Shown here piece after piece: positions 1 through 64,000 of a stretch of 64,000 nt of DNA. The stretch is taken from NCBI GenBank assembly GCA_019449555.1, contig JAGRPN010000280.1:1-64000 (forward strand), given 5' to 3'. Each line of letters starts with the position of its first letter. Position 1 is the stretch's first letter. The DNA is from Ramlibacter sp. Its GTDB lineage: Bacteria; Pseudomonadota; Gammaproteobacteria; Burkholderiales; Burkholderiaceae_C. The translations under genes and the position numbers were made by a program. The notes under the pieces are model-generated. The model saw nothing but the letters and a program-made list of their open reading frames with translations. It did no database searches and was not told the origin of the DNA.

Positions 1-701
1 CCGAAGATCCCGCCCAGGATGATGATGGGCAGCGCAAAAGCCCACAATGCTTCGCGCGCGGTCTTCAGCACCCGCTGCATCGAGAATTTCTCCTCGCGCG
101 GCAGGTTGTAGCGGTTGGCCAGGAAACTCGCCATCCCCATCAGCCCGACGGCGCCGATCAGTCCAGGCACGATTCCGGCCACGAACAACTGCACCACCGA
201 AGTCTCCGCCATCACCGCATACAGGATCATGGGGATCGACGGCGGGATGATCACGGCGAGCGTGGCGGCCGATGACATCGACGCTGCCGCGAACGGGCTC
301 GGGTAGCCCTTGGCCTGCATGCCGGGGATGAGGATCGACCCCAGGGCGGCCACGTCGGCCACCGCCGAGCCCGAGATTTCGGCAAAGAACAGCGACGCGC
401 CGATGGACACATGGGCCAGGCCGCCGCGCACCCAGCCGAACAGCGAGGATGCGAACGCGATCAGCCGGCGCGAGATGCCCGACGCATTCATGATCGCGCC
501 GGCCAGGATGAACAGCGGAATCGCGAGCAGCGGAAAGTTCGTGGCGCCGTTGTAGATGACCAGCGCCATGTTGGGCAGCGTCTCCAGCCCGTGGCTCACC
601 ACCATGGCGACGATGGCGACGATGCCCAGCGACACGGCGATCGGCACGTTGACGAGCACCAGCGCCAGCACTGCGGCGAAGAGGATCAGCATGATGGCCA
701 T
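1..701 (-). CDS. dctM: TRAP transporter large permease (DctM), 3' part beyond window edge
   Basis: Reverse strand from 701 reads MAIMLILFAAVLALVLVNVPIAVSLG..., typical DctM N-terminus; directly follows DctQ and DctP; runs off left edge. Confidence 0.85.
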   Translation of the reverse strand, partial: MAIMLILFAAVLALVLVNVPIAVSLGIVAIVAMVVSHGLETLPNMALVIYNGATNFPLLAIPLFILAGAIMNASGISRRLIAFASSLFGWVRGGLAHVSIGASLFFAEISGSAVADVAALGSILIPGMQAKGYPSPFAAASMSSAATLAVIIPPSIPMILYAVMAETSVVQLFVAGIVPGLIGAVGLMGMASFLANRYNLPREEKFSMQRVLKTAREALWAFALPIIILGGIF

Positions 702-711
702 GGCGTCTTCC

Positions 712-1284
712 TCAATGCGTGCCGTCGGCCATCGGGACGCCGGCAGCAACCGCCGGCGCCACCGGCGCGCCCCGTACCACGTCCACCAGGAACATCACCT
801 CCGCCAACAGGATCAACGCCGAGGAAATCGGGATCACCGACTGCACGAAGTTCATCGACACCCAGGGCAGGCTGACCAGGGAGTCCCCGGCCAGCGCCGG
901 CATGATCGACACCCCGACCCAGGCCAGCAGCGCGAAGAACAGGATCACCAGCACCTGCGCGAAGATGCCCGCCGCGCGCTGGAAACCGGGTGACATCTGG
1001 TCGATGATCTCCGGGCAGCCGATGTGCGCCCGCTTGACCGAAGCCAGTGCGGATCCGTAGAACGTGAGCCAAGCCAGCATCACGGACGCGACCTCGTCGT
1101 ACCAGACGAGCGAACTGCCCACAACCCGGAACACGATGCCGAGCGTCACCTCGATGGAAAGCAGGATCATCAGCGCCATGACAACCCACTCCAGGAGCAG
1201 GCCGTATCGGGCCCGGAAGCGGTGCATGGGATTGCCGGAATCGGGCTTCGCGATGTTGTGCATGGGGTTGCGCGTCCGCTTCAC
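712..1284 (-). CDS. dctQ: TRAP transporter small permease (DctQ)
   Basis: 190 aa hydrophobic protein with LLEWVVMALMILLSIEVTLGIVFRVVG...WYDEVASVMLAWLTFYGSA; between dctP and dctM. Confidence 0.85.
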   Translation of the reverse strand: MKRTRNPMHNIAKPDSGNPMHRFRARYGLLLEWVVMALMILLSIEVTLGIVFRVVGSSLVWYDEVASVMLAWLTFYGSALASVKRAHIGCPEIIDQMSPGFQRAAGIFAQVLVILFFALLAWVGVSIMPALAGDSLVSLPWVSMNFVQSVIPISSALILLAEVMFLVDVVRGAPVAPAVAAGVPMADGTH

Positions 1285-2306
1285 TTGCCGAGCGCAACGG
1301 CCTTGTCGATCAGCGGCTTGGCGCCGGCGACTTCCTTGCCGAAGTCTTCGTAGATCTTCTTGCTGGCCGCGATGAACGCGTCCTTGTCGACCTCGTTGAC
1401 CTGCATGCCCGCCTGCTTGAGCTTGCCCAGCAGTTCGCCCTCGTCCCGGGTTGCCGTCGCATACACGAAGGCCTGGGTTTCACGCGCCGTATCCTCCAGC
1501 ACCTTGCGCACGTCGGCTGGCAGCGCCCCGTACTTCTTCGAGCCGACCACCACGTACGCCGGCGTATAGACGTGACCCGACAGCGAAAGATACTTCTGCA
1601 CTTCCTGCAATTTGGCCGAGTAGATCTGGGTGAATGGATTCTCCTCGCCGTCCATGACGCCGGTCTGCAGCGCCGTGAACAGCTCCGAGAACTTCATCGG
1701 ACTCGGGTTCGCGCCGTATTCCTGGAACATCTTCACGCGCCATTTGCCTTCGGGCACGCGCAATTTGATGCCCTTCAAGTCGTCGGGCACCCTGATCGGC
1801 CGCTTGTTGTTGGTGATGTGGCGATAGCCGTTCTCCCAGACCGCGAGCACCTTCAGGCCTTTCTTCTCGGCCTCGGGCGCGAGGCTGGGCCAGAACACTT
1901 CTTTTTCGATCTTGGCCATGTGGGCACGGTCCTTCACCATGTACGGCAGCTCGAACAGGCCGAACAGGTCCACCTCGGACGTCATCACGGTGGACGGCAC
2001 GGCCATGTCCACGGTCCCCAGCTTGAGCTTCTGGATCAGCTCCTTGTCGCCGCCCAGCTGGCTGGAGCCATAGACCACCACCTTCACCTTGCCGGCAAGC
2101 TTGGCGTTGACCCGCTTCGCGTACTCTTCCGAGCTTTTCTGGAAGATGGAGCCGGGCTCGCCGACGTGCCCGAGCTTGAGCTCGATCTGCTGTGCAGCAG
2201 CGCTACCGCTGGCACCGAGCGCGACCGCAACTGCCGTGGCGCAGCCCCCGGCGAACACCCGAAGTGCTGCCGCGATCCGCCCAGTGGAACATTTCGAACG
2301 CTGCAT
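1281..2306 (-). CDS. dctP: TRAP transporter solute-binding protein (DctP family)
   Basis: Signal peptide then ...QQIELKLGHVGEPGSIFQKSSEEYAKRVNAKLAGKVKVVVYGSSQLGGDKELIQKLKLGTVDMAV; start chosen at MQRSKCS. Confidence 0.9.
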   Translation of the reverse strand: MQRSKCSTGRIAAALRVFAGGCATAVAVALGASGSAAAQQIELKLGHVGEPGSIFQKSSEEYAKRVNAKLAGKVKVVVYGSSQLGGDKELIQKLKLGTVDMAVPSTVMTSEVDLFGLFELPYMVKDRAHMAKIEKEVFWPSLAPEAEKKGLKVLAVWENGYRHITNNKRPIRVPDDLKGIKLRVPEGKWRVKMFQEYGANPSPMKFSELFTALQTGVMDGEENPFTQIYSAKLQEVQKYLSLSGHVYTPAYVVVGSKKYGALPADVRKVLEDTARETQAFVYATATRDEGELLGKLKQAGMQVNEVDKDAFIAASKKIYEDFGKEVAGAKPLIDKAVALGK

Positions 2307-2422
2307 GATGTCTCCTTTAGTTTGGATGAGTCGATCAATCACGCGATGCTCGACGCGGGGCTGTTGCCGCCCGGCCGCATGAGCGTCGCGCCGCCATTGC
2401 AATGCGCAAAAGTGCAGCGATC

Positions 2423-2434
2423 TTTGCATGCAAA
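2423..2434. promoter_or_regulatory. Candidate GntR-family operator, TTTGCATGCAAA
   Basis: Perfect 12-bp palindrome ~117 bp upstream of dctP ATG; same motif at 9081 and (one change) 9145. Confidence 0.6.
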
Positions 2435-2574
2435 ATGCGGTTGTCAATCGAGTCTCTACCGGGGTGCGGCTTCATTGCCGCGTGCGAAAGAGTGACAGGG
2501 GCGAGTCGCAGCGCCACGCCGGCAAGGCGAAAAGACAGGATTGGCGCTCGCAAGTGCCGACGCCCCCGGACGGG

Positions 2575-3354
2575 CTAGCGTCCGCGCCAGACCGGCTTGC
2601 GTTTCTCGGAGAACGCCCGCACGCCTTCGCGGAAATCCTCGCTGCCATAACTGCGCAAGATGAGGTCCTGCGCGTGGGGCAGGCTCTGCAGCATCAGGCG
2701 CCGCAACCCCTCTTTGCTCACCGCCTGCGTCACGGGCGCCAGCGACGCTAGCTGCTCGCACAGCCGGGTGGCCACCTGGTCGATCGCGGCGGCGTCCGCC
2801 AACTGCGCGAGATAGCCGCAGGCCAGCGCTTCCTGCGCCGTGAGCACTTCAGCGCCGATCAGCATGCGCTGCACGCGCGGCCGCCCGAAAGCGGCCACCA
2901 GCCGCGCCAGGTTGGCCATGGACAGGCAATTGCCGAGCGTGCGCGCAATCGGCACGCCCAATCGCGCCGCCGGCGTGGCGATGCGGATGTCGCAAGCCGT
3001 CGCGATCGCGAGACCGCCCCCGACGGCCCAGCCTTCGATCACGGCCACTGTCGCGATGGGAAGCGCTTCCAGGCGAGCCATGCCCTCGTCGATTCGCTGC
3101 TCATACGCGACGCCGGCCTGCCCGTCCGCGAAGGACTTGAATTGCGCGATATCGGTGCCCGCGACGAACGCTTCGCCGCCCGCACCGCGCAGGCAGGCCA
3201 CGCGAACGCCCGGCTCATTGCCCAGCCGGTCGCAAATCGCGGCGAGTTGCTCATACATCGTCCAGGTCATCGCGTTGCGCGCCGCCGGACGGTCGAACAC
3301 GATGGAGGCGACCGGCCCTTCGATGCTCAGGCGGACTTGACCGGCGTCGCTCAT
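2575..3354 (-). CDS. Enoyl-CoA hydratase/isomerase family protein
   Basis: MSDAGQVRLSIEGPVASIVFDRPAARNAMTWTMYEQL...GGEAFVAGTDIAQF...VIEGWAVGGGLAIATACDIRIA crotonase motifs. Confidence 0.9.
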   Translation of the reverse strand: MSDAGQVRLSIEGPVASIVFDRPAARNAMTWTMYEQLAAICDRLGNEPGVRVACLRGAGGEAFVAGTDIAQFKSFADGQAGVAYEQRIDEGMARLEALPIATVAVIEGWAVGGGLAIATACDIRIATPAARLGVPIARTLGNCLSMANLARLVAAFGRPRVQRMLIGAEVLTAQEALACGYLAQLADAAAIDQVATRLCEQLASLAPVTQAVSKEGLRRLMLQSLPHAQDLILRSYGSEDFREGVRAFSEKRKPVWRGR

Positions 3355-4574
3355 GGCGCGAACGCTCCGTCGGCTTCGAGCTGCGCTTGCTCCTGCGCAC
3401 CGATGCCCAGTTGGCTCAACACCTCGCGGGTGTGCTCTCCGAGCAGCGGCGGATGCCTGCGGACCTGCTGCGGCGTGCCGGAAAGCTTGACGGCGAAGCC
3501 GATGTTGGGCACCTTGCCTTCCACGGGATGGTCGATCTCCATGCGCATCTTGCGGGCGACGCCGTGCTCGCTTTCGAAGGCTTCCGGATAGGTGAGGATC
3601 GGACCGGCCGGGATGCCGGCTTCGAGCAGCGTCTCGACCCAATAGTCTTTCGGCCGGAGGCGAAAGGTGCGCTCGAGTTCGTCCTCGAGCGCGGCCCGGT
3701 TGTTGAGCCGCAGCGAGATCGTGGAGAAACGCGGGTCGTCCAGCAGTTCGCCCCGGTCCATCAGCGTGCACAGCTTTTCCCACAGCTTCTGGTTGTTGGC
3801 GCCCATCACGAAATAACCGTCCGATGCCGCCATGGCCTGGTAAGGCGCGGTCATCTTGTTGGACGTGCCCAGCGGCTGGGGCGGCTTCCCGGTGCCCCAG
3901 TAGTCGCAGATGTCCCACACCGAGAAAGCCATCGCCGTGTCGAACAGCGCCGCGTCGATGTACTGGCCCTCGCCGCTCGACTTCGCCCCGATGTACGCAG
4001 CGAGCGTCGCATAGATCGCGAACAGCGCGCAGCCGATGTCCGCGACCGGCACGCCGGCCTTCACCGGCGGGCCGCCGGGGTACCCGGTCACGCTCATCAC
4101 GCCCGTCATCGCCTGCGCCATGAGGTCGAATCCGGGGCGGTCGGCCCAGGGTCCCGTCTGGCCGAAGCCCGAGATGCTCGTGTACACCAGGCGCGGATTG
4201 ATTTCCTTCACGTCGTCATAGCCCAGGCCGAGGCGTTTCATCGCGCCGGGCCGGTAGTTCTCGATCAGGATGTCGGCGTTGGCGACCAGACGCAGCAGCA
4301 CCTCGCGGCCGCCCTTCGACTTGAGATTGAGCGCCACGCTGCGCTTGTTGCGGTTCATGTTCAGGAAGCCCATGCTGTCGGCCCCCTTCATCTTGAAACC
4401 CATCGATCCGCGGGTCTGGTCGCCCGTCCCCGGCGGCTCGATCTTGACCACGTCGGCGCCCAGGTCAGCCAGCAGCATGCAGGCATAAGGCCCCGCCATG
4501 ACCTGGCTGATATCCAGCACCTTCACGCCCGTCAGCGGCAAGGGGCGCTTGCCGGCATCTCGCTCTTCAGTCAT
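3351..4574 (-). CDS. CaiB/BaiF family (type III) CoA-transferase
   Basis: LPLTGVKVLDISQVMAGPYACMLLADLGADVVKIEPPGTGDQTR...NRNKRSVALNLKSKGGREV. Confidence 0.92.
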   Translation of the reverse strand: MTEERDAGKRPLPLTGVKVLDISQVMAGPYACMLLADLGADVVKIEPPGTGDQTRGSMGFKMKGADSMGFLNMNRNKRSVALNLKSKGGREVLLRLVANADILIENYRPGAMKRLGLGYDDVKEINPRLVYTSISGFGQTGPWADRPGFDLMAQAMTGVMSVTGYPGGPPVKAGVPVADIGCALFAIYATLAAYIGAKSSGEGQYIDAALFDTAMAFSVWDICDYWGTGKPPQPLGTSNKMTAPYQAMAASDGYFVMGANNQKLWEKLCTLMDRGELLDDPRFSTISLRLNNRAALEDELERTFRLRPKDYWVETLLEAGIPAGPILTYPEAFESEHGVARKMRMEIDHPVEGKVPNIGFAVKLSGTPQQVRRHPPLLGEHTREVLSQLGIGAQEQAQLEADGAFAP

Positions 4575-4631
4575 GCAATCACTTTCCAGCCCGGCATCGC
4601 GTGCCGGGGCAAAACGGTCTTGTCGCGTGGT

Positions 4632-6167
4632 TCAGCGCGGGCCCTGCCCCGCTTCGATCGGGCTGCCCGCACCCAGCATCCGCGCCAGGCGCCGCCAGCC
4701 GAACACGATCAAGGGCCAGAACAGCAGCAGCAAGGCAAGCGTGGTGATGGTGCCCACCAGGCCGTTCGACCAGAAGATACCCAACCCGCCGCCGGGCCCG
4801 ATCATGGACTGGCGGAATGCGGATTCCATCTTGTCCCCGAGCACCACGGCGAGCACGAGCGGCGCGAGCGGGTAGTTCAGCTTCTTCAGCACATACCCGA
4901 TCATGCCGAACACGACCATGAACCAGATGTCGAGCATCGCCCCATGCACGGCGAAGGCGCCGATGGCGCAAACCACGATGATGATCGGCGCAATGATCGA
5001 GAACGGAATGCGCAGGATCGCCGCGAACAGCGGAACGGTCGTGAGCACGATGACCAGCCCGGCCAGGTTGCCGAGATACATGCTGGCGATCAGGCCCCAG
5101 ACGAAATCCTTCTGCTCGACGAACAGCAGCGGCCCGGGCTGCAGCCCCCAGATCATCAGGCCGCCGAGCAGCACGGCCGCGGTGGCCGAGCCCGGGATCC
5201 CCAGCGCGAGCATCGGCAGCAGCGCCGCCGTGCCCGCCGCGTGGGCGGCGGTTTCCGGCGCGATCACCCCTTCGAGCTGGCCGGTGCCGAACTTGTCACC
5301 GTCGGGCGACATGCGTTTGGCGATGCCGTAGCCCATGAAGGACGCGGCCGTGGCGCCACCCGGGGTGATGCCCATCCAGCAGCCGATGGCCGAACTGCGG
5401 ATCAGCGTCAGCCAGTAGCGGGGCAACGTCTTCCAGGTTTCCCACACCACTTTCGCATTGATCTTGGCGTGCTTGCCTTCGAACGCGAGCCCCTCTTCCA
5501 TGGTGACCAGGATTTCGCCGAGGCCGAACAGGCCGATCACGACCACCAGGAAATCGACGCCGCGCAGCAGTTCGGCCGACCCGAACGTCATGCGCAATTC
5601 GCCGCTGACCGTGTCCATGCCGATCGCGGCCAGACCGAATCCGAGCATGATCGAGATGATCGTCTTGGACGGGGTCTTGGTGTCCGCGCCGATGAAGCTG
5701 CAGAAGGTCAGCAGGAACACCGCAAAGAATTCCGGCGGGCCGAACTTCAGCGCGAATTTGGAAACCAGCGGCGCCAGGAACGTGATCAGCAGCACACCGA
5801 CCAAGGCGCCGATGAACGATCCCGTAAACGAGGCCGTGAGCGCCTGCCCCGCCTTTCCCTGCTGCGCCAATGGATAACCGTCGAAGGTCGTGGCCACCGC
5901 GGACGTCTCACCGGGAATGTTGAACAGGATCGACGTGATGGCGCCGGCGAACAGCGATCCCCAGTAGATGCAGGACAGCATGATGATCGCCGAGGTGGGC
6001 GGCATCGTGAACGTCAGCGGCAACAGGATCGCGACGCCGTTGGGGCCGCCCAGACCCGGCAGGACACCGATCAGGATCCCCAGCACGAGGCCGATCGCCA
6101 TCATCAGGCCGTTGTACCAGGTCAGCGCGACCGCGAACCCGTGGAACAGGGCTTCGAGATTTTCCAT
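4632..6167 (-). CDS. tctA: Tripartite tricarboxylate transporter permease TctA
   Basis: 511 aa; GVLPGLGGPNGVAILLPLTFTMPPTSAIIMLSCIYWGSLFAGAITSILFNIPGE. Confidence 0.93.
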   Translation of the reverse strand: MENLEALFHGFAVALTWYNGLMMAIGLVLGILIGVLPGLGGPNGVAILLPLTFTMPPTSAIIMLSCIYWGSLFAGAITSILFNIPGETSAVATTFDGYPLAQQGKAGQALTASFTGSFIGALVGVLLITFLAPLVSKFALKFGPPEFFAVFLLTFCSFIGADTKTPSKTIISIMLGFGLAAIGMDTVSGELRMTFGSAELLRGVDFLVVVIGLFGLGEILVTMEEGLAFEGKHAKINAKVVWETWKTLPRYWLTLIRSSAIGCWMGITPGGATAASFMGYGIAKRMSPDGDKFGTGQLEGVIAPETAAHAAGTAALLPMLALGIPGSATAAVLLGGLMIWGLQPGPLLFVEQKDFVWGLIASMYLGNLAGLVIVLTTVPLFAAILRIPFSIIAPIIIVVCAIGAFAVHGAMLDIWFMVVFGMIGYVLKKLNYPLAPLVLAVVLGDKMESAFRQSMIGPGGGLGIFWSNGLVGTITTLALLLLFWPLIVFGWRRLARMLGAGSPIEAGQGPR

Positions 6168-6184
6168 GAGCGCTCCTTCTGCTT

Positions 6185-6700
6185 TCAGTAACCGAACAGG
6201 GCTTCGAGCGGCCCCTTCGGCAGCGGCACCATGAACTGGATCTCGAACAGCCAGAACAGCGCCGCGCTCACACCGACGCTGATCAGCACGACTTTCGCCC
6301 AGTTGCGCTTGTCCATCACGCGCATGAAGCCCGCGATGAAGATCGCCGACGCCACGTAGATGCCGAGGAACTGGGTGGCCAGCACGTACACGATCGTGGG
6401 CACCAGCACCATCAGCACCAGCCTGAAGCGCTCCCAGGAGACGAAGATCTCGTGATTGCGTTTCTTCCCGAACAGCGACCTGAGCATGACCGTGAGCGCG
6501 GCAATACAGATGATGCCGCCCACCCGGAAGGGAAAGTAGCCCGCGGCGGGCCCTTCGGCGACCCAGCCCGCGCCGATCCTGTAGTTGTCCACCATCATGA
6601 CCACGCCGATGGCAAAGATCGCGACCGCTGCGATCGCGTCGACCTGGCTGTGCGTCAGGCCGCCGCTACGCGGGCGGTCCAGCATTTTTTTCGAGTCCAT
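6185..6700 (-). CDS. tctB: Tripartite tricarboxylate transporter small subunit TctB
   Basis: Small membrane protein between tctA and tctC; DAIAAVAIFAIGVVMMVDNYRIGAGWVAEGPAAGYFPFRVG. Confidence 0.88.
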   Translation of the reverse strand: MDSKKMLDRPRSGGLTHSQVDAIAAVAIFAIGVVMMVDNYRIGAGWVAEGPAAGYFPFRVGGIICIAALTVMLRSLFGKKRNHEIFVSWERFRLVLMVLVPTIVYVLATQFLGIYVASAIFIAGFMRVMDKRNWAKVVLISVGVSAALFWLFEIQFMVPLPKGPLEALFGY

Positions 6701-6728
6701 ACCCAACCCCCGCGAGCGACAAGCCCGG

Positions 6729-7751
6729 TTACTTCTTGGCAGCGAATCCCGCCTCGGTCATCAGCTTGGTGTGGAAAGCCTCGTCCTTTTCCAGGAACTT
6801 GGTGAAGTCGGCATCGGTCAGGAACGTTTCCTTCAACGCCTGCTTGGACAAGTACGACTTCCATTCGGGCGTGGCCACCACTTTCTTCAACAGGTCCGCG
6901 TAGAAGGCCGACTGCTCCTTGGTGGTGCCGGGCGGCAGGAAGAACGCGCGCAGCATCTGGTATTCGACGTCGTAGCCCGACTCCTTGCAGGTGGGGATGT
7001 CGGACCACGCCAGGTCGGTCGTGACCTTGTCCTTGAAGGCCATGCGCTGCGAGGACAGCACGCACAGCGCGCGAACCTGGTTGGCGCGCCACTGGGCGAT
7101 GTTCTCGCTCGGGTTGTTGACGTTGGCTTCGATGTGCTTGCCCACCAGCTGGGTGGCGGCCTGGCCGCCGCTGGTGTACGGGATGTACGAGAACTTCACG
7201 CCGGCCGCTTTTTCCAGGGCGACCGTGATGATGTGGTCCTCGCGCTTGGTGCCGGTGCCACCCATCTTGAAAGTGCCGGGCGGGGCCGCCTTGACCGCCG
7301 CGAAGAACTCCTTCGCCGTCTTTTGCGGCGCCTCGGCGTTGTCCCAAAGCACGAATTCATCCAGGGCGATCATGGCCACCGGATTGAGGTCGCGCCAGTT
7401 GAACGGCAGGTTGACCGCGATCGGCAGCGTGTAGATCGCGGAAAACGCCACCATCAACTTGTGCGGGTTGCCCTTGGCGCCCTTCACGTCCATGATGCCT
7501 TCCGCGCCGCTCGCGCCGCCCATATTCAGGATCAGCATGGGTTGCTTCATCAGCTGGTGCTTGACGACGATCCCCTGGATCGTGCGCGCCATCTGGTCGG
7601 ACGCGCCGCCGGCACCGGCGGGCACCACCACTTCCACCGGCTTCGTGGGCTCCCACGCGGCCTGCGCCGAAAACGCCGTGGCGCCCGCGAGCGCGGCCAC
7701 CGAAAGCGACAGGAAAGACCTGCGCAGGAATTGAGGAATCACCTTCGTCAT
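6729..7751 (-). CDS. tctC: TctC/Bug-family periplasmic solute-binding protein
   Basis: Signal peptide, then AAWEPTKPVEVVVPAGAGGASDQMARTIQGIV. Confidence 0.9.
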   Translation of the reverse strand: MTKVIPQFLRRSFLSLSVAALAGATAFSAQAAWEPTKPVEVVVPAGAGGASDQMARTIQGIVVKHQLMKQPMLILNMGGASGAEGIMDVKGAKGNPHKLMVAFSAIYTLPIAVNLPFNWRDLNPVAMIALDEFVLWDNAEAPQKTAKEFFAAVKAAPPGTFKMGGTGTKREDHIITVALEKAAGVKFSYIPYTSGGQAATQLVGKHIEANVNNPSENIAQWRANQVRALCVLSSQRMAFKDKVTTDLAWSDIPTCKESGYDVEYQMLRAFFLPPGTTKEQSAFYADLLKKVVATPEWKSYLSKQALKETFLTDADFTKFLEKDEAFHTKLMTEAGFAAKK

Positions 7752-7819
7752 GCTGTCTCCGTCCAGAGGTTGAGAGATGCCGGGAGTCCCGGCGGGTTCT
7801 TTTGGTTCAAGCGGCACGT

Positions 7820-9049
7820 TCAGCCGGCCGTGCGCAAAGCCGTCGGCGCCTCGTGCGCAGCGAAATATTCCATCGCGGCCTGCACGCCCGATGCCGCCAG
7901 CTTGACGCCGGAAAGCTTCAGGCCCATCTCGCAGCCCCCGAGCGCCGCCACGAGCGTCAAGTCATTGCAGTCGCCCAGATGGCCGATGCGGAACATCCTG
8001 CCCTTCACCTTGCCCAGTCCGGTGCCCAGCGAGCAGTCGAACCGCTCATAGATGACCTTGCGCACGCGATCCGCGTCGACGCCCTCGGGCATCACGACCC
8101 CGGTGAGCACCGGCGAGTACACCGAAGGATCGGCGCACTGGATCTGCAAGCCCCACGCTTTCACCGCCGAGCGCACACCTGCGCCCCAGCGCTCGTGCCG
8201 CGCGAACACCGCCGGCAGGCCGCCGTGCTCCTGTGCGAGAAGCATGTCGCATGCTTCCGCCAGGCCGTACAGCAGGTTGGTATTGGGCGTGTACGGGAAA
8301 TAGCCGGACTTGTTGGTTTCGATCATCTCGTCCCAGGCCCAGAACGACTTCGGCAGCTTCGCGCCGCGGCTCACCTCGATTGCCCTGGGCGAGAGCGCGT
8401 TGAAACTGATGCCTGGCGGCAGCATCAGCCCTTTTTGCGAACCGCTGATCGTGACGTCCACGCCCCATTCGTCGTGCCGGTAATCGGCGCAGGCCAAGCC
8501 CGAGATGGTGTCCACCATCAACAGCGCCGGGTGCTTCGCAGCGTCGATCGCCTTGCGCACCGCCGGGATGTCGCTCGTGACGCCGGTGGACGTTTCGTTG
8601 TGCACCACACAGACGGCCTTGATGGCATGCTGTGTGTCCGCCCTCAGTCGCTCCTCGACCATGCCGGCCTGGACGCCGCGCCGCCAGCCGTCGATGCCCG
8701 GCAAGCCGAGGAACTCCGTTTTGACTCCCAGCCGGGTCGCCATCTTGTTCCACAGGCTGGCGAAATGGCCGGTCTCGTACATGAGCACATGGTCGCCCGG
8801 GCTGAGTGTGTTCGACAGAGCCGCCTCCCACGCACCGGTGCCCGACGCCGGGTAGATCACGACGGGATGGCGTGTCTGGAAGATCTGTTGCAATCCCTTG
8901 AACACGCGCAAGCCCAGCGCGCCGAACTCGGGGCCGCGATGGTCGATGGTCGGCAGGCTCATCGCGCGAAGGATCCTGTCGGGCACCGGCGACGGGCCGG
9001 GGATCTGCAGGAAATGGCGGCCCGTGGGATGGAAATCGAGTGTGAGCAT
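7820..9049 (-). CDS. Class V aminotransferase, serine/alanine-glyoxylate aminotransferase-like
   Basis: GRHFLQIPGPSPVPDRILRAM...ASGTGAWEAALSNTLSPGDHVLMYETGHFA...NETSTGV...GSQKGLMLPPGISFNALS (PLP lysine). Confidence 0.88.
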   Translation of the reverse strand: MLTLDFHPTGRHFLQIPGPSPVPDRILRAMSLPTIDHRGPEFGALGLRVFKGLQQIFQTRHPVVIYPASGTGAWEAALSNTLSPGDHVLMYETGHFASLWNKMATRLGVKTEFLGLPGIDGWRRGVQAGMVEERLRADTQHAIKAVCVVHNETSTGVTSDIPAVRKAIDAAKHPALLMVDTISGLACADYRHDEWGVDVTISGSQKGLMLPPGISFNALSPRAIEVSRGAKLPKSFWAWDEMIETNKSGYFPYTPNTNLLYGLAEACDMLLAQEHGGLPAVFARHERWGAGVRSAVKAWGLQIQCADPSVYSPVLTGVVMPEGVDADRVRKVIYERFDCSLGTGLGKVKGRMFRIGHLGDCNDLTLVAALGGCEMGLKLSGVKLAASGVQAAMEYFAAHEAPTALRTAG

Positions 9050-9080
9050 CGCAATCTCCTGGCGAAATATTTCCGCGATT

Positions 9081-9092
9081 TTTGCATGCAAA
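9081..9092. promoter_or_regulatory. Candidate GntR operator, TTTGCATGCAAA within TTTTGCATGCAAAA
   Basis: Palindrome in intergenic region between divergent aminotransferase and gntR. Confidence 0.65.
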
Positions 9093-9143
9093 ATTCAAAA
9101 GTCAACAGAAACATCCCCAATCGCTAGGCTTTACAGTTGCTGT

Positions 9144-9157
9144 TTTTGCATACAAAA
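9144..9157. promoter_or_regulatory. Candidate GntR operator, TTTTGCATACAAAA
   Basis: Near-identical palindrome just upstream of the gntR ATG at 9166 (probable autoregulation). Confidence 0.6.
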
Positions 9158-9165
9158 TAGCCAAT

Positions 9166-9861
9166 ATGACTGCCGACATCATCTCGATTCCCCGCGCCGC
9201 CTTGCACGAGCAGGTCACCCAACGCCTGCGCCAGATGCTGGTGGAAGGCCGCATCGAGCCCGGCGCCAAGCTCAACGAACGTGAACTGACGGAGATGCTG
9301 CGGGTTTCGCGAACGCCTTTGCGTGAAGCGATCAAGATGCTGGCCGCCGAAGGCCTCGTGGAGCTGCTGCCCAACCGCGGCGCGATCGCCGTGTCGCTCA
9401 CCGAGGCGGACGTGCGTCACACCTTCGAAGTGATGGCCGGACTCGAGGCCCTGTCGGGCGAACTGGCCGCGCAGCGCATCACAGCGGATGAACTGGCCGA
9501 GATCAGGGCGATGCAGTTCGAGATGATGGCCGCCTACACGCGGCGCGACATGTCCAACTACTACCGGCTGAACGCCGAGATCCACAGCGCCATCAACGCC
9601 GCCGCGAAGAACCCGGTACTGGCGGCGACGTACAAGCAGGTCAACGCGCGCCTGCAGGCGCTGCGATTCCGCTCCAACCAGGACGAGGAAAAATGGAGCC
9701 GCGCGGCCAAGGATCACGAGAAGATGATCGAGGCGCTCGCGCAGCACGACTCGGCCGCGATGCGCGAGCTGCTGGTGAGCCACCTGTACAAGAAGCGCGA
9801 TGTCGTGCTGGAGCAGTTCCGCCGCGAGGCCGGCGCGCAGGCGTCCGAAGCCGTTCGATGA
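9166..9861 (+). CDS. GntR family transcriptional regulator (FadR/FCD subfamily)
   Basis: LHEQVTQRLRQMLVEGRIEPGAKLNERELTEMLRVSRTPLREAIKMLAAEGLVELLPNRGAIA wHTH plus all-helical C-terminus. Confidence 0.93.
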   Translation: MTADIISIPRAALHEQVTQRLRQMLVEGRIEPGAKLNERELTEMLRVSRTPLREAIKMLAAEGLVELLPNRGAIAVSLTEADVRHTFEVMAGLEALSGELAAQRITADELAEIRAMQFEMMAAYTRRDMSNYYRLNAEIHSAINAAAKNPVLAATYKQVNARLQALRFRSNQDEEKWSRAAKDHEKMIEALAQHDSAAMRELLVSHLYKKRDVVLEQFRREAGAQASEAVR

Positions 9862-12800
9862 ACGCCCCGCTCCCGTTGAAAGCCATTCCCCGGCAGAGCG
9901 CGCAGGCTTACGACACCGTTGCCAGGTCCGGCAACGAAGTGGCCGGCTCGCTCGCGCGCCGGCTGGCCGCGGAAACGCGAGGCGAGGTGCTGTTCTCGCC
10001 GGCCGATCGCGGCCGTTACGCGACCGATGCGTCGATCTACCAGGTGATGCCGGTCGGTGTCTTCGTCCCGCAGACCAGCGACGACGTCAAGCTGGCGCTG
10101 GACATCTGCCGCGACCTGAAGGTATCGATCGTGCCGCGCGGCGGCGGCACCAGCCAGTGCGGCCAGACGGTGGGCGCCGGGCTGGTGATCGACCATTCGA
10201 AGCACCTGCGCAAGATCCTCGCCTTCGACGCCGCGACCTGCACGGCGGAAGTGGAGCCCGGCATGGTGCTCGATCACCTGAACCAGGCCTTGAAGAAACT
10301 CGGGCTTTGGTATCCCGTCGATGTATCGACCAGCGCGCAGGCGACGCTGGGCGGCATGGCGGGCAACAATTCCTGCGGCAGCCGCAGCATCGCCTATGGC
10401 AACATGGTGCACAACGTCCTCGGGGTGCAGGCCTGGACCCCGGATGGCGAACTGCACCGGTTCACGCGCTACGAAGACTGCGTCGGCACGGCGCGCGCGA
10501 TCGGCACCCGCGTCAAGGAACTCGCCGCCACGCTCGCGCCCGAGATCGACCAGCACTGGCCCAAGGTGATGCGCCGCGTCGGGGGCTACAACCTCGACAT
10601 CTTCCGCAACCAGAACGAGCGTCCTTACACGCACGATGGATCGGTCAATCTCGCGCACCTGTTGGTGGGCAGCGAAGGCACGCTCGCCCTCACCCGCTCG
10701 CTGACGCTCCAGCTGCGCGAATTGCCGACGGCCAAGGTGCTCGGCGTGGTGAACTTCCCCACCTTCTACAAGGCGATGGATAGCGCGCAGCACATCGTGA
10801 ACGGACTCGGCGGCGACGGGTCGCTGACCGCGGTGGAACTGGTGGACCGCACGATGATCGAGCTGGCGCTGCAGAACCCGGCCTTCGCACCGGTGATCCG
10901 CAGCGCCGTCATCGGCCAGCCCGACGCCGTGCTACTGGTGGAGTTCTCCGGCAGCGACAGGCCGGCCCTGGCGCACAAGCTCGACCAGCTGGTCGAGCTG
11001 ATGGGTGACCTGGGCCTGCCCGGGTCCGTGGTGCGCATGGAAGGCGACGCGCCGCAGAAGAGTTTGTGGGAGGTCCGCAAGGCCGGCCTGAACATCATGA
11101 TGAGCCTCAAGGGCGACGGCAAGCCGGTGAGCTTCATCGAGGACTGCGCCGTGCCACTGGAGCACCTCGCGGAGTACACCGACGCGCTCACGCACGTGTT
11201 CCGCAAATACGGCACCCGCGGCACCTGGTATGCCCATGCATCGGTGGGCACCTTGCACGTGCGGCCGATCCTGGACATGCGCTCGGACGGCGGCGGCAAG
11301 ATGCGGGCGATCGCCGAGGAAGCCTCGGCGCTGGTGCGCAAGTACAAGGGCGCCTACAGCGGCGAGCACGGGGACGGACTATCGCGCGGCGAATGGATCG
11401 CGTGGCAGTTCGGTCCGCACATCACCGAAGCCTTCGCGCGCATCAAGGCGCTGTTCGATCCGCTCAACCTGCTGTCGCCGCAGCGCATCGTCGGCCCGCC
11501 CCCGATGGACGACACCGCCTTGATGCGCTTCCCGCCGGGCTACAAAGTGATCCCGCTGCAGACCGCGCTGGACTGGAGCGCCTGGGACGTGCAGAACGAC
11601 CCCGTCACCGAGCGCATCACGCCGCCCGGCACCGGCGGCGACCCGGCCCATGGCTTTGCCAAAGCCGTGGAGATGTGCAACAACAACGGCCATTGCCGCA
11701 AGTTCGACGCGGGCACCATGTGCCCGAGCTATCGCGTGACGCGCGACGAGAAACACCTGACGCGCGGCCGGGCCAACACGCTGCGGCTCGCCTTGTCGGG
11801 GCAGCTCGGCCCCGACGGCCTCACCAGCCAGGAAGTGCTCGACGCGCTGGAGCTGTGCGTGAGCTGCAAAGGCTGCAGGCGCGACTGTCCGACCGGTGTG
11901 GACATGGCGAAGATGAAAGTGGAGGTGTTGCACCAGCACCGGCAAAAGCATGGCTACACGCTCAAGGACAGGATCGTCGCGCGGCTGCCCGACTACGCAC
12001 GCCACGCGAGCCGGTTCGCGTGGCTGCTGAACTATCGCAATCGCAGCCCGTTGCTCGCCAGGCTCGGCGAAAAACTGCTCGGTTTCTCCGCCCGCCGCAG
12101 CCTGCCCGCCTGGCGGTCGCGCCACTTCTTCAACAGCGCGCCGAAAACCGTTTCGGCCGAGGAGCTGCTATTGGCGGCGCGGCCGGTCGTGCTCTTCGTG
12201 GACACGTTCAACGGCTTCTTCGAATCGGGCAACGCGCACGCGGCGCTGCGGGTGCTGCAAGCCGCCGGCTATACCGTGCACGTGGCGACCAAATGCCTGC
12301 CGGACGGCAAGCACCTGTGCTGCGGCCGCACCTATTTCGCCAGCGGTATGGTGGAGGAAGCCAGGCTCAAGGCCCGGGAGATGGTGGACGCGCTGTTGCC
12401 GTTCGCGGACCGGGCGATCCCGATCGTCGGCCTGGAGCCCTCGTGCCTGCTCACGTTGCGCGACGAAATGCTGGCCATGGGCCTGGGTCCGCCGGCGCAA
12501 GCGATCGCCCGCCATGCACTGCTGTTCGAGGAGTTCCTAGCGCGCGAGTCGCAGGCGGGGCGGCTGGAGCCACTGAAGAAGAAACTGCGCCCGCTGGACA
12601 AGCGCGTGCTCCTGCACGGCCACTGCCACCAGAAGGCCTTCGCGGCCGTCGCGCCGATCGTGGAAGTGCTCAGGCTGATTCCCGGCGTGCAGCCGGAGCT
12701 CATCGAGAGCACTTGCTGCGGCATGGCCGGCAGCTTCGGCTACGAAGCCAGCCACTACGAGGTGTCGATGCAGATGGCCGAATTGAGCCTGCTGCCCGCG

Positions 12801-12926
12801 CTGCGCAAGTACCCGGGCGCCATCGTCGTTGCCGACGGCACGAGCTGCCGTCATCAGATCCAGGACGGCGCCCGCCGCGAGGCCGTGCACGCGGCCGTCC
12901 TGCTGGACGCGCAACTTGCGCAATAA
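9858..12926 (+). CDS. FAD-binding and (Fe-S)-binding oxidoreductase (GlcD/YdiJ-like; 2-hydroxyacid dehydrogenase)
   Basis: 1022 aa; FAD_binding_4 (VPRGGGTSQCGQTVGAGLVID), CVSCKGCRRDCPTGVDM ferredoxin motif, C-terminal CCG domain; ATGA overlap with gntR. Confidence 0.9.
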   Translation: MNAPLPLKAIPRQSAQAYDTVARSGNEVAGSLARRLAAETRGEVLFSPADRGRYATDASIYQVMPVGVFVPQTSDDVKLALDICRDLKVSIVPRGGGTSQCGQTVGAGLVIDHSKHLRKILAFDAATCTAEVEPGMVLDHLNQALKKLGLWYPVDVSTSAQATLGGMAGNNSCGSRSIAYGNMVHNVLGVQAWTPDGELHRFTRYEDCVGTARAIGTRVKELAATLAPEIDQHWPKVMRRVGGYNLDIFRNQNERPYTHDGSVNLAHLLVGSEGTLALTRSLTLQLRELPTAKVLGVVNFPTFYKAMDSAQHIVNGLGGDGSLTAVELVDRTMIELALQNPAFAPVIRSAVIGQPDAVLLVEFSGSDRPALAHKLDQLVELMGDLGLPGSVVRMEGDAPQKSLWEVRKAGLNIMMSLKGDGKPVSFIEDCAVPLEHLAEYTDALTHVFRKYGTRGTWYAHASVGTLHVRPILDMRSDGGGKMRAIAEEASALVRKYKGAYSGEHGDGLSRGEWIAWQFGPHITEAFARIKALFDPLNLLSPQRIVGPPPMDDTALMRFPPGYKVIPLQTALDWSAWDVQNDPVTERITPPGTGGDPAHGFAKAVEMCNNNGHCRKFDAGTMCPSYRVTRDEKHLTRGRANTLRLALSGQLGPDGLTSQEVLDALELCVSCKGCRRDCPTGVDMAKMKVEVLHQHRQKHGYTLKDRIVARLPDYARHASRFAWLLNYRNRSPLLARLGEKLLGFSARRSLPAWRSRHFFNSAPKTVSAEELLLAARPVVLFVDTFNGFFESGNAHAALRVLQAAGYTVHVATKCLPDGKHLCCGRTYFASGMVEEARLKAREMVDALLPFADRAIPIVGLEPSCLLTLRDEMLAMGLGPPAQAIARHALLFEEFLARESQAGRLEPLKKKLRPLDKRVLLHGHCHQKAFAAVAPIVEVLRLIPGVQPELIESTCCGMAGSFGYEASHYEVSMQMAELSLLPALRKYPGAIVVADGTSCRHQIQDGARREAVHAAVLLDAQLAQ

Positions 12927-12930
12927 GCCG

Positions 12931-13380
12931 ATGGAACCCCCGGCGATCCGCGCCGCGCTGCCGGCCGACGAAGCCGACTGGCGCAGGCTGTGGCGCGGCT
13001 ATTGCGATTTCTACGGCGCGGCGATCGGCAAGCAGGTCACCGATCGCACCTGGCAGCGCATCCTCGACCCCGACTCGGCGATCATGTGCATCGTCGCCGA
13101 GGTGGACGGCAAGGTGTACGGCTTCGCGAACTGCGTCGTGCACGAGAACACATGGGAAATCCAGCCGGTGTGCTATCTGGAGGACCTGTTCGTGCTGCCC
13201 TCGGCGCGTGGGCACGGGATCGGCACGGCGTTGATCGAGTGGCTGCGCAACGCCATGCGCGCCGAGGGCTGGGCGCGCCTGTACTGGGTCACGCGCGAGG
13301 ACAACGAACGCGCCCGCAAGCTGTACGACCGGTTCGTGCACGCGGATGGGTTCGTGCGCTACATGATCAGGCAAAGCTGA
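12931..13380 (+). CDS. GNAT family N-acetyltransferase
   Basis: IRAALPADEADWRRLWRGYCDFYG...LEDLFVLPSARGHGIGTALIEWLRNAMRAEGWARLYWVTREDNERARKLYDRF. Confidence 0.9.
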   Translation: MEPPAIRAALPADEADWRRLWRGYCDFYGAAIGKQVTDRTWQRILDPDSAIMCIVAEVDGKVYGFANCVVHENTWEIQPVCYLEDLFVLPSARGHGIGTALIEWLRNAMRAEGWARLYWVTREDNERARKLYDRFVHADGFVRYMIRQS

Positions 13381-13425
13381 CGGGAAGCTCCACTGAAACC
13401 AGGAACCACACGAGAGGAACGATCC

Positions 13426-14067
13426 ATGTACCGCCTCCATTGTTTCAGCCAATCGGGCAACAGCTTCAAGGTCGCGTTCTTCCTGCGCGCCTTGCACCAG
13501 CCGTGGGAAGCCGTGTTCGTGGATTTCATGCACGGCCTGACGCGCGATGGCTCCTGGCGCGAACAGACCAACGAGATGGGCGAGGCGCCGGTGCTCGACG
13601 ACGGGTCACGCCGCCTCACGCAGTCCGGCGCGATCCTCACGTACCTCGCCCGCAAGCACGGCGCGTACGGCGGCCGCACCGAGGACGAGCAGCTCGAAGT
13701 CTTGCGCTGGCTATTGTTCGACAACCACAAGTTCACCAGCTATTTGGCCACGTACCGCTTCTTGAAAGCCTTCGGTGCGAAGCCGCCGGAGCCTGTCATC
13801 ATCGCGTGGCTCAAAGGCCGCGTGGACGCGGCGTTCGCGATCGTCGAGAAGCATCTGGCGGCACGACGGTTCATCGTCGGGGATGCCCCGACGATTGCTG
13901 ACTTTTCCATGTGCGCCTACCTGCTGTATCCGCCCGAGGAAAGCGGGTATGACTTCACCCGGAGCCATCCGAACATCGCCGCGTGGCTCGCCCGCATGCG
14001 CGAGGTCGATGGCTACGCTTCGCCATACGAAGTGCTGCCCGGAGAGCGCATCCTGCCGAAGTGGTAG
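13426..14067 (+). CDS. Glutathione S-transferase family protein
   Basis: MYRLHCFSQSGNSFKVAFFLRALHQPWEAVFVDF...EAPVLDDGSRRLTQSGAILTYLARKHG. Confidence 0.9.
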   Translation: MYRLHCFSQSGNSFKVAFFLRALHQPWEAVFVDFMHGLTRDGSWREQTNEMGEAPVLDDGSRRLTQSGAILTYLARKHGAYGGRTEDEQLEVLRWLLFDNHKFTSYLATYRFLKAFGAKPPEPVIIAWLKGRVDAAFAIVEKHLAARRFIVGDAPTIADFSMCAYLLYPPEESGYDFTRSHPNIAAWLARMREVDGYASPYEVLPGERILPKW

Positions 14068-14341
14068 GAAACGATGCGCCGCGGCCCGCCCGGTCCGAGA
14101 CTTTGCCGCGAGGCCTGCTTCGAGACTGCGGCCTCCTGATGAGTACCACCCAATGCCGCGCGATTGCATTTGCCTCAGATCAAGGCAGCATGCCTGCGGC
14201 AACCTAGACTGAAACAGCCGCGCGCTGCCGCGGCCCGTGTGGCGCGCCAGAGGCTCCGGCCGATCCAGCCCAGACACTCGAATGTGAAACTCGATCAACC
14301 GTCCCAGGCACGCCGGATTTTCATCTTCAAGGAGAACTGAA

Positions 14342-14674
14342 ATGGCAGGCTGGTTCGAGCTCAACAAGAGCAGCGATGGTCAATATCGTTTCCTGCTGAA
14401 GGCCGACGGCGGCGACACGCACCTCACGAGCGAGCTCTATCGGGAGAAGAGCGCCGCGAAAACCGGCTATGCCTCCGTGCAGGCCAACAGCTCCGTGGAC
14501 GAGAGGTACGAGAAAAAAATGTCCTCGGGCGGCAAGCCGTTCTTCAACCTGAGGGCGGCGAATCATCAGGTCATCGGCACCAGCCCGATGTACGCCTCCG
14601 AGCAGGCTCGGGACGCAGCGATCGAGTGGGTGAAGGCCAACAGTGCGTCGGCGGCGATCAAGGACAACACATAG
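14342..14674 (+). CDS. YegP family (DUF1508) protein
   Basis: GWFELNKSSDGQYRFLLKADGG...SELYREKSAAKTGYASVQANS and a second related half (KPFFNLRAANHQVIGTSPMY). Confidence 0.85.
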   Translation: MAGWFELNKSSDGQYRFLLKADGGDTHLTSELYREKSAAKTGYASVQANSSVDERYEKKMSSGGKPFFNLRAANHQVIGTSPMYASEQARDAAIEWVKANSASAAIKDNT

Positions 14675-14725
14675 ATCCGGACGGCCAGGCGCGGGCGTGA
14701 TGCTCGTGGCCAACGGTCCGCGCCA

Positions 14726-16030
14726 CTAAAGCGCGTCCCGCAACCGGTAGTACAGCATTCCCAACACGAGTGCCGGCGTGCGCATCAGCGCGCCGCCGGG
14801 AAACCGGTGATGGCGGATACGCGAGAAGAGGTCGAAGCGCTCCGCCTGGCCGGCGATCGCCTCGGCGACCAGTTTGCCCGCCATGCCTGCGAGCGCGAGG
14901 CCATGTCCCGAGAAGCCATGCAGGTAATAGATGTTGGTGCCCAGCCGGCCGAAATCGGGCGCCTTGTTCATAGTGATGTCCACGAATCCGCCCCATGCGT
15001 GCGGAATCGCCAGGTCGGCCAGCTGCGGGAACACGCCCAGCATGCTGGAGCGGATGCGGGCGATCAGGTCGCGCGGGGCGGCGCCGCTGTAGCTGTCCGC
15101 GCCGCCGAACAATAACCGATGGTCGGCGCTCAAGCGAAAGTAGTCGAGCACGAAGTTGGTGTCGGACGCCGCCGGCCGGCCGTGCATCAGCGCGTCCGCG
15201 CGCTCACGCCCCATGGGCTCGGTCGCGATCATGTAGGTGCCGACCGGCATGATGCGCGCCGCCACTTCAGGTGCGATGTCGTCGCCGTATTCGCCCAGGT
15301 AGACGTTGCCGGCCAGCACGACGAAGTTGCAGCGGCATTCGCCCTGGGCTGTCTTGACCAGCGGCTTGCCGCCGCGCTCGACGACGAAGGCCGCCGAGTT
15401 CTCGTGCAGTTGCACGCCCGCCGCGCGCGCCGCGGCGGCCAGGCCCAGGCAGTACTTGAGCGGATGCAGGTGGCCCGAGGTGGCGTCGAACACTGCCGCA
15501 TCGAAGCGGTTGCTGGCAACCCATTGCCGGATCTCCTCGCGGCCGAGCCACTGCAGCGGATAGCCGTAGGCACCCGTGACATGGTCCATCCACTTGTGCA
15601 AGGCTTGCGACTTGCGCGGCTTGACCGAGAGGCTCAGGTAACCAGGGGTGAAGTCGCATTCGATGCCATGCCGCTCGATGCGCTCGCGCAATAGCCGCAG
15701 GCCTTCCAGCGAGACGTCCCAGGCGCGCCGCGTATCCGCGGGCGAGAACTGCTTTTCGATCGCGCACTCGCCGTCCGAGCCGAAACCGACGATCGCCTGG
15801 CCACCGTTGCGCCCGGACGCGCCCCAGCCGATGCGCTGCGCTTCCAGCAGCACGACCGAGTAGCCGCGCTCGGCCAGCTCGAGGGCGGAGGACACGCCGG
15901 CGTAGCCGCCGCCCACCACGCACACGTCGGCCGTGACCCGCTGGGACAGCGGCTGTGAGAGCGGGGGCCGCTCGACACTCGCCTCGTACCACGAGTTCTC
16001 GAGGACGCCGAGTTCCTTCTTGAGCAGCAA
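14726..16030 (-). CDS. FAD-dependent oxidoreductase (DadA/PuuB-like)
   Basis: ADVCVVGGGYAGVSSALELAERGYSVVLLEAQRIGWGASGRNGGQAIVGFG. Confidence 0.9.
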   Translation of the reverse strand: MLLKKELGVLENSWYEASVERPPLSQPLSQRVTADVCVVGGGYAGVSSALELAERGYSVVLLEAQRIGWGASGRNGGQAIVGFGSDGECAIEKQFSPADTRRAWDVSLEGLRLLRERIERHGIECDFTPGYLSLSVKPRKSQALHKWMDHVTGAYGYPLQWLGREEIRQWVASNRFDAAVFDATSGHLHPLKYCLGLAAAARAAGVQLHENSAAFVVERGGKPLVKTAQGECRCNFVVLAGNVYLGEYGDDIAPEVAARIMPVGTYMIATEPMGRERADALMHGRPAASDTNFVLDYFRLSADHRLLFGGADSYSGAAPRDLIARIRSSMLGVFPQLADLAIPHAWGGFVDITMNKAPDFGRLGTNIYYLHGFSGHGLALAGMAGKLVAEAIAGQAERFDLFSRIRHHRFPGGALMRTPALVLGMLYYRLRDAL

Positions 16031-16054
16031 AGAGACCTCCGCACCCGCGGACCG

Positions 16055-17473
16055 TCATTTCACCCGGAAATTCACGAATTGCCAGGGATCGTCCTCGTCC
16101 GCCTCCTCGCGGAAGAGCGCGCTGCGGCCCTGCAACGGCGTCCAGTCGCCGTACTGGCCGACGACCTCGCCCAGGTACGGCGTGGCGACCTCGAGCACCG
16201 TGCGGAAGTCCACGTCGTCGGGTTCCACCAGCCCGGCGTCGGGATTGCGCAGCGCCCACACCATGCCGCCGAGGATGCCCGCCACCACCTGGAGGCTGGT
16301 GGCGTTGTTGTGCGGCGCCAGTTCGCGCGCCCGCTGGATCGACAGTCGCGACCCGTACCAGTAAACGCCTCTCGCGTTGCCCATCAGCAGCACGCCCAGT
16401 TCGTCCATGCCGTCCTCTATCTCTTCGCGCATGATCCGCTCGTGGTGCTGCACCTGCCAGTTCTTGCCCGCCAATTCGTGCAGCGAGAGCACGGCGTCGT
16501 CGCAGGGGTGGTACGCATAGTGCACCGTGGGCCGGTACACGACCTGGCCGTTCTCGCGCAGCGTCAGGTGGTCGGCGATCGAGATCGATTCGGCGTGGGT
16601 GACGAGGAATCCGTGATACGGCCCTTCCAGCGGCGTCCAGCTGCGCACCCGGGTCGCGATGCCGGGGCGGTTCAGGTAGATGGCGGCGTCGCTGCCGAAG
16701 CCGTGCCGGCCCGCATCCGCCGGCCAATGCTTCTCGTGGCTGCCCCAGCCGAGTTCGGCCGGCTGCAAGCCTTCGTCCACGAAGGCCTCGACCGACCAGG
16801 TGTTGACGAACTCGTCGCGCTGCTTGCGCTGCGCCGAGGTTTGCGTGTCGCGCTCGGCGATGTGGATCACCTTGATATCGAGGCGCCTGGCGAGCGCCGC
16901 CCATTCCTCGTAGCAGGTGGGCTCGTCGCACTGCAGATGCGTGTCCGCGGCGATGTTCATCAGGCCCTGCTTGGTGAGCGCGGAGATCAGCCCGGGGTTG
17001 GCGCCCTGCGTCAGCAAGGCGGTCGGGCCGGTGCGCTTGTCCAGGCGGAACGCCAGCGCCTCTTCGCGCAGCGCGTAGTTGGACCGCTGCGACGCCGACA
17101 GGCCGGGATTGTCATAGCGCCCGGGCCAGGGTTCATTGCAGGTGTCCAGATAGAACACGCCGCGCTTGCGGCAGAAGCGAATCAGCGCGAGGCTGGCGAC
17201 GTCCACCGACAGGTTCAGCAGGAAATCGCCCTCGCCCAGCAAAGGCTCGAGCACGGTCTCGAAGTTGCCTTCGTTGAGCGGCGTGGCGATGACCTCCGCG
17301 CCATATTCCGCCGCGATCCCGCTCTTGTCCTCGGAGGTCTTGACGATCTTGATGCGGTTCGGCTTGATGCCCAGGTGGCGCGGCAGCAGCGGAAGAATGC
17401 CCTGGCCGATGCTGCCGAAACCGAGCATCACCAGCCGGCCGGAGAAGGAGTCGCGCTTCGGGTCCTGCTTCAT
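16055..17473 (-). CDS. hss: Homospermidine synthase
   Basis: SGRLVMLGFGSIGQGILPLLPRHLGI...FLLNLSVDVASLALIRFCRKRGVFYLDTCNEPWPGRYDN. Confidence 0.9.
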   Translation of the reverse strand: MKQDPKRDSFSGRLVMLGFGSIGQGILPLLPRHLGIKPNRIKIVKTSEDKSGIAAEYGAEVIATPLNEGNFETVLEPLLGEGDFLLNLSVDVASLALIRFCRKRGVFYLDTCNEPWPGRYDNPGLSASQRSNYALREEALAFRLDKRTGPTALLTQGANPGLISALTKQGLMNIAADTHLQCDEPTCYEEWAALARRLDIKVIHIAERDTQTSAQRKQRDEFVNTWSVEAFVDEGLQPAELGWGSHEKHWPADAGRHGFGSDAAIYLNRPGIATRVRSWTPLEGPYHGFLVTHAESISIADHLTLRENGQVVYRPTVHYAYHPCDDAVLSLHELAGKNWQVQHHERIMREEIEDGMDELGVLLMGNARGVYWYGSRLSIQRARELAPHNNATSLQVVAGILGGMVWALRNPDAGLVEPDDVDFRTVLEVATPYLGEVVGQYGDWTPLQGRSALFREEADEDDPWQFVNFRVK

Positions 17474-17493
17474 CCGCGTCCCTGCCGAGCGCT

Positions 17494-17919
17494 TCAGGAC
17501 TCGCCTGCCGGCCAGACGAACGTCGCCTGCGCCGGGCGGCCAGCACCGGTCTTGACGGTCTTCTGGCGCGCCTGGCCATTGGCTTGCGCGGTCACGCGCC
17601 AGGTGCCCTTGGATGGCAGGTCGACCAGCATGATCGGGCCTTCGCATTTCGCACTGAGCACGACCGCGCCCTTGGAGTCCTTGATCTCCACGTCCACGTC
17701 GGCGAGGTAAGCGCCGCTGCTGATCGCGAACGTCAGCATGAGGTCGTGTTGGCGCGCTTGCGCCTTGATCGCCTGCTGCTCGCCGACGCCGACGCCGCCG
17801 CAGACATAACTGGCCGCACCCGCCTTGTGCGTCTCGAGGCTGGCGGGCGCATCGGCACCCTGTGCGAGGGCAAGCGTGCACGCCTGGGCGAGCGCCAGCA
17901 GGAACATCGGCTTGTTCAT
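17494..17919 (-). CDS. Hypothetical secreted protein
   Basis: Signal peptide MNKPMFLLALAQACTLALAQG, beta-rich remainder; start at 17919. Confidence 0.6.
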   Translation of the reverse strand: MNKPMFLLALAQACTLALAQGADAPASLETHKAGAASYVCGGVGVGEQQAIKAQARQHDLMLTFAISSGAYLADVDVEIKDSKGAVVLSAKCEGPIMLVDLPSKGTWRVTAQANGQARQKTVKTGAGRPAQATFVWPAGES

Positions 17920-18060
17920 GGCATGACCTCCGTTTCGGATGAGAGCACGGCAATCTGCGCCCAAGTTTGCGCAGCAGGCCGCTGCGCCGCGTCAGCGGGG
18001 CTCAGGAATTGCTGTAGGACGGAGCGTAATCCCCGCGCCCGCTGCATGGGGCCGGGCATC

Positions 18061-18074
18061 TTGACTCAGGTCAA
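18061..18074. promoter_or_regulatory. FNR/Anr-like box TTGACTCAGGTCAA
   Basis: Inverted repeat TTGAC-N4-GTCAA, centre ~40 bp upstream of 18107 ATG. Confidence 0.5.
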
Positions 18075-18106
18075 GGGCGCCGCGGGAGCGGCCCCTAAAC
18101 TGGGCC

Positions 18107-19465
18107 ATGGACCTCCAATTCCTCGGAGCCACCGGCACGGTGACCGGCTCCAAATACCTGCTGCGGGGAAACGACGCCACGGTCCTGGTGGACTGCGGGC
18201 TGTTCCAGGGCTACAAGGATCTGCGGCTGCGCAACTGGTCGCCGCTGCCGGTGTCGCCGGCGTCCATCGACGCGCTGATCCTCACGCACGCGCACCTCGA
18301 CCATAGCGGCTACGTGCCGCTGATCGCGCGCCAGGGTTTTCGCGGCAAGGTGTTTTGCACGCCGGCCACGCTCGACTTGTGCCGCATCCTGCTGCCCGAC
18401 TCCGGGCACCTGCTGGAAGAGGAAGCCGAATACCTCAATCGCCATGGCCTGAGCAAGCATACGCCGGCCCTGCCGCTGTACACGCGCGAAGACGCTCTGC
18501 GCTGCCTGAAGCTGTTCAGCCCGGTCGAATTCGGCCAGTCGTGGAAGCCGGCACGCGGCCTGAACGCGCGGCTTTCCCCATCGGGCCATATGCCGGGCTC
18601 TTCGTTCACGCACGTCGACGACGGCAAGCGCGCGGTCCTGTTCTCCGGCGACATCGGGCGGCCCGAAGACCTGGTGCTGAAGGCGCCCACGCCGATGGAC
18701 GGCGCCGATTACCTGGTGGTGGAATCGACCTACGGCAATCGCCTGCATGAACGCGCGGACGTGCTGCAGCAATTGGCCGACGTCATCAACCGCACGGCCG
18801 CGCGCGGCGGCGTCGTGGTGATCCCCGCGTTCGCGGTGGGGCGCGCGCAGACGCTGATGTACTGCATCCACCTGCTCAAGCGCAAGCACGCGATCCGCGA
18901 CTTGCCGGTCTATCTGAACAGCCCCATGGCGGCCAGCGCCACGCGCGTGTACCGCCAGCACCTCGACGAGCTGCGCCTCAGCCCCGCCGAATGCGAAGCG
19001 ATGGCGCGAGGCGTGCAGGTGGTGGAAACGCCGGAGGAGTCGCGCGAACTCAACACCCGCCGCGGCCCGATGGTCATCATCGCCGCCAGCGGCATGGCCA
19101 CGGGCGGGCGGGTCGTGCATCATCTCAAGGCGTTCGCTCCGGACCAGCGCAACACCATCCTGTTCGCCGGTTACCAGGCGGGTGGCACGCGCGGCGCCAC
19201 CATCGCAGGCGGCGCGCCCACGGTGCGCATCCACGGGGAGGACGTGCCGGTGCGGGCCGAAGTAGCAATGCTCGATACCTTATCGGCGCACGCGGACGGG
19301 GACGAGATCGTCGAATGGCTGCGCGGCTTCAGCGCCGCGCCCCGCCAGACCTTCGTCACGCATGGCGAGCCGGCGGCCGCCGATGCGATGCGCCAGCGCA
19401 TCGAGCGCGAGCTGCACTGGAGTTGCCGCGTGCCCTACTACCTGGAGTCGGTGCCACTGGGCTGA
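18107..19465 (+). CDS. MBL-fold/beta-CASP metallo-hydrolase (RNA-processing exonuclease family)
   Basis: MDLQFLGATGTVTGSKYLL...LTHAHLDHSGYVPLI...SGHMPGSSF...ASGMATGGRVVHHLK. Confidence 0.92.
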   Translation: MDLQFLGATGTVTGSKYLLRGNDATVLVDCGLFQGYKDLRLRNWSPLPVSPASIDALILTHAHLDHSGYVPLIARQGFRGKVFCTPATLDLCRILLPDSGHLLEEEAEYLNRHGLSKHTPALPLYTREDALRCLKLFSPVEFGQSWKPARGLNARLSPSGHMPGSSFTHVDDGKRAVLFSGDIGRPEDLVLKAPTPMDGADYLVVESTYGNRLHERADVLQQLADVINRTAARGGVVVIPAFAVGRAQTLMYCIHLLKRKHAIRDLPVYLNSPMAASATRVYRQHLDELRLSPAECEAMARGVQVVETPEESRELNTRRGPMVIIAASGMATGGRVVHHLKAFAPDQRNTILFAGYQAGGTRGATIAGGAPTVRIHGEDVPVRAEVAMLDTLSAHADGDEIVEWLRGFSAAPRQTFVTHGEPAAADAMRQRIERELHWSCRVPYYLESVPLG

Positions 19466-19476
19466 GAGCGAGCCGG

Positions 19477-20157
19477 TCAGGCGAGGCCGCACCACATGGC
19501 GATGCGGTGCGACAGGTCCATCCACAGCGCCCACAGCGCCACCAGCACCAGCAGCAAGCCGGCTGTGCGGGTGCCCCAGTCCTGCTTGAACCGGTTGCCG
19601 GCCTGCTGCAAACGCGCGAACAGCGCCGGCGCCAGCGCCAGCGAAACGCCGCTGCCCAGCGCGAACAGCGCCATCGAGAGCGCCCCGTCGAGCGGTCCCC
19701 CGCTGAGGGACGCCACCAACAGGGCCGAATACAACAAGCCGCAGGGCATGAAAGCCCAGAGCATTCCAGCGGCGAACACGCCGCCGCGAGCGGTCGCCAT
19801 CGGCCGCACGCGCGTCCAGACGTTGCGGCCCGCGCTGCTGACCCAGCCCGGCTGCCGCGCTTGGGTGACCAGCATCAGCCCCCAGGCGAGCACGGCGAGA
19901 TGGAACAAGGTCCACACGGGTCTGAGCGCGGCGCTCTGCGTGGTGAGCCACCCCAGGCCTTGCACCGCGAAAGCAGCGGCGGCGCCTGCGGCCGAATAGC
20001 CCGCCAGGCGCCCGGCTTGAAATTCCACCAGCGAGCGCCACCGGGATCCGTCGCGCAGGCCGGTGAGACCGCCACAGGCCGCACCGCACATCGCGATGCA
20101 GTGCGGGCCGCCGGCCACGCCCATCAGCAGCGCGGAAAGCGCAAGCGTGGTGGACAT
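19477..20157 (-). CDS. Sulfite exporter TauE/SafE-like membrane protein
   Basis: LALSALLMGVAGGPHCIAMCGAACGGLTG...; downstream of hemN/fnr as in many beta-proteobacteria. Confidence 0.85.
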   Translation of the reverse strand: MSTTLALSALLMGVAGGPHCIAMCGAACGGLTGLRDGSRWRSLVEFQAGRLAGYSAAGAAAAFAVQGLGWLTTQSAALRPVWTLFHLAVLAWGLMLVTQARQPGWVSSAGRNVWTRVRPMATARGGVFAAGMLWAFMPCGLLYSALLVASLSGGPLDGALSMALFALGSGVSLALAPALFARLQQAGNRFKQDWGTRTAGLLLVLVALWALWMDLSHRIAMWCGLA

Positions 20158-20170
20158 GCGGCGGGACTAG

Positions 20171-20435
20171 GGCCTGTTCACACTGTTCTTGCCAGTGCGA
20201 ACGTGCTTAAAACCGCGCCAATCTAGGCGCGCGACGACGCCAAGGCTGGCCGCCTTGGCTAGGAGCGTAACAACGAGTGGCGCGGTTTTAAGCACGTTCC
20301 CTGCGGGTTGCGGCCAAAAGGGCCAATCGCGTTGTTGCGGCGGCTGGCCGCACGTCAAGTGCGGCTGCACCGCCGCGCCTAGCGCTTGACCCTTTTGACT
20401 CGCAACGCATCTGGCAAGAACAGTGTGAACAGGCC
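20171..20435. mobile_element. MITE-like non-autonomous element, 265 bp, 25-bp perfect terminal inverted repeats, flanked by CTAG/CTAG
   Basis: GGCCTGTTCACACTGTTCTTGCCAG at 20171-20195 vs CTGGCAAGAACAGTGTGAACAGGCC at 20411-20435; 29-bp match with CTAG included; internal IR 20200-20220/20278-20298; no convincing ORF. Confidence 0.75.
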
Positions 20436-21818
20436 CTAGATGATGCGCGAGAACTTCGTGCGGTTGCGGTCGGCCTGCAGGTAACGGTCGAACACCATGG
20501 CGATGCCACGCACGAAATACCAGCCCATCGGAGTCACCTGGATGCCGGAATCGTCGACGGTGACCAGGCCGGTACCCGTCATCTCCCGCAGCTGCTGCAG
20601 CTCCGGGGCGAAGTACTCATGGAAATCGAGCAGCCAAGCCAGCTCGATCGATTCGAACATGACCTGACCCTGGCACATGATGGCCATGATCACGGCGCGC
20701 CTTGCGAGGTCGTCCCGGCTCAAGGCGAGCCCGCGCGTCACCGGAAATTGGCCATGGTCGAGCAGGTCGCAATATTCCTCGAGCGTCTTGGCGTTCTGGC
20801 TGTACGTGGCGCCCACCCGGCCAATGGAAGAAACGCCCAATCCGATCAGGTCGCAGTCGGGTTGCGTGCTATAACCCTGGAAGTTGCGATGCAGCCGGCC
20901 CTGGCGCTTGGCCACGGCCAGCGAGTCGTTCGGCAGCGCGAAATGGTCCATGCCCACATATACGTAGCCGGCTTCCTGGAAGGACGCCAGCGACTGCGAC
21001 AGCATCGCGATTTTCGCGGCGCCGCCGGGCAATTCACTGGAAATGATGCGCCGCTGCGGCTTGAAGCGTTCCGGCAGATGCGCATACGCGTACAAGGCGA
21101 TCCGGTCGGGCCGCAACTCATTCACCTGCGCCAGCGTCCGCGCGAACGATTCCGGCGTCTGCTTGGGCAGCCCGTAGATCAGGTCCATGTTGATCGAGTC
21201 GAAACCGATCGCGCGGGCCTGTTCCACCAGCTTGGAGACCTGTTCGGCGGGCTGGATGCGATGGACGGCCTTCTGCACGTCCGGGTCGAAGTCCTGCACG
21301 CCGAAACTGATCCGATTGAAGCCCAGCTCGGCCAGCGTCGTGAGCCGCTGCTCGTTCACCGTGCGCGGGTCGATCTCGATCGAATACTCCCCGCCCGGCG
21401 CCAGCGCGAAACTGCGGCGCAGCATCGCCATCAGTTCCTTGAGCTCGGGATCGGACAGGAACGTAGGCGTTCCGCCGCCCAGGTGCAGCTGCGTGACGGC
21501 TTGGCCCAGGCCCAGCTCGGCCGTGTGAAGATCTACCTCGCGCGCCAGGTAACGCAGGTAACTGGCTGCCCGGTCGTGGTGCTTGGTGATGATCTTGTTG
21601 CAGCCGCAGTAGTAGCACAGCGACTCGCAAAAAGGGATGTGGATGTACAACGAAAGCGGCAGCGTCAGGGCGGCCGGTCCGGTGCGGCGCTGGACCAGCG
21701 CCTGGCTGTAATCGGCGGCCGTGAACGCCTCCACGAAGCGGTCGGCGGTCGGGTAAGAGGTGTAGCGCGGGCCCGGGATGTCGAACCGGCGCAGCAGATC
21801 GGGCGATAAAGGCGTCAT
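20436..21818 (-). CDS. hemN: Oxygen-independent coproporphyrinogen III oxidase
   Basis: FDIPGPRYTSYPTADRF...SLYIHIPFCESLCYYCGCNK radical SAM CxxxCxxC; LHLGGGTPTFL. Confidence 0.95.
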   Translation of the reverse strand: MTPLSPDLLRRFDIPGPRYTSYPTADRFVEAFTAADYSQALVQRRTGPAALTLPLSLYIHIPFCESLCYYCGCNKIITKHHDRAASYLRYLAREVDLHTAELGLGQAVTQLHLGGGTPTFLSDPELKELMAMLRRSFALAPGGEYSIEIDPRTVNEQRLTTLAELGFNRISFGVQDFDPDVQKAVHRIQPAEQVSKLVEQARAIGFDSINMDLIYGLPKQTPESFARTLAQVNELRPDRIALYAYAHLPERFKPQRRIISSELPGGAAKIAMLSQSLASFQEAGYVYVGMDHFALPNDSLAVAKRQGRLHRNFQGYSTQPDCDLIGLGVSSIGRVGATYSQNAKTLEEYCDLLDHGQFPVTRGLALSRDDLARRAVIMAIMCQGQVMFESIELAWLLDFHEYFAPELQQLREMTGTGLVTVDDSGIQVTPMGWYFVRGIAMVFDRYLQADRNRTKFSRII

Positions 21819-21871
21819 CTTGTCTGTTTCTTTGATGAACAATACTGTGCGGGCGCACAGGTCCCCCGCCG

Positions 21872-21885
21872 TTGATCTGGATCAA
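21872..21885. promoter_or_regulatory. FNR/Anr box TTGATCTGGATCAA (consensus match)
   Basis: Exact TTGAT-N4-ATCAA equidistant (~60 bp) from hemN and fnr starts. Confidence 0.85.
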
Positions 21886-21912
21886 CTCCGACCCGACGCG
21901 GCGTCCGACAAT

Positions 21913-21926
21913 TTGACCCAGATCAG
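21913..21926. promoter_or_regulatory. Second FNR-like site TTGACCCAGATCAG
   Basis: Near-consensus, close to fnr start; possible autorepression site. Confidence 0.5.
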
Positions 21927-21938
21927 AAGAGCCATACG

Positions 21939-22721
21939 ATGAAGGAAGCCCCTGTGCCCACCCAGACCGTGAACCTGATACCGTCCGGCTCAACGGAGCC
22001 TATGGACGCGCACAGCATCAAGGTTGCGTGCTCCAATTGCAACCTGCGCGAACTGTGCATGCCGGTGGGCCTCAGCGCCGAGGAACTGGTGCGCATCGAC
22101 GAGGTCGTGGCCACCCGCCGCAAGATCAAGCGCGGCGCCATCCTGTTTCGCAACGGCGAACCCTTCCAGTCGCTGTTCGCCATCCGCACCGGCTTCTTCA
22201 AGACCTGCGTCACCGCCGAGGACGGCCGCGACCAGGTCACCGGCTTCCAGATGGCCGGCGAGATCATCGGGCTGGATGGCATCGTGAACGACCATCACAC
22301 CTGCGACGCCGTCGCGCTGGAAGATGCCGAAGTCTGCGTCATGCCGTTCGACCGGATCGGCGACCTCTCGCGCGAAGTGAACGCGTTGCAGCATCACGTG
22401 CATCGGATCATGAGCCGCGAGATCGTGCGCGAGCACGGCGTGATGCTGCTGCTGGGCAGCATGCGCGCGGAGGAACGGCTGGCCGCTTTCCTGCTGAACC
22501 TGGTGCAGCGGCTGCATGCGCGCGGATTCTCCCGGTCCGAACTGGTGCTGCGCATGACGCGCGAAGAGATCGGCAGCTACCTCGGCCTGAAACTCGAGAC
22601 CGTGAGCCGCACTTTCTCCAAGTTCGTCGAGGACGGCATGGTCGAAGTGCGGCAGCGCCACGTGCGCATCCTCGACACCGATTCGCTGCGCGCCATCGTG
22701 AATCGCCAGTCGACGATCTAG
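21939..22721 (+). CDS. fnr: FNR/Anr-type Crp family regulator (4Fe-4S)
   Basis: CSNCNLRELC (C-x2-C-x5-C), fourth Cys in VALEDAEVCVMPF, HTH EEIGSYLGLKLETVSRTFSKF. Confidence 0.93.
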   Translation: MKEAPVPTQTVNLIPSGSTEPMDAHSIKVACSNCNLRELCMPVGLSAEELVRIDEVVATRRKIKRGAILFRNGEPFQSLFAIRTGFFKTCVTAEDGRDQVTGFQMAGEIIGLDGIVNDHHTCDAVALEDAEVCVMPFDRIGDLSREVNALQHHVHRIMSREIVREHGVMLLLGSMRAEERLAAFLLNLVQRLHARGFSRSELVLRMTREEIGSYLGLKLETVSRTFSKFVEDGMVEVRQRHVRILDTDSLRAIVNRQSTI

Positions 22722-23070
22722 CATTCCGGTAAGCGGTCCGGCGTTCTTGCCGGTCGTGCACCCCGCTACTTTGTGTTTCCGCTTCCGCGTGTAGCTGGCG
22801 CCACGCCACCGGGTTTGTGGCGCGCCGGGCGTCCGTGCCGTGTCGCTTGAGAATCGCGCAGATGTTCTTGTAACGCGCCCGCGCACAGGCGCGACATCGG
22901 TTGTGGGTCCGGCGACTCTGAGGCATGCGCGAATAATCTCAAGCGCCCCGGCACAGCCACCCGTCACACCTGCCTGCAGGATTGGTGGAACTTACTTGAA
23001 ATACCCTGATGCCCTGCCGAAATTTGCAGCGGGGCCATGCCTGTCCCGGTTGTTCCTCCAGCAGTTCAGT

Positions 23071-23087
23071 GCTGGCGCGGCGCCAGC
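23071..23087. terminator. Possible hairpin GCTGGCGC-G-GCGCCAGC 3' of the acyl-CoA synthetase/GNAT gene
   Basis: Perfect dyad; no T tract, so weak. Confidence 0.25.
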
Positions 23088-23111
23088 CCTTCGCAATGGC
23101 AAACGATGAAT

Positions 23112-25793
23112 TCAGGCCTTCAGCACCAGCCGCATGGCCATCGTGTCTTCCGACGGCACGGGCGTGACTTCGAAACCCAGGCTGCGCGCGAGCGATGCCA
23201 TGCCGGTGTTCTCCGCAAGGCATTGCCCGATGACTTCCTCGGTGCCGCGCTCGCGCAGGTACCGGAGCATCTTCTGCATCAAGGCCCGCCCCAGCCCCTG
23301 GCGCTGCCACGAGTGCGCCACCTGGATCGCGAATTCCGCCTTCACGTTGTCGGGGTCGCATACCGCGCGGACTTCGCCAGCCATGAGCGGGACGCCGTCA
23401 TCGCCCGCCGGCGCCAAGGCGATGAACGTCATCTCGCGCTCGTAGTCGATCTGGCAGTAACGCGCGAGTTCGGAGTGCGGCACTTCGCGCCGCGCCAGGA
23501 AAAAGCGCAGCCGCAGGTCCGATGCGGGCGACTTGGCATAGAACGCCGCGAGCCGATCGCCGTCCTCCGGCCGGATCGGCCGCAGCAGCAATTCGTGCCC
23601 GCCCGCGGTGATGTGCTCCTCCAAGCCTGACGGGTACGGACGAACCGCGAGGCGCGCCGACTCACCCGGCACCGGCCGGCGCAACCTGATGCGCGCATCG
23701 AGCGCCAGCACGCCGTGCGCATCGGCCAGCAGCGGATTGATGTCGAGCTCGGCCAGCGCGGCCAGGTCGCAGGTCATCTGCGAAACCCTGAGCAGCGCGG
23801 CCACCAGCGCCTGCGAGTCGATCGCCGGGCGGCCGCGGTAGCCGGCCAGCAACGGGCCGATTCGCGTGCGCGAGATCAGGTCGCGCGCGAGCAGGTCGTT
23901 CAGTGGCGGTAAACCGACCGCGCGGTCCTTGCGCAGTTCGACGGCGGTGCCGCCTTCGCCGAACAGCACCACCGGCCCGAACACCGGGTCGGTCGCGACG
24001 CCGACGATCAGTTCGTGCGCGCCGGGGCGGCTTGCCATCGCCTGCACGGTGAACCCCAGCACCCGCGCATCGGGCTGCTGGCGTGCGACGCGTTGGCGCA
24101 TCCGCACCGCGGCCATGCGAACCTCTTCCCCGGATCCGAGTCCCAACGCCACCCCGCCCACATCCGACTTGTGCACGATCTGCGGCGACAGGATCTTGAG
24201 AACGACCGGAAAGCCGATCTGGATGGCGGCCGCAACCGCTTCCTCGGCGTCGTGTGCCCGGCGCGTCTCGACGATGGGAATCCCATATGCTTGCAACAAA
24301 GACTTGGCCTGCTCCTCGTCGAGCCACTCGCGCCGCTCACGCAGCGCCTGGTCCAGCAACGCCTGCGCCGCCGCGGTGTCGGGCTTGAAATCCTCCAGCC
24401 GAGCGGAAGGCAGTTGCAGCAGCGCCTGCTGGTTGCGGGTGTATTCCACCCGCTGCTGCCACCCGGCCACCGCCCGCTCCGGCGTGCTGTAGCTCGCGAC
24501 GCCGGCCTCGGTGCAGGCGACCCGCGCCGCCGCCACCGTCGCGCCGCCGAGCCAGCACGCCAGCACCGGCTTGCTCGCGGCCCGCATCAACGGCAGGCAC
24601 GCGCGAGCGATGTCATCGGCCGGAACGATCGCGGTCGGCGCATGCATGAACAGGATGCCGTCCACTTCCGGCGCGGCCAGCAGCACCCGCAGCGCGTCGC
24701 AATAGCGCTGCACGGGCGCGTCGCCGATGATGTCCACCGGATTGCCGCGGGGCCACGTCGTCGGCAGGAATTCGTCGAGCGCGCGCACCGTGGCCTCGCC
24801 CAGCTCGGCGAGCCGGCCTCCCCCGAGCGCCAATGCATCGGCGGCCAGCACGCCCGCGCCACCGCCGTTGGTCAGCATCGCGAGCCGTTCGCCGCGCCAC
24901 GGCGTCACGTGGGCGAGCGTTTCCGCCGCGTCGAATAGCGCCTCCAGCGTGTCCACGCGCAGCATTCCCGCGCGGCGCACGGCGGCATCGAACACGGCGT
25001 CCGATCCCGCCAGCGCGCCCGTGTGCGATGCCGCCGCCTTCGCACCGGCCGGGGCGCGCCCGGCCTTCACCACGATCACCGGTTTGTTGCGAGCCGCGGC
25101 GCGCGCGGCGGACATGAACTTGCGCGCGGCCTTCACCGATTCCATGTACATCAGCACCGCCCGGGTGCCCGGGTCGCTCGCGAGGTAATCGAGCGCGTCG
25201 CCGAAGTCCACATCGGCGCTGTCGCCCAGCGAGATGAAATGCGAGAAGCCGATGCCGCGGCTGTTGGCCCAGTCCAGCATCGCGGTGGCCAGCGCGCCCG
25301 ATTGCGTGACGAACGCCAATTTGCCGGGCAGTGCGTTGCCGGGCGCGAAACTGGCATTGAGTCCCGCGCCGGGCACGAGCAGGCCCAGGCAGTTGGGACC
25401 GAGGATCCGCAACAGGTACGGCCGGGCCGCGTCGAGCACGGCCTGCTCGAGCGAGCCGCCCTCGAGCGCGGCAGGCTGCTTGAGGCCGGCTGACAGCACG
25501 GCGGCCGCCCGTGTGCCCTTGGCCCCGAGAGCCGCGACGATGCCGGGTACGGTGGCGGCGGGCGTGCAGATGAGGGCGAGGTCCGGCGTGCCGGGCAGCG
25601 ATGCCACATCGGGCCAGGTCCGCTCGCCGGCGACCGCGCGGTTGCGCTGGTCGACCAGCCACACCGGTCCCTTGAAATCGCCGGCCCGAAGGTTGCGCCA
25701 GACCACCATGCCGAGGTTGTCGGGGCGCTCCGAAATACCGATCACCGCGACCGATGCCGGTGCGAACAGGGCTTCCAGGTTGCGTACGCTCAT
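23112..25793 (-). CDS. Bifunctional NDP-forming acyl-CoA synthetase / GNAT acetyltransferase (PatZ/Pat-like)
   Basis: 893 aa; SVAVIGISERPDNLGMVVWRNL..., ATP-grasp LLQAYGIPIVETRRAHD, C-terminal GNAT VAHSWQRQGLGRALMQKMLRYLRERG. Confidence 0.92.
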   Translation of the reverse strand: MSVRNLEALFAPASVAVIGISERPDNLGMVVWRNLRAGDFKGPVWLVDQRNRAVAGERTWPDVASLPGTPDLALICTPAATVPGIVAALGAKGTRAAAVLSAGLKQPAALEGGSLEQAVLDAARPYLLRILGPNCLGLLVPGAGLNASFAPGNALPGKLAFVTQSGALATAMLDWANSRGIGFSHFISLGDSADVDFGDALDYLASDPGTRAVLMYMESVKAARKFMSAARAAARNKPVIVVKAGRAPAGAKAAASHTGALAGSDAVFDAAVRRAGMLRVDTLEALFDAAETLAHVTPWRGERLAMLTNGGGAGVLAADALALGGGRLAELGEATVRALDEFLPTTWPRGNPVDIIGDAPVQRYCDALRVLLAAPEVDGILFMHAPTAIVPADDIARACLPLMRAASKPVLACWLGGATVAAARVACTEAGVASYSTPERAVAGWQQRVEYTRNQQALLQLPSARLEDFKPDTAAAQALLDQALRERREWLDEEQAKSLLQAYGIPIVETRRAHDAEEAVAAAIQIGFPVVLKILSPQIVHKSDVGGVALGLGSGEEVRMAAVRMRQRVARQQPDARVLGFTVQAMASRPGAHELIVGVATDPVFGPVVLFGEGGTAVELRKDRAVGLPPLNDLLARDLISRTRIGPLLAGYRGRPAIDSQALVAALLRVSQMTCDLAALAELDINPLLADAHGVLALDARIRLRRPVPGESARLAVRPYPSGLEEHITAGGHELLLRPIRPEDGDRLAAFYAKSPASDLRLRFFLARREVPHSELARYCQIDYEREMTFIALAPAGDDGVPLMAGEVRAVCDPDNVKAEFAIQVAHSWQRQGLGRALMQKMLRYLRERGTEEVIGQCLAENTGMASLARSLGFEVTPVPSEDTMAMRLVLKA

Positions 25794-25862
25794 GCGCCTG
25801 CTTTCAACCGGCGCGCAGACCTGCCGGTCACTTCAGCCTAGTCCGCGGCCCCGCATCGGCCC

Positions 25863-25876
25863 TTGTTCCAGATCAA
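25863..25876. promoter_or_regulatory. FNR/Anr-like box TTGTTCCAGATCAA
   Basis: One mismatch to TTGAT-N4-ATCAA; between divergent patZ-like and traR/dksA-like genes. Confidence 0.6.
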
Positions 25877-25930
25877 GGACGCCGGGCAAAGCGCCTTCCA
25901 GAATCATTCGATACCAAACAGGTTTTTTCC

Positions 25931-26344
25931 ATGGATACGTACGACCGCAGTCTTGAGCCCCGCTTCGCTCAATTGCTGGCTCAGCGCGAGGCCGAGCTTC
26001 GCGCCATCCTGCGCGCCACCGGCGACGCGGCCGGGCACACCTCGGACGTGAGCAACGGTGAAGTCGTCGATTTCAAGGACATGGCCATCGAGGAAACCCA
26101 GGCCGTGGTCGAGCAGGCCAAAGCCGGGCAAGCCGCGCAGGAACTCGAAGAGATGATCGCCGCGCGCCGCCGTTTGCAGGACGGCAGCTATGGCGAATGC
26201 CTGGACTGCGGCGAGGAAATCGACGTGCGCCGGCTGATGGCGCTGCCCGCCACCCCCTATTGCACGGCCTGCCAGGCCATCCATGAACGTCCCGTGTTGG
26301 CACGGCGCTCCAGCCTGCACAGCATGAAAGGACATCACCCATGA
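25931..26344 (+). CDS. TraR/DksA family C4 zinc-finger protein
   Basis: LRAILRATGD...YGECLDCGEEIDVRRLMALPATPYCTACQ. Confidence 0.9.
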   Translation: MDTYDRSLEPRFAQLLAQREAELRAILRATGDAAGHTSDVSNGEVVDFKDMAIEETQAVVEQAKAGQAAQELEEMIAARRRLQDGSYGECLDCGEEIDVRRLMALPATPYCTACQAIHERPVLARRSSLHSMKGHHP

Positions 26345-26793
26345 AAACCCGATCCACCAGAACCGCGCCGGCCCGCGAGGGCCCCGCTCCGTGGAACTTC
26401 CTCTCCGACCTGGGCCGCCAGCAGATGTCGGTGTGCACCGAAGCATCGAGCGCGATGATCCGCGGCTTCGATGCCATGCGAAAGCTGCAGGAACAAGCCG
26501 CGCATGATGCGACCGAGCGCCACGCAGCGGTCGCGCGAAAGCTCCAAGGCGCCTCGCAGCCGCTCGAACTCATGACGATCCAGGCGGCGTCGATGCGCGA
26601 CGATCTCGAAAGCGCGACGCAATATTGGCAGCAGCTCGCTGCCACGACACTCGAGATGCAGACCGAGGTGATGGGATGCGCGAGCCACCTGCTCGACTCC
26701 GAATCCGCGCTGGAAGCGGCGTCCGCGGTCGAAGCTCTTGACATGATTCCGGGCATGAGCAGCCTGTTCCCGCGCGCCGCGCGGCTCTGCTAG
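26341..26793 (+). CDS. Phasin family protein (PHA granule associated)
   Basis: Helical 150 aa protein; overlaps traR stop, adjacent to PHA synthase. Confidence 0.6.
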   Translation: MKTRSTRTAPAREGPAPWNFLSDLGRQQMSVCTEASSAMIRGFDAMRKLQEQAAHDATERHAAVARKLQGASQPLELMTIQAASMRDDLESATQYWQQLAATTLEMQTEVMGCASHLLDSESALEAASAVEALDMIPGMSSLFPRAARLC

Positions 26794-26797
26794 CCTG

Positions 26798-28522
26798 CTA
26801 CGTCTGGTGAACGTACGTGCCCGGCGCGGGCACGGGCAGCCCCTCTTGCATCTCACCGGCCACCGGCGCCGACGCGCGCTCGCCCGACGAGTGATCGGCG
26901 AGCCATTGCTGCCAGCACGGCCACCAGGATCCCTTGAACGAGGGTGCGGCCTCGCGCCACGCCTGCGGATCCGCCGGCGCCTCGTGCGGCCCGTGCGAAG
27001 CGACCCGGTAGCTCGCCTGCGGATGCGCCTGCGGGCCGGCCGGCGGATTCACGATACCCACGTTATGCCCGCCCGAGGTCAGCAGGAACGTGACCGTTGC
27101 ATGGGTCAGCCGCTGGATCTTGTAGACCGAGGGCCAGGGCGAGACATGGTCACGCTCGGTCGCGACGGCGAATAGCGGCACCTTGATATTGACCAGCGAG
27201 ATCGCCCGGCCCGCGACCTTGAAGCGGCCCTCGGCGAGTTCGTTGTTCAGGTAGAGCCTGCGCAGGTATTCGCTGTGCATTCGCGCCGGCAGCCGCGTAG
27301 CGTCGGCGTTCCATGCGCGCAGCGCCGTCATCGGCGTCTGCGCGCCCATCAGGTATTCGTGCACGAGCTTGGACCAGACCAGGTCCTTCGAATTGATCAG
27401 TGCGAAAGCGCCGGCCATCCGCCGCCCGTCGAGGTAGCCGCGCTCGGCCATCAGGTCTTCGAGGAATGCGATCTGGCTCTCGTCGATAAACAGGCCCAAC
27501 TCGCCGGGTTCCTTGAAATCCGTTTCGGCGGCGAGCAGCGTCACCGTCGTGAAAGGGTTGTGGCGGCCGGCCCCGAGCACGGCGGCCGCCATCGCGAGCA
27601 GCGTGCCGCCAAGGCAATAGCCCACGGCATGCATGCCCGTGCCGGGACTGCGGGATCGCACTGCCCGCACGGCAGCCATCACGCCCAGTTTCAGGTAGTC
27701 CTCCAGCCCGAGATTGCGCCCTTCGCTGCCGGGATTCGCCCACGAGATCGCGAACACCGTGTGTCCCCGGCCGACCAGGAACCTGATCATCGAATCGTCG
27801 GGTGTGAGGTCGAGCACGTAGTACTTCATGATCCACGACGGCACGATCAGCAGCGGCTCCGTGCGGACCGTGGGGGTCGCCGGCTCGTACTGGATCAATT
27901 CGATCAGGCGATTGCGGAACACCACCTTGCCCGGCGTCAGGGCGACGCCTTTGCCGGGCAGGAACTGCTCCACGCCGCGCGGCTTGCGGTCACCGAGCAC
28001 GGCCAATGCATCGCGCCACCAGTTGGCCAATCCGTTCGAGAGGTTCATCCCGCCGGTCATCGCCGTCTGCTTGAGCACCTGCGGGTTGGTCGCGATGAAG
28101 TTCGACGGCGACCACATGTCGAGCCACTGCCGTGCCGTGAACTCCGCCACTTTCTCGTGGTGCTTCGAGACACCTCGCACGCCCGTCGTCGCTTCGCCCC
28201 ACCATTGCTCCTGCAGCAGGAAAGCCCGGCTTATCGCGCTGAACGGCGGCGCTGCCCAGTCCTTGGGCGAGAAGCGCTTGTCCTGCGGCAGCGGCTCGAT
28301 GCAAGACGCGCAGGTGCATGGACCGACGCAGCCGCACCGCAACGCATGCGTAATGTAGTGTTGCCACATGACGGCCTTACGCAGCGCGCTCGCCGCAAGG
28401 TCCATTTGTTTGGATGGCGATACCAGCAGATGCGTGAACCAGTCGGAATACGCGAGCGCCAGCGATGCGGGCGAGATGCCGTTCGCCAGACGGGCCAGCG
28501 CCAGCTTGACCGGGAGATCCAT
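26798..28522 (-). CDS. phaC: PHA/PHB synthase family protein (PhaC-like)
   Basis: WWRDALAVLG...PSWIMKYYVLDLTPDDSMIRFLVGRGHTVFAISWANPG; lipase-like box GYCLGG; C-terminal HNVGIVNPP. Confidence 0.92.
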   Translation of the reverse strand: MDLPVKLALARLANGISPASLALAYSDWFTHLLVSPSKQMDLAASALRKAVMWQHYITHALRCGCVGPCTCASCIEPLPQDKRFSPKDWAAPPFSAISRAFLLQEQWWGEATTGVRGVSKHHEKVAEFTARQWLDMWSPSNFIATNPQVLKQTAMTGGMNLSNGLANWWRDALAVLGDRKPRGVEQFLPGKGVALTPGKVVFRNRLIELIQYEPATPTVRTEPLLIVPSWIMKYYVLDLTPDDSMIRFLVGRGHTVFAISWANPGSEGRNLGLEDYLKLGVMAAVRAVRSRSPGTGMHAVGYCLGGTLLAMAAAVLGAGRHNPFTTVTLLAAETDFKEPGELGLFIDESQIAFLEDLMAERGYLDGRRMAGAFALINSKDLVWSKLVHEYLMGAQTPMTALRAWNADATRLPARMHSEYLRRLYLNNELAEGRFKVAGRAISLVNIKVPLFAVATERDHVSPWPSVYKIQRLTHATVTFLLTSGGHNVGIVNPPAGPQAHPQASYRVASHGPHEAPADPQAWREAAPSFKGSWWPCWQQWLADHSSGERASAPVAGEMQEGLPVPAPGTYVHQT

Positions 28523-28601
28523 GGCGGCCGGTTCGTGCCCGACCGGACGTGAGTCGGTGATTGACACAGCCGTTATCGTCGGCCTGCCGCGCGGGAGCGT
28601 C

Positions 28602-28615
28602 TTGCGCAAGGTCAA
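28602..28615. promoter_or_regulatory. Degenerate FNR-like box TTGCGCAAGGTCAA
   Basis: TTGCG-N4-GTCAA between divergent phaC and ADH; same half-sites as 29741. Confidence 0.4.
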
Positions 28616-28668
28616 CGTTAGCGTGAATGCCTTGCACCCCACGCCGAAAGCATGCTTACCATCCAGCC

Positions 28669-29673
28669 ATGTTGCCGGCATTCATGCGCGCGATGACAGT
28701 GGCCGAAGCGAGGCATGAGCTGGTCGCCGCGCACAAGCCCATGCCGCAGGCGCGCGGCCATGACGTCATGTTGCGCGTGCTCGCGTGCGGCGTCTGCCGC
28801 ACCGACTTGCACATCGTGGACGGCGAGCTGCCGCCGCACCACGCGGCCATCGTGCCGGGCCACGAAATCGTGGGGCGCGTGGTCGCGCGCGGCCCGCAGG
28901 CCAAGCGTTACGCGATCGGGCAGCGCATCGGCGTTCCCTGGCTGGGTCAGGCTTGCGGCCATTGCGAATTCTGCGCGATCGACCGCGAAAACCTGTGCAA
29001 TTACCCGGTGTTCACCGGCTACGACCGCGACGGCGGATTCGCCGAGTACGCAGTCGCCGACGAGCGCTTCTGCTTCGCCATCCCGGCCCGCTACGACGAC
29101 GCGCATGCCGCGCCGCTGCTGTGCGCCGGACTGATCGGCTTTCGCGCGTGGCGGCTCGGCGGCGCCGCCACCGCGCGGCGGCTCGGCCTGTACGGCTTCG
29201 GCGCCGCCGCCCACATCATCTGCCAGATCGCGATCGCGCGCGGCCAGGAGGTCTACGCGTTCACGCGTGCCGGCGATACGGCAGGACAGGCTTTCGCCCG
29301 CACGCTCGGCGCGATCTGGGCCGGTGGCTCAGACGAAGCGCCGCCCGTCGCGCTGGACACGGCGCTGATTTTCGCGCCGGTCGGCTCGCTGGTGCCCACC
29401 GCCCTCGCCGCGGTGCACAAGGGCGGCATGGTGGTCTGCGCCGGCATCCACATGAGCACCATCCCAGCGTTCGACTACGGGCTGCTGTGGGGCGAGCGCG
29501 TGCTCAAATCCGTGGCCAACCTCACGCGCCACGACGGCGAGGCTTTTTTCAACCTGATCGCGGAGCTGCCCCTGCAGACGCATGTCCAGACGTTCGAGCT
29601 GGCCGAAGCCAACGCCGCGATCCAGGCCGTGCGCGATGGCCGCGTGAGCGGCGCGGCGGTGTTGATCCCCTGA
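28669..29673 (+). CDS. Zinc-dependent alcohol dehydrogenase family protein
   Basis: VLACGVCRTDLHIVDGELPPHHAAIVPGHEIVGRVVARG...GQACGHCEFCAIDRENLC. Confidence 0.92.
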   Translation: MLPAFMRAMTVAEARHELVAAHKPMPQARGHDVMLRVLACGVCRTDLHIVDGELPPHHAAIVPGHEIVGRVVARGPQAKRYAIGQRIGVPWLGQACGHCEFCAIDRENLCNYPVFTGYDRDGGFAEYAVADERFCFAIPARYDDAHAAPLLCAGLIGFRAWRLGGAATARRLGLYGFGAAAHIICQIAIARGQEVYAFTRAGDTAGQAFARTLGAIWAGGSDEAPPVALDTALIFAPVGSLVPTALAAVHKGGMVVCAGIHMSTIPAFDYGLLWGERVLKSVANLTRHDGEAFFNLIAELPLQTHVQTFELAEANAAIQAVRDGRVSGAAVLIP

Positions 29674-29740
29674 GCCTGCGCACGCGCCACGCGCGCGTGC
29701 ATTCCGCCCTCGCGTTTCGCGGCCGCGGTACCGGCAAAAG

Positions 29741-29754
29741 TTGCGGCATGTCAA
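29741..29754. promoter_or_regulatory. Degenerate FNR-like box TTGCGGCATGTCAA
   Basis: TTGCG-N4-GTCAA ~87 bp upstream of BON protein. Confidence 0.4.
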
Positions 29755-29834
29755 GGCGGAATCACGAAGCACGCCTAGATTTAATTGCAGCCGCCGTGCG
29801 GCGGCGCTGACTCACGTGCAGGGGGATTCGAAAC

Positions 29835-30488
29835 ATGAAGACCGACGCGCAACTCAAGGCCGACGTCATGGATGAGCTGACTTGGGATCCCGTGATCAAT
29901 GCCAGCCACATCGGCGTGATGGTCGAGGAAGGCGTGGTGACGCTCACCGGCCACCTGGACACCTTCGCGGAAAAACACGCGGCGGAACACGCCGTCCGGC
30001 GCGTCGCGGGCGTGCGCGGCATCGCGATGGAACTTGACGTGAAGCTGTCGCCTTCGCACGAGCGCAGCGATTCGGAAATCGCCGGCGCCGCGACCGAAGC
30101 GCTTCGCCTCAATCCGCTGGTGCCGCGCGGCAAGGTCCAGGTCGAGGTCGAGAGCGGCTGGGTCACGCTCAGCGGAGAAGTCGACTGGGCCTACCAGTTC
30201 GCTACCGCCGAGCAGTGCGTCAGGCCACTGGCGGGCGTGCGCGGCCTGTTCAACGAGATCACCATCCGGCCTCGCGTGGACGGTGACGACATCGCCCGGC
30301 AGATCGCGGCCGCTCTGGAGCGGCAGGCGCAGCGCGAGGCAAGGCACATCGGGGTCGAGGTCGAGGGCGGCGTGGTCACCCTCAGCGGCAAAGTCCATTC
30401 CATGGCCGAGCACGACGCGGTAATGGGAGTGGCATTCTCGACGCACGGTGTGGCGCACGTCGTCGATCACCTCCAGGTCGCGGGCTGA
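29835..30488 (+). CDS. BON domain-containing protein (three BON repeats)
   Basis: Three repeats ending GVVTLTGHLDT, GWVTLSGEVDW, GVVTLSGKVHS. Confidence 0.9.
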   Translation: MKTDAQLKADVMDELTWDPVINASHIGVMVEEGVVTLTGHLDTFAEKHAAEHAVRRVAGVRGIAMELDVKLSPSHERSDSEIAGAATEALRLNPLVPRGKVQVEVESGWVTLSGEVDWAYQFATAEQCVRPLAGVRGLFNEITIRPRVDGDDIARQIAAALERQAQREARHIGVEVEGGVVTLSGKVHSMAEHDAVMGVAFSTHGVAHVVDHLQVAG

Positions 30489-30542
30489 CGGCAAGCGCCG
30501 CGGCAGGGGTGGATTTCATCAATCGTTTTCTGGAGGTCATTC

Positions 30543-30971
30543 ATGAGCAATCTTCGTCTGCTGGACCCGGCGTTCAGCAACAACTTCGAATCGGCCCTGC
30601 GCCGTTTCTTCGCACCCGTCGCCTTCGATACCGACCTGCCCGAGCTGAAAATGCGCATCGACGTGACCGACAAGGATAACGCCTATGAAGTCAAGGCGGA
30701 CATTCCCGGCGTGAAGAAGGAAGACATCAATGTGCGCATCGACGGCAACGTGGTGCAGATCGATGCCGAGGTGAAGCGCGAGAAGGAAACGAAGGGCGAC
30801 GGCGACCGTACCCTGTGCAGCGAGCGCTACTACGGCAACGTGTCGCGCACGTTCAGCCTGGCCGACGACGTGGACGAAAGCAAGGCGCAGGCGACGTACG
30901 CGGATGGCGTGCTGACGCTGGCCCTGCCCAAGAAGACGGCCGAGGCATCGAAGAAACTCACCGTGCAATAG
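30543..30971 (+). CDS. Hsp20/alpha-crystallin small heat shock protein
   Basis: [46 protein letters not shown]...[17 protein letters not shown]. Confidence 0.95.
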
Positions 30972-30979
30972 GGCGTTGC

Positions 30980-31711
30980 GTGAGCGCAGAACCGGCGCCG
31001 CCCAAGGCCCTGCCGGTGCTGCGCATCCGGTCGCTGTGCAAGACGTACGGCACCGGCGAAACCGCCGTGCATGCGCTGCGCGACGTGGACCTGGAGGTGC
31101 GGGCCGGCGAATTCGTGGTCCTGCTCGGGGCCTCCGGCAGCGGCAAATCGACGCTGTTGAACATCCTGGGCGGGCTGGACCGGCCCACCTCGGGCGAGGT
31201 CGAGTTCTTCGACCACCAGCTCACCGATGCCTCCGACGACGAGCTCACGCGCTACCGGCGCGAACATGTGGGCTTCGTCTTCCAGTTCTACAACCTCATT
31301 CCGAGCCTCACGGTGCGCGAGAACGTCGCCCTGGTGACCGACATCGCGAGCGATCCCATGCCGGTGGACGAGGCGCTCGAGCTGGTGGCGCTGGCGCCGC
31401 GGCGCGAACATTTTCCCTCGCAGCTTTCCGGCGGCGAGCAGCAGCGCGTCGCGATCGCACGCGCCATCGTCAAGCGGCCGCAACTGCTCCTATGCGACGA
31501 GCCCACCGGCGCGCTCGATTACGCGACGGGCAAGCTGGTGCTCGAAGTCATCGCGCGCATCAACCAGGAGTTGGGCACGACCGCGATCGTGATCACGCAC
31601 AACGCCGCGATCGCCGGAATGGCCGACCGCGTGATCCGGTTGTCCGACGGCCGGATCGCGAGCATCGATGTACCCCAGCGGCGGCTGACGCCCGCCGAAC
31701 TGTCATGGTGA
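30980..31711 (+). CDS. ABC transporter ATP-binding protein (LolD/MacB-like)
   Basis: Walker [43 protein letters not shown] start. Confidence 0.92.
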
Positions 31712-31715
31712 TGCC

Positions 31716-34082
31716 ATGAAAGCACTCGACCGCAAGGTGCTCAGGGATCTTCGGCTGCTCTGGAGCCAGGCCGTGACCATCGCACTGGTGGTGGCCAGCG
31801 GCATCGGGGGCTTCGTGGCGATGCTCTCCGCGGTGGATTCGCTGGCGCTGGCGCGCGAGAGCTTCTACGAGCGCGGCCGCTTTGCCGACGTGTTCGCCAT
31901 CGTGAAGCGCGCACCCGACGCCCTGACGCGGCGCCTGGCCGGGATCGACGGCGTGATCGACGTCCAGCCGACGGTCGAATCCATGGCGCGCGTCACCGTT
32001 CCGGGCAGCCCCGATCCCGTGGTCGGCCAATTGATCGGGCTCGATCTGCGTGGCACGCAACGGCTGAACCGCGTGAGCGCGCGCACCGGCCGCTTCCCGG
32101 AGCCGGGCAGCCGCGCCGGGGGCGAACTCGAGGCGCTCGTGTCGGAAGGATTCGCACAGGCGCACGGGCTGGAGCCGGGCGCCCGGGTGAGTGCGCTCGT
32201 CAACGGCAAATTGCGCAACCTGCGGATCACCGGCACGGCGCTGTCGCCCGAATACATCTTCGCCGGCCTATGGGGCATGCCCGACCTGCGCGCGTTCGGC
32301 GTGTTCTGGGTGGACGAGGACGAACTGGCAGCGGCAATGGACATGGAAGGCGCGTTCAATCGCGTGGCCCTCAAACTGTCGCCGCGCGCATCCGAGCGGG
32401 CGGTGATCGACGCGGTGAGCCGGCAACTGGCAGGCTTCGGCGGGCTGCCTGCGCACGGACGCGTCGACCAGATCTCGCACGCCATGCTGGACAACGAGAT
32501 CCGGGAGCAGCAGGTGCTGGGCACGGTGCTGCCTTCCATCTTCCTCGCGGTGGCCGCGTTCCTGCTGCACGTGGTGGCGGCGCGGCTGGTGGCCACCCAG
32601 CGCGAACAGGTGGCCGCGTTGAAGGCGCTCGGCTATCCCAACCGCGTCATCGCGCTGCACTACCTCAAGCTGGTCGCGCCGATGGTGGGCGGTGGCTGGT
32701 TGCTCGGGCTCGCGCTCGGGAAATGGCTGGGCGTCGGCATGATGGGGCTGTATGCCCAGACGTTCCGCTTCCCCTCCTTGCCGCACCACATTCCGCCGTC
32801 GCTGATCTGGGCGAGCCTGGCCATCGTGACGGCCACCGCCGTCCTCGGCACCCTGACCGCGATCCAGGCCACCGTGCGGCTCCAGCCGGCGGAGGCCATG
32901 CGCCCGCCGGCGCCCGGCCGCTACCGGCGCTCCCTGCTGGAGCGGGTGCCGCGCCTGCGCACCGGGCCGGCCCTGCGCATGATCCTGCGCAACATGGAGC
33001 GCCGGCCGCTGCGCGCCGCGCTGACCACCGGTGGCATCGCCGTGTCGCTGGCGATCGTCATCATGGGCAATTTCTTCCGCGACTCGATCGAGGTGATCGT
33101 CGACACGACCTTCACCCTGGCCATGCGCGGCGACATCGCGGTCTGGACGAGCGATCCGGTGGATGCCGCCGCTGCGCGCTTGCTGGCTCGTATTCCGGGC
33201 GTGCTGCAGGTCGAGCCCGGACGCAGGGTGGCCGTGCGGTTCATCCATGGCCAGCACAGCGAAACCGGCCTGATCCAGGGCCGCGCGGCGCCGCCTGGGC
33301 TGCAGCGCGTGATCGATATCGAGGGGCGCCTCACGCCGCCGCCGTCGGCCGGCCTGCTGATGAGCGAGCGGCTGGCCCACAAGATGGGCTTGCGCGTCGG
33401 CGACACGGTGACCGTGGAAATGCGCGAAGGCCGGCGGCTCGTTCGCGCCGTGACGGTGGAACGCCTGGTGCGCGACATGATGGGCCTGAACGCCTACATG
33501 GAGCGGCACGCGCTGAACCGGCTGCTGGGCGAAGGCGATGTGGCTTCCGAGTTCACCCTCTTGACCGGGAAGGCAGCCAGCCGCTCGGTCGTGCAGGCAA
33601 CGCAGGCCATGCCCCGCGTCGCCGGCGCGTTCAGCAAGGCGACCATGCTGCGCAACATGGAGGAAGTCACCGCGCGCAACATCCTGGTCATCAGTTCCAT
33701 CGTCACCGCCTTCGCGGCGGTGATCGCGGTGGGCGTGGTGTACAACAACGCGCGCATCGCGCTGGCCGAGCGCAGCTGGGAGCTGGCCAGCCTGCGGGTA
33801 CTGGGTTTCACCCGGGCCGAGGTCTCGGTGCTATTGCTTGGCGAGCTTGCGCTGGGCATTGCAATGGCGCTGCCCCTGGGCATGGCGCTGGGCTGGGGCC
33901 TGACTCATGCCGTGGTCGACCTCATGGCGACGGACCAGTTTCTTTTTCCCGTGGTGATCCGGCCGCGCACGTACGCCTGGGCGGCCTTGTGCGTGGTGGC
34001 CGCCGGCCTGGCCAGTGCGATGGTGGTGCGCAGACGCATCGACGCGCTCGACATGGTGGCCGCACTGAAGACGAGGGAGTAG
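31716..34082 (+). CDS. FtsX-like ABC transporter permease
   Basis: 788 aa with two TM/periplasmic modules; follows ATPase. Confidence 0.88.
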   Translation: MKALDRKVLRDLRLLWSQAVTIALVVASGIGGFVAMLSAVDSLALARESFYERGRFADVFAIVKRAPDALTRRLAGIDGVIDVQPTVESMARVTVPGSPDPVVGQLIGLDLRGTQRLNRVSARTGRFPEPGSRAGGELEALVSEGFAQAHGLEPGARVSALVNGKLRNLRITGTALSPEYIFAGLWGMPDLRAFGVFWVDEDELAAAMDMEGAFNRVALKLSPRASERAVIDAVSRQLAGFGGLPAHGRVDQISHAMLDNEIREQQVLGTVLPSIFLAVAAFLLHVVAARLVATQREQVAALKALGYPNRVIALHYLKLVAPMVGGGWLLGLALGKWLGVGMMGLYAQTFRFPSLPHHIPPSLIWASLAIVTATAVLGTLTAIQATVRLQPAEAMRPPAPGRYRRSLLERVPRLRTGPALRMILRNMERRPLRAALTTGGIAVSLAIVIMGNFFRDSIEVIVDTTFTLAMRGDIAVWTSDPVDAAAARLLARIPGVLQVEPGRRVAVRFIHGQHSETGLIQGRAAPPGLQRVIDIEGRLTPPPSAGLLMSERLAHKMGLRVGDTVTVEMREGRRLVRAVTVERLVRDMMGLNAYMERHALNRLLGEGDVASEFTLLTGKAASRSVVQATQAMPRVAGAFSKATMLRNMEEVTARNILVISSIVTAFAAVIAVGVVYNNARIALAERSWELASLRVLGFTRAEVSVLLLGELALGIAMALPLGMALGWGLTHAVVDLMATDQFLFPVVIRPRTYAWAALCVVAAGLASAMVVRRRIDALDMVAALKTRE

Positions 34083-34085
34083 CAC

Positions 34086-35276
34086 GTGCTCGGACTGAAC
34101 AAGACGACCTGGCTCTGGATCGGCGTAGCGGCCGCTGCTGCGGCGGCGCTGGCCTGGGCTTTTTCCCCTCGCCCGATCGAAGTGGAGGTCGCCTCCGTGA
34201 CGCAGGGCCGCTTCGAGCAGGCGATCGAGGAGGATGGGCGCACCCGCCTCAAGGAGCGCTACACGGTGTCGGCACCGGTTGCCGCGCGCCTGGCCCGCAT
34301 CGCGCTGCGCGAGGGCGACCCGGTGGTCGCCGGCGAACCCGTGGCCACGCTGACGCCCGTGATGTCGTCGATGGTCGATGAGCGCAGCGCCCGCGAAGCG
34401 GCAGCGCGCCTGAAGGCCGCGGCCGCCGGTGTCGAGCGCGCCGCCGCCCGCGTCGAGCGGGCCAAGATCTCGCTGCAGGAAGCGCGGCTGGAGCAGGAGC
34501 GCTCGGAAAAGCTCGCCGCCGACGGCTTCATTGCACCGTCGCGGCTGGACGCCACGCGACTGGCGCTGGCCGGTGCGCGACGCGAGCTCGAGGTGGCCAA
34601 TGCGGAGCGTGAAGTGGAAGTCCATGAGCAGGCCTTGGCCGCCGCCGCGCTGCACCCCGCGACGAGCGGCAAGGGCCGGCCGCTGCACGTTCTCTCGCCG
34701 ATCACCGGCGTCGTGCTGCGGGTGGTGCAGGCCAGCGAGGCGACCGTGCCGGCGGGGGCAGCGCTGCTGGAGGTCGGAGACCCCGCGCGCATGGAGGTCG
34801 TGAGCGAACTGCTCACCACCGATGCCGTGCAGGCGCAGCCCGGCCGCCGCGTCGTGATCGAGCGCTGGGGCGGCGCCGCCGTCGAGGGACAGGTGCGGCG
34901 GGTGGAGCCGGCCGCGTTCACCAAGGTCTCCGCGCTCGGGATCGAGGAGCAACGGGTGAATGTGCTGATCGACATCACCGCGCCGCCGCAATCCTGGCGC
35001 GCGATGGGCGACGGTTTTCGTGTCGGAGTGCGGATCGTCACCGCCGGCGTGGACCAGGCACTGTTGGTGCCGGTCGGCGCATTGTTCCCGCAGGGGGATG
35101 GAATGGCGGTCTACAAGCTGGAGGGGCGCCGGGTCCGCTTGCAGCCGGTCGACGTGGGCGCGCGCAACGGCACGCAGGCCTGGATCCGCAAACCCCTGTC
35201 GAACGGCGAAGCCGTGGTGGTGTATCCGCCGGCGGCGCTGGCGGACGGGCGCAAGGTGCGCGTGCGCGCGCCGTGA
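34086..35276 (+). CDS. HlyD/RND-type periplasmic adaptor
   Basis: N-terminal TM, coiled-coil, lipoyl/beta-barrel pattern; GTG start, same operon. Confidence 0.88.
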   Translation: MLGLNKTTWLWIGVAAAAAAALAWAFSPRPIEVEVASVTQGRFEQAIEEDGRTRLKERYTVSAPVAARLARIALREGDPVVAGEPVATLTPVMSSMVDERSAREAAARLKAAAAGVERAAARVERAKISLQEARLEQERSEKLAADGFIAPSRLDATRLALAGARRELEVANAEREVEVHEQALAAAALHPATSGKGRPLHVLSPITGVVLRVVQASEATVPAGAALLEVGDPARMEVVSELLTTDAVQAQPGRRVVIERWGGAAVEGQVRRVEPAAFTKVSALGIEEQRVNVLIDITAPPQSWRAMGDGFRVGVRIVTAGVDQALLVPVGALFPQGDGMAVYKLEGRRVRLQPVDVGARNGTQAWIRKPLSNGEAVVVYPPAALADGRKVRVRAP

Positions 35277-35295
35277 GGCGTAGGAGTCTGGGCTC

Positions 35296-35751
35296 CTAGA
35301 CCTTCGGCTCTTCCAGGCGCACCAGCAGCACGGGCACCGGGCTGGAGCGCATCACGCCTTCGGCCGCGCTGCCCAGCGTGAGCCGGCTGAAACCGCGCCG
35401 GCCGTGCGTGCCCATCACGATCAGGTCGCACGCGTGCTGGCGCGCCTGGTCCACGATGACGTCCGCCACGCGTTTGCCGGTGACTTCGCGCAACAGGGTC
35501 TCGCAGTGCGCGCCGGCCGCCTCGGCCGCGCGCTTGGCCTTGCCCAGCACGTCGAGCCCGTACTGGCGCAGGCCGCGGATCATCTCTTCGTACCCGGCGG
35601 CCGAAGACATCTCGATCAGCATCGTGTAGTCGTCCACGATGTGCAGGAAGAGCAGCCTGGTGTTCTGGCCCTCCGCGAGATTGATCGCTTCGCGCAAGCC
35701 GCGCTCGGCAGTCGGGCTGCCATCGACGGGAACGAGGATTCGCTGGTACAT
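35296..35751 (-). CDS. Universal stress protein (UspA family)
   Basis: [26 protein letters not shown]...[35 protein letters not shown]. Confidence 0.95.
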
Positions 35752-35854
35752 GAGAGAGCCTCCTTGCGGCCCGATAGCCGATCCGCCCGCCGCCGGCCGC
35801 GCGGACGGGCCATTCCATTGTGGTCCATGTCGCCCTGCGGTGAAGCGTTTTCGG

Positions 35855-35868
35855 TTGAGAAATCTCAA
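35855..35868. promoter_or_regulatory. FNR-like palindrome TTGAGAAATCTCAA
   Basis: Perfect TTGAG-N4-CTCAA dyad upstream of uspA and a divergent small ORF. Confidence 0.4.
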
Positions 35869-35930
35869 CGCGTCCCGGTTGAGCTGGAGGAAACATTCGG
35901 GTACTTCCAATGCATTACCCGAGGAGTGAC

Positions 35931-36140
35931 ATGGCGGATTCCAAGCCGGCGCGCTACGAGTTGCGCTTCCAGTCGCTGTTCAAGGCCGGGCCCGGTTACT
36001 CCTTCCCATGCGATCCGCAGGGCCGCGTCGATCTCGACCAGCTGAGCGAGCAGGCCCGCATCAAACGAAGCGCGCGGCGCAGTCACACGCAGCGACGCTC
36101 GCCCCGCGGCGCCTGTTACCTTGCACACCCCGCGTGTTGA
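35931..36140 (+). CDS. Small hypothetical protein (possibly frameshifted C-terminus)
   Basis: MADSKPARYELRFQSLFKAGPGYSFPCDPQGRVDLDQLSEQARIK looks ordered; remainder is Arg/Ser-rich low complexity. Confidence 0.5.
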   Translation: MADSKPARYELRFQSLFKAGPGYSFPCDPQGRVDLDQLSEQARIKRSARRSHTQRRSPRGACYLAHPAC

Positions 36141-36150
36141 GATGCATCAA
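36137..36150. promoter_or_regulatory. FNR/Anr-like box TTGAGATGCATCAA
   Basis: TTGAG-N4-ATCAA centred ~62 bp before nodT-type gene. Confidence 0.55.
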
Positions 36151-36205
36151 TCAGGAGGACTCCCCGCCGAACTAGGATGAATCGAGGGCCCCGAGGCCCC
36201 AATGC

Positions 36206-37594
36206 ATGACAGGCTCCTTGTTCTTCGCGATCGTGCTCGTGCTCAGCGGCTGTGCGTTCCAGGCGCCACCCGTGGCACCCGCAGCCGATGTCGCCATTCC
36301 CGCCGCGTGGTCGCAGCCCACGCCCGCGGGCGAGCGGCCGCTGGCGCTCTGGTGGCGCCAGTTCGGCGATCCGCTGCTGGTGCAACTGGTGGAAGATTCG
36401 CCGCGCGCCAACAGCGACGTGCGCATCGCGCAAGCCAACCTGCGGCAGGCCCGTGCGCTGCGTGACCAGGCCGCCGCCGCGTTGTGGCCCAACCTGTCGG
36501 TGTCGGCGTCGGCCCAGCGCAGCCGCGACGGCGCCGGCGGCCGCAACCTGTTCGACGCCGGGTTCGACGCGAGCTGGGAACCGGATGTTTTCGGCGCGAC
36601 CGGCCACGGCGTGACCGCGAGCGAGTCCCAGGCGCAGGCCAGCGCCGCCACCCTCGCCGCCACCGAAGTCTCGATCGCAGCCGAAGTCGCGGTCGATTAC
36701 CTGCAGCTTCGGGGCGCGCAAGCCCGCGCCGCGTTCGCGCGCGACAACCTCGCCGCGCAGGAGCAAACGCTCCAGATCGCGCAGTGGCGCGAGCAGGCCG
36801 GCCTGGGTTCGTCGCTCGAGACCGCGCAAGCCCGCAGCGCCGTGGAACAAACGCGCGCGCAGCTGCCCGTCCTGGCCGCGAGCATTGCGCAGACCGGGCA
36901 TGCACTGGCCGTTCTCACCGGGCAGCCCCCGGCCACGCTGGACGCCCGGCTCTCGACCGCGACCGGGCTGCCCCAGGCGCCCCAGGGGCTGTCGCTCGCG
37001 ATTCCGGCCGCTGCCCTGCGGCAACGCCCGGATGTCCTGGCTGCGGAATTGCAGTTGCGCGCCCAAGCCGAACGGGTGGCGCAGGCCGATGCCCAGCGGC
37101 TGCCCAGCGTGCAATTGCGTGCCTCGTTGGCATGGAGTGCCGCCACCCTCGGCTCCGTCGGCAGTGTGGCGGCGGCGCGTTCGCTGGTGGCGAGTGTCGG
37201 GCAGACCCTGTTCGACCACGGCCTGCGAGATGCGCGGCTCGCCGTGCAGCGGGCGGCATTCGACGCGGCGCAGGAGACCTACCGCGCGCGCGTGCTCGCC
37301 GCACTGCAGGACGTGGAAGATGCGCTCGCCGCGCTGGCTTCGGCGCGCGAGCGCGTTGTCGCGCTGCGCGCCGCGGTCGAGGCGACGCGCGACGCCGCCT
37401 TGCTGGCGAACAATCGCTATGCCAGCGGTCTGATCGATTTCCAGACCGTGCTCGACACCCAGCGCACCCTGCTCAACGTGCAGGACAGCGTCGCGAGCGC
37501 CGAAACCGACCTGGCCACCGGCCATGTGCGCCTGTACAAGGCGCTCGGCGGCGGTTGGACGCCGGCGGATGTTCAACGGGAGAGCAGGACATGA
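36206..37594 (+). CDS. RND-type outer membrane lipoprotein (NodT/TolC family)
   Basis: Lipobox VLSGCAFQAPP, WWRQFGDPLLVQLVEDS, typical OEP repeats. Confidence 0.93.
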   Translation: MTGSLFFAIVLVLSGCAFQAPPVAPAADVAIPAAWSQPTPAGERPLALWWRQFGDPLLVQLVEDSPRANSDVRIAQANLRQARALRDQAAAALWPNLSVSASAQRSRDGAGGRNLFDAGFDASWEPDVFGATGHGVTASESQAQASAATLAATEVSIAAEVAVDYLQLRGAQARAAFARDNLAAQEQTLQIAQWREQAGLGSSLETAQARSAVEQTRAQLPVLAASIAQTGHALAVLTGQPPATLDARLSTATGLPQAPQGLSLAIPAAALRQRPDVLAAELQLRAQAERVAQADAQRLPSVQLRASLAWSAATLGSVGSVAAARSLVASVGQTLFDHGLRDARLAVQRAAFDAAQETYRARVLAALQDVEDALAALASARERVVALRAAVEATRDAALLANNRYASGLIDFQTVLDTQRTLLNVQDSVASAETDLATGHVRLYKALGGGWTPADVQRESRT

Positions 37595-38886
37595 GCGCCA
37601 GGGAACCCGCGATCCAATCGTTGCTGGGCACCGAAGCCAGCCGTGCGTGGTTCAAGCGCCCCGCGCTGTGGGTCACGCTGGCCGTGGTGGTCGCGCTGGC
37701 GCTCGCCGCATTCCTGTGGCAAGGCAAACGCACGGCGGATGCGCAGCCGCGCTACGTGACCGAGGTCGTGACGCGCGGCCGCCTGGTCGTGACGGTTGCC
37801 GCCAACGGCACATTGCAACCCACGAACAAGGCCGACATCGGCAGCGAGCTGTCGGGAACGGTGGCACGGGTGCTGGTGGACGTGAACGACCTCGTGAAAA
37901 AGGGCCAGGTGCTGGCCGAACTCGACACGGCGAAACTGAGCGACCAGGTGCTGCGCTCGCGCGCCGCGCTGGCCGTCGGGCAGGCCAGGGTGCGGCAGTT
38001 TCAGGCCACGGTGCAGGAGGCGACCGGCAATTTGCAGCGCTTGCGGGAAGTGGCGCGATTGAGTGGCGGGCGCGTGCCGTCGCAGACCGAGCTGGCGTCC
38101 GCCGAAGCTGCGTTGGCTCGCGCCCAGGCCGAAGCGGCCAGCGCCCAGGCCGGCGTCGCCGACGCGACGGCCGCGCTGAGCGCCGACGAAACGAGCTTGC
38201 GCAAGGCATCGATCCGCTCGCCCATCAACGGCGTCGTGCTGGCGCGCTCGGTCGATCCGGGCAACGCCGTGGCCGCCTCGCTGCAGGCCGTGACGCTGTT
38301 CACGCTGGCCGAGGACCTGGCGCAGATGAAGCTCGCCGTCAACGTGGACGAAGCCGACGTGGGACAGGTCCAGGACGGCCAGAAAGCGACGTTCAATGTC
38401 AGCGCCTATCCGAGCCGCAACTACCCTGCCACGGTGACGCGCGTCAGCTACGGCTCCACGACCAAGGACAACGTCGTGACCTATATCGCCGAGCTGAGCG
38501 TGGACAACGCCGACCTGACGCTGCGACCGGGCATGACGGCCACTGCCCTGATCGTCGCAGCGGAGCGCAATGACGCGGTGCTCGTGCCCAACGCGGCTTT
38601 GCGGTTCACGCCGCCCGCCGCGGCCGCTGCGCCGTCCGCTTCGGCGGCCAGCGGCAGCGGCATCGTCGGCAAACTCATGCCGCGCATGCCGCGACAGGCA
38701 AGGACCCGCAAGGAAGGCGCGCAGGTGGGAGGCGCACGGCAGGTCTGGGTGCTTCAGGGCGGCCAACCCACCGCTGTGTCCGTCATGGCGGGTGCGACGG
38801 ACGGCCGCATGACTGAAATCACGAGTGGCGACCTGCGCCCGGGCATGGCGGTGATCACCGAACAGTCTTCCGGGAGCGCGCCTTGA
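37591..38886 (+). CDS. macA: MacA-like efflux periplasmic adaptor
   Basis: VVTVAANGTLQPTNKADIGSELSGTVARVLVDVNDLVKKGQVLAELDTAKL. Confidence 0.9.
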   Translation: MSAREPAIQSLLGTEASRAWFKRPALWVTLAVVVALALAAFLWQGKRTADAQPRYVTEVVTRGRLVVTVAANGTLQPTNKADIGSELSGTVARVLVDVNDLVKKGQVLAELDTAKLSDQVLRSRAALAVGQARVRQFQATVQEATGNLQRLREVARLSGGRVPSQTELASAEAALARAQAEAASAQAGVADATAALSADETSLRKASIRSPINGVVLARSVDPGNAVAASLQAVTLFTLAEDLAQMKLAVNVDEADVGQVQDGQKATFNVSAYPSRNYPATVTRVSYGSTTKDNVVTYIAELSVDNADLTLRPGMTATALIVAAERNDAVLVPNAALRFTPPAAAAAPSASAASGSGIVGKLMPRMPRQARTRKEGAQVGGARQVWVLQGGQPTAVSVMAGATDGRMTEITSGDLRPGMAVITEQSSGSAP

Positions 38887-39632
38887 GCCAGGAGCAAGCG
38901 AGAAGCGTCGCAGCACCGCTGATCCGGCTGCACGGCATCAGCAAGGTGTACGGCCACGGGCAGGCCGCGGTGTATGCACTGCGCGACGTGGACCTGGAAA
39001 TCGGTTCGGGTGAATTTGCCGCGATCATGGGCCCCAGCGGCTCGGGCAAGTCCACGGCGATGAACATCATCGGCTGCCTCGATACGCCTTCCAGCGGCGA
39101 ATACCTCTTTCGCGGCGTGCCGACGCAAAGCATGTCGCGCGACCAGCGCGCGCACTTGCGCCGCCGGCACCTGGGCTTCGTGTTCCAGGGCTTCAACCTG
39201 CTGCCGCGCACCAGCGCACAGGAAAACGTCGAACTGCCCCTGCTCTATCGCGGCGAGAACGCCAAGGCCCGCCACGCCGCCGCGCGGGAAGCGCTGGCTT
39301 CCGTGGGCCTGGCCGGCTGGGAGCACCACACACCGGGCGAACTGTCGGGCGGCCAGCAGCAGCGCGTCGCGATCGCGCGGGCGCTGGTCACCCAGCCCAC
39401 CGTATTGCTCGCCGACGAGCCCACCGGCAATCTCGACAGCCAGCGCGGGCGCGAAATCATGGAGTTGCTGCGCGGGCTCAACGTCGATCGCGGCATCACG
39501 ATCGTGATGGTCACGCACGAGCCCGACATGGCCGCTTACGCGCAGCGCGTGATCCGGTTCGTCGATGGGAGCATCGAGAGCGACGTGCGCAACGCGGTGA
39601 TGCCGGCGCCCCTCGCAGTGGAGGCCGCCTGA
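38883..39632 (+). CDS. MacB-like ABC ATPase
   Basis: MGPSGSGKSTAMNIIGCLDTPSSGEYLF...[16 protein letters not shown]. Confidence 0.93.
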   Translation: MSQEQARSVAAPLIRLHGISKVYGHGQAAVYALRDVDLEIGSGEFAAIMGPSGSGKSTAMNIIGCLDTPSSGEYLFRGVPTQSMSRDQRAHLRRRHLGFVFQGFNLLPRTSAQENVELPLLYRGENAKARHAAAREALASVGLAGWEHHTPGELSGGQQQRVAIARALVTQPTVLLADEPTGNLDSQRGREIMELLRGLNVDRGITIVMVTHEPDMAAYAQRVIRFVDGSIESDVRNAVMPAPLAVEAA

Positions 39633-40840
39633 TGTGGTGGACCACCCTCATGCTCGCCCTGCGCGAGATCCGGCGCAACCTCCTGCGGTCGTTTCTCACC
39701 ATCCTGGGCATCGTGATCGGCGTCGGTGCGGTCATCACCATGGTCACGCTCGGCAACGGTGCGACGCAGGCCGTCTCCGACCAGATCTCCAGCCTTGGCA
39801 GCAATTTGCTCATGATCCGTCCGGGCCAGCGCCTGGGGCCGGGCGGCGGAGGGGCCGGGGCGCCCGCTTTCAAGGAAGCCGACGCGCAGGCCATCGCGGC
39901 CCAGATCGGCGGCATCAGGGCGGTCGCGCCCGCTGCCAACAGCCGCGTCACGGTAGTCTATGGCGCGCGCAACTGGGCCACGTCCATCACCGGCTCGACC
40001 AATGCCTACTTCGATACCAACAACTGGCAGATCGATGACGGGCGCATCTTCACCGACATCGAGGAGCGCGCGGGGGCGGCGGTCTGCCTCATCGGCGCCA
40101 CGGTGCGGCGCGAACTCTTCGGCTCCCAGGATCCCCTGGGCGCGCAGCTTCGGGTGAAGCAGTTCTCCTGCCAGATCATCGGCCTGCTCGCCTCCAAGGG
40201 ACAGGCGGCGATGGGGCAGGACCAGGACGACACAGTGATCCTGCCGCTGCATGCCGTGCAGCGGCGCCTTACCGGCAACCAGAACGTGAACACGCTATTG
40301 GTATCGATGAAGGACGGCGTGGACGCGGAGCAGCTCAAGAAGAACATCGGGCAACTGCTGCGCGAGCGCCGCAAGCTCAGCGAGCACGACGACGACAACT
40401 TCAACGTGCTCGATACGCGGCAGATCGCCGACACGCTCTCCGGCACGACCCGGGTGATGACAACGCTGCTGGGCGCGGTGGCCGCCGTGAGCCTGCTGGT
40501 GGGCGGTATCGGGATCATGAACATCATGCTGGTGAGCGTGACCGAGCGCACGCGCGAGATCGGCGTGCGCCTCGCGATCGGCGCCCTGGAGCGCGAGGTG
40601 CTGCTGCAGTTCCTGATCGAATCGGTGGTGCTGGCCTCCATCGGCGGGCTGATCGGCGTCGTGCTGGCGGCGGCGGCGTCGTCGATCCTCGCCGACTTCA
40701 TGCAGGTGCCGTTCCTGTTCGACCCCGGCATCAACCTGCTGTCGTTCGCGTTCTCGGCGGCGATCGGGGTGGTGTTCGGCTATTTTCCGGCGAGGCGCGC
40801 GGCGCGGCTCGACCCGATCGAGGCGCTGCGGCACGAGTAG
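39632..40840 (+). CDS. MacB-like ABC permease
   Basis: MLALREIRRNLLRSFLTILGIVIGVGAVITMVTLGNGATQAV...GIMNIMLVSVTERTREIGVRLAIGA. Confidence 0.93.
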   Translation: MWWTTLMLALREIRRNLLRSFLTILGIVIGVGAVITMVTLGNGATQAVSDQISSLGSNLLMIRPGQRLGPGGGGAGAPAFKEADAQAIAAQIGGIRAVAPAANSRVTVVYGARNWATSITGSTNAYFDTNNWQIDDGRIFTDIEERAGAAVCLIGATVRRELFGSQDPLGAQLRVKQFSCQIIGLLASKGQAAMGQDQDDTVILPLHAVQRRLTGNQNVNTLLVSMKDGVDAEQLKKNIGQLLRERRKLSEHDDDNFNVLDTRQIADTLSGTTRVMTTLLGAVAAVSLLVGGIGIMNIMLVSVTERTREIGVRLAIGALEREVLLQFLIESVVLASIGGLIGVVLAAAASSILADFMQVPFLFDPGINLLSFAFSAAIGVVFGYFPARRAARLDPIEALRHE

Positions 40841-40849
40841 AAATCCGAT

Positions 40850-42976
40850 TCAGGCGTTCTTCGCGGCGGTCGCTTGACGCACCCGCGCCGGCGTCATCGG
40901 CAACCTGAACATGCGCACGCCGGCCGCGTCCGCCACGGCGTTGGCGATCACCGCGCCCGTGGTCGTGATCGATGGTTCTCCGCCGCCCTGCGGCGCCAAT
41001 TCGTCATTTTTCACCAGCACAGCCTCGATCCGCGGCGCGTCGCTGAAGCGCGCGATGCCATAGGTGCCGAAGCCGCGGTCGAGAATCTCGCCGCCGCGAA
41101 AGCGCAGCTCCTCGCGCAAGGCATACCCCAGGCCCATCATCAGTCCGCCTTCGATCTGCATCTTCGCCCCGATGGGATTCACGACGATGCCCATGTCCTG
41201 GGCGCAGACCATCCGCACCACCCTGATCTTGCCGGTGGCCGCATCCACCCACACTTCGGCCATGGTGGCGACGCAGGTGCCGGCATCGATGCTGCATGCC
41301 ACGCCATACCCCCGCCCGGGGGAGCGGACGACTGCCTTCCAGCCGAACGCGTCGGCGGCTGCTTGCAAGACTTTGCGCACCCTCGGGTTGGAGAGGTGGC
41401 GCAGGCGAAACTCCACCGGATCCGCGCCGGTTGCGCGGGCCATGATGTCCACTTGCGATTCGATCGCGAAGACGTTCATGTTCGCGCCCGGCGCGCGCCA
41501 CGGCCCCACCGCAAAGGGATGGAGACTGGCGCCTGCGGCCTCGCCCAGTGAACTCCGCCCCGCCACCCGGGTGCGGATGTTCGGCGCGTCGTAGAACGCC
41601 ACTGCCCCGCGCTCGCCGGACGCGTGAACGGCGCAATCCCAGAAGGAGATCCTTCCGTTGGCGTCGAGGCCCGAGGAGATCTTCACCACGGCCGCGGGAT
41701 CGAAGGTGTCGTAGAAGATTTCCTCCTCGCGTGTCCAGGCCACCTGCACCGGCTTGCCGGTGAGCTGCGCCAGGCGCGCTGCTTCCACCGCCTGCGCGCT
41801 CGCGCTCTTGCCGCCGAACCCTCCGCCGACGAATGGCGTGATCACCCGCACGTCCTGCGGCTTGAGCTTGAGGCGCTGCGCGATCAGGTCGCGAGTGGGA
41901 AATGGCGTCTGCGTCGAAGCCCAGACGGTCAGCTTGCCCTCCCGCACTGCGGCCAGCGCGGTATGCGTCTCGATCGGCGCGTGGGCAACATAGCCTTTCC
42001 GATACGTGAATTCGAATATGTTGGCAGCGCCGGCTCTTGCGGCCATGACGTCGCCGCGCTCGCCGATGATCCTCTGGTCGGCGCCGCGGAAACCGGCGAT
42101 GTGGTCGAAGATGCTTTCGGTGTCCGGACCGCCCTGGGGCAACCGCCATTGCGCCTTCACGCGCGCGAGACCGAGCGCCGCACTGTCCGGGTCCGCATGC
42201 AGCACGGCCACGAAGTCGCCGTCCTTCACGACCAGCGCGCCGGGGACGCTTTCGGCCGCGGCCGCATCGACGCTTTCCAGCTTCGAGCCATGCATCGGCG
42301 GCCGCAGAATCTGCGCGTAGAGCATGCCGGGAATCCGGATGTCCCCCGCGTATTGCGCGGCGCCCGTGACTTTGGCAACGCCATCGAGCCGCAGCGGGGA
42401 ACTGCCCATCACGTTGAATTCGGAGGCCGCGCGCAGCACGGCCTTGCGGTCCACCACCTGCGCGATCCGGGCGCCCCTGGAAAGCTCGCCGTAGCTCACC
42501 TTCCGGCTGGGCTCGCCGGTCACCGATACGACGCCCTTGTTTGCCACCAACTTCTCTTGCGGCACACCGAGCCTTGCGGCGGCCAGCGACAGCAATGTCA
42601 GCCGCGCCTGGGCCCCCGCCGCGCGTAGTGCCGGCCCGAACATGCGCGTCGTGAGCGAGCCGAACGTGCCCATGTCCCACGGGCACCGGTCGGTGTCGCC
42701 CAGCACCATGTCCACCGACGCGAGTTCGACACCCAGTTCCTCGGCCAGCATCTGCGCCTGCGAGGTCCACACGCCCTGCCCCATTTCGATCTTGCCGGAG
42801 AAAACGGTGACGCGTCCGTTTTCGCCGATCACGAGGTATGCGTTGAAGTCGTCCGGATACTGCCGGCGCGCCTCCTGGGCGACCGCCATGACCGGATCGA
42901 GTCCGACCATCATCACGATGCCGCCGCCAAGCAGCTCGAAGAACTCGCGCCGGCTGAGTGCGCAGGCGCGGTTCAT
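40850..42976 (-). CDS. Molybdopterin-binding aldehyde/xanthine oxidoreductase large subunit (IorB-like)
   Basis: Tat-like SRREFFELLGGG; GKIEMGQGVWTSQAQMLAEELGV; GGGFGGKSASAQAVEAA; GGGEPSITTTGAVIANAV. Confidence 0.92.
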   Translation of the reverse strand: MNRACALSRREFFELLGGGIVMMVGLDPVMAVAQEARRQYPDDFNAYLVIGENGRVTVFSGKIEMGQGVWTSQAQMLAEELGVELASVDMVLGDTDRCPWDMGTFGSLTTRMFGPALRAAGAQARLTLLSLAAARLGVPQEKLVANKGVVSVTGEPSRKVSYGELSRGARIAQVVDRKAVLRAASEFNVMGSSPLRLDGVAKVTGAAQYAGDIRIPGMLYAQILRPPMHGSKLESVDAAAAESVPGALVVKDGDFVAVLHADPDSAALGLARVKAQWRLPQGGPDTESIFDHIAGFRGADQRIIGERGDVMAARAGAANIFEFTYRKGYVAHAPIETHTALAAVREGKLTVWASTQTPFPTRDLIAQRLKLKPQDVRVITPFVGGGFGGKSASAQAVEAARLAQLTGKPVQVAWTREEEIFYDTFDPAAVVKISSGLDANGRISFWDCAVHASGERGAVAFYDAPNIRTRVAGRSSLGEAAGASLHPFAVGPWRAPGANMNVFAIESQVDIMARATGADPVEFRLRHLSNPRVRKVLQAAADAFGWKAVVRSPGRGYGVACSIDAGTCVATMAEVWVDAATGKIRVVRMVCAQDMGIVVNPIGAKMQIEGGLMMGLGYALREELRFRGGEILDRGFGTYGIARFSDAPRIEAVLVKNDELAPQGGGEPSITTTGAVIANAVADAAGVRMFRLPMTPARVRQATAAKNA

Positions 42977-43446
42977 GACCGGCCTCCCATTTGCCGGCCC
43001 GCGGCTTCGATGGCGTCGACGATGCGCTCGTAAGCACCGCAGCGGCACAGGTTGCGGTCCATGTGCGCAATGACCTGCTCGCGAGACGGCCTGGGGTTCG
43101 CCTGCAGGAGTGCGACAGCCGACAGCAGCATGCCCGGCGTGCAATAGCCGCACTGCACGGCGCCATGATCGATGAACGCCTGCTGGAGCGGATGCAATGT
43201 ATTCCCGCGAGCGAGCCCCTCGACGGTGACGACCTGCTTGCCCGCGACTTGCCCCAGCGGTGTCACGCATGAACGCACGGCCCTGCCGTCGACGAGCACG
43301 GTGCAGGCGCCGCACAGGCCCTCGCCGCAGCCGTACTTCGTGCCGGTCAGAGCGAATTCGGTACGCAGCGCCCTGAGCAGCGTGCTGCCCTCGTCGAGGT
43401 CCAGCCGGACCGGCCGGCCGTTGAGGCTGAATCGGATCGGGTTCAT
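42973..43446 (-). CDS. 2Fe-2S subunit of aldehyde/xanthine oxidoreductase (IorA-like)
   Basis: TGTKYGCGEGLCGACTVLVDGRAVRSC...QCGYCTPGMLLSAVALL...NLCRCGAYERI. Confidence 0.95.
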   Translation of the reverse strand: MNPIRFSLNGRPVRLDLDEGSTLLRALRTEFALTGTKYGCGEGLCGACTVLVDGRAVRSCVTPLGQVAGKQVVTVEGLARGNTLHPLQQAFIDHGAVQCGYCTPGMLLSAVALLQANPRPSREQVIAHMDRNLCRCGAYERIVDAIEAAGRQMGGRS

Positions 43447-43499
43447 CTGCGCGCCCCATTAGCGCCACTCATGGTGCCGCTGAACCGAGTGGCACTGCC

Positions 43500-43513
43500 T
43501 TGACTCACATCAA
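43500..43513. promoter_or_regulatory. FNR/Anr-like box TTGACTCACATCAA
   Basis: TTGAC-N4-ATCAA between divergent iorAB-like and ald genes (~60/52 bp from starts). Confidence 0.6.
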
Positions 43514-43558
43514 CGTACAGAGCATCGTCAAAATGCTTTGCAGCTGCGGAGGTGTTCC

Positions 43559-44674
43559 ATGCTCATCGGTGTCCCCAAGGAGATCAAGAACAACGAATAC
43601 CGCGCCGGCCTCACGCCCTCGGGCGTGCGCGAGCTGACGGCGCACGGTCATCGCGTGCTCATCGAAACCGGCCTGGGCCGCGCAATCGGCCTCGACGACG
43701 AGCAATACGTCGCCGCGGGCGCGCAGGTCGCGGCGACGCCGGCCGAAATCTTCAAACAGGCCGAGTTGCTCATCAAGGTGAAAGAGCCGCAATCGCAGGA
43801 ATGCCGGATGCTGCGGCCGGGCCAGGTGCTTTTCACCTATCTGCACCTCGCGCCCGATCCCATCCAGACCAAGGCGCTGGTTGAATCGGGTGCGGTGTGC
43901 ATCGCGTATGAAACCGTTACCGCCGAGAGCGGCGGCCTGCCGTTGCTCACGCCGATGAGCGAGGTGGCGGGCCGCATGTCGATCCAGGCGGGAGCCACCA
44001 ACCTGGAGATGTCCAACGGCGGCATGGGCATGCTGCTGGGCGGAGTTCCCGGCGTCGCGCCGGCCCATGTGGTCATCATCGGCGCAGGCGTGGTGGGTAC
44101 CAATGCGTTGCAGATGGCCGTGGGCGCGGGCGCGCGTGTCACCCTGCTCGACAAGAGCCTCGACCGGCTGCGGCACCTCGACCTCGTCTATGGCAACCGC
44201 ATTTCCACCCAGCATTCGAGCGGACACGCGATCGAGCGGGCCGTGCTGTCGGCCGACCTGGTGATCGGGGCCGTGCTGATTCCGGGTGCGGCGGCGCCCA
44301 AGTTGGTGACGCGGGCGATGGTGAGCCGGATGAAGCGCGGCTCGGTGCTGGTGGATGTGGCGATCGACCAGGGCGGGTGCTTCGAGACTTCCCGGCCGAC
44401 CACCCACGCCGACCCGACGTTCGTGGTGGACGGGGTCGTGCACTACTGCGTGGCGAACATGCCGGGCGCCGTTGCGCGCACATCGACCTTTGCGCTGAAC
44501 AACGCCACCCTGCCGTTCGCGATCGCCTTGGCGGACAAGGGATGGAAGAAGGCGTTGGCGGACGACGTGCACCTGCGCCGCGGGCTCAACGTGTGCCAGG
44601 GCGAGGTCACGTACCAAGCCGTCGCACGCGCCCTCGGCTACAAGTGGCGCGATCCCCAGACGCTCACCGGCTGA
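43559..44674 (+). CDS. ald: Alanine dehydrogenase
   Basis: MLIGVPKEIKNNEYRAGLTPSGVRELTAHGHRVLIETGLG...VVIIGAGVVGTNALQMAVGAGARVT...DVAIDQGGCFETSRPTTH. Confidence 0.96.
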   Translation: MLIGVPKEIKNNEYRAGLTPSGVRELTAHGHRVLIETGLGRAIGLDDEQYVAAGAQVAATPAEIFKQAELLIKVKEPQSQECRMLRPGQVLFTYLHLAPDPIQTKALVESGAVCIAYETVTAESGGLPLLTPMSEVAGRMSIQAGATNLEMSNGGMGMLLGGVPGVAPAHVVIIGAGVVGTNALQMAVGAGARVTLLDKSLDRLRHLDLVYGNRISTQHSSGHAIERAVLSADLVIGAVLIPGAAAPKLVTRAMVSRMKRGSVLVDVAIDQGGCFETSRPTTHADPTFVVDGVVHYCVANMPGAVARTSTFALNNATLPFAIALADKGWKKALADDVHLRRGLNVCQGEVTYQAVARALGYKWRDPQTLTG

Positions 44675-44678
44675 TCGT

Positions 44679-45767
44679 TCAGCGCACGCGGTGCACCGCA
44701 ACCCCGAGCGCAGAGCAACCCAGCAAGGCCATCATCGCGTACTCCAGCGGATGGTCGAAGAATCCGCTACCGCCCTTGAGGAACAAATCGCGGATCACCA
44801 CCAGGTAATAGCGCAGTGGATCGGCCCAGCTGAGCCACTGCAGCACCTCCGGCATGTTGCGGATGGGAAAGGCGAACCCCGACAGCACGATCATCGGCAT
44901 CAGGAAGAATGCCGCCGACATCATCGCCTGCTGCTGCGTGCCGGCGTAGGTGGAGGCCAGCAGGCCGAGTCCCTGCGTCCCCAGCAACAGCACGAGCGTG
45001 GCACCCACCACGCCGGCGAGCTGTCCCCGCAACGGAACGCCGAACCAGCCCACCGCCACGGCGGCGATCAGCAGCGCATCGAAGATCCCGACGCACGCCA
45101 CCGGCAGCATCTTGCAGAGAAGGAATTCGAGCCGTCCCATCGGTGTGACCAGCAGGCGCTCCAGCGTGCCGAATTCGCGCTCCCGCACGACGACCATCGC
45201 GCTCAGCATCATGGTGGAGACGAAGATCACGTTGGCCATGATGCCGGGCACGAAGAACCACCGGTCTTCCAGGTTGGGATTGAACCAGGCGCGCTCCTCC
45301 ACCACGATCGGCGGCACCTGGCCGGCCCGCACCAACGAGGCCTGGGCGACCAGTCGGCTCAGTTCGCCGGCGATCAACTGCGCGCTGTTGGGGTCGGAAC
45401 CGTCGGCGAGCAGCTGGACTTGCCTGCGCCGCGTGAGATCCGCCGGTATTTGCAGGATCACCCGGGCATCGTTGCGGTCCATCGCGGCACTGGCACTGCT
45501 CATGTCGGGCACGACGTCGAGCGTGTAATGCCCGGTGGCGCGGATCGCCGCGATCAACTCGCGGCTGGCCTGCGTCGTGTCGTGATTGACCACCGCGATA
45601 TCGGCGTGCCGTACGTCGAACGTCGCCGCATAGCCGAACAGCAGCAGCTCGATCAGCGGCGGCGCGACCAGCACGAAGCGCATGCGCGGGTCGCGCAGCA
45701 GCTGCAGGAACTCCTTGGTCAGCAGCGCACGCACCCGACGCACCGAACGCACCAGCCAGCCCGTCAT
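44679..45767 (-). CDS. ABC-2 type permease (YhhJ/YbhR-like)
   Basis: TKEFLQLLRDPRMRFVLVAPPLIELLLFGYAATFDV...REREFGTLERLLVTPMGRLEFLLCKMLP. Confidence 0.9.
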   Translation of the reverse strand: MTGWLVRSVRRVRALLTKEFLQLLRDPRMRFVLVAPPLIELLLFGYAATFDVRHADIAVVNHDTTQASRELIAAIRATGHYTLDVVPDMSSASAAMDRNDARVILQIPADLTRRRQVQLLADGSDPNSAQLIAGELSRLVAQASLVRAGQVPPIVVEERAWFNPNLEDRWFFVPGIMANVIFVSTMMLSAMVVVREREFGTLERLLVTPMGRLEFLLCKMLPVACVGIFDALLIAAVAVGWFGVPLRGQLAGVVGATLVLLLGTQGLGLLASTYAGTQQQAMMSAAFFLMPMIVLSGFAFPIRNMPEVLQWLSWADPLRYYLVVIRDLFLKGGSGFFDHPLEYAMMALLGCSALGVAVHRVR

Positions 45768-46870
45768 GATTGGAGCCCCAGGACGCGCGCGCGGCGCATC
45801 ATCAGGCCACCCAGCACCGCCAGTTCGGCCAGCAGCGCCCCGACGTTGATCCACAGCACCCCCACCGTGGTGCCCTTGAGGAAAATGGCCTTGCTCAGCG
45901 TCACGAAGTAGCGGGCCGGCACGATGGCGGTCACGACCTGCACCGCCTCGGGCATGTTGGCGATGGCGTAGATCACGCCGGACAGCAGGAAAGCCGGCAG
46001 GAACGTGGTCACCTGCACGAGTTGCGCGGCCAGGATCTGGTTGCCGGCCAGCAGCGAGATCAACGCCCCCTGCGCCATCACGACCAGCAGGAACAGGGCC
46101 GAAACTCCCGCCAGTTCGATCACCGATCCGCGCAGCGGGACGTCGAAGATCATGAGCGCGGCGGCAGCGCAACCCATCACATCGATCAGGCCCACCGCGA
46201 AATACGGCAGCAGCTTGCCCAGCAGGAACTCGCCGCGCGTCAGCGGCGTGGTGCGCAGCAGCACGATATTGCCCGACTCGATTTCACGCGCGATCGTGAG
46301 TGCCGTCATCAGCGTGCCGACCACCCCCATCACCATCACGATGACGCCCGGAACGATGGCATACCGGCTCTCGTTGGTCTCGTTGAACCAGGTGCGCATC
46401 TCGACCGTCACCATGGCCTCGGGGCGGTGCAGTTCGAGCGCCCGGTCATTCACCATCTGGAGCACTTCGTTGCGGACCAGGCGGGCGGTATTGGAGTCCA
46501 CGCCATCGAGGATCAGCTGCACGCGGCCCTGGCCTGCGCGAAGGTCGCGCGCGTACTCGGCCGGGATCACCACCGCGGCCCACACGTCGCGGGCGCTCAC
46601 GGCGTCGCGCAGTTGCGCGCGGCTCGTGAAATACCTGACAACGTGGAATGCACTGCCGGCTTCGAAATGCGCCGCCAGATCGCGCGATTGCGCGTCCTGG
46701 GATTCCTGCAACAGACCGATGGGCGCATGCACGACGTCCAGCCGGATCGCGTAGCCGTAGATGAACAGCATCATCGCGGGTAGCAGGAACATCAGCGCCA
46801 GGCTGCGTGCGTCGCGCAGCAGGTGCCGGACCTCCTTGCGCGCCATCGCGAGCACATTGCGCGCTTTCAT
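45764..46870 (-). CDS. ABC-2 type permease
   Basis: MARKEVRHLLRDARSLALMFLLPAMMLFIYGYAIRLDV...SGNIVLLRTTPLTRGEFLLGKLLPYF. Confidence 0.9.
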   Translation of the reverse strand: MKARNVLAMARKEVRHLLRDARSLALMFLLPAMMLFIYGYAIRLDVVHAPIGLLQESQDAQSRDLAAHFEAGSAFHVVRYFTSRAQLRDAVSARDVWAAVVIPAEYARDLRAGQGRVQLILDGVDSNTARLVRNEVLQMVNDRALELHRPEAMVTVEMRTWFNETNESRYAIVPGVIVMVMGVVGTLMTALTIAREIESGNIVLLRTTPLTRGEFLLGKLLPYFAVGLIDVMGCAAAALMIFDVPLRGSVIELAGVSALFLLVVMAQGALISLLAGNQILAAQLVQVTTFLPAFLLSGVIYAIANMPEAVQVVTAIVPARYFVTLSKAIFLKGTTVGVLWINVGALLAELAVLGGLMMRRARVLGLQS

Positions 46871-47847
46871 GCCGGTGCCTCCTGCTCTTCCAGGAGCGCG
46901 ACGAAGACATCTTCCAGTTCCGGCGCAGCCTGCGTGTCGATGACCAGCGTCAATCCTTCGCGCGCAGCAGCGTCGCGCGCGGCGAGCGACCACTGAGGCA
47001 GTGCTACGCCGGGCTGCAGCCGCACGCGCAGCCGTCCCGCGCGCGGCAGCACTTCGCGCACCTGCGGCTGCCTGGCGAGCCACGCGGCGCAGCGCGCGGC
47101 GTCGCCGCTGCGCACCTCGAGCGGAGGCGAAGCCAGCGGGCGCGCCAACAACTCCTGCGGGGTGCCGCCGGCGATGACTCGCCCCCGGTCCATCAATGCG
47201 AGGCGATCGCAAAACAGCGCCTCGTCCATGTAGTGCGTCGTGACGAGCACGCCGATGCCGCTTTCGGCCAGTTCGTACACGAGTTCCCACAGGCGCTGGC
47301 GCGCCAGCGGATCGATCCCGGAGGTGGGCTCGTCAAGGAACAGCACGTCGGGCTCGTGCAACAAGGCCGCAGCCACCGCGAGCCGGCGCTGGTAGCCCAG
47401 CGGCAGGCGCGCCGCGCGCTCGTCGACGGCATCGACCAGGTCGAAACGGTGCAGCGCCCAATCGATGCGCTGCTCCGACGTTGCGGCATCCAGACCATAG
47501 AGCCCGGCCTGCAAAGCCAGGTTCTCGCGCACCGTGAGCTCGCCGTACAGCGTGAAGCGCTGCGTGACATAGCCGATGCGCGAGCGCGCCCGCCGGGCGT
47601 GCCTCACCATGTCGACGCCGGCCACGGTCACCGCGCCGCGCGTGGGCGCCAGCGTGCCGCACAGCATCCGGATCGCCGTCGTCTTGCCCGCGCCGTTTGC
47701 CCCGAGCAGGCCGAAGACCTCGCCGCGGCCCACGTCCAGGTCGAAGTCGCGCACGGCGGTGAACGCGCCGAAATCGCGGCCCAGGCCGCGGGCCTGGATC
47801 GCTGTTTCAGGCACGGCCGCGCTCCCGCTCGGCGAGGGCCAGCTCAC
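46867..47847 (-). CDS. ABC transporter ATP-binding protein
   Basis: GLLGANGAGKTTAIRMLCGTLAPTRG...LFLDEPTSGIDPLARQRLWELV. Confidence 0.9.
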   Translation of the reverse strand: MSWPSPSGSAAVPETAIQARGLGRDFGAFTAVRDFDLDVGRGEVFGLLGANGAGKTTAIRMLCGTLAPTRGAVTVAGVDMVRHARRARSRIGYVTQRFTLYGELTVRENLALQAGLYGLDAATSEQRIDWALHRFDLVDAVDERAARLPLGYQRRLAVAAALLHEPDVLFLDEPTSGIDPLARQRLWELVYELAESGIGVLVTTHYMDEALFCDRLALMDRGRVIAGGTPQELLARPLASPPLEVRSGDAARCAAWLARQPQVREVLPRAGRLRVRLQPGVALPQWSLAARDAAAREGLTLVIDTQAAPELEDVFVALLEEQEAPA

Positions 47848-48682
47848 GCAGCGCGAGGTCGTGCAGGCCGGGTGTGGCCGGCGACGCGTACAGGCCGGGC
47901 GCTTCCCGCGCGAGCCACGCCTGCAACGCGGGCAGCCGCGCGCCGGGCTTCAGCCACAGCTTGACTTGCCGCCCTACCGGGAAAGCCAGGTCCACCTGGG
48001 CCTGCCGCAGCAGCGTCGGCACGCTGTCGCGCGCATCCGGGCCGGCCAGCACGCACAGGTCCGCCCCGACGGCTGCAACGAGATCCTGTGGCCGTCCCTC
48101 GCGGATCAAGCGGCCGCCCTGCAGCGAGGCCACGCGGTCGCAGCGTTCCGCCTCCTCCATATTGGCCGTCGCATACACGATCGCCACGCCTTCGCCGCGC
48201 ACGGCCTCGAGCAGTTGCCAGAACGCGCGCCTGGACACCGGGTCGACGCCGGTGGTCGCCTCGTCCAGGAACATCGCGCGCGGCCGGCTGACCAGCGCGC
48301 AGGCCAAGGCCAGCTTCTGCATCATGCCGCCCGAGAGCTGGCCCGCGCGCCGCTCCTCGAAACCGCGCAAGCCGGCGCGGGCGATCAGGTCGCCAATCGA
48401 GGCTTCGGCTTCGCGGGCCTTGCGCCCATGCAGGGCTGCGTAGAACTGGAGGTTTTCCCGTGCCGACAAGTCGGTGTACTGGCCGAACGTCTGCGGCATG
48501 TAGGCGATGGACTCCCGCAGCCCCGGCTCCTTCACATCCCTGCCGAGGATGCGGATGTGCCCGGAGGCCGCCGGCAGTTGCCCGATCAGCAGGCGCAGCA
48601 ACGTGCTCTTGCCCGCGCCATCCGCGCCGGCCACGCCGAAGATCTCGCCGGCCTCGACCTGCAGGTCGACCCCGTCGAGCAC
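47807..48682 (-). CDS. ABC transporter ATP-binding protein; true start probably upstream (to ~48739)
   Basis: GVAGADGAGKSTLLRLLIGQLPAASG...LSGGMMQKLALACALVSRPRAMFLDEATTGVDPVSRR; in-frame VSAAGLRFGYGERLV precedes the GTG. Confidence 0.85.
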   Translation of the reverse strand: MLDGVDLQVEAGEIFGVAGADGAGKSTLLRLLIGQLPAASGHIRILGRDVKEPGLRESIAYMPQTFGQYTDLSARENLQFYAALHGRKAREAEASIGDLIARAGLRGFEERRAGQLSGGMMQKLALACALVSRPRAMFLDEATTGVDPVSRRAFWQLLEAVRGEGVAIVYATANMEEAERCDRVASLQGGRLIREGRPQDLVAAVGADLCVLAGPDARDSVPTLLRQAQVDLAFPVGRQVKLWLKPGARLPALQAWLAREAPGLYASPATPGLHDLALRELALAERERGRA

Positions 48683-48735
48683 CAGGCGCTCGCCGTAGCC
48701 AAAGCGCAGGCCGGCCGCGCTGACGGCTGGAGGGT

Positions 48736-49779
48736 CTATGGCAGCGTCCCGTCGGCGGCAATCGCCACGTCCGCGGGCATGCCGATCTTGAGGATGCCGT
48801 CCGGGTCGTCCACATCGATCGTCATGCGGTACACCAGGTCGACCCGCAATGCGCGCGTTTCCACGGTCTTCGGCGTGAACTCGGCGTGGGGGGAGATGAA
48901 GGCGAGGCGCCCGGACAAGCGTCGCCTGCCGGCGCCGTCAACGCGCACTTCGACGCTCTGGCCCAGCCGAACCCGCGGCAGGTCCGGCTCCGGGAGATAG
49001 ACGCGCACCCAGGGATGCGCCGTGTCGGCCAGGCGAAGCACAGGCGTTCCGGCCCCGACCACTTGCCCGGCTTCGGACATGCGCACGCTGACCACGCCGC
49101 CGATGGGGCTGGCCAGTACGGCATAGCCCAGCTGGCGCTCGGCCGATTGCCTTGCTGCCGCGGCCGCGTCGACCTCGGCTGCGGCGCGTTCGATGTCCTC
49201 CTTGCGGGCACCGGCGCGCAACAGCGACAAGCTCTGCACGGCTTGGTCGAGACGCGCGGCGGCCATATCGGCGGTACTGCGTGCACGGTCCAGCTGCTCG
49301 GGGGCGACGAACTGCCGCATGACCAGTTCCTGTGTGCGCGCCACCTGCTGGTCGGCGAATCGCTTGTCGGCCTGCGCCTGGGCGACGGCAGCCTGCGCCA
49401 CGCCCAACTCCTGCGGCCGCGCGCCCGACTTCAGCGCGGCCAGGGACTTGTTCGCGGCGAGGAGTTGTGCGCGCGTGCGCTCCGCCACGAGTTGGAGGTC
49501 GGCCATGTCGAGCTCGGCCATGCGCTCACCCGCGCGCACGACGCGGCCTTCGTCGGTCAGCAGTCGCGCGATGCGGCCACCGACCTGGAACGAGAGGTCG
49601 ACCTGGCGCGCATCGACCGTGCCGGACAGCACGACAGGCTCACTGTCCGGGGCGGGCGACCAGGGCCAGCGGCAACCCTGCAGCAACAGCAGTCCCAGCA
49701 TGGCGGCACCCATGCGGCACTTCGCGACGAGGCGTGCCCTTGCACGCAGGCGCCCGGGGGCGCTCATGGACTCGTTCAT
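48736..49779 (-). CDS. HlyD family secretion protein/efflux adaptor (YhiI/YbhG-like)
   Basis: VVLSGTVDARQVDLSFQVGGRIARLLTDEGRVVRAGERMAELDMADLQL; same operon as two ATPases and two ABC-2 permeases. Confidence 0.9.
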   Translation of the reverse strand: MNESMSAPGRLRARARLVAKCRMGAAMLGLLLLQGCRWPWSPAPDSEPVVLSGTVDARQVDLSFQVGGRIARLLTDEGRVVRAGERMAELDMADLQLVAERTRAQLLAANKSLAALKSGARPQELGVAQAAVAQAQADKRFADQQVARTQELVMRQFVAPEQLDRARSTADMAAARLDQAVQSLSLLRAGARKEDIERAAAEVDAAAAARQSAERQLGYAVLASPIGGVVSVRMSEAGQVVGAGTPVLRLADTAHPWVRVYLPEPDLPRVRLGQSVEVRVDGAGRRRLSGRLAFISPHAEFTPKTVETRALRVDLVYRMTIDVDDPDGILKIGMPADVAIAADGTLP

Positions 49780-49812
49780 GCGTGAACCATAGGCGAACGG
49801 CGTCGCGCGCCC

Positions 49813-49826
49813 TTGAGCGGCGTCAA
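49813..49826. promoter_or_regulatory. FNR-like box TTGAGCGGCGTCAA
   Basis: TTGAG-N4-GTCAA, ~40 bp from hlyD-type start. Confidence 0.45.
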
Positions 49827-49850
49827 CGAAGCCCGCCCCGCCCGCACAAC

Positions 49851-49864
49851 TTGAGGCGCATCAA
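49851..49864. promoter_or_regulatory. FNR/Anr-like box TTGAGGCGCATCAA
   Basis: TTGAG-N4-ATCAA, 38 bp from previous site, between divergent hlyD and BON genes. Confidence 0.5.
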
Positions 49865-49961
49865 GGACTTCGCGCGCCTGGCAGACTATTCATTCAATAT
49901 GGCTGCCGCGGGCCGGTTTATTGTCGCGTGCGGCGGCGCGAAGTTTTCAAGGAGAAGAGCC

Positions 49962-50276
49962 ATGAGATACGCCCTAGCCTTTGCACTCGCCCTCCTGGCG
50001 GGCACGGCGATGGTCACCACCGGCTGCGCCGTCGTGCGCGAGCAGGAAAGCGTCGGGGCCTACGTCGACGACGCCACCCTCACGACGCAGGTGAAGGCGA
50101 AATTCATCGAGGACAAGACGGTAGACGCAGGCGCCATCAAGGTGGAAACGCTCAAGGGCGCCGTCTCGCTGTCGGGGTTCGCGAAATCCAGCGCTGAAAA
50201 GGCACAGGCCGAATACCTCGCGCGCGGCACCAAGGGCGTGCGCGAGGTGCTCAATCACATTATCGTGAGGCCCTGA
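49962..50276 (+). CDS. BON domain lipoprotein (OsmY-like)
   Basis: Lipobox MVTTGCAVVREQ; DDATLTTQVKAKFIEDKTVDAGAIKVETLKGAVSLSGFAKS. Confidence 0.92.
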   Translation: MRYALAFALALLAGTAMVTTGCAVVREQESVGAYVDDATLTTQVKAKFIEDKTVDAGAIKVETLKGAVSLSGFAKSSAEKAQAEYLARGTKGVREVLNHIIVRP

Positions 50277-50319
50277 AGACAGCAGCGGGCCTGCCCTGGC
50301 GCGGGATGGCCACAGGCGT

Positions 50320-51111
50320 TCAGTGCACACGCACGTCGAAACGCTGCTTCAGGCCTTCCAGGTCCAGGATGCGGATGTGGCGCTTGTCGACCTCCAGCAG
50401 GCTGTCTTGCTGCAATAAGGTGAACGTGCGGCTGACGGTCTCGAGCTTCATGCCCAGGTAGCTGCCGATCTCCGCGCGGCTCATGCGCAAGTGGAACTCG
50501 CGCTCCGAGTAGCCGCGGGCGCCGAAACGCTCCGACAGGTTCAGCAGGAACGCCGCCAGGCGTTCGTCCGCGTTCATGCTGCCCAGCAGCATCATCAGGC
50601 TGCCCTCGCGCAGGATTTCGCGGCTCATCAGGCGGCTGATCACATGGTGCACGCCGGCGGCTCCGCTGGCCATGTCGCTCAGGTGCGCGTAGGGGATGGC
50701 GCAGATCTCGGTGTCTTCGAGCGCGGTGGCGGCGCTGGCATGCCGGCCTTGCGCCACACCGTCGAGTCCGACCAGTTCACCGGCAATGTGAAAGCCGCTC
50801 ACCTGCTCGCGGCCGTCGGCCAGCATGAGGCTCGACTTGAGCGTTCCCGCCCGCACGGCATAGATGAACTGGAAACGGTCGCCTTCGCGGTACAAGGTCT
50901 GCCCGGCCAGCACCCGGCGGCGCGCGAACATCATGCCGTCCAGCCGGTTCACGTCGGGTTCCGTCATGCCGCTGGGCAGGCAGATGTCGCGCAGATGGCA
51001 GGTCGAGCACAGCGTCTTGATCGCGGTGGGCGGGGCGGCTTCCGCGGCCTGGCGCAGGATGCGCACCGGGGAAATACGGGGAGACGGCAGTGAAACAGTG
51101 GACATGGGCAA
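50320..51111 (-). CDS. Second FNR-type Crp family regulator (4Fe-4S)
   Basis: CSTCHLRDIC (C-x2-C-x5-C), fourth Cys TALEDTEICAIPY, HTH AEIGSYLGMKLETVSRTFTLLQQD. Confidence 0.92.
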   Translation of the reverse strand: MPMSTVSLPSPRISPVRILRQAAEAAPPTAIKTLCSTCHLRDICLPSGMTEPDVNRLDGMMFARRRVLAGQTLYREGDRFQFIYAVRAGTLKSSLMLADGREQVSGFHIAGELVGLDGVAQGRHASAATALEDTEICAIPYAHLSDMASGAAGVHHVISRLMSREILREGSLMMLLGSMNADERLAAFLLNLSERFGARGYSEREFHLRMSRAEIGSYLGMKLETVSRTFTLLQQDSLLEVDKRHIRILDLEGLKQRFDVRVH

Positions 51112-51132
51112 CTCCGTGACGGGCAGAGGGAC

Positions 51133-51519
51133 TCAGTGGGTGTGCCGCGAGGCGTCTGCCACGGCCAGCACCAGTTGATCGAATTCGGTCGACTTGTCGA
51201 GGAAGCGGTCGGCGCCTTCCTGGAGGTAGCGTTTGCGGTAGGCCGGGCCGGCGTGGATGCTGAACACCACGAAAGCGATGTCGGGCTCGGCATCGCGGAC
51301 CTTGCGCAGGACTTCCAGGCCCATGCCGCCTTCCAGCCGCACGTCCAGCACCACCACGTCCGGGCGGGCATCGAGGATGCCGGCGACGGAGGACTGGGGC
51401 GTCCCGGCTTGCCCGACGACGGCCATGCCGCCGGCATCCAGCAGGGCGGCCACCCGCCCGCGGACCAGGGTCGAGTCGTCGGCGAGGAAAACTTTGACGG
51501 GGGCGGGGCGGCGAGGCAT
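51133..51519 (-). CDS. Stand-alone response-regulator receiver protein
   Basis: VKVFLADDSTLVRGRVAALLDAGG...PDVVVLDVRLEGGMGLEVL...DKSTEFDQL; no output domain. Confidence 0.88.
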   Translation of the reverse strand: MPRRPAPVKVFLADDSTLVRGRVAALLDAGGMAVVGQAGTPQSSVAGILDARPDVVVLDVRLEGGMGLEVLRKVRDAEPDIAFVVFSIHAGPAYRKRYLQEGADRFLDKSTEFDQLVLAVADASRHTH

Positions 51520-51716
51520 GGACGTACTTTGCCTGCCACCGAGGCGCGGCAACATCGGTGGGCACTGAATGAACCCCTCGGTGGAGTCCGATTTGCGCGC
51601 GTGGCCCCTGCCGATGAGGCCTAGGAATCGTCCGATGCCCCGCCCGGTATTGCGTTGCCGCAAACGAGCTCCTCCCCGCCCCGCCCGATCCCGGCCGGAC
51701 GTGGCATAACCGGGGC

Positions 51717-53198
51717 ATGGACACCGCGGCTTCTTCGCCTCCAGGCGAGGCGCTCGCCAGGGCCCTCGCGCGGACCCTGGGCGCCGAGTTGATAGAGACG
51801 CACATCTCGTGGGTATTGCTGGCCGGCGAGCATGCCTACAAGCTCAAGAAGCCGGTGCGGCTGCCGTTCGTCGACTACGGAACGCTCGAGGCGCGCCGCC
51901 ATTTTTGCGAAGAGGAAGTGCGGCTGAACCGGCGGCTCGCGCCATCGCTTTATCTCGGCGTCGCGCGCATCACCGGCAGCCTGGCCGCACCCGAGCTGGA
52001 TGGGGCCGGGCCGGTGCTGGAATATGCGGTCAGGATGCGCCGGTTTCCGCCGGGCGCGCTCTTTAGCGAGCAGCTCGAGGCCGGCTCGCTACGCGGCGCC
52101 GACATCGACAAATTGGCCGGGCTGCTCGCGCATTTCCACGACGGCGCACCTGCCGCGGCGCCCGCAGATGGTTTCGCGAGCGCCCCATACCGGCGCCGCG
52201 TCGCGCTGGCCGCGCTGGACGGCGCCGCCGCCGAACCGCCGGCGCGAGCGCGATTGCGGAACTGGCTGGAAGCGGCCGCGACGGAACTGGCGCCGCTCTG
52301 GAACGCCCGCGCCAGCCAGGGCCGGGTGCGCGAATGCCACGGCGACCTGCACCTGGACAACCTGGTGCGCATCGACGGTGAAGTGGCCGCGTTCGACTGC
52401 ATCGAGTTCGATCCGGCGCTGCGTTTCATCGACGTGCTCGACGACCTGGCGTTCACCGTGATGGACTTCAGCGCGCACGGCCGGCACGACTTCGCCTTCC
52501 GCTTGCTCAACGGCTGGCTGGACCACACGGGCGATCACGTGGCGCTGCCGTCGCTGCGCTTTTCAGTCGTGTACCGGGCGCTGGTCCGCGCCCAGGTGGC
52601 CCGCCTGCGTGGGGCGGGTCACGAGGCGGCCGCACGGCGCTACCTCGACAGCGCACTCGCATGGATGCGGCCCGGACAGCCGCGCCTTTACATCACGCAT
52701 GGACTACCGGGCTCGGGCAAGACTTACCGCTCGCAGCGGCTGCTGGAGAGCGAAGGTGCGATCCGCCTGCGCTCGGACGTCGAGCGCAAACGGCTGTTCG
52801 GACTGGCGATGCTGGACGATTCCCGTGCGCACGGCCTGGACCTGTACGGGCAGGACGCCACTTCGCGCACCTACGCCCACCTGTTCGACACGGCGCGGGA
52901 GGTGTTGCGCGCTGGCTATCCGGCGATCATCGATGCCGCGTTCCTGCGCCGGGACGAACGCGCACAGGCGCAGACGCTCGCGCGCGAACTCGCCGTGCCG
53001 TTTTTCATCCTCCATTGCGAGGCGCCGACGGAGGTGTTGCGGCAGCGGCTGCTCGCCCGCCGGGGCGACGCATCGGAGGCCGATGTGACGGTGCTGGAAC
53101 GATTGCAGACGGCGGCCGCTCCGCTCGAAGCGGCCGAGCTGCAATTCGTCCTCGCAACGCCGCTCGATACGCCGCCGGCTGATGGGCCCCCGCGTTAG
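51717..53198 (+). CDS. Bifunctional aminoglycoside-phosphotransferase-like / P-loop kinase protein
   Basis: HGDLHLDNLVRIDGEVAAFDCIEFDPALRFIDVLDDLAF and Walker A ITHGLPGSGKTYRSQRLLE. Confidence 0.88.
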   Translation: MDTAASSPPGEALARALARTLGAELIETHISWVLLAGEHAYKLKKPVRLPFVDYGTLEARRHFCEEEVRLNRRLAPSLYLGVARITGSLAAPELDGAGPVLEYAVRMRRFPPGALFSEQLEAGSLRGADIDKLAGLLAHFHDGAPAAAPADGFASAPYRRRVALAALDGAAAEPPARARLRNWLEAAATELAPLWNARASQGRVRECHGDLHLDNLVRIDGEVAAFDCIEFDPALRFIDVLDDLAFTVMDFSAHGRHDFAFRLLNGWLDHTGDHVALPSLRFSVVYRALVRAQVARLRGAGHEAAARRYLDSALAWMRPGQPRLYITHGLPGSGKTYRSQRLLESEGAIRLRSDVERKRLFGLAMLDDSRAHGLDLYGQDATSRTYAHLFDTAREVLRAGYPAIIDAAFLRRDERAQAQTLARELAVPFFILHCEAPTEVLRQRLLARRGDASEADVTVLERLQTAAAPLEAAELQFVLATPLDTPPADGPPR

Positions 53199-53208
53199 CG
53201 CCGGCGGC

Positions 53209-53784
53209 TCACTTGCCCGGCGTGCTTTTCTCGGCCGACCTCCTGGCCGCGTCGGCGGCTTCGCGCGCGGCCTGCCCTGCCCTTTGCAGCGCGTCGCGGG
53301 TTGCTTGGGCCGCCTTCGCCGCTTCCTCCTTGCCGGCGCGCCCGGCATGCCTTGCGGCTTCGTCGGCCTTGGCAAGCGCCTCTCGCGTCGCACGGTCGGC
53401 GTTGCGCGACGCCTCCTCGGCCTTGCGCGCCAGGTCCCTGCCATCGCCTTGTGCGCGGGAGGCCACCTCGACCAGCTTGCGCTGCGCATTGCGCACTGCG
53501 TCGGCCGCCTTGCGAACGGCGCGCCGGATCGTTTGCGCGGCGCTGGCCGAAGTGTCACCGGCCGCTTTTTCGGCGCTCCGCCCGGCCGCTTCCACGGCCG
53601 CCGCGGCTTTACGTGCAGCTTCCGCGGCCTGCTCGGCCTTGCTGGCCGACCGGGGCGCGTTCGCCGCGGAATCCGCATCCGCCCCAACCTGAGCAGCATC
53701 CTTGGGCGCGTCCTGTGCCGCGCAGGCGCCCATGGCGGTCATTGCAACGACAAATGCGATCGCGTGAAATCGTTGAACGTTCAT
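53209..53784 (-). CDS. Ala/Lys/Arg-rich coiled-coil lipoprotein, LEA-like
   Basis: Signal with lipobox-like AMGACAAQ; repeats AAEAARKAAAAVEAAGRSAEKAA..., RKAEEASRNADRATREALAKADEAARHAGRA. Confidence 0.6.
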   Translation of the reverse strand: MNVQRFHAIAFVVAMTAMGACAAQDAPKDAAQVGADADSAANAPRSASKAEQAAEAARKAAAAVEAAGRSAEKAAGDTSASAAQTIRRAVRKAADAVRNAQRKLVEVASRAQGDGRDLARKAEEASRNADRATREALAKADEAARHAGRAGKEEAAKAAQATRDALQRAGQAAREAADAARRSAEKSTPGK

Positions 53785-53809
53785 TTCGCTCTCCCGAACC
53801 GCAAGTGCT

Positions 53810-55597
53810 TCAAGCATGTGGCGCGAAAGCTTCGCGCGTCTTCGCCGGGCGGGCATGGCGGATCGCGCTGCGGCCCATCGTCGCATCCAGCAGGGGCATC
53901 AGCTCATCCATCGGTCGCGTGTTCAGGACGTCGCTCGCCTGCAGCCAGCCACGACGGGCCTGGCCGATGCCCAAGCGCAGGTTGTCGAACTCCAGCGTGC
54001 TGTGCGCATCCGAGTTGATGCTCACCAACACGCCCTCGTCGCGCGCCATGCGGCAGGCGACATCGTCGAGGTCGAGCCGCGCGGGATGCGTATTGAGCTC
54101 CAGGAAGCAGCCGCGCTCGCGCGCCTTGCGGATCACCCGAGGCAGGTCGATGTCGTACCCGGCGCGTTCGTCGATCAGGCGCCCCGTCGGGTGGGCCAGG
54201 ATGCTGAAGTGAGGATGGTCCATGGCGCGCAGCAGCCGCTCGGTCTGCTTTTCGCGTGGCAAGTCGAAGCGATGGTGGATCGCGCCCACCACGAGGTCGA
54301 GTCGTTTCAGCACGGCATCGGGCAGGTCGAGCGCACCGTTCTCGAGGATGTCGACTTCCACGCCCTTGAGCAGCTCGATCCCTTCCAGGCGCGCATTGAA
54401 TTCGTCGATGCGTGCCATCTGGCGCGCCAGCCGCCCCGCGTCCAGGCCGCGCGCCAGCGCCAGCCGCTTCGAGTGCTCGGTGATCGCCAGGTACTGCAGC
54501 CCGTGCTCGCGGGCCGCCGCGGCCATCGCCTCGAGCGTCGCGTAGCCGTCACTCTCCTTCGTGTGCGAATGCAGGTCGCCACGCAGGTCGGCCCGCTCCA
54601 CCAGCCGCGGCAGGCGAAACTCGCGCGCTGCCTCGAGTTCGCCGCGGTCCTCGCGCAGTTCGGGTTCGATGAACGGCAGGCCCAATGCGCGATACACCGA
54701 CGCCTCGGTATCGCCGGCGATGCGTGTGGTGCCGCGAAAGAGGCCGTATTCGTTCAGCTTCAGCCCGGCATCCTGCGCGATTCGCCGCAACGCGATGTTG
54801 TGGGCCTTCGATCCCGTGAAGTACAGCCACGCGGCGCCAAAACTGGCTGCCGGCACTGCGCGAACGTCCACCTGCAATCCGTTCTTGAGCACCGCGCTGG
54901 ATCGCGTGCCGCCGCTGGACAGGACGCGGCGCACATCGGCCCCGCCGGTAAAGCGCTCCATGACCGGGCTGCCGCGCCTCGCGGTGACCAGCAGGTCCAG
55001 GTCGCCGACGGTATCGCGCCTGCGCCGCAGGCTGCCCGCGGCGACGGCCTGCTGCACGCCCGGCACGGCTTTCAGTTCGGAGAGCAACCCATCGCAGACT
55101 TCGGTCGCCATCCCCAGCCTGAACCGGCGGGCCCCTGAAATCCGCTCGGTCGCCGCCGCGACGATCTGCCGCTCCGTTTCGACGCCGAATCCCCGCACGT
55201 TGCGGATGCGCCCTTCGCGCGCCGCGGCCAGGAGTTGCTCCAGTGTCTCGATTCCCAGTTCGTCATGCAGGGTGCGCACGCGCTTCGGACCGAGCCCGCG
55301 GATCGTCAACAGCACGGTGAGCGCGGCCGGCAGCTCTTTTTTCAGCTCCTCGAGCTGCTTGCACGTGCCGGTGGCCACCACCTCGGCGATCTTGCCAGCC
55401 AGGTCGGGGCCGATGCCCGGCAATGCATCCAGGTCCTCCCCGCCTTCGAGCATCGCCTTCACGCTACGGCCGAGCTCGGACAGCGTTCTTGCCGCGTTGC
55501 GGTAAGCGCGGACGCGAAACACGTTCGCCCCCTGCACTTCGAGCAGGTCCGCGATCTGGCCGAAAGCGGCCGCGACGTCCGCATTGACGACAGGCAT
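53810..55597 (-). CDS. polX: DNA polymerase/3'-5' exonuclease PolX (Pol beta-like + PHP domain)
   Basis: NADVAAAFGQIADLLEVQGANVFRVRAYRNAARTL; HhH LPGIGPDLAGKIAEV; PHP GDLHSHTKESDGYATLEAMAAAAREHGLQYLAITEHS. Confidence 0.93.
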   Translation of the reverse strand: MPVVNADVAAAFGQIADLLEVQGANVFRVRAYRNAARTLSELGRSVKAMLEGGEDLDALPGIGPDLAGKIAEVVATGTCKQLEELKKELPAALTVLLTIRGLGPKRVRTLHDELGIETLEQLLAAAREGRIRNVRGFGVETERQIVAAATERISGARRFRLGMATEVCDGLLSELKAVPGVQQAVAAGSLRRRRDTVGDLDLLVTARRGSPVMERFTGGADVRRVLSSGGTRSSAVLKNGLQVDVRAVPAASFGAAWLYFTGSKAHNIALRRIAQDAGLKLNEYGLFRGTTRIAGDTEASVYRALGLPFIEPELREDRGELEAAREFRLPRLVERADLRGDLHSHTKESDGYATLEAMAAAAREHGLQYLAITEHSKRLALARGLDAGRLARQMARIDEFNARLEGIELLKGVEVDILENGALDLPDAVLKRLDLVVGAIHHRFDLPREKQTERLLRAMDHPHFSILAHPTGRLIDERAGYDIDLPRVIRKARERGCFLELNTHPARLDLDDVACRMARDEGVLVSINSDAHSTLEFDNLRLGIGQARRGWLQASDVLNTRPMDELMPLLDATMGRSAIRHARPAKTREAFAPHA

Positions 55598-55612
55598 GGC
55601 GAATCCAACCGG

Positions 55613-57364
<1,752 letters not shown>

Positions 57365-57389
57365 TCAATGTCACCGGACGCTCCGGTGT

Positions 57390-57403
57390 TTGATTGAAAT
57401 CAA
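57390..57403. promoter_or_regulatory. FNR/Anr box TTGATTGAAATCAA (consensus match)
   Basis: Exact TTGAT-N4-ATCAA between divergent groEL and sigma factor genes. Confidence 0.75.
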
Positions 57404-57511
57404 CGAAGACACGGCGCGATCGCGATGCGCGGCAGCGAGCGCAGTTGTCCTACAAGCACGGACATGCGGTGGTGAAACACTCGACGTCAACGATCACAAA
57501 GAAGTCCGCCC

Positions 57512-58492
57512 ATGGAATACGTTGCGACCGACAATGGCAGCCCGCACCTGCACGACCCGTTTACCCAACCGGATGTGGCCGAGGCAGCCGAAGAAGGCTC
57601 CCGGGGGGTTGCGCCCGGAACCCCAGGCGAGTCGAGCGACACGCTCACGCTCTATTTGCGGGAGATCCGGCGAACGCGGCTGTTCACGCCCGAGCAGGAA
57701 TTCGAAGCCGCGACACGCGCGCGCGCGGGCGACTTCGCGTCGCGCCAGTCGATGATCGAGCACAACCTGCGCCTGGTGGTGAACATCGCGAAGAGTTATG
57801 CCGGCCGCGGCGTGCCGCTGTCCGACCTGATCGAGGAAGGCAACCTCGGCCTGATGCATGCCATCGACAAGTTCGAGCCCGAACGGGGTTTTCGCTTCTC
57901 AACGTATGCGACCTGGTGGATCAGGCAATCGGTGGAGCGGGCGGTGATGAACCAGGGCCGCGTGATCCGGCTGCCGGTGCACGTCGTGCGCGAGTTGCAG
58001 CACGTCTTGCGGGCGCGGCGCACGTTGGAGAACGACCCCGAGTTCGCCGCGGCCCGCAACGGCTTCGAAGGCGAAGGCGTGCGCGTGGAGGACGTGGCGG
58101 CGCTGCTGGGCCGCGACGTGCAGGAGGTGGCCGACCTGCTGGCATTCGCAGAGACGCCGAAGTCGCTCGATGCGGTGATGGACCGCTCGGACGACGAGCA
58201 CACGCTGGGCGATTTGCTCGCGGACGACCTCACGCTCGATCCCCTCGGGGTCACACAGAACCACGAGGTCGAGCGGCTGCTGAACAACTGGATCGAAGGC
58301 CTGACCTATCGCGAACGCGAGGTGCTGGAAGGCCGGTTCGGACTGCATGACCGTGAGCCCGACACGCTGGAGGTCCTGAGCGACCGGCTGGGACTCACCC
58401 GCGAGCGCGTTCGCCAGATCCAGAACGAAGCGCTGCTCAAGCTCAAGCGCCGCATGGTGCGCGACGGCGTCACCCGGTTCGCGCTCTTCTAG
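57512..58492 (+). CDS. rpoS: RNA polymerase sigma factor, RpoS-like
   Basis: DLIEEGNLGLMHAIDKFEPERGFRFSTYATWWIRQSVERAVMNQGRVIRLPVHVVREL...LGLTRERVRQIQNEALLKLKRRM; C-terminus RFALF. Confidence 0.88.
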   Translation: MEYVATDNGSPHLHDPFTQPDVAEAAEEGSRGVAPGTPGESSDTLTLYLREIRRTRLFTPEQEFEAATRARAGDFASRQSMIEHNLRLVVNIAKSYAGRGVPLSDLIEEGNLGLMHAIDKFEPERGFRFSTYATWWIRQSVERAVMNQGRVIRLPVHVVRELQHVLRARRTLENDPEFAAARNGFEGEGVRVEDVAALLGRDVQEVADLLAFAETPKSLDAVMDRSDDEHTLGDLLADDLTLDPLGVTQNHEVERLLNNWIEGLTYREREVLEGRFGLHDREPDTLEVLSDRLGLTRERVRQIQNEALLKLKRRMVRDGVTRFALF

Positions 58493-58550
58493 GCCGCGCC
58501 GTCCGGCGACGCCGGCGGCCCCGCGAATCCGTCTCTCCTGCCTCGCCCGG

Positions 58551-61130
58551 CTATTCCCGGGCGGGTGGCGCAACCGGCACCGTGAAGTGGAACGTGCTGC
58601 CCCGGCCCGGCGCACTCTCGGCCCAGATCCGCCCGCCGTGCGCCTCGACGATCCCCTTGGCGATGCACAGCCCGAGTCCCGCGCCGCGGCGCTCGCCCTT
58701 GCGCGCCTGCCAGAAGCGATCGAACAGGCGAGGCATGTTGGCCGCGGAAATCCCCTCGCCGGTGTCGGCCACCCAGAAATCGATCTCCCCTTCGCCTGCC
58801 GCTCGCGCGCCGAGCGTGATGTCGCCGCCGGCCGGTGTGAACTTGGCCGCGTTGCCCAGCAGGTTCTCGAACACCTGGAACAGCCGGTCACGATCGCCCC
58901 AGATGTCCGGAAGCTCCCGCGGGAGCTCGACCCGAAGCTGAAGCGAGCCTGAAGCGACGAGCGCCTTGTGGGATTCCTCGGAACGCAGGACGATCTGCGC
59001 GGGGGCCACCCGCTCGGGTTCGATCGGAAGGGATCCGCTCTCCATGAGCGCGGTGTCGAGAAGATCCTGGATGAGACGATTCATTCGCCTTGCCGCACTC
59101 TCGATCGAGTCGCCCAGCTTGCGCACGCGAGGCCCCAGTTCCGCCTCGAGCCGCTGCAGCAGCGTGGCCTGGAGGACGATCGTGCCCAACGGGTTGCGCA
59201 GGTCGTGCGCGACGACCCCGAGCACCTCGTCTCGTGTGCGCACGGCCCGCTGCGTGGTGCGGAAGAGCCGGGCATTGTCCAGCGACAGGGCCGCGCGCCG
59301 GCCAAGCTCCGCCAGCAGCCGCAGGTCGGTGTCTCGATACCGTTGTTCGGGACGACAGGAGCCAACCACCAGCGCTCCCAGAAGCCGGCCATGGGCGGCC
59401 AACGGGACACCCATCATGGAAGTGGGAGCAAGGGCCTCGAGCAAGCCCAGATGTTTCTCGCTTTGCGCCAGCCCCCGCACGGCGTCCGGAGACATTTCCG
59501 CCAGCAGCTGCGGCTGCTTCGATTGGATGATGGTCCAGCCCAGGTGGGGGCGGCGGGCGTCCAGGGGAAACGGCCCCAGCCCCTCGTAAAGCGCCACCTT
59601 CGCCGGATCGGAGCCCATCGCTTTTACCGGCCGAAGCTCACCCAGCTCATCGACCAGATCGACGAAGCAGAAGTCCGCGTGCTCGCCCATGGCGAGCTGG
59701 GCGACGCTGGTGAGCGTGCTCTCATAGTCGAGCGTCTCGGCCAGCACGGTCCCCACCGCGGCGAGGAACAGCTCTTCGTACTCGCGTCTCTTCTGTTCCG
59801 ATATGTCCCGCAAGACGATCGTGTTGATCCACTTGCCCGTCCCGTCGTGCAGCCTGGAGACGGCGGCATCCGCCGGAAACTCTTCCCCGCTCTTGCGAAG
59901 GCCGACGATCGAACGGCGGTCCTGTTCGATCTTGATCCCGATGTCGGAGCCGCTGTTGAAATTCGCGACGTGCTGGTGGTGGAAGCGCCGGAAGCGCTCC
60001 GGGATCAGGAGGTCCAATGGTTGCCCGAGGACCTCGCCCTGCGACCAGCCGAAGATCTTCTCGGCGCCATGGTTGAACATGACGATGCGCTGCGACCCGT
60101 CGACGGAAACGATGGCGTCCGCGGCGATCGAAATGATGCCCGCGAGTTTTGCCTCGGACGCGCGCAGCGCCTGCTCCACGCTTTTGCGCTGCGTGATGTC
60201 GCGGTCGACCCCCCGGTAGCCGCGGAATTTGCCGGAGCCGTCGAAGAGCGGCACACCGCTCGTCTCCAGGACGACCAGATGCCCGTCGCGGTGGCGATTG
60301 GTGTTCTCGAGCGACGAGAAGGGCTTGCGCTCGGCGGCGATGGCGGCAAAGGGTTCCGCCAGCCTTTGCGCCTCTTCGGGCGGCATCAGGTCGAATGGCG
60401 TCCGCCCCAGCACTTCCTCGGGCTCGTAGCCCAGCAACTGGCGCACCAGCGGACTGGCGTACGTGTAGACGGCGTTTTCGTCGATTTCCCAAAGCCAGTC
60501 GCTCGTCGTCTCGGCCAGTGTGCGAAAGCGCTCCTTGCTCGTGCGCAGCGTCTCCACCGACACCTGCAATCGCCGAAGCCGCTCGACGTTGTCCAGAGCG
60601 ATGGCCGCCTGGTCGGCAACGGCCGAGAGCAACTCATCATCGCCGGAACCCTCAAGAGCGCGCGCCCCCTCCCAGTAAACAGCCAGCATGCCCAGCATCG
60701 CTTGCCCGCCGATCACCGGGACGCAGACGAACCGGTCCGACGAGTGGAAGCCGAGTACGCGGCGCAGCTCGCCCTCCATGCGCTCGTTCAATGTGATAGC
60801 CACAGCGGCTGTCCTGGCCGCAGCGAGTCCGACCGAGCTAACCACCCGGGCCAGCCCGTCCTCCTGCGCGAGGATCAGCATGCAGGCCGTGGCACCGGTG
60901 AAGGCGGCGGTTTCTTGCACCACCAACCGCAAGATATCGCCGTAGTTTTGCGCGCCCGCAATGGCGCGGGTGATGGCGAGAATCTCACGATAACGGGATC
61001 GCTCGCCCGTGATCAGCTCGCCTTCATTGCGAGCAGCGTATTGCGCCATGAGCAACGCTCCGTCCTCGCCCCCGGACGGGTGCATCGCGCCAACTGCTTG
61101 CGCAGGGAGCCGCCGTTCGTATCGGTCCAT
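58551..61130 (-). CDS. GAF/PAS sensor histidine kinase
   Basis: GAF, PAS (FRTLAETTSDWLWEIDENAVYTYASPLVRQLLGYEPEEV), second PAS, GAF, HisKA (LGVVAHDLRNPLGTIVLQ), HATPase (DTGEGISAANMPRLFDRF...GAGLGLCIAKGIVEAHGG). Confidence 0.93.
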   Translation of the reverse strand: MDRYERRLPAQAVGAMHPSGGEDGALLMAQYAARNEGELITGERSRYREILAITRAIAGAQNYGDILRLVVQETAAFTGATACMLILAQEDGLARVVSSVGLAAARTAAVAITLNERMEGELRRVLGFHSSDRFVCVPVIGGQAMLGMLAVYWEGARALEGSGDDELLSAVADQAAIALDNVERLRRLQVSVETLRTSKERFRTLAETTSDWLWEIDENAVYTYASPLVRQLLGYEPEEVLGRTPFDLMPPEEAQRLAEPFAAIAAERKPFSSLENTNRHRDGHLVVLETSGVPLFDGSGKFRGYRGVDRDITQRKSVEQALRASEAKLAGIISIAADAIVSVDGSQRIVMFNHGAEKIFGWSQGEVLGQPLDLLIPERFRRFHHQHVANFNSGSDIGIKIEQDRRSIVGLRKSGEEFPADAAVSRLHDGTGKWINTIVLRDISEQKRREYEELFLAAVGTVLAETLDYESTLTSVAQLAMGEHADFCFVDLVDELGELRPVKAMGSDPAKVALYEGLGPFPLDARRPHLGWTIIQSKQPQLLAEMSPDAVRGLAQSEKHLGLLEALAPTSMMGVPLAAHGRLLGALVVGSCRPEQRYRDTDLRLLAELGRRAALSLDNARLFRTTQRAVRTRDEVLGVVAHDLRNPLGTIVLQATLLQRLEAELGPRVRKLGDSIESAARRMNRLIQDLLDTALMESGSLPIEPERVAPAQIVLRSEESHKALVASGSLQLRVELPRELPDIWGDRDRLFQVFENLLGNAAKFTPAGGDITLGARAAGEGEIDFWVADTGEGISAANMPRLFDRFWQARKGERRGAGLGLCIAKGIVEAHGGRIWAESAPGRGSTFHFTVPVAPPARE

Positions 61131-61249
61131 CGGGCTTTTCCCCTGTTTCAGAAAGTGATTATGTGTTAATGGACGTGTAAATAAAACCCCTCATTCGACG
61201 CTATCACGTAACCGAATGTGTTCGGCGGCTCTGGCATGCCGACGAGCCG

Positions 61250-64000
61250 TCAGCCGGCTTTGGACGCTGCCGGCCCGGCCAACACGGGTTCGGCGCAATG
61301 CGCTCCGATCTCCAGGCGCGCCGCATCGCGCAGCCGGACCGCCTCGGCCCAGTCGGTTGCCTGCGGCTGAACGAGTGCGCCAAAGTGGATCCGCACCGCG
61401 CTTCGGCGGGGCCACCACGAGCCGTCGCGCAAGACCGACCGCGTGCCGCGCAAGCTGACGGGCAACACGGCAACGTGCGCCTGGGCGGCCGTGGCGAATG
61501 CGCCCAGATGAAAGGCCTTGAGCCCCGGCGCGCGGCCGAACGTGCCTTCCGGGAAGAACACCAGGGTCTCGCCCGCTTGCGCGGCCTGGGCGAGTCGCCT
61601 TGCGTCCTCGACACTCGCATGGACATCGTCGCGCACGACGAAGCGCGTGCCGATCCGGGACAGCAGCCAGCGTACGGGCGGAAGGCGCCCAAGCTCGTCC
61701 TTGGCCACGAAGCACGCGCGCGCCGGCAAGACGGCAATGAGCAGCAGACTGTCGATATAGCTGGCGTGGTTCGCCACCACGACCACGGGGCCTTGCACGA
61801 TGCACGCGTCGCCTTCGACCTCGATCGGCAGCAGCGACAGGCCCAACGCGCCGCGAGCGATGGCGCGCACGGCGCGCTTGCGGGTGGCGCGCTCGGGCAC
61901 GAGCGCCGCGGCGGCCGCTACGGCCGCTGCGCAGCAAAAGACCGTCCACAGCCATGCCGCATAAACGAGCGCCGCGGCCCATGTCGCGGGGCCGCCAACG
62001 CGTGATTTGAAAGCATCAAACCACAGTGCCGCGATCTGCAACGGGACCGGCCGCACGCGCCCGCCCAGGCGCCCCTGCTCGTAGAGCGCGCGGCAGGCCG
62101 CCCGGCGAATCTTGCCGCTGGAGGTCTTCAACACGGTGCGCGGCTCGGCCAAAACGATGTCGTCCGCGGGGACGCCGAGAACCGCAAGCGACAGGTCGGC
62201 GACGCGCGCGCGCAACTCGGCGCGCTGCTGCGGCTGCTGCAGCCGCGTTTCCACCAGCACCACGACGCGCTCGGTGCCGCTGCCCGGATCCGTGGCCGCG
62301 AACACCGCCACGCAGCCGCGGCGGATGCCCGGCACCGCATCCAGCGCCTGCTCCAGGTCGTACGGGTGGATGTGCTGGCCGCCGCGGATGATCAGGTCCT
62401 TCGCCCTGCTGGTCAGGAACAACTCTCCCTCGGCGACATAGCCGACATCACCCGTGTCGAGCCAGCCGCCGCGGAACAGGGCCCGTGTGGCTTCGGGATT
62501 GCGCACATATCCCGCCGTGGCAGAGGGACCCCGGAATTCGATGCGCCCCTCGCTGCGCTCAGGCAATTCCTGTCCCCGGGGGTCCACCACCCGGATCTCA
62601 TGGCCCGGCAGCGGCAGACCGCAGCTCACCACCCGCATGGCAGGTCGGGCTGGTGCGGCAACCACCGCGCGGCCGGATGCCTCGAGCTCGCCGCGATCGA
62701 TGGAATCGATCCGGGGCCCCCGAGCCAGCGGCGGAAACGCAAGGCCCACGCCGCTCTCCGCCAGCCCATAGACAGGCATCATGGCGCGCGCATCGAAACC
62801 CTGCGCTGCAAAGCGTGCTGCGAAGCGCTCCAGCGTCGCCGCGTGCACGGGCTCGGCGCCGTTGAGTGCAGCACGCCACGAGCGCAGGTCCAAGCCCTCC
62901 AACTCGTCGTCGGGAACCCGCGTCGCCAGGATCTCGTAAGCGAAGTTCGGTGCGGCGGAGAGCGTCGCCCGGTAATCGCTGATCGCGTGCAGCCAGCGCG
63001 ACGGTCGCGCCAGAAAAGTTTGCGGCGGCATCAGGTACAGGGGCACGCCGTGGTAAAGGCTGCCCAGCCAGGCGCCGATCAGCCCCATGTCGTGATAAAG
63101 CGGCAGCCAGCTCACGAACACATCGCTCGCATCGGCCTTCACCGCTTCCCCCATCGCACGGATGTTGGCCAGCAAGTTCGCATGACTCAGCACCACGCCT
63201 TTTGGCTGCCCCGTGCTGCCCGACGTGTACTGGAGCAGTGCCGTGCCCTGGGCTTCGCGGTTCGCCGGTTGCCCTGCGCTGCCGCGACCCGCGAGCCCTT
63301 CCAGGGTGAGCGCCGCACGCAAGCTGGGTACGCTGGCCCTGAGGATGCGGGCGGCCGGCAAGGCCGGCCCGTCGCTCAGCAGCAGCACGGCGCGTGCATT
63401 GACGAGGATGCCGGCCTGCCGGCGCAGATGGTCCTCGATCTGCGAGGCACGCAGCGGTGGATAGATCGGCACGGGAACCGCCCCCGCGAGCAACACGCCC
63501 ATGAAAGCCCGGAAGAACGCGAGGCTGGTGGGCAGCATCATGGCCACCGCCTCCCCAGGTGCAAGGCCCCAGTGGCGCAAGCTCGCCGCGACGGCATGTG
63601 CCTGATCCCACAACTGACGGCAAGTGAGTTCTTGCGCGGGCGGCCCGTCGCCGATCAGGCAAAGGTGGCGGCGATCCGGGGCCCGTTCGGCGTGCCACTG
63701 CAAGACTTCGACCAGGGTTCGGGCATGGCGCGGCGGCGTGACCGCCGCAGCGCCGGCATCCGCAGCCGGCAGCGTCGGGCGGCTCACGGGCACCGGCCCC
63801 CGCGGCGTGGCGGCAGCCAGTGCACGCAAGAGATCGCGCGGCGTCTGCGCCTCCTGGACCGCGGCATCGGGCAAGCGGGCGTTGAACGCCCGTTCCATCC
63901 GCAGCATCAGTTCCATCCGCGCCAGGCTGTCCACACCGAGCGTGCGGTCCAGTTCGTCGTCCAGGTCGATCGGCGGCACGTCTTCCCCTCGGAGTTCTCG
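61250..64000 (-). CDS. Fusion protein: ACP - fatty acyl-AMP ligase - PlsC acyltransferase (5' end beyond window)
   Basis: ACP GVDSLARMELMLRMERAF; AMP-ligase TSGSTGQPKGVVLSHANLLANIRAM...; PlsC VVVANHASYIDSLLL...FFPEGTFGR; frame open to window edge (RELRGEDVPPIDLDDEL). Confidence 0.9.
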   Translation of the reverse strand, partial: RELRGEDVPPIDLDDELDRTLGVDSLARMELMLRMERAFNARLPDAAVQEAQTPRDLLRALAAATPRGPVPVSRPTLPAADAGAAAVTPPRHARTLVEVLQWHAERAPDRRHLCLIGDGPPAQELTCRQLWDQAHAVAASLRHWGLAPGEAVAMMLPTSLAFFRAFMGVLLAGAVPVPIYPPLRASQIEDHLRRQAGILVNARAVLLLSDGPALPAARILRASVPSLRAALTLEGLAGRGSAGQPANREAQGTALLQYTSGSTGQPKGVVLSHANLLANIRAMGEAVKADASDVFVSWLPLYHDMGLIGAWLGSLYHGVPLYLMPPQTFLARPSRWLHAISDYRATLSAAPNFAYEILATRVPDDELEGLDLRSWRAALNGAEPVHAATLERFAARFAAQGFDARAMMPVYGLAESGVGLAFPPLARGPRIDSIDRGELEASGRAVVAAPARPAMRVVSCGLPLPGHEIRVVDPRGQELPERSEGRIEFRGPSATAGYVRNPEATRALFRGGWLDTGDVGYVAEGELFLTSRAKDLIIRGGQHIHPYDLEQALDAVPGIRRGCVAVFAATDPGSGTERVVVLVETRLQQPQQRAELRARVADLSLAVLGVPADDIVLAEPRTVLKTSSGKIRRAACRALYEQGRLGGRVRPVPLQIAALWFDAFKSRVGGPATWAAALVYAAWLWTVFCCAAAVAAAAALVPERATRKRAVRAIARGALGLSLLPIEVEGDACIVQGPVVVVANHASYIDSLLLIAVLPARACFVAKDELGRLPPVRWLLSRIGTRFVVRDDVHASVEDARRLAQAAQAGETLVFFPEGTFGRAPGLKAFHLGAFATAAQAHVAVLPVSLRGTRSVLRDGSWWPRRSAVRIHFGALVQPQATDWAEAVRLRDAARLEIGAHCAEPVLAGPAASKAG

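Follow-up and report, generated by a model that had tools for sequence, protein, structure and literature searches.

The usual view of MITEs is that they are passive remnants of insertion sequences (ISs). The Correia (CREE/NEMIS), ERIC and RUP elements and other bacterial MITEs are small, non-coding and multicopy, carry terminal inverted repeats, can be folded and lie adjacent to genes. REP/REPIN sequences with their RAYT are multicopy DNA hairpins in inverted pairs. Among the ISs, IS5 has been reported to prefer CTAG within Py-T-A-Pu as its target (PMC5493358).

The element described here lies in a window of 64,000 nucleotides (the whole stretch of Ramlibacter sp. DNA that was analyzed, from contig JAGRPN010000280.1). 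It has the listed properties of the Correia, ERIC and RUP MITEs but differs from them in a fixed four-way geometry with covariation, a class-wide range, one core with different ends, and stop-codon siting. Like REP/REPIN sequences, it is a multicopy inverted pair of hairpins; unlike them, it has a TA duplication, DDE-type ends and a length of 267 bp. With IS5-family ISs (DUF4096/IS427-like, and ISBmu2 for another end class) it shares the terminal ~20 bp and the YTAR/CTAG target, whereas it carries no gene, fits a TA rather than a 4-bp duplication best, and has a core in which inspection showed no similarity to the IS.

An element inserted in the hemN stop codon

Analysis of the region downstream of hemN revealed the following features.

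20170 to 20436, no strand assigned: MITE proper, 267 bp, GGGCCTG...CAGGCCC (copy alignment and flank statistics)
20168 to 20169, no strand assigned: left TA of the target duplication, inside CTAG 20167-20170 (flank statistics, 88 copies)
20437 to 20438, no strand assigned: right TA of the target duplication, inside CTAG 20436-20439 (flank statistics)
20170 to 20198, plus strand: left terminal inverted repeat, 29 bp, 5' strand of the basal stem; outer ~20 bp common to IS5-type ISs
20407 to 20436, plus strand: right terminal inverted repeat, 3' strand of the basal stem
20436 to 20438, minus strand: hemN stop TAG, target TA plus G of the element end (sequence; empty sites in relatives)
20436 to 21842, minus strand: full-length hemN (radical SAM, HemN_C), ending at the insertion (Pfam; relatives)
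19477 to 20157, minus strand: gene for a DsbD_2/TauE-SafE-like membrane protein, parted from hemN by the insertion (Pfam; relatives)

The inverted repeat arms at 20167-20195 and 20411-20439 comprise 29 nt, CTAG included at both sides, and are 100% complementary. This 29-mer has no other occurrence in the window (0 expected in shuffles). A preliminary description of the locus had proposed a MITE-like element of 265 bp with 25-bp repeats (29 bp with CTAG), flanked on both sides by CTAG, of which the right-hand one supplied the hemN stop TAG, and had left open whether CTAG or TA was duplicated. The 29-nt perfect repeats, both CTAG flanks and the stop codon at the junction were confirmed, but flank statistics placed the best boundary at GGGCC...GGCCC, 267 bp. 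In the 88 copies with flanks, the outer flank bases were distributed as CTA/TAG (29 copies), CTA/TAA (11), TTA/TAG (7) and TTA/TAA (4). Because these outer bases vary independently, the outer C and G were assigned to the target, and TA rather than CTAG fits best as the duplication. The hemN stop thus consists of TA from the target and G from the element.

The gene downstream of hemN encodes a DsbD_2-type membrane protein (PF13386), often annotated as TauE/SafE-like. In 27 of the 29 Ramlibacter relatives inspected at this junction, hemN is directly followed by the DsbD_2 gene with no element in between. In two relatives without the element, G068 and G007, hemN ends in the same ...ATCATCTAG stop as here. 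The empty site that had been reconstructed from the present sequence alone was therefore right, and the insertion is specific to the present lineage among those sampled. An ancestral operon of hemN and the membrane protein gene is inferred from tight synteny only. In another genome, 56 nt left over from the hemN 3' end lie beside a second copy of the DsbD_2 gene (L355:758-813, G034:C51), a vestige of the former hemN neighborhood.

Copies and derivatives

The genome itself contains about 11 recognizable copies with 81-96% identity. Several lie at contig ends, where a repeat would be expected. Matches were found in 15 of 36 sampled genomes of the genus. The element meets the definition of a MITE in being non-coding, shorter than 500 bp, bounded by terminal inverted repeats and multicopy, with a target duplication and empty sites. 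The feature at 20170-20436 is a genuine MITE insertion in the hemN stop, which was preserved.

Short forms of ~50 bp retain nothing but the basal stem. At three loci of G007 (L061, L062 and L067), arm 1 stands alone as a hairpin, with neither basal stem nor arm 2; these hairpins may be products of deletion or may move separately. The stem-only forms and the isolated arms indicate that deletions follow the modules of the fold described below. A perfect palindrome of about 160-190 bp (L107, G000:C252:14395-15554), itself flanked by palindromic sequence, lies at the exact center of a contig of 29,948 bp; it was judged to be probably an assembly fold-back at half an element and was rejected as a real form. 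Three loci of Ramlibacter G021 and G026 (L035, L036 and L047) carry a different repeat, ATTGCTCGCACCCGCG...ATTCACAGCTTCTG, with a similar CCCAGGCGGCCAGCCTGGG hairpin.

Carriage by plasmids or viruses was considered and rejected. Two members had no plasmid match, a third had one hit, in a 1.3-Mb Variovorax replicon, and a search of phage and viral contigs with members gave no match.

Insertion sequences with the same ends

An IS of ~830 bp in Ramlibacter G018 is of the IS5 type: its ends are TAGGGCGTGTTAACACT...GTGTTAACAGGCCCTA, and its two frames match DUF4096 and DDE_Tnp_1. ISs of Nitrosomonas europaea and Saccharospirillum begin with CTAGGGCCTGTTAACACTATTTYTG, as do many MITE copies. The ends of these IS5-type ISs match the element over about 20 bp, so that a further property of MITEs, ends shared with an autonomous transposon, is met by ISs in other genomes. 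Together with the copies and the empty sites, these ISs bear out the MITE-like element that had been proposed at the hemN stop. Neither the element's own genome, a 458-contig assembly from which ISs may be missing, nor the complete genome of G007 with its many copies yielded a transposase with matching ends. By inspection, although not against a full IS catalogue, similarity to the compared ISs is limited to the ends. An ordinary MITE was seen in Marinibactrum halimedae (L136:1628-1920), where a 293-bp element, derived from an IS5-type IS by internal deletion, has the same ends and no folded core.

Target preference and stop codons

TA was found on both sides in 61 of the 88 flanked copies. 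YTAR fits 51 of them and CTAG 29, the target preference required of an IS5-family derivative. A neighboring gene supported by GC3 ends exactly at the TA/G junction in 43 of 90 elements, against stops at 41 of 355 background YTAR sites of the same loci, or 41 of 191 outside coding sequence. The reconstructed original codon at 45 such gene ends was TAG in 24 and TAA in 14 (38/45). The gene calls behind these counts are heuristic. Loss of insertions within genes accounts for part of the excess at stop codons, but probably not for all of it. Across the family, the target TA and the first G of the element restore TAG, and this siting explains how the elements can accumulate in compact operons without breaking genes.

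A common predicted fold with compensatory changes

Besides the terminal repeats, the interior of the element comprises two hairpins of ~100 nt and a mini-hairpin.

20199 to 20299, plus strand: arm 1, imperfect hairpin of ~101 nt; internal-loop motif CTAGGCG...AACAACG conserved (122.6 bits with arm model R1)
20299 to 20307, plus strand: mini-hairpin CCCTGCGGG at the junction, family consensus CCCTNCGGG (CCC/GGG conserved in alignments)
20307 to 20406, plus strand: arm 2, imperfect hairpin of ~100 nt, inverted homologue of arm 1 (arm-1 model, minus strand, 65 bits)

Since the arm-1 model also matches arm 2 on the opposite strand, the element is made up of two related arms in inverted orientation. 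The predicted fold has an energy of -195 kcal/mol compared to -109 for shuffles (z = -17) and is very stable on both strands. To compare copies, 90 full-length elements from many genera were each folded alone. Nearly all of them revealed one and the same four-way junction, with a basal stem of 29-30 bp, arms 1 and 2 of ~98-102 nt each and a 7-nt mini-hairpin, at pairwise identities down to 45%. In the A1 alignment, 97% of cells pair and both sides have changed in 68 of 99 pairs; the corresponding values in the A2 alignment are 90.8% and 73 of 87. When the partners were slid by 1-3 columns as a control, only 34-45% paired. The structures used for covariation were derived from the same alignments, which favors them, whereas the individual folds were not so derived. 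Fold predictions use RNA parameters, and divergent copies could be aligned only approximately. As modeled, the fold shows strong compensatory changes between lineages.

One core behind different ends

Across the class, the arm model has matches in 64 of 274 genomes, and a genome often contains ten or more of them. Inspection of 20 matched loci revealed that most agree in core and length (mostly 259-268 bp, with TA flanks) and have different ends. End classes behind this core include GGGAAACGCTGATTAATG, CTCCGTCCAGGC, GTGTCCTGTC, GGAAGGCCTGCACG, GAGCTCATCTC and others; a dozen unrelated terminal repeats were seen around it. The residues that are invariant across end classes belong to the core only: C.AGGCG and AAC in arm 1, CC..GG in the mini-hairpin, and GTT and CCT.G in arm 2. 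The element's own genome carries the same core with a second, unrelated end class, GAGCCTGCGCG / GAGCCTGCGCGACAG (L345, G000:C300:7826-9036). One other end class matches ISBmu2-like IS5 elements. The ends of three further classes, searched in plasmids, gave weak or unrelated matches only. The different ends apparently serve to borrow the enzymes of different ISs; they may have been swapped or may have diverged along with their ISs, and either is possible.

A few copies contain a palindrome with GGGGTCAGA inside arm 2. Two loci (L009:1501-1851 and L093:502-847) have a palindrome of ~80 bp with GGGGTCAGATTCC, which we take to be a RAYT/REP-like motif, at the tip of arm 2. The insertion, being a palindrome in its own right, leaves the overall fold intact.

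The elements thus form a large family across Beta- and Gammaproteobacteria that is apparently undescribed. The end sequences were not found in the literature searched, which was available only in part, and a prior description in a Polaromonas MITE paper cited in a review is not excluded.

What may select the fold

The fold might be selected because its transcript acts as an RNA, on either strand, for instance in protection or cleavage of the hemN mRNA, as for Correia and ERIC, whose transcripts are known to be processed by RNases (reviewed in PMC10969869). The stability predicted for both strands, the position of copies directly after stop codons and the resemblance of the TNCG mini-hairpin to UNCG tetraloops would all agree with such a structured RNA. 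RNA helices tolerate G.U and do not tolerate A.C. In the element, however, G.U is not in excess over A.C among rare states (27 versus 25 and 38 versus 43), and shared states are similar, so that the preference expected of a structured RNA is not met. Moreover, 17 young copies of G007 revealed 29 private one-sided changes and a single two-sided one, with G.T about as frequent as A.C and stems nearly as variable as loops. Young resident copies decay uncompensated and their stems are unprotected. Relatives lack the element at the hemN locus, which leaves no conserved host role, and the curated covariance models of Rfam gave no match. Structured RNA was rejected as the main driver because G.U equals A.C and young copies decay one-sidedly, and a role of this kind is considered unlikely. 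A requirement that RNA of both strands fold in mobilization is not excluded, since insertions occur in either orientation and equal G.U and A.C would then also be expected.

The same one-sided changes bear on the possibility that the arms are kept matched by DNA hairpin correction, that is, by template switching between arms, a mutational process without selection on the fold. Hairpins provoke such correction events, and the changes are largely Watson-Crick and strand-symmetric. Against this, the 29 to 1 ratio in the young copies is not that of a correcting process, and the conserved unpaired motifs of the arms, the sole invariant residues across end classes, have not been corrected away; this explanation is given little credence. 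That the element is an ordinary deletion-derived MITE of IS5 with a palindromic core as passive filler fits its ends and target, but no similarity to the ISs inspected was seen beyond the ends, the core keeps its geometry throughout the class and is found with at least a dozen different ends, and both the covariation and the conservation of the core without that of the ends disfavor it, which makes passive filler very improbable. From the one-sided changes, inserted copies seem to decay neutrally while multiplying lineages keep pairing, which is most simply explained if the fold matters in mobilization. This points to selection on folded DNA during mobilization, not on resident RNA. Single-strand, lagging-strand transposition was rejected: no bias of element orientation with respect to the replication strand was seen in the complete genome G007 (11/18), so there is no specific sign of a lagging-strand single strand.

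Proposed mechanism and meaning

The element is probably a non-autonomous MITE in the hemN stop that is moved in trans by an IS5-family transposase and whose folded DNA is used in mobilization. A transposase recognizing GGGCCTGTTNACRCT ends would move it in trans and insert it into the TA of the hemN stop (target CTAG), with duplication of TA. The element starts with G, so that TA/G rebuilds TAG and hemN stays intact. Its core is a quasi-symmetric DNA palindrome, in which two inverted arms of ~100 nt with fixed internal-loop motifs surround the CCCTNCGGG mini-hairpin, and the two element ends form the basal stem. Most likely, a cruciform, or a folded single strand joining both ends as one duplex, would be used during mobilization, and only lineages keeping the fold would multiply. 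The copies, the empty site, the target, the shared IS ends, the common predicted fold with its covariation, the one-sided decay and the one core with different ends were established by comparison; that the element is mobilized in trans, that the fold forms in the cell and that it has a role in mobilization are inferences, and no transposition was observed. A wider proposal remains tentative and falls short of an even chance: a class-wide four-way-junction DNA module with invariant loop motifs, independent of its ends, that rides different IS5-family transposases and is recognized or processed as folded DNA in mobilization.

The conserved folded core with different ends is more interesting than the hemN insertion itself. 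A non-coding element keeps one folded shape class-wide while its ends differ and match different transposases, and compensatory changes occur between lineages, not within resident copies. If the fold acts in mobilization, this would be a case of DNA shape under selection in a transposon.
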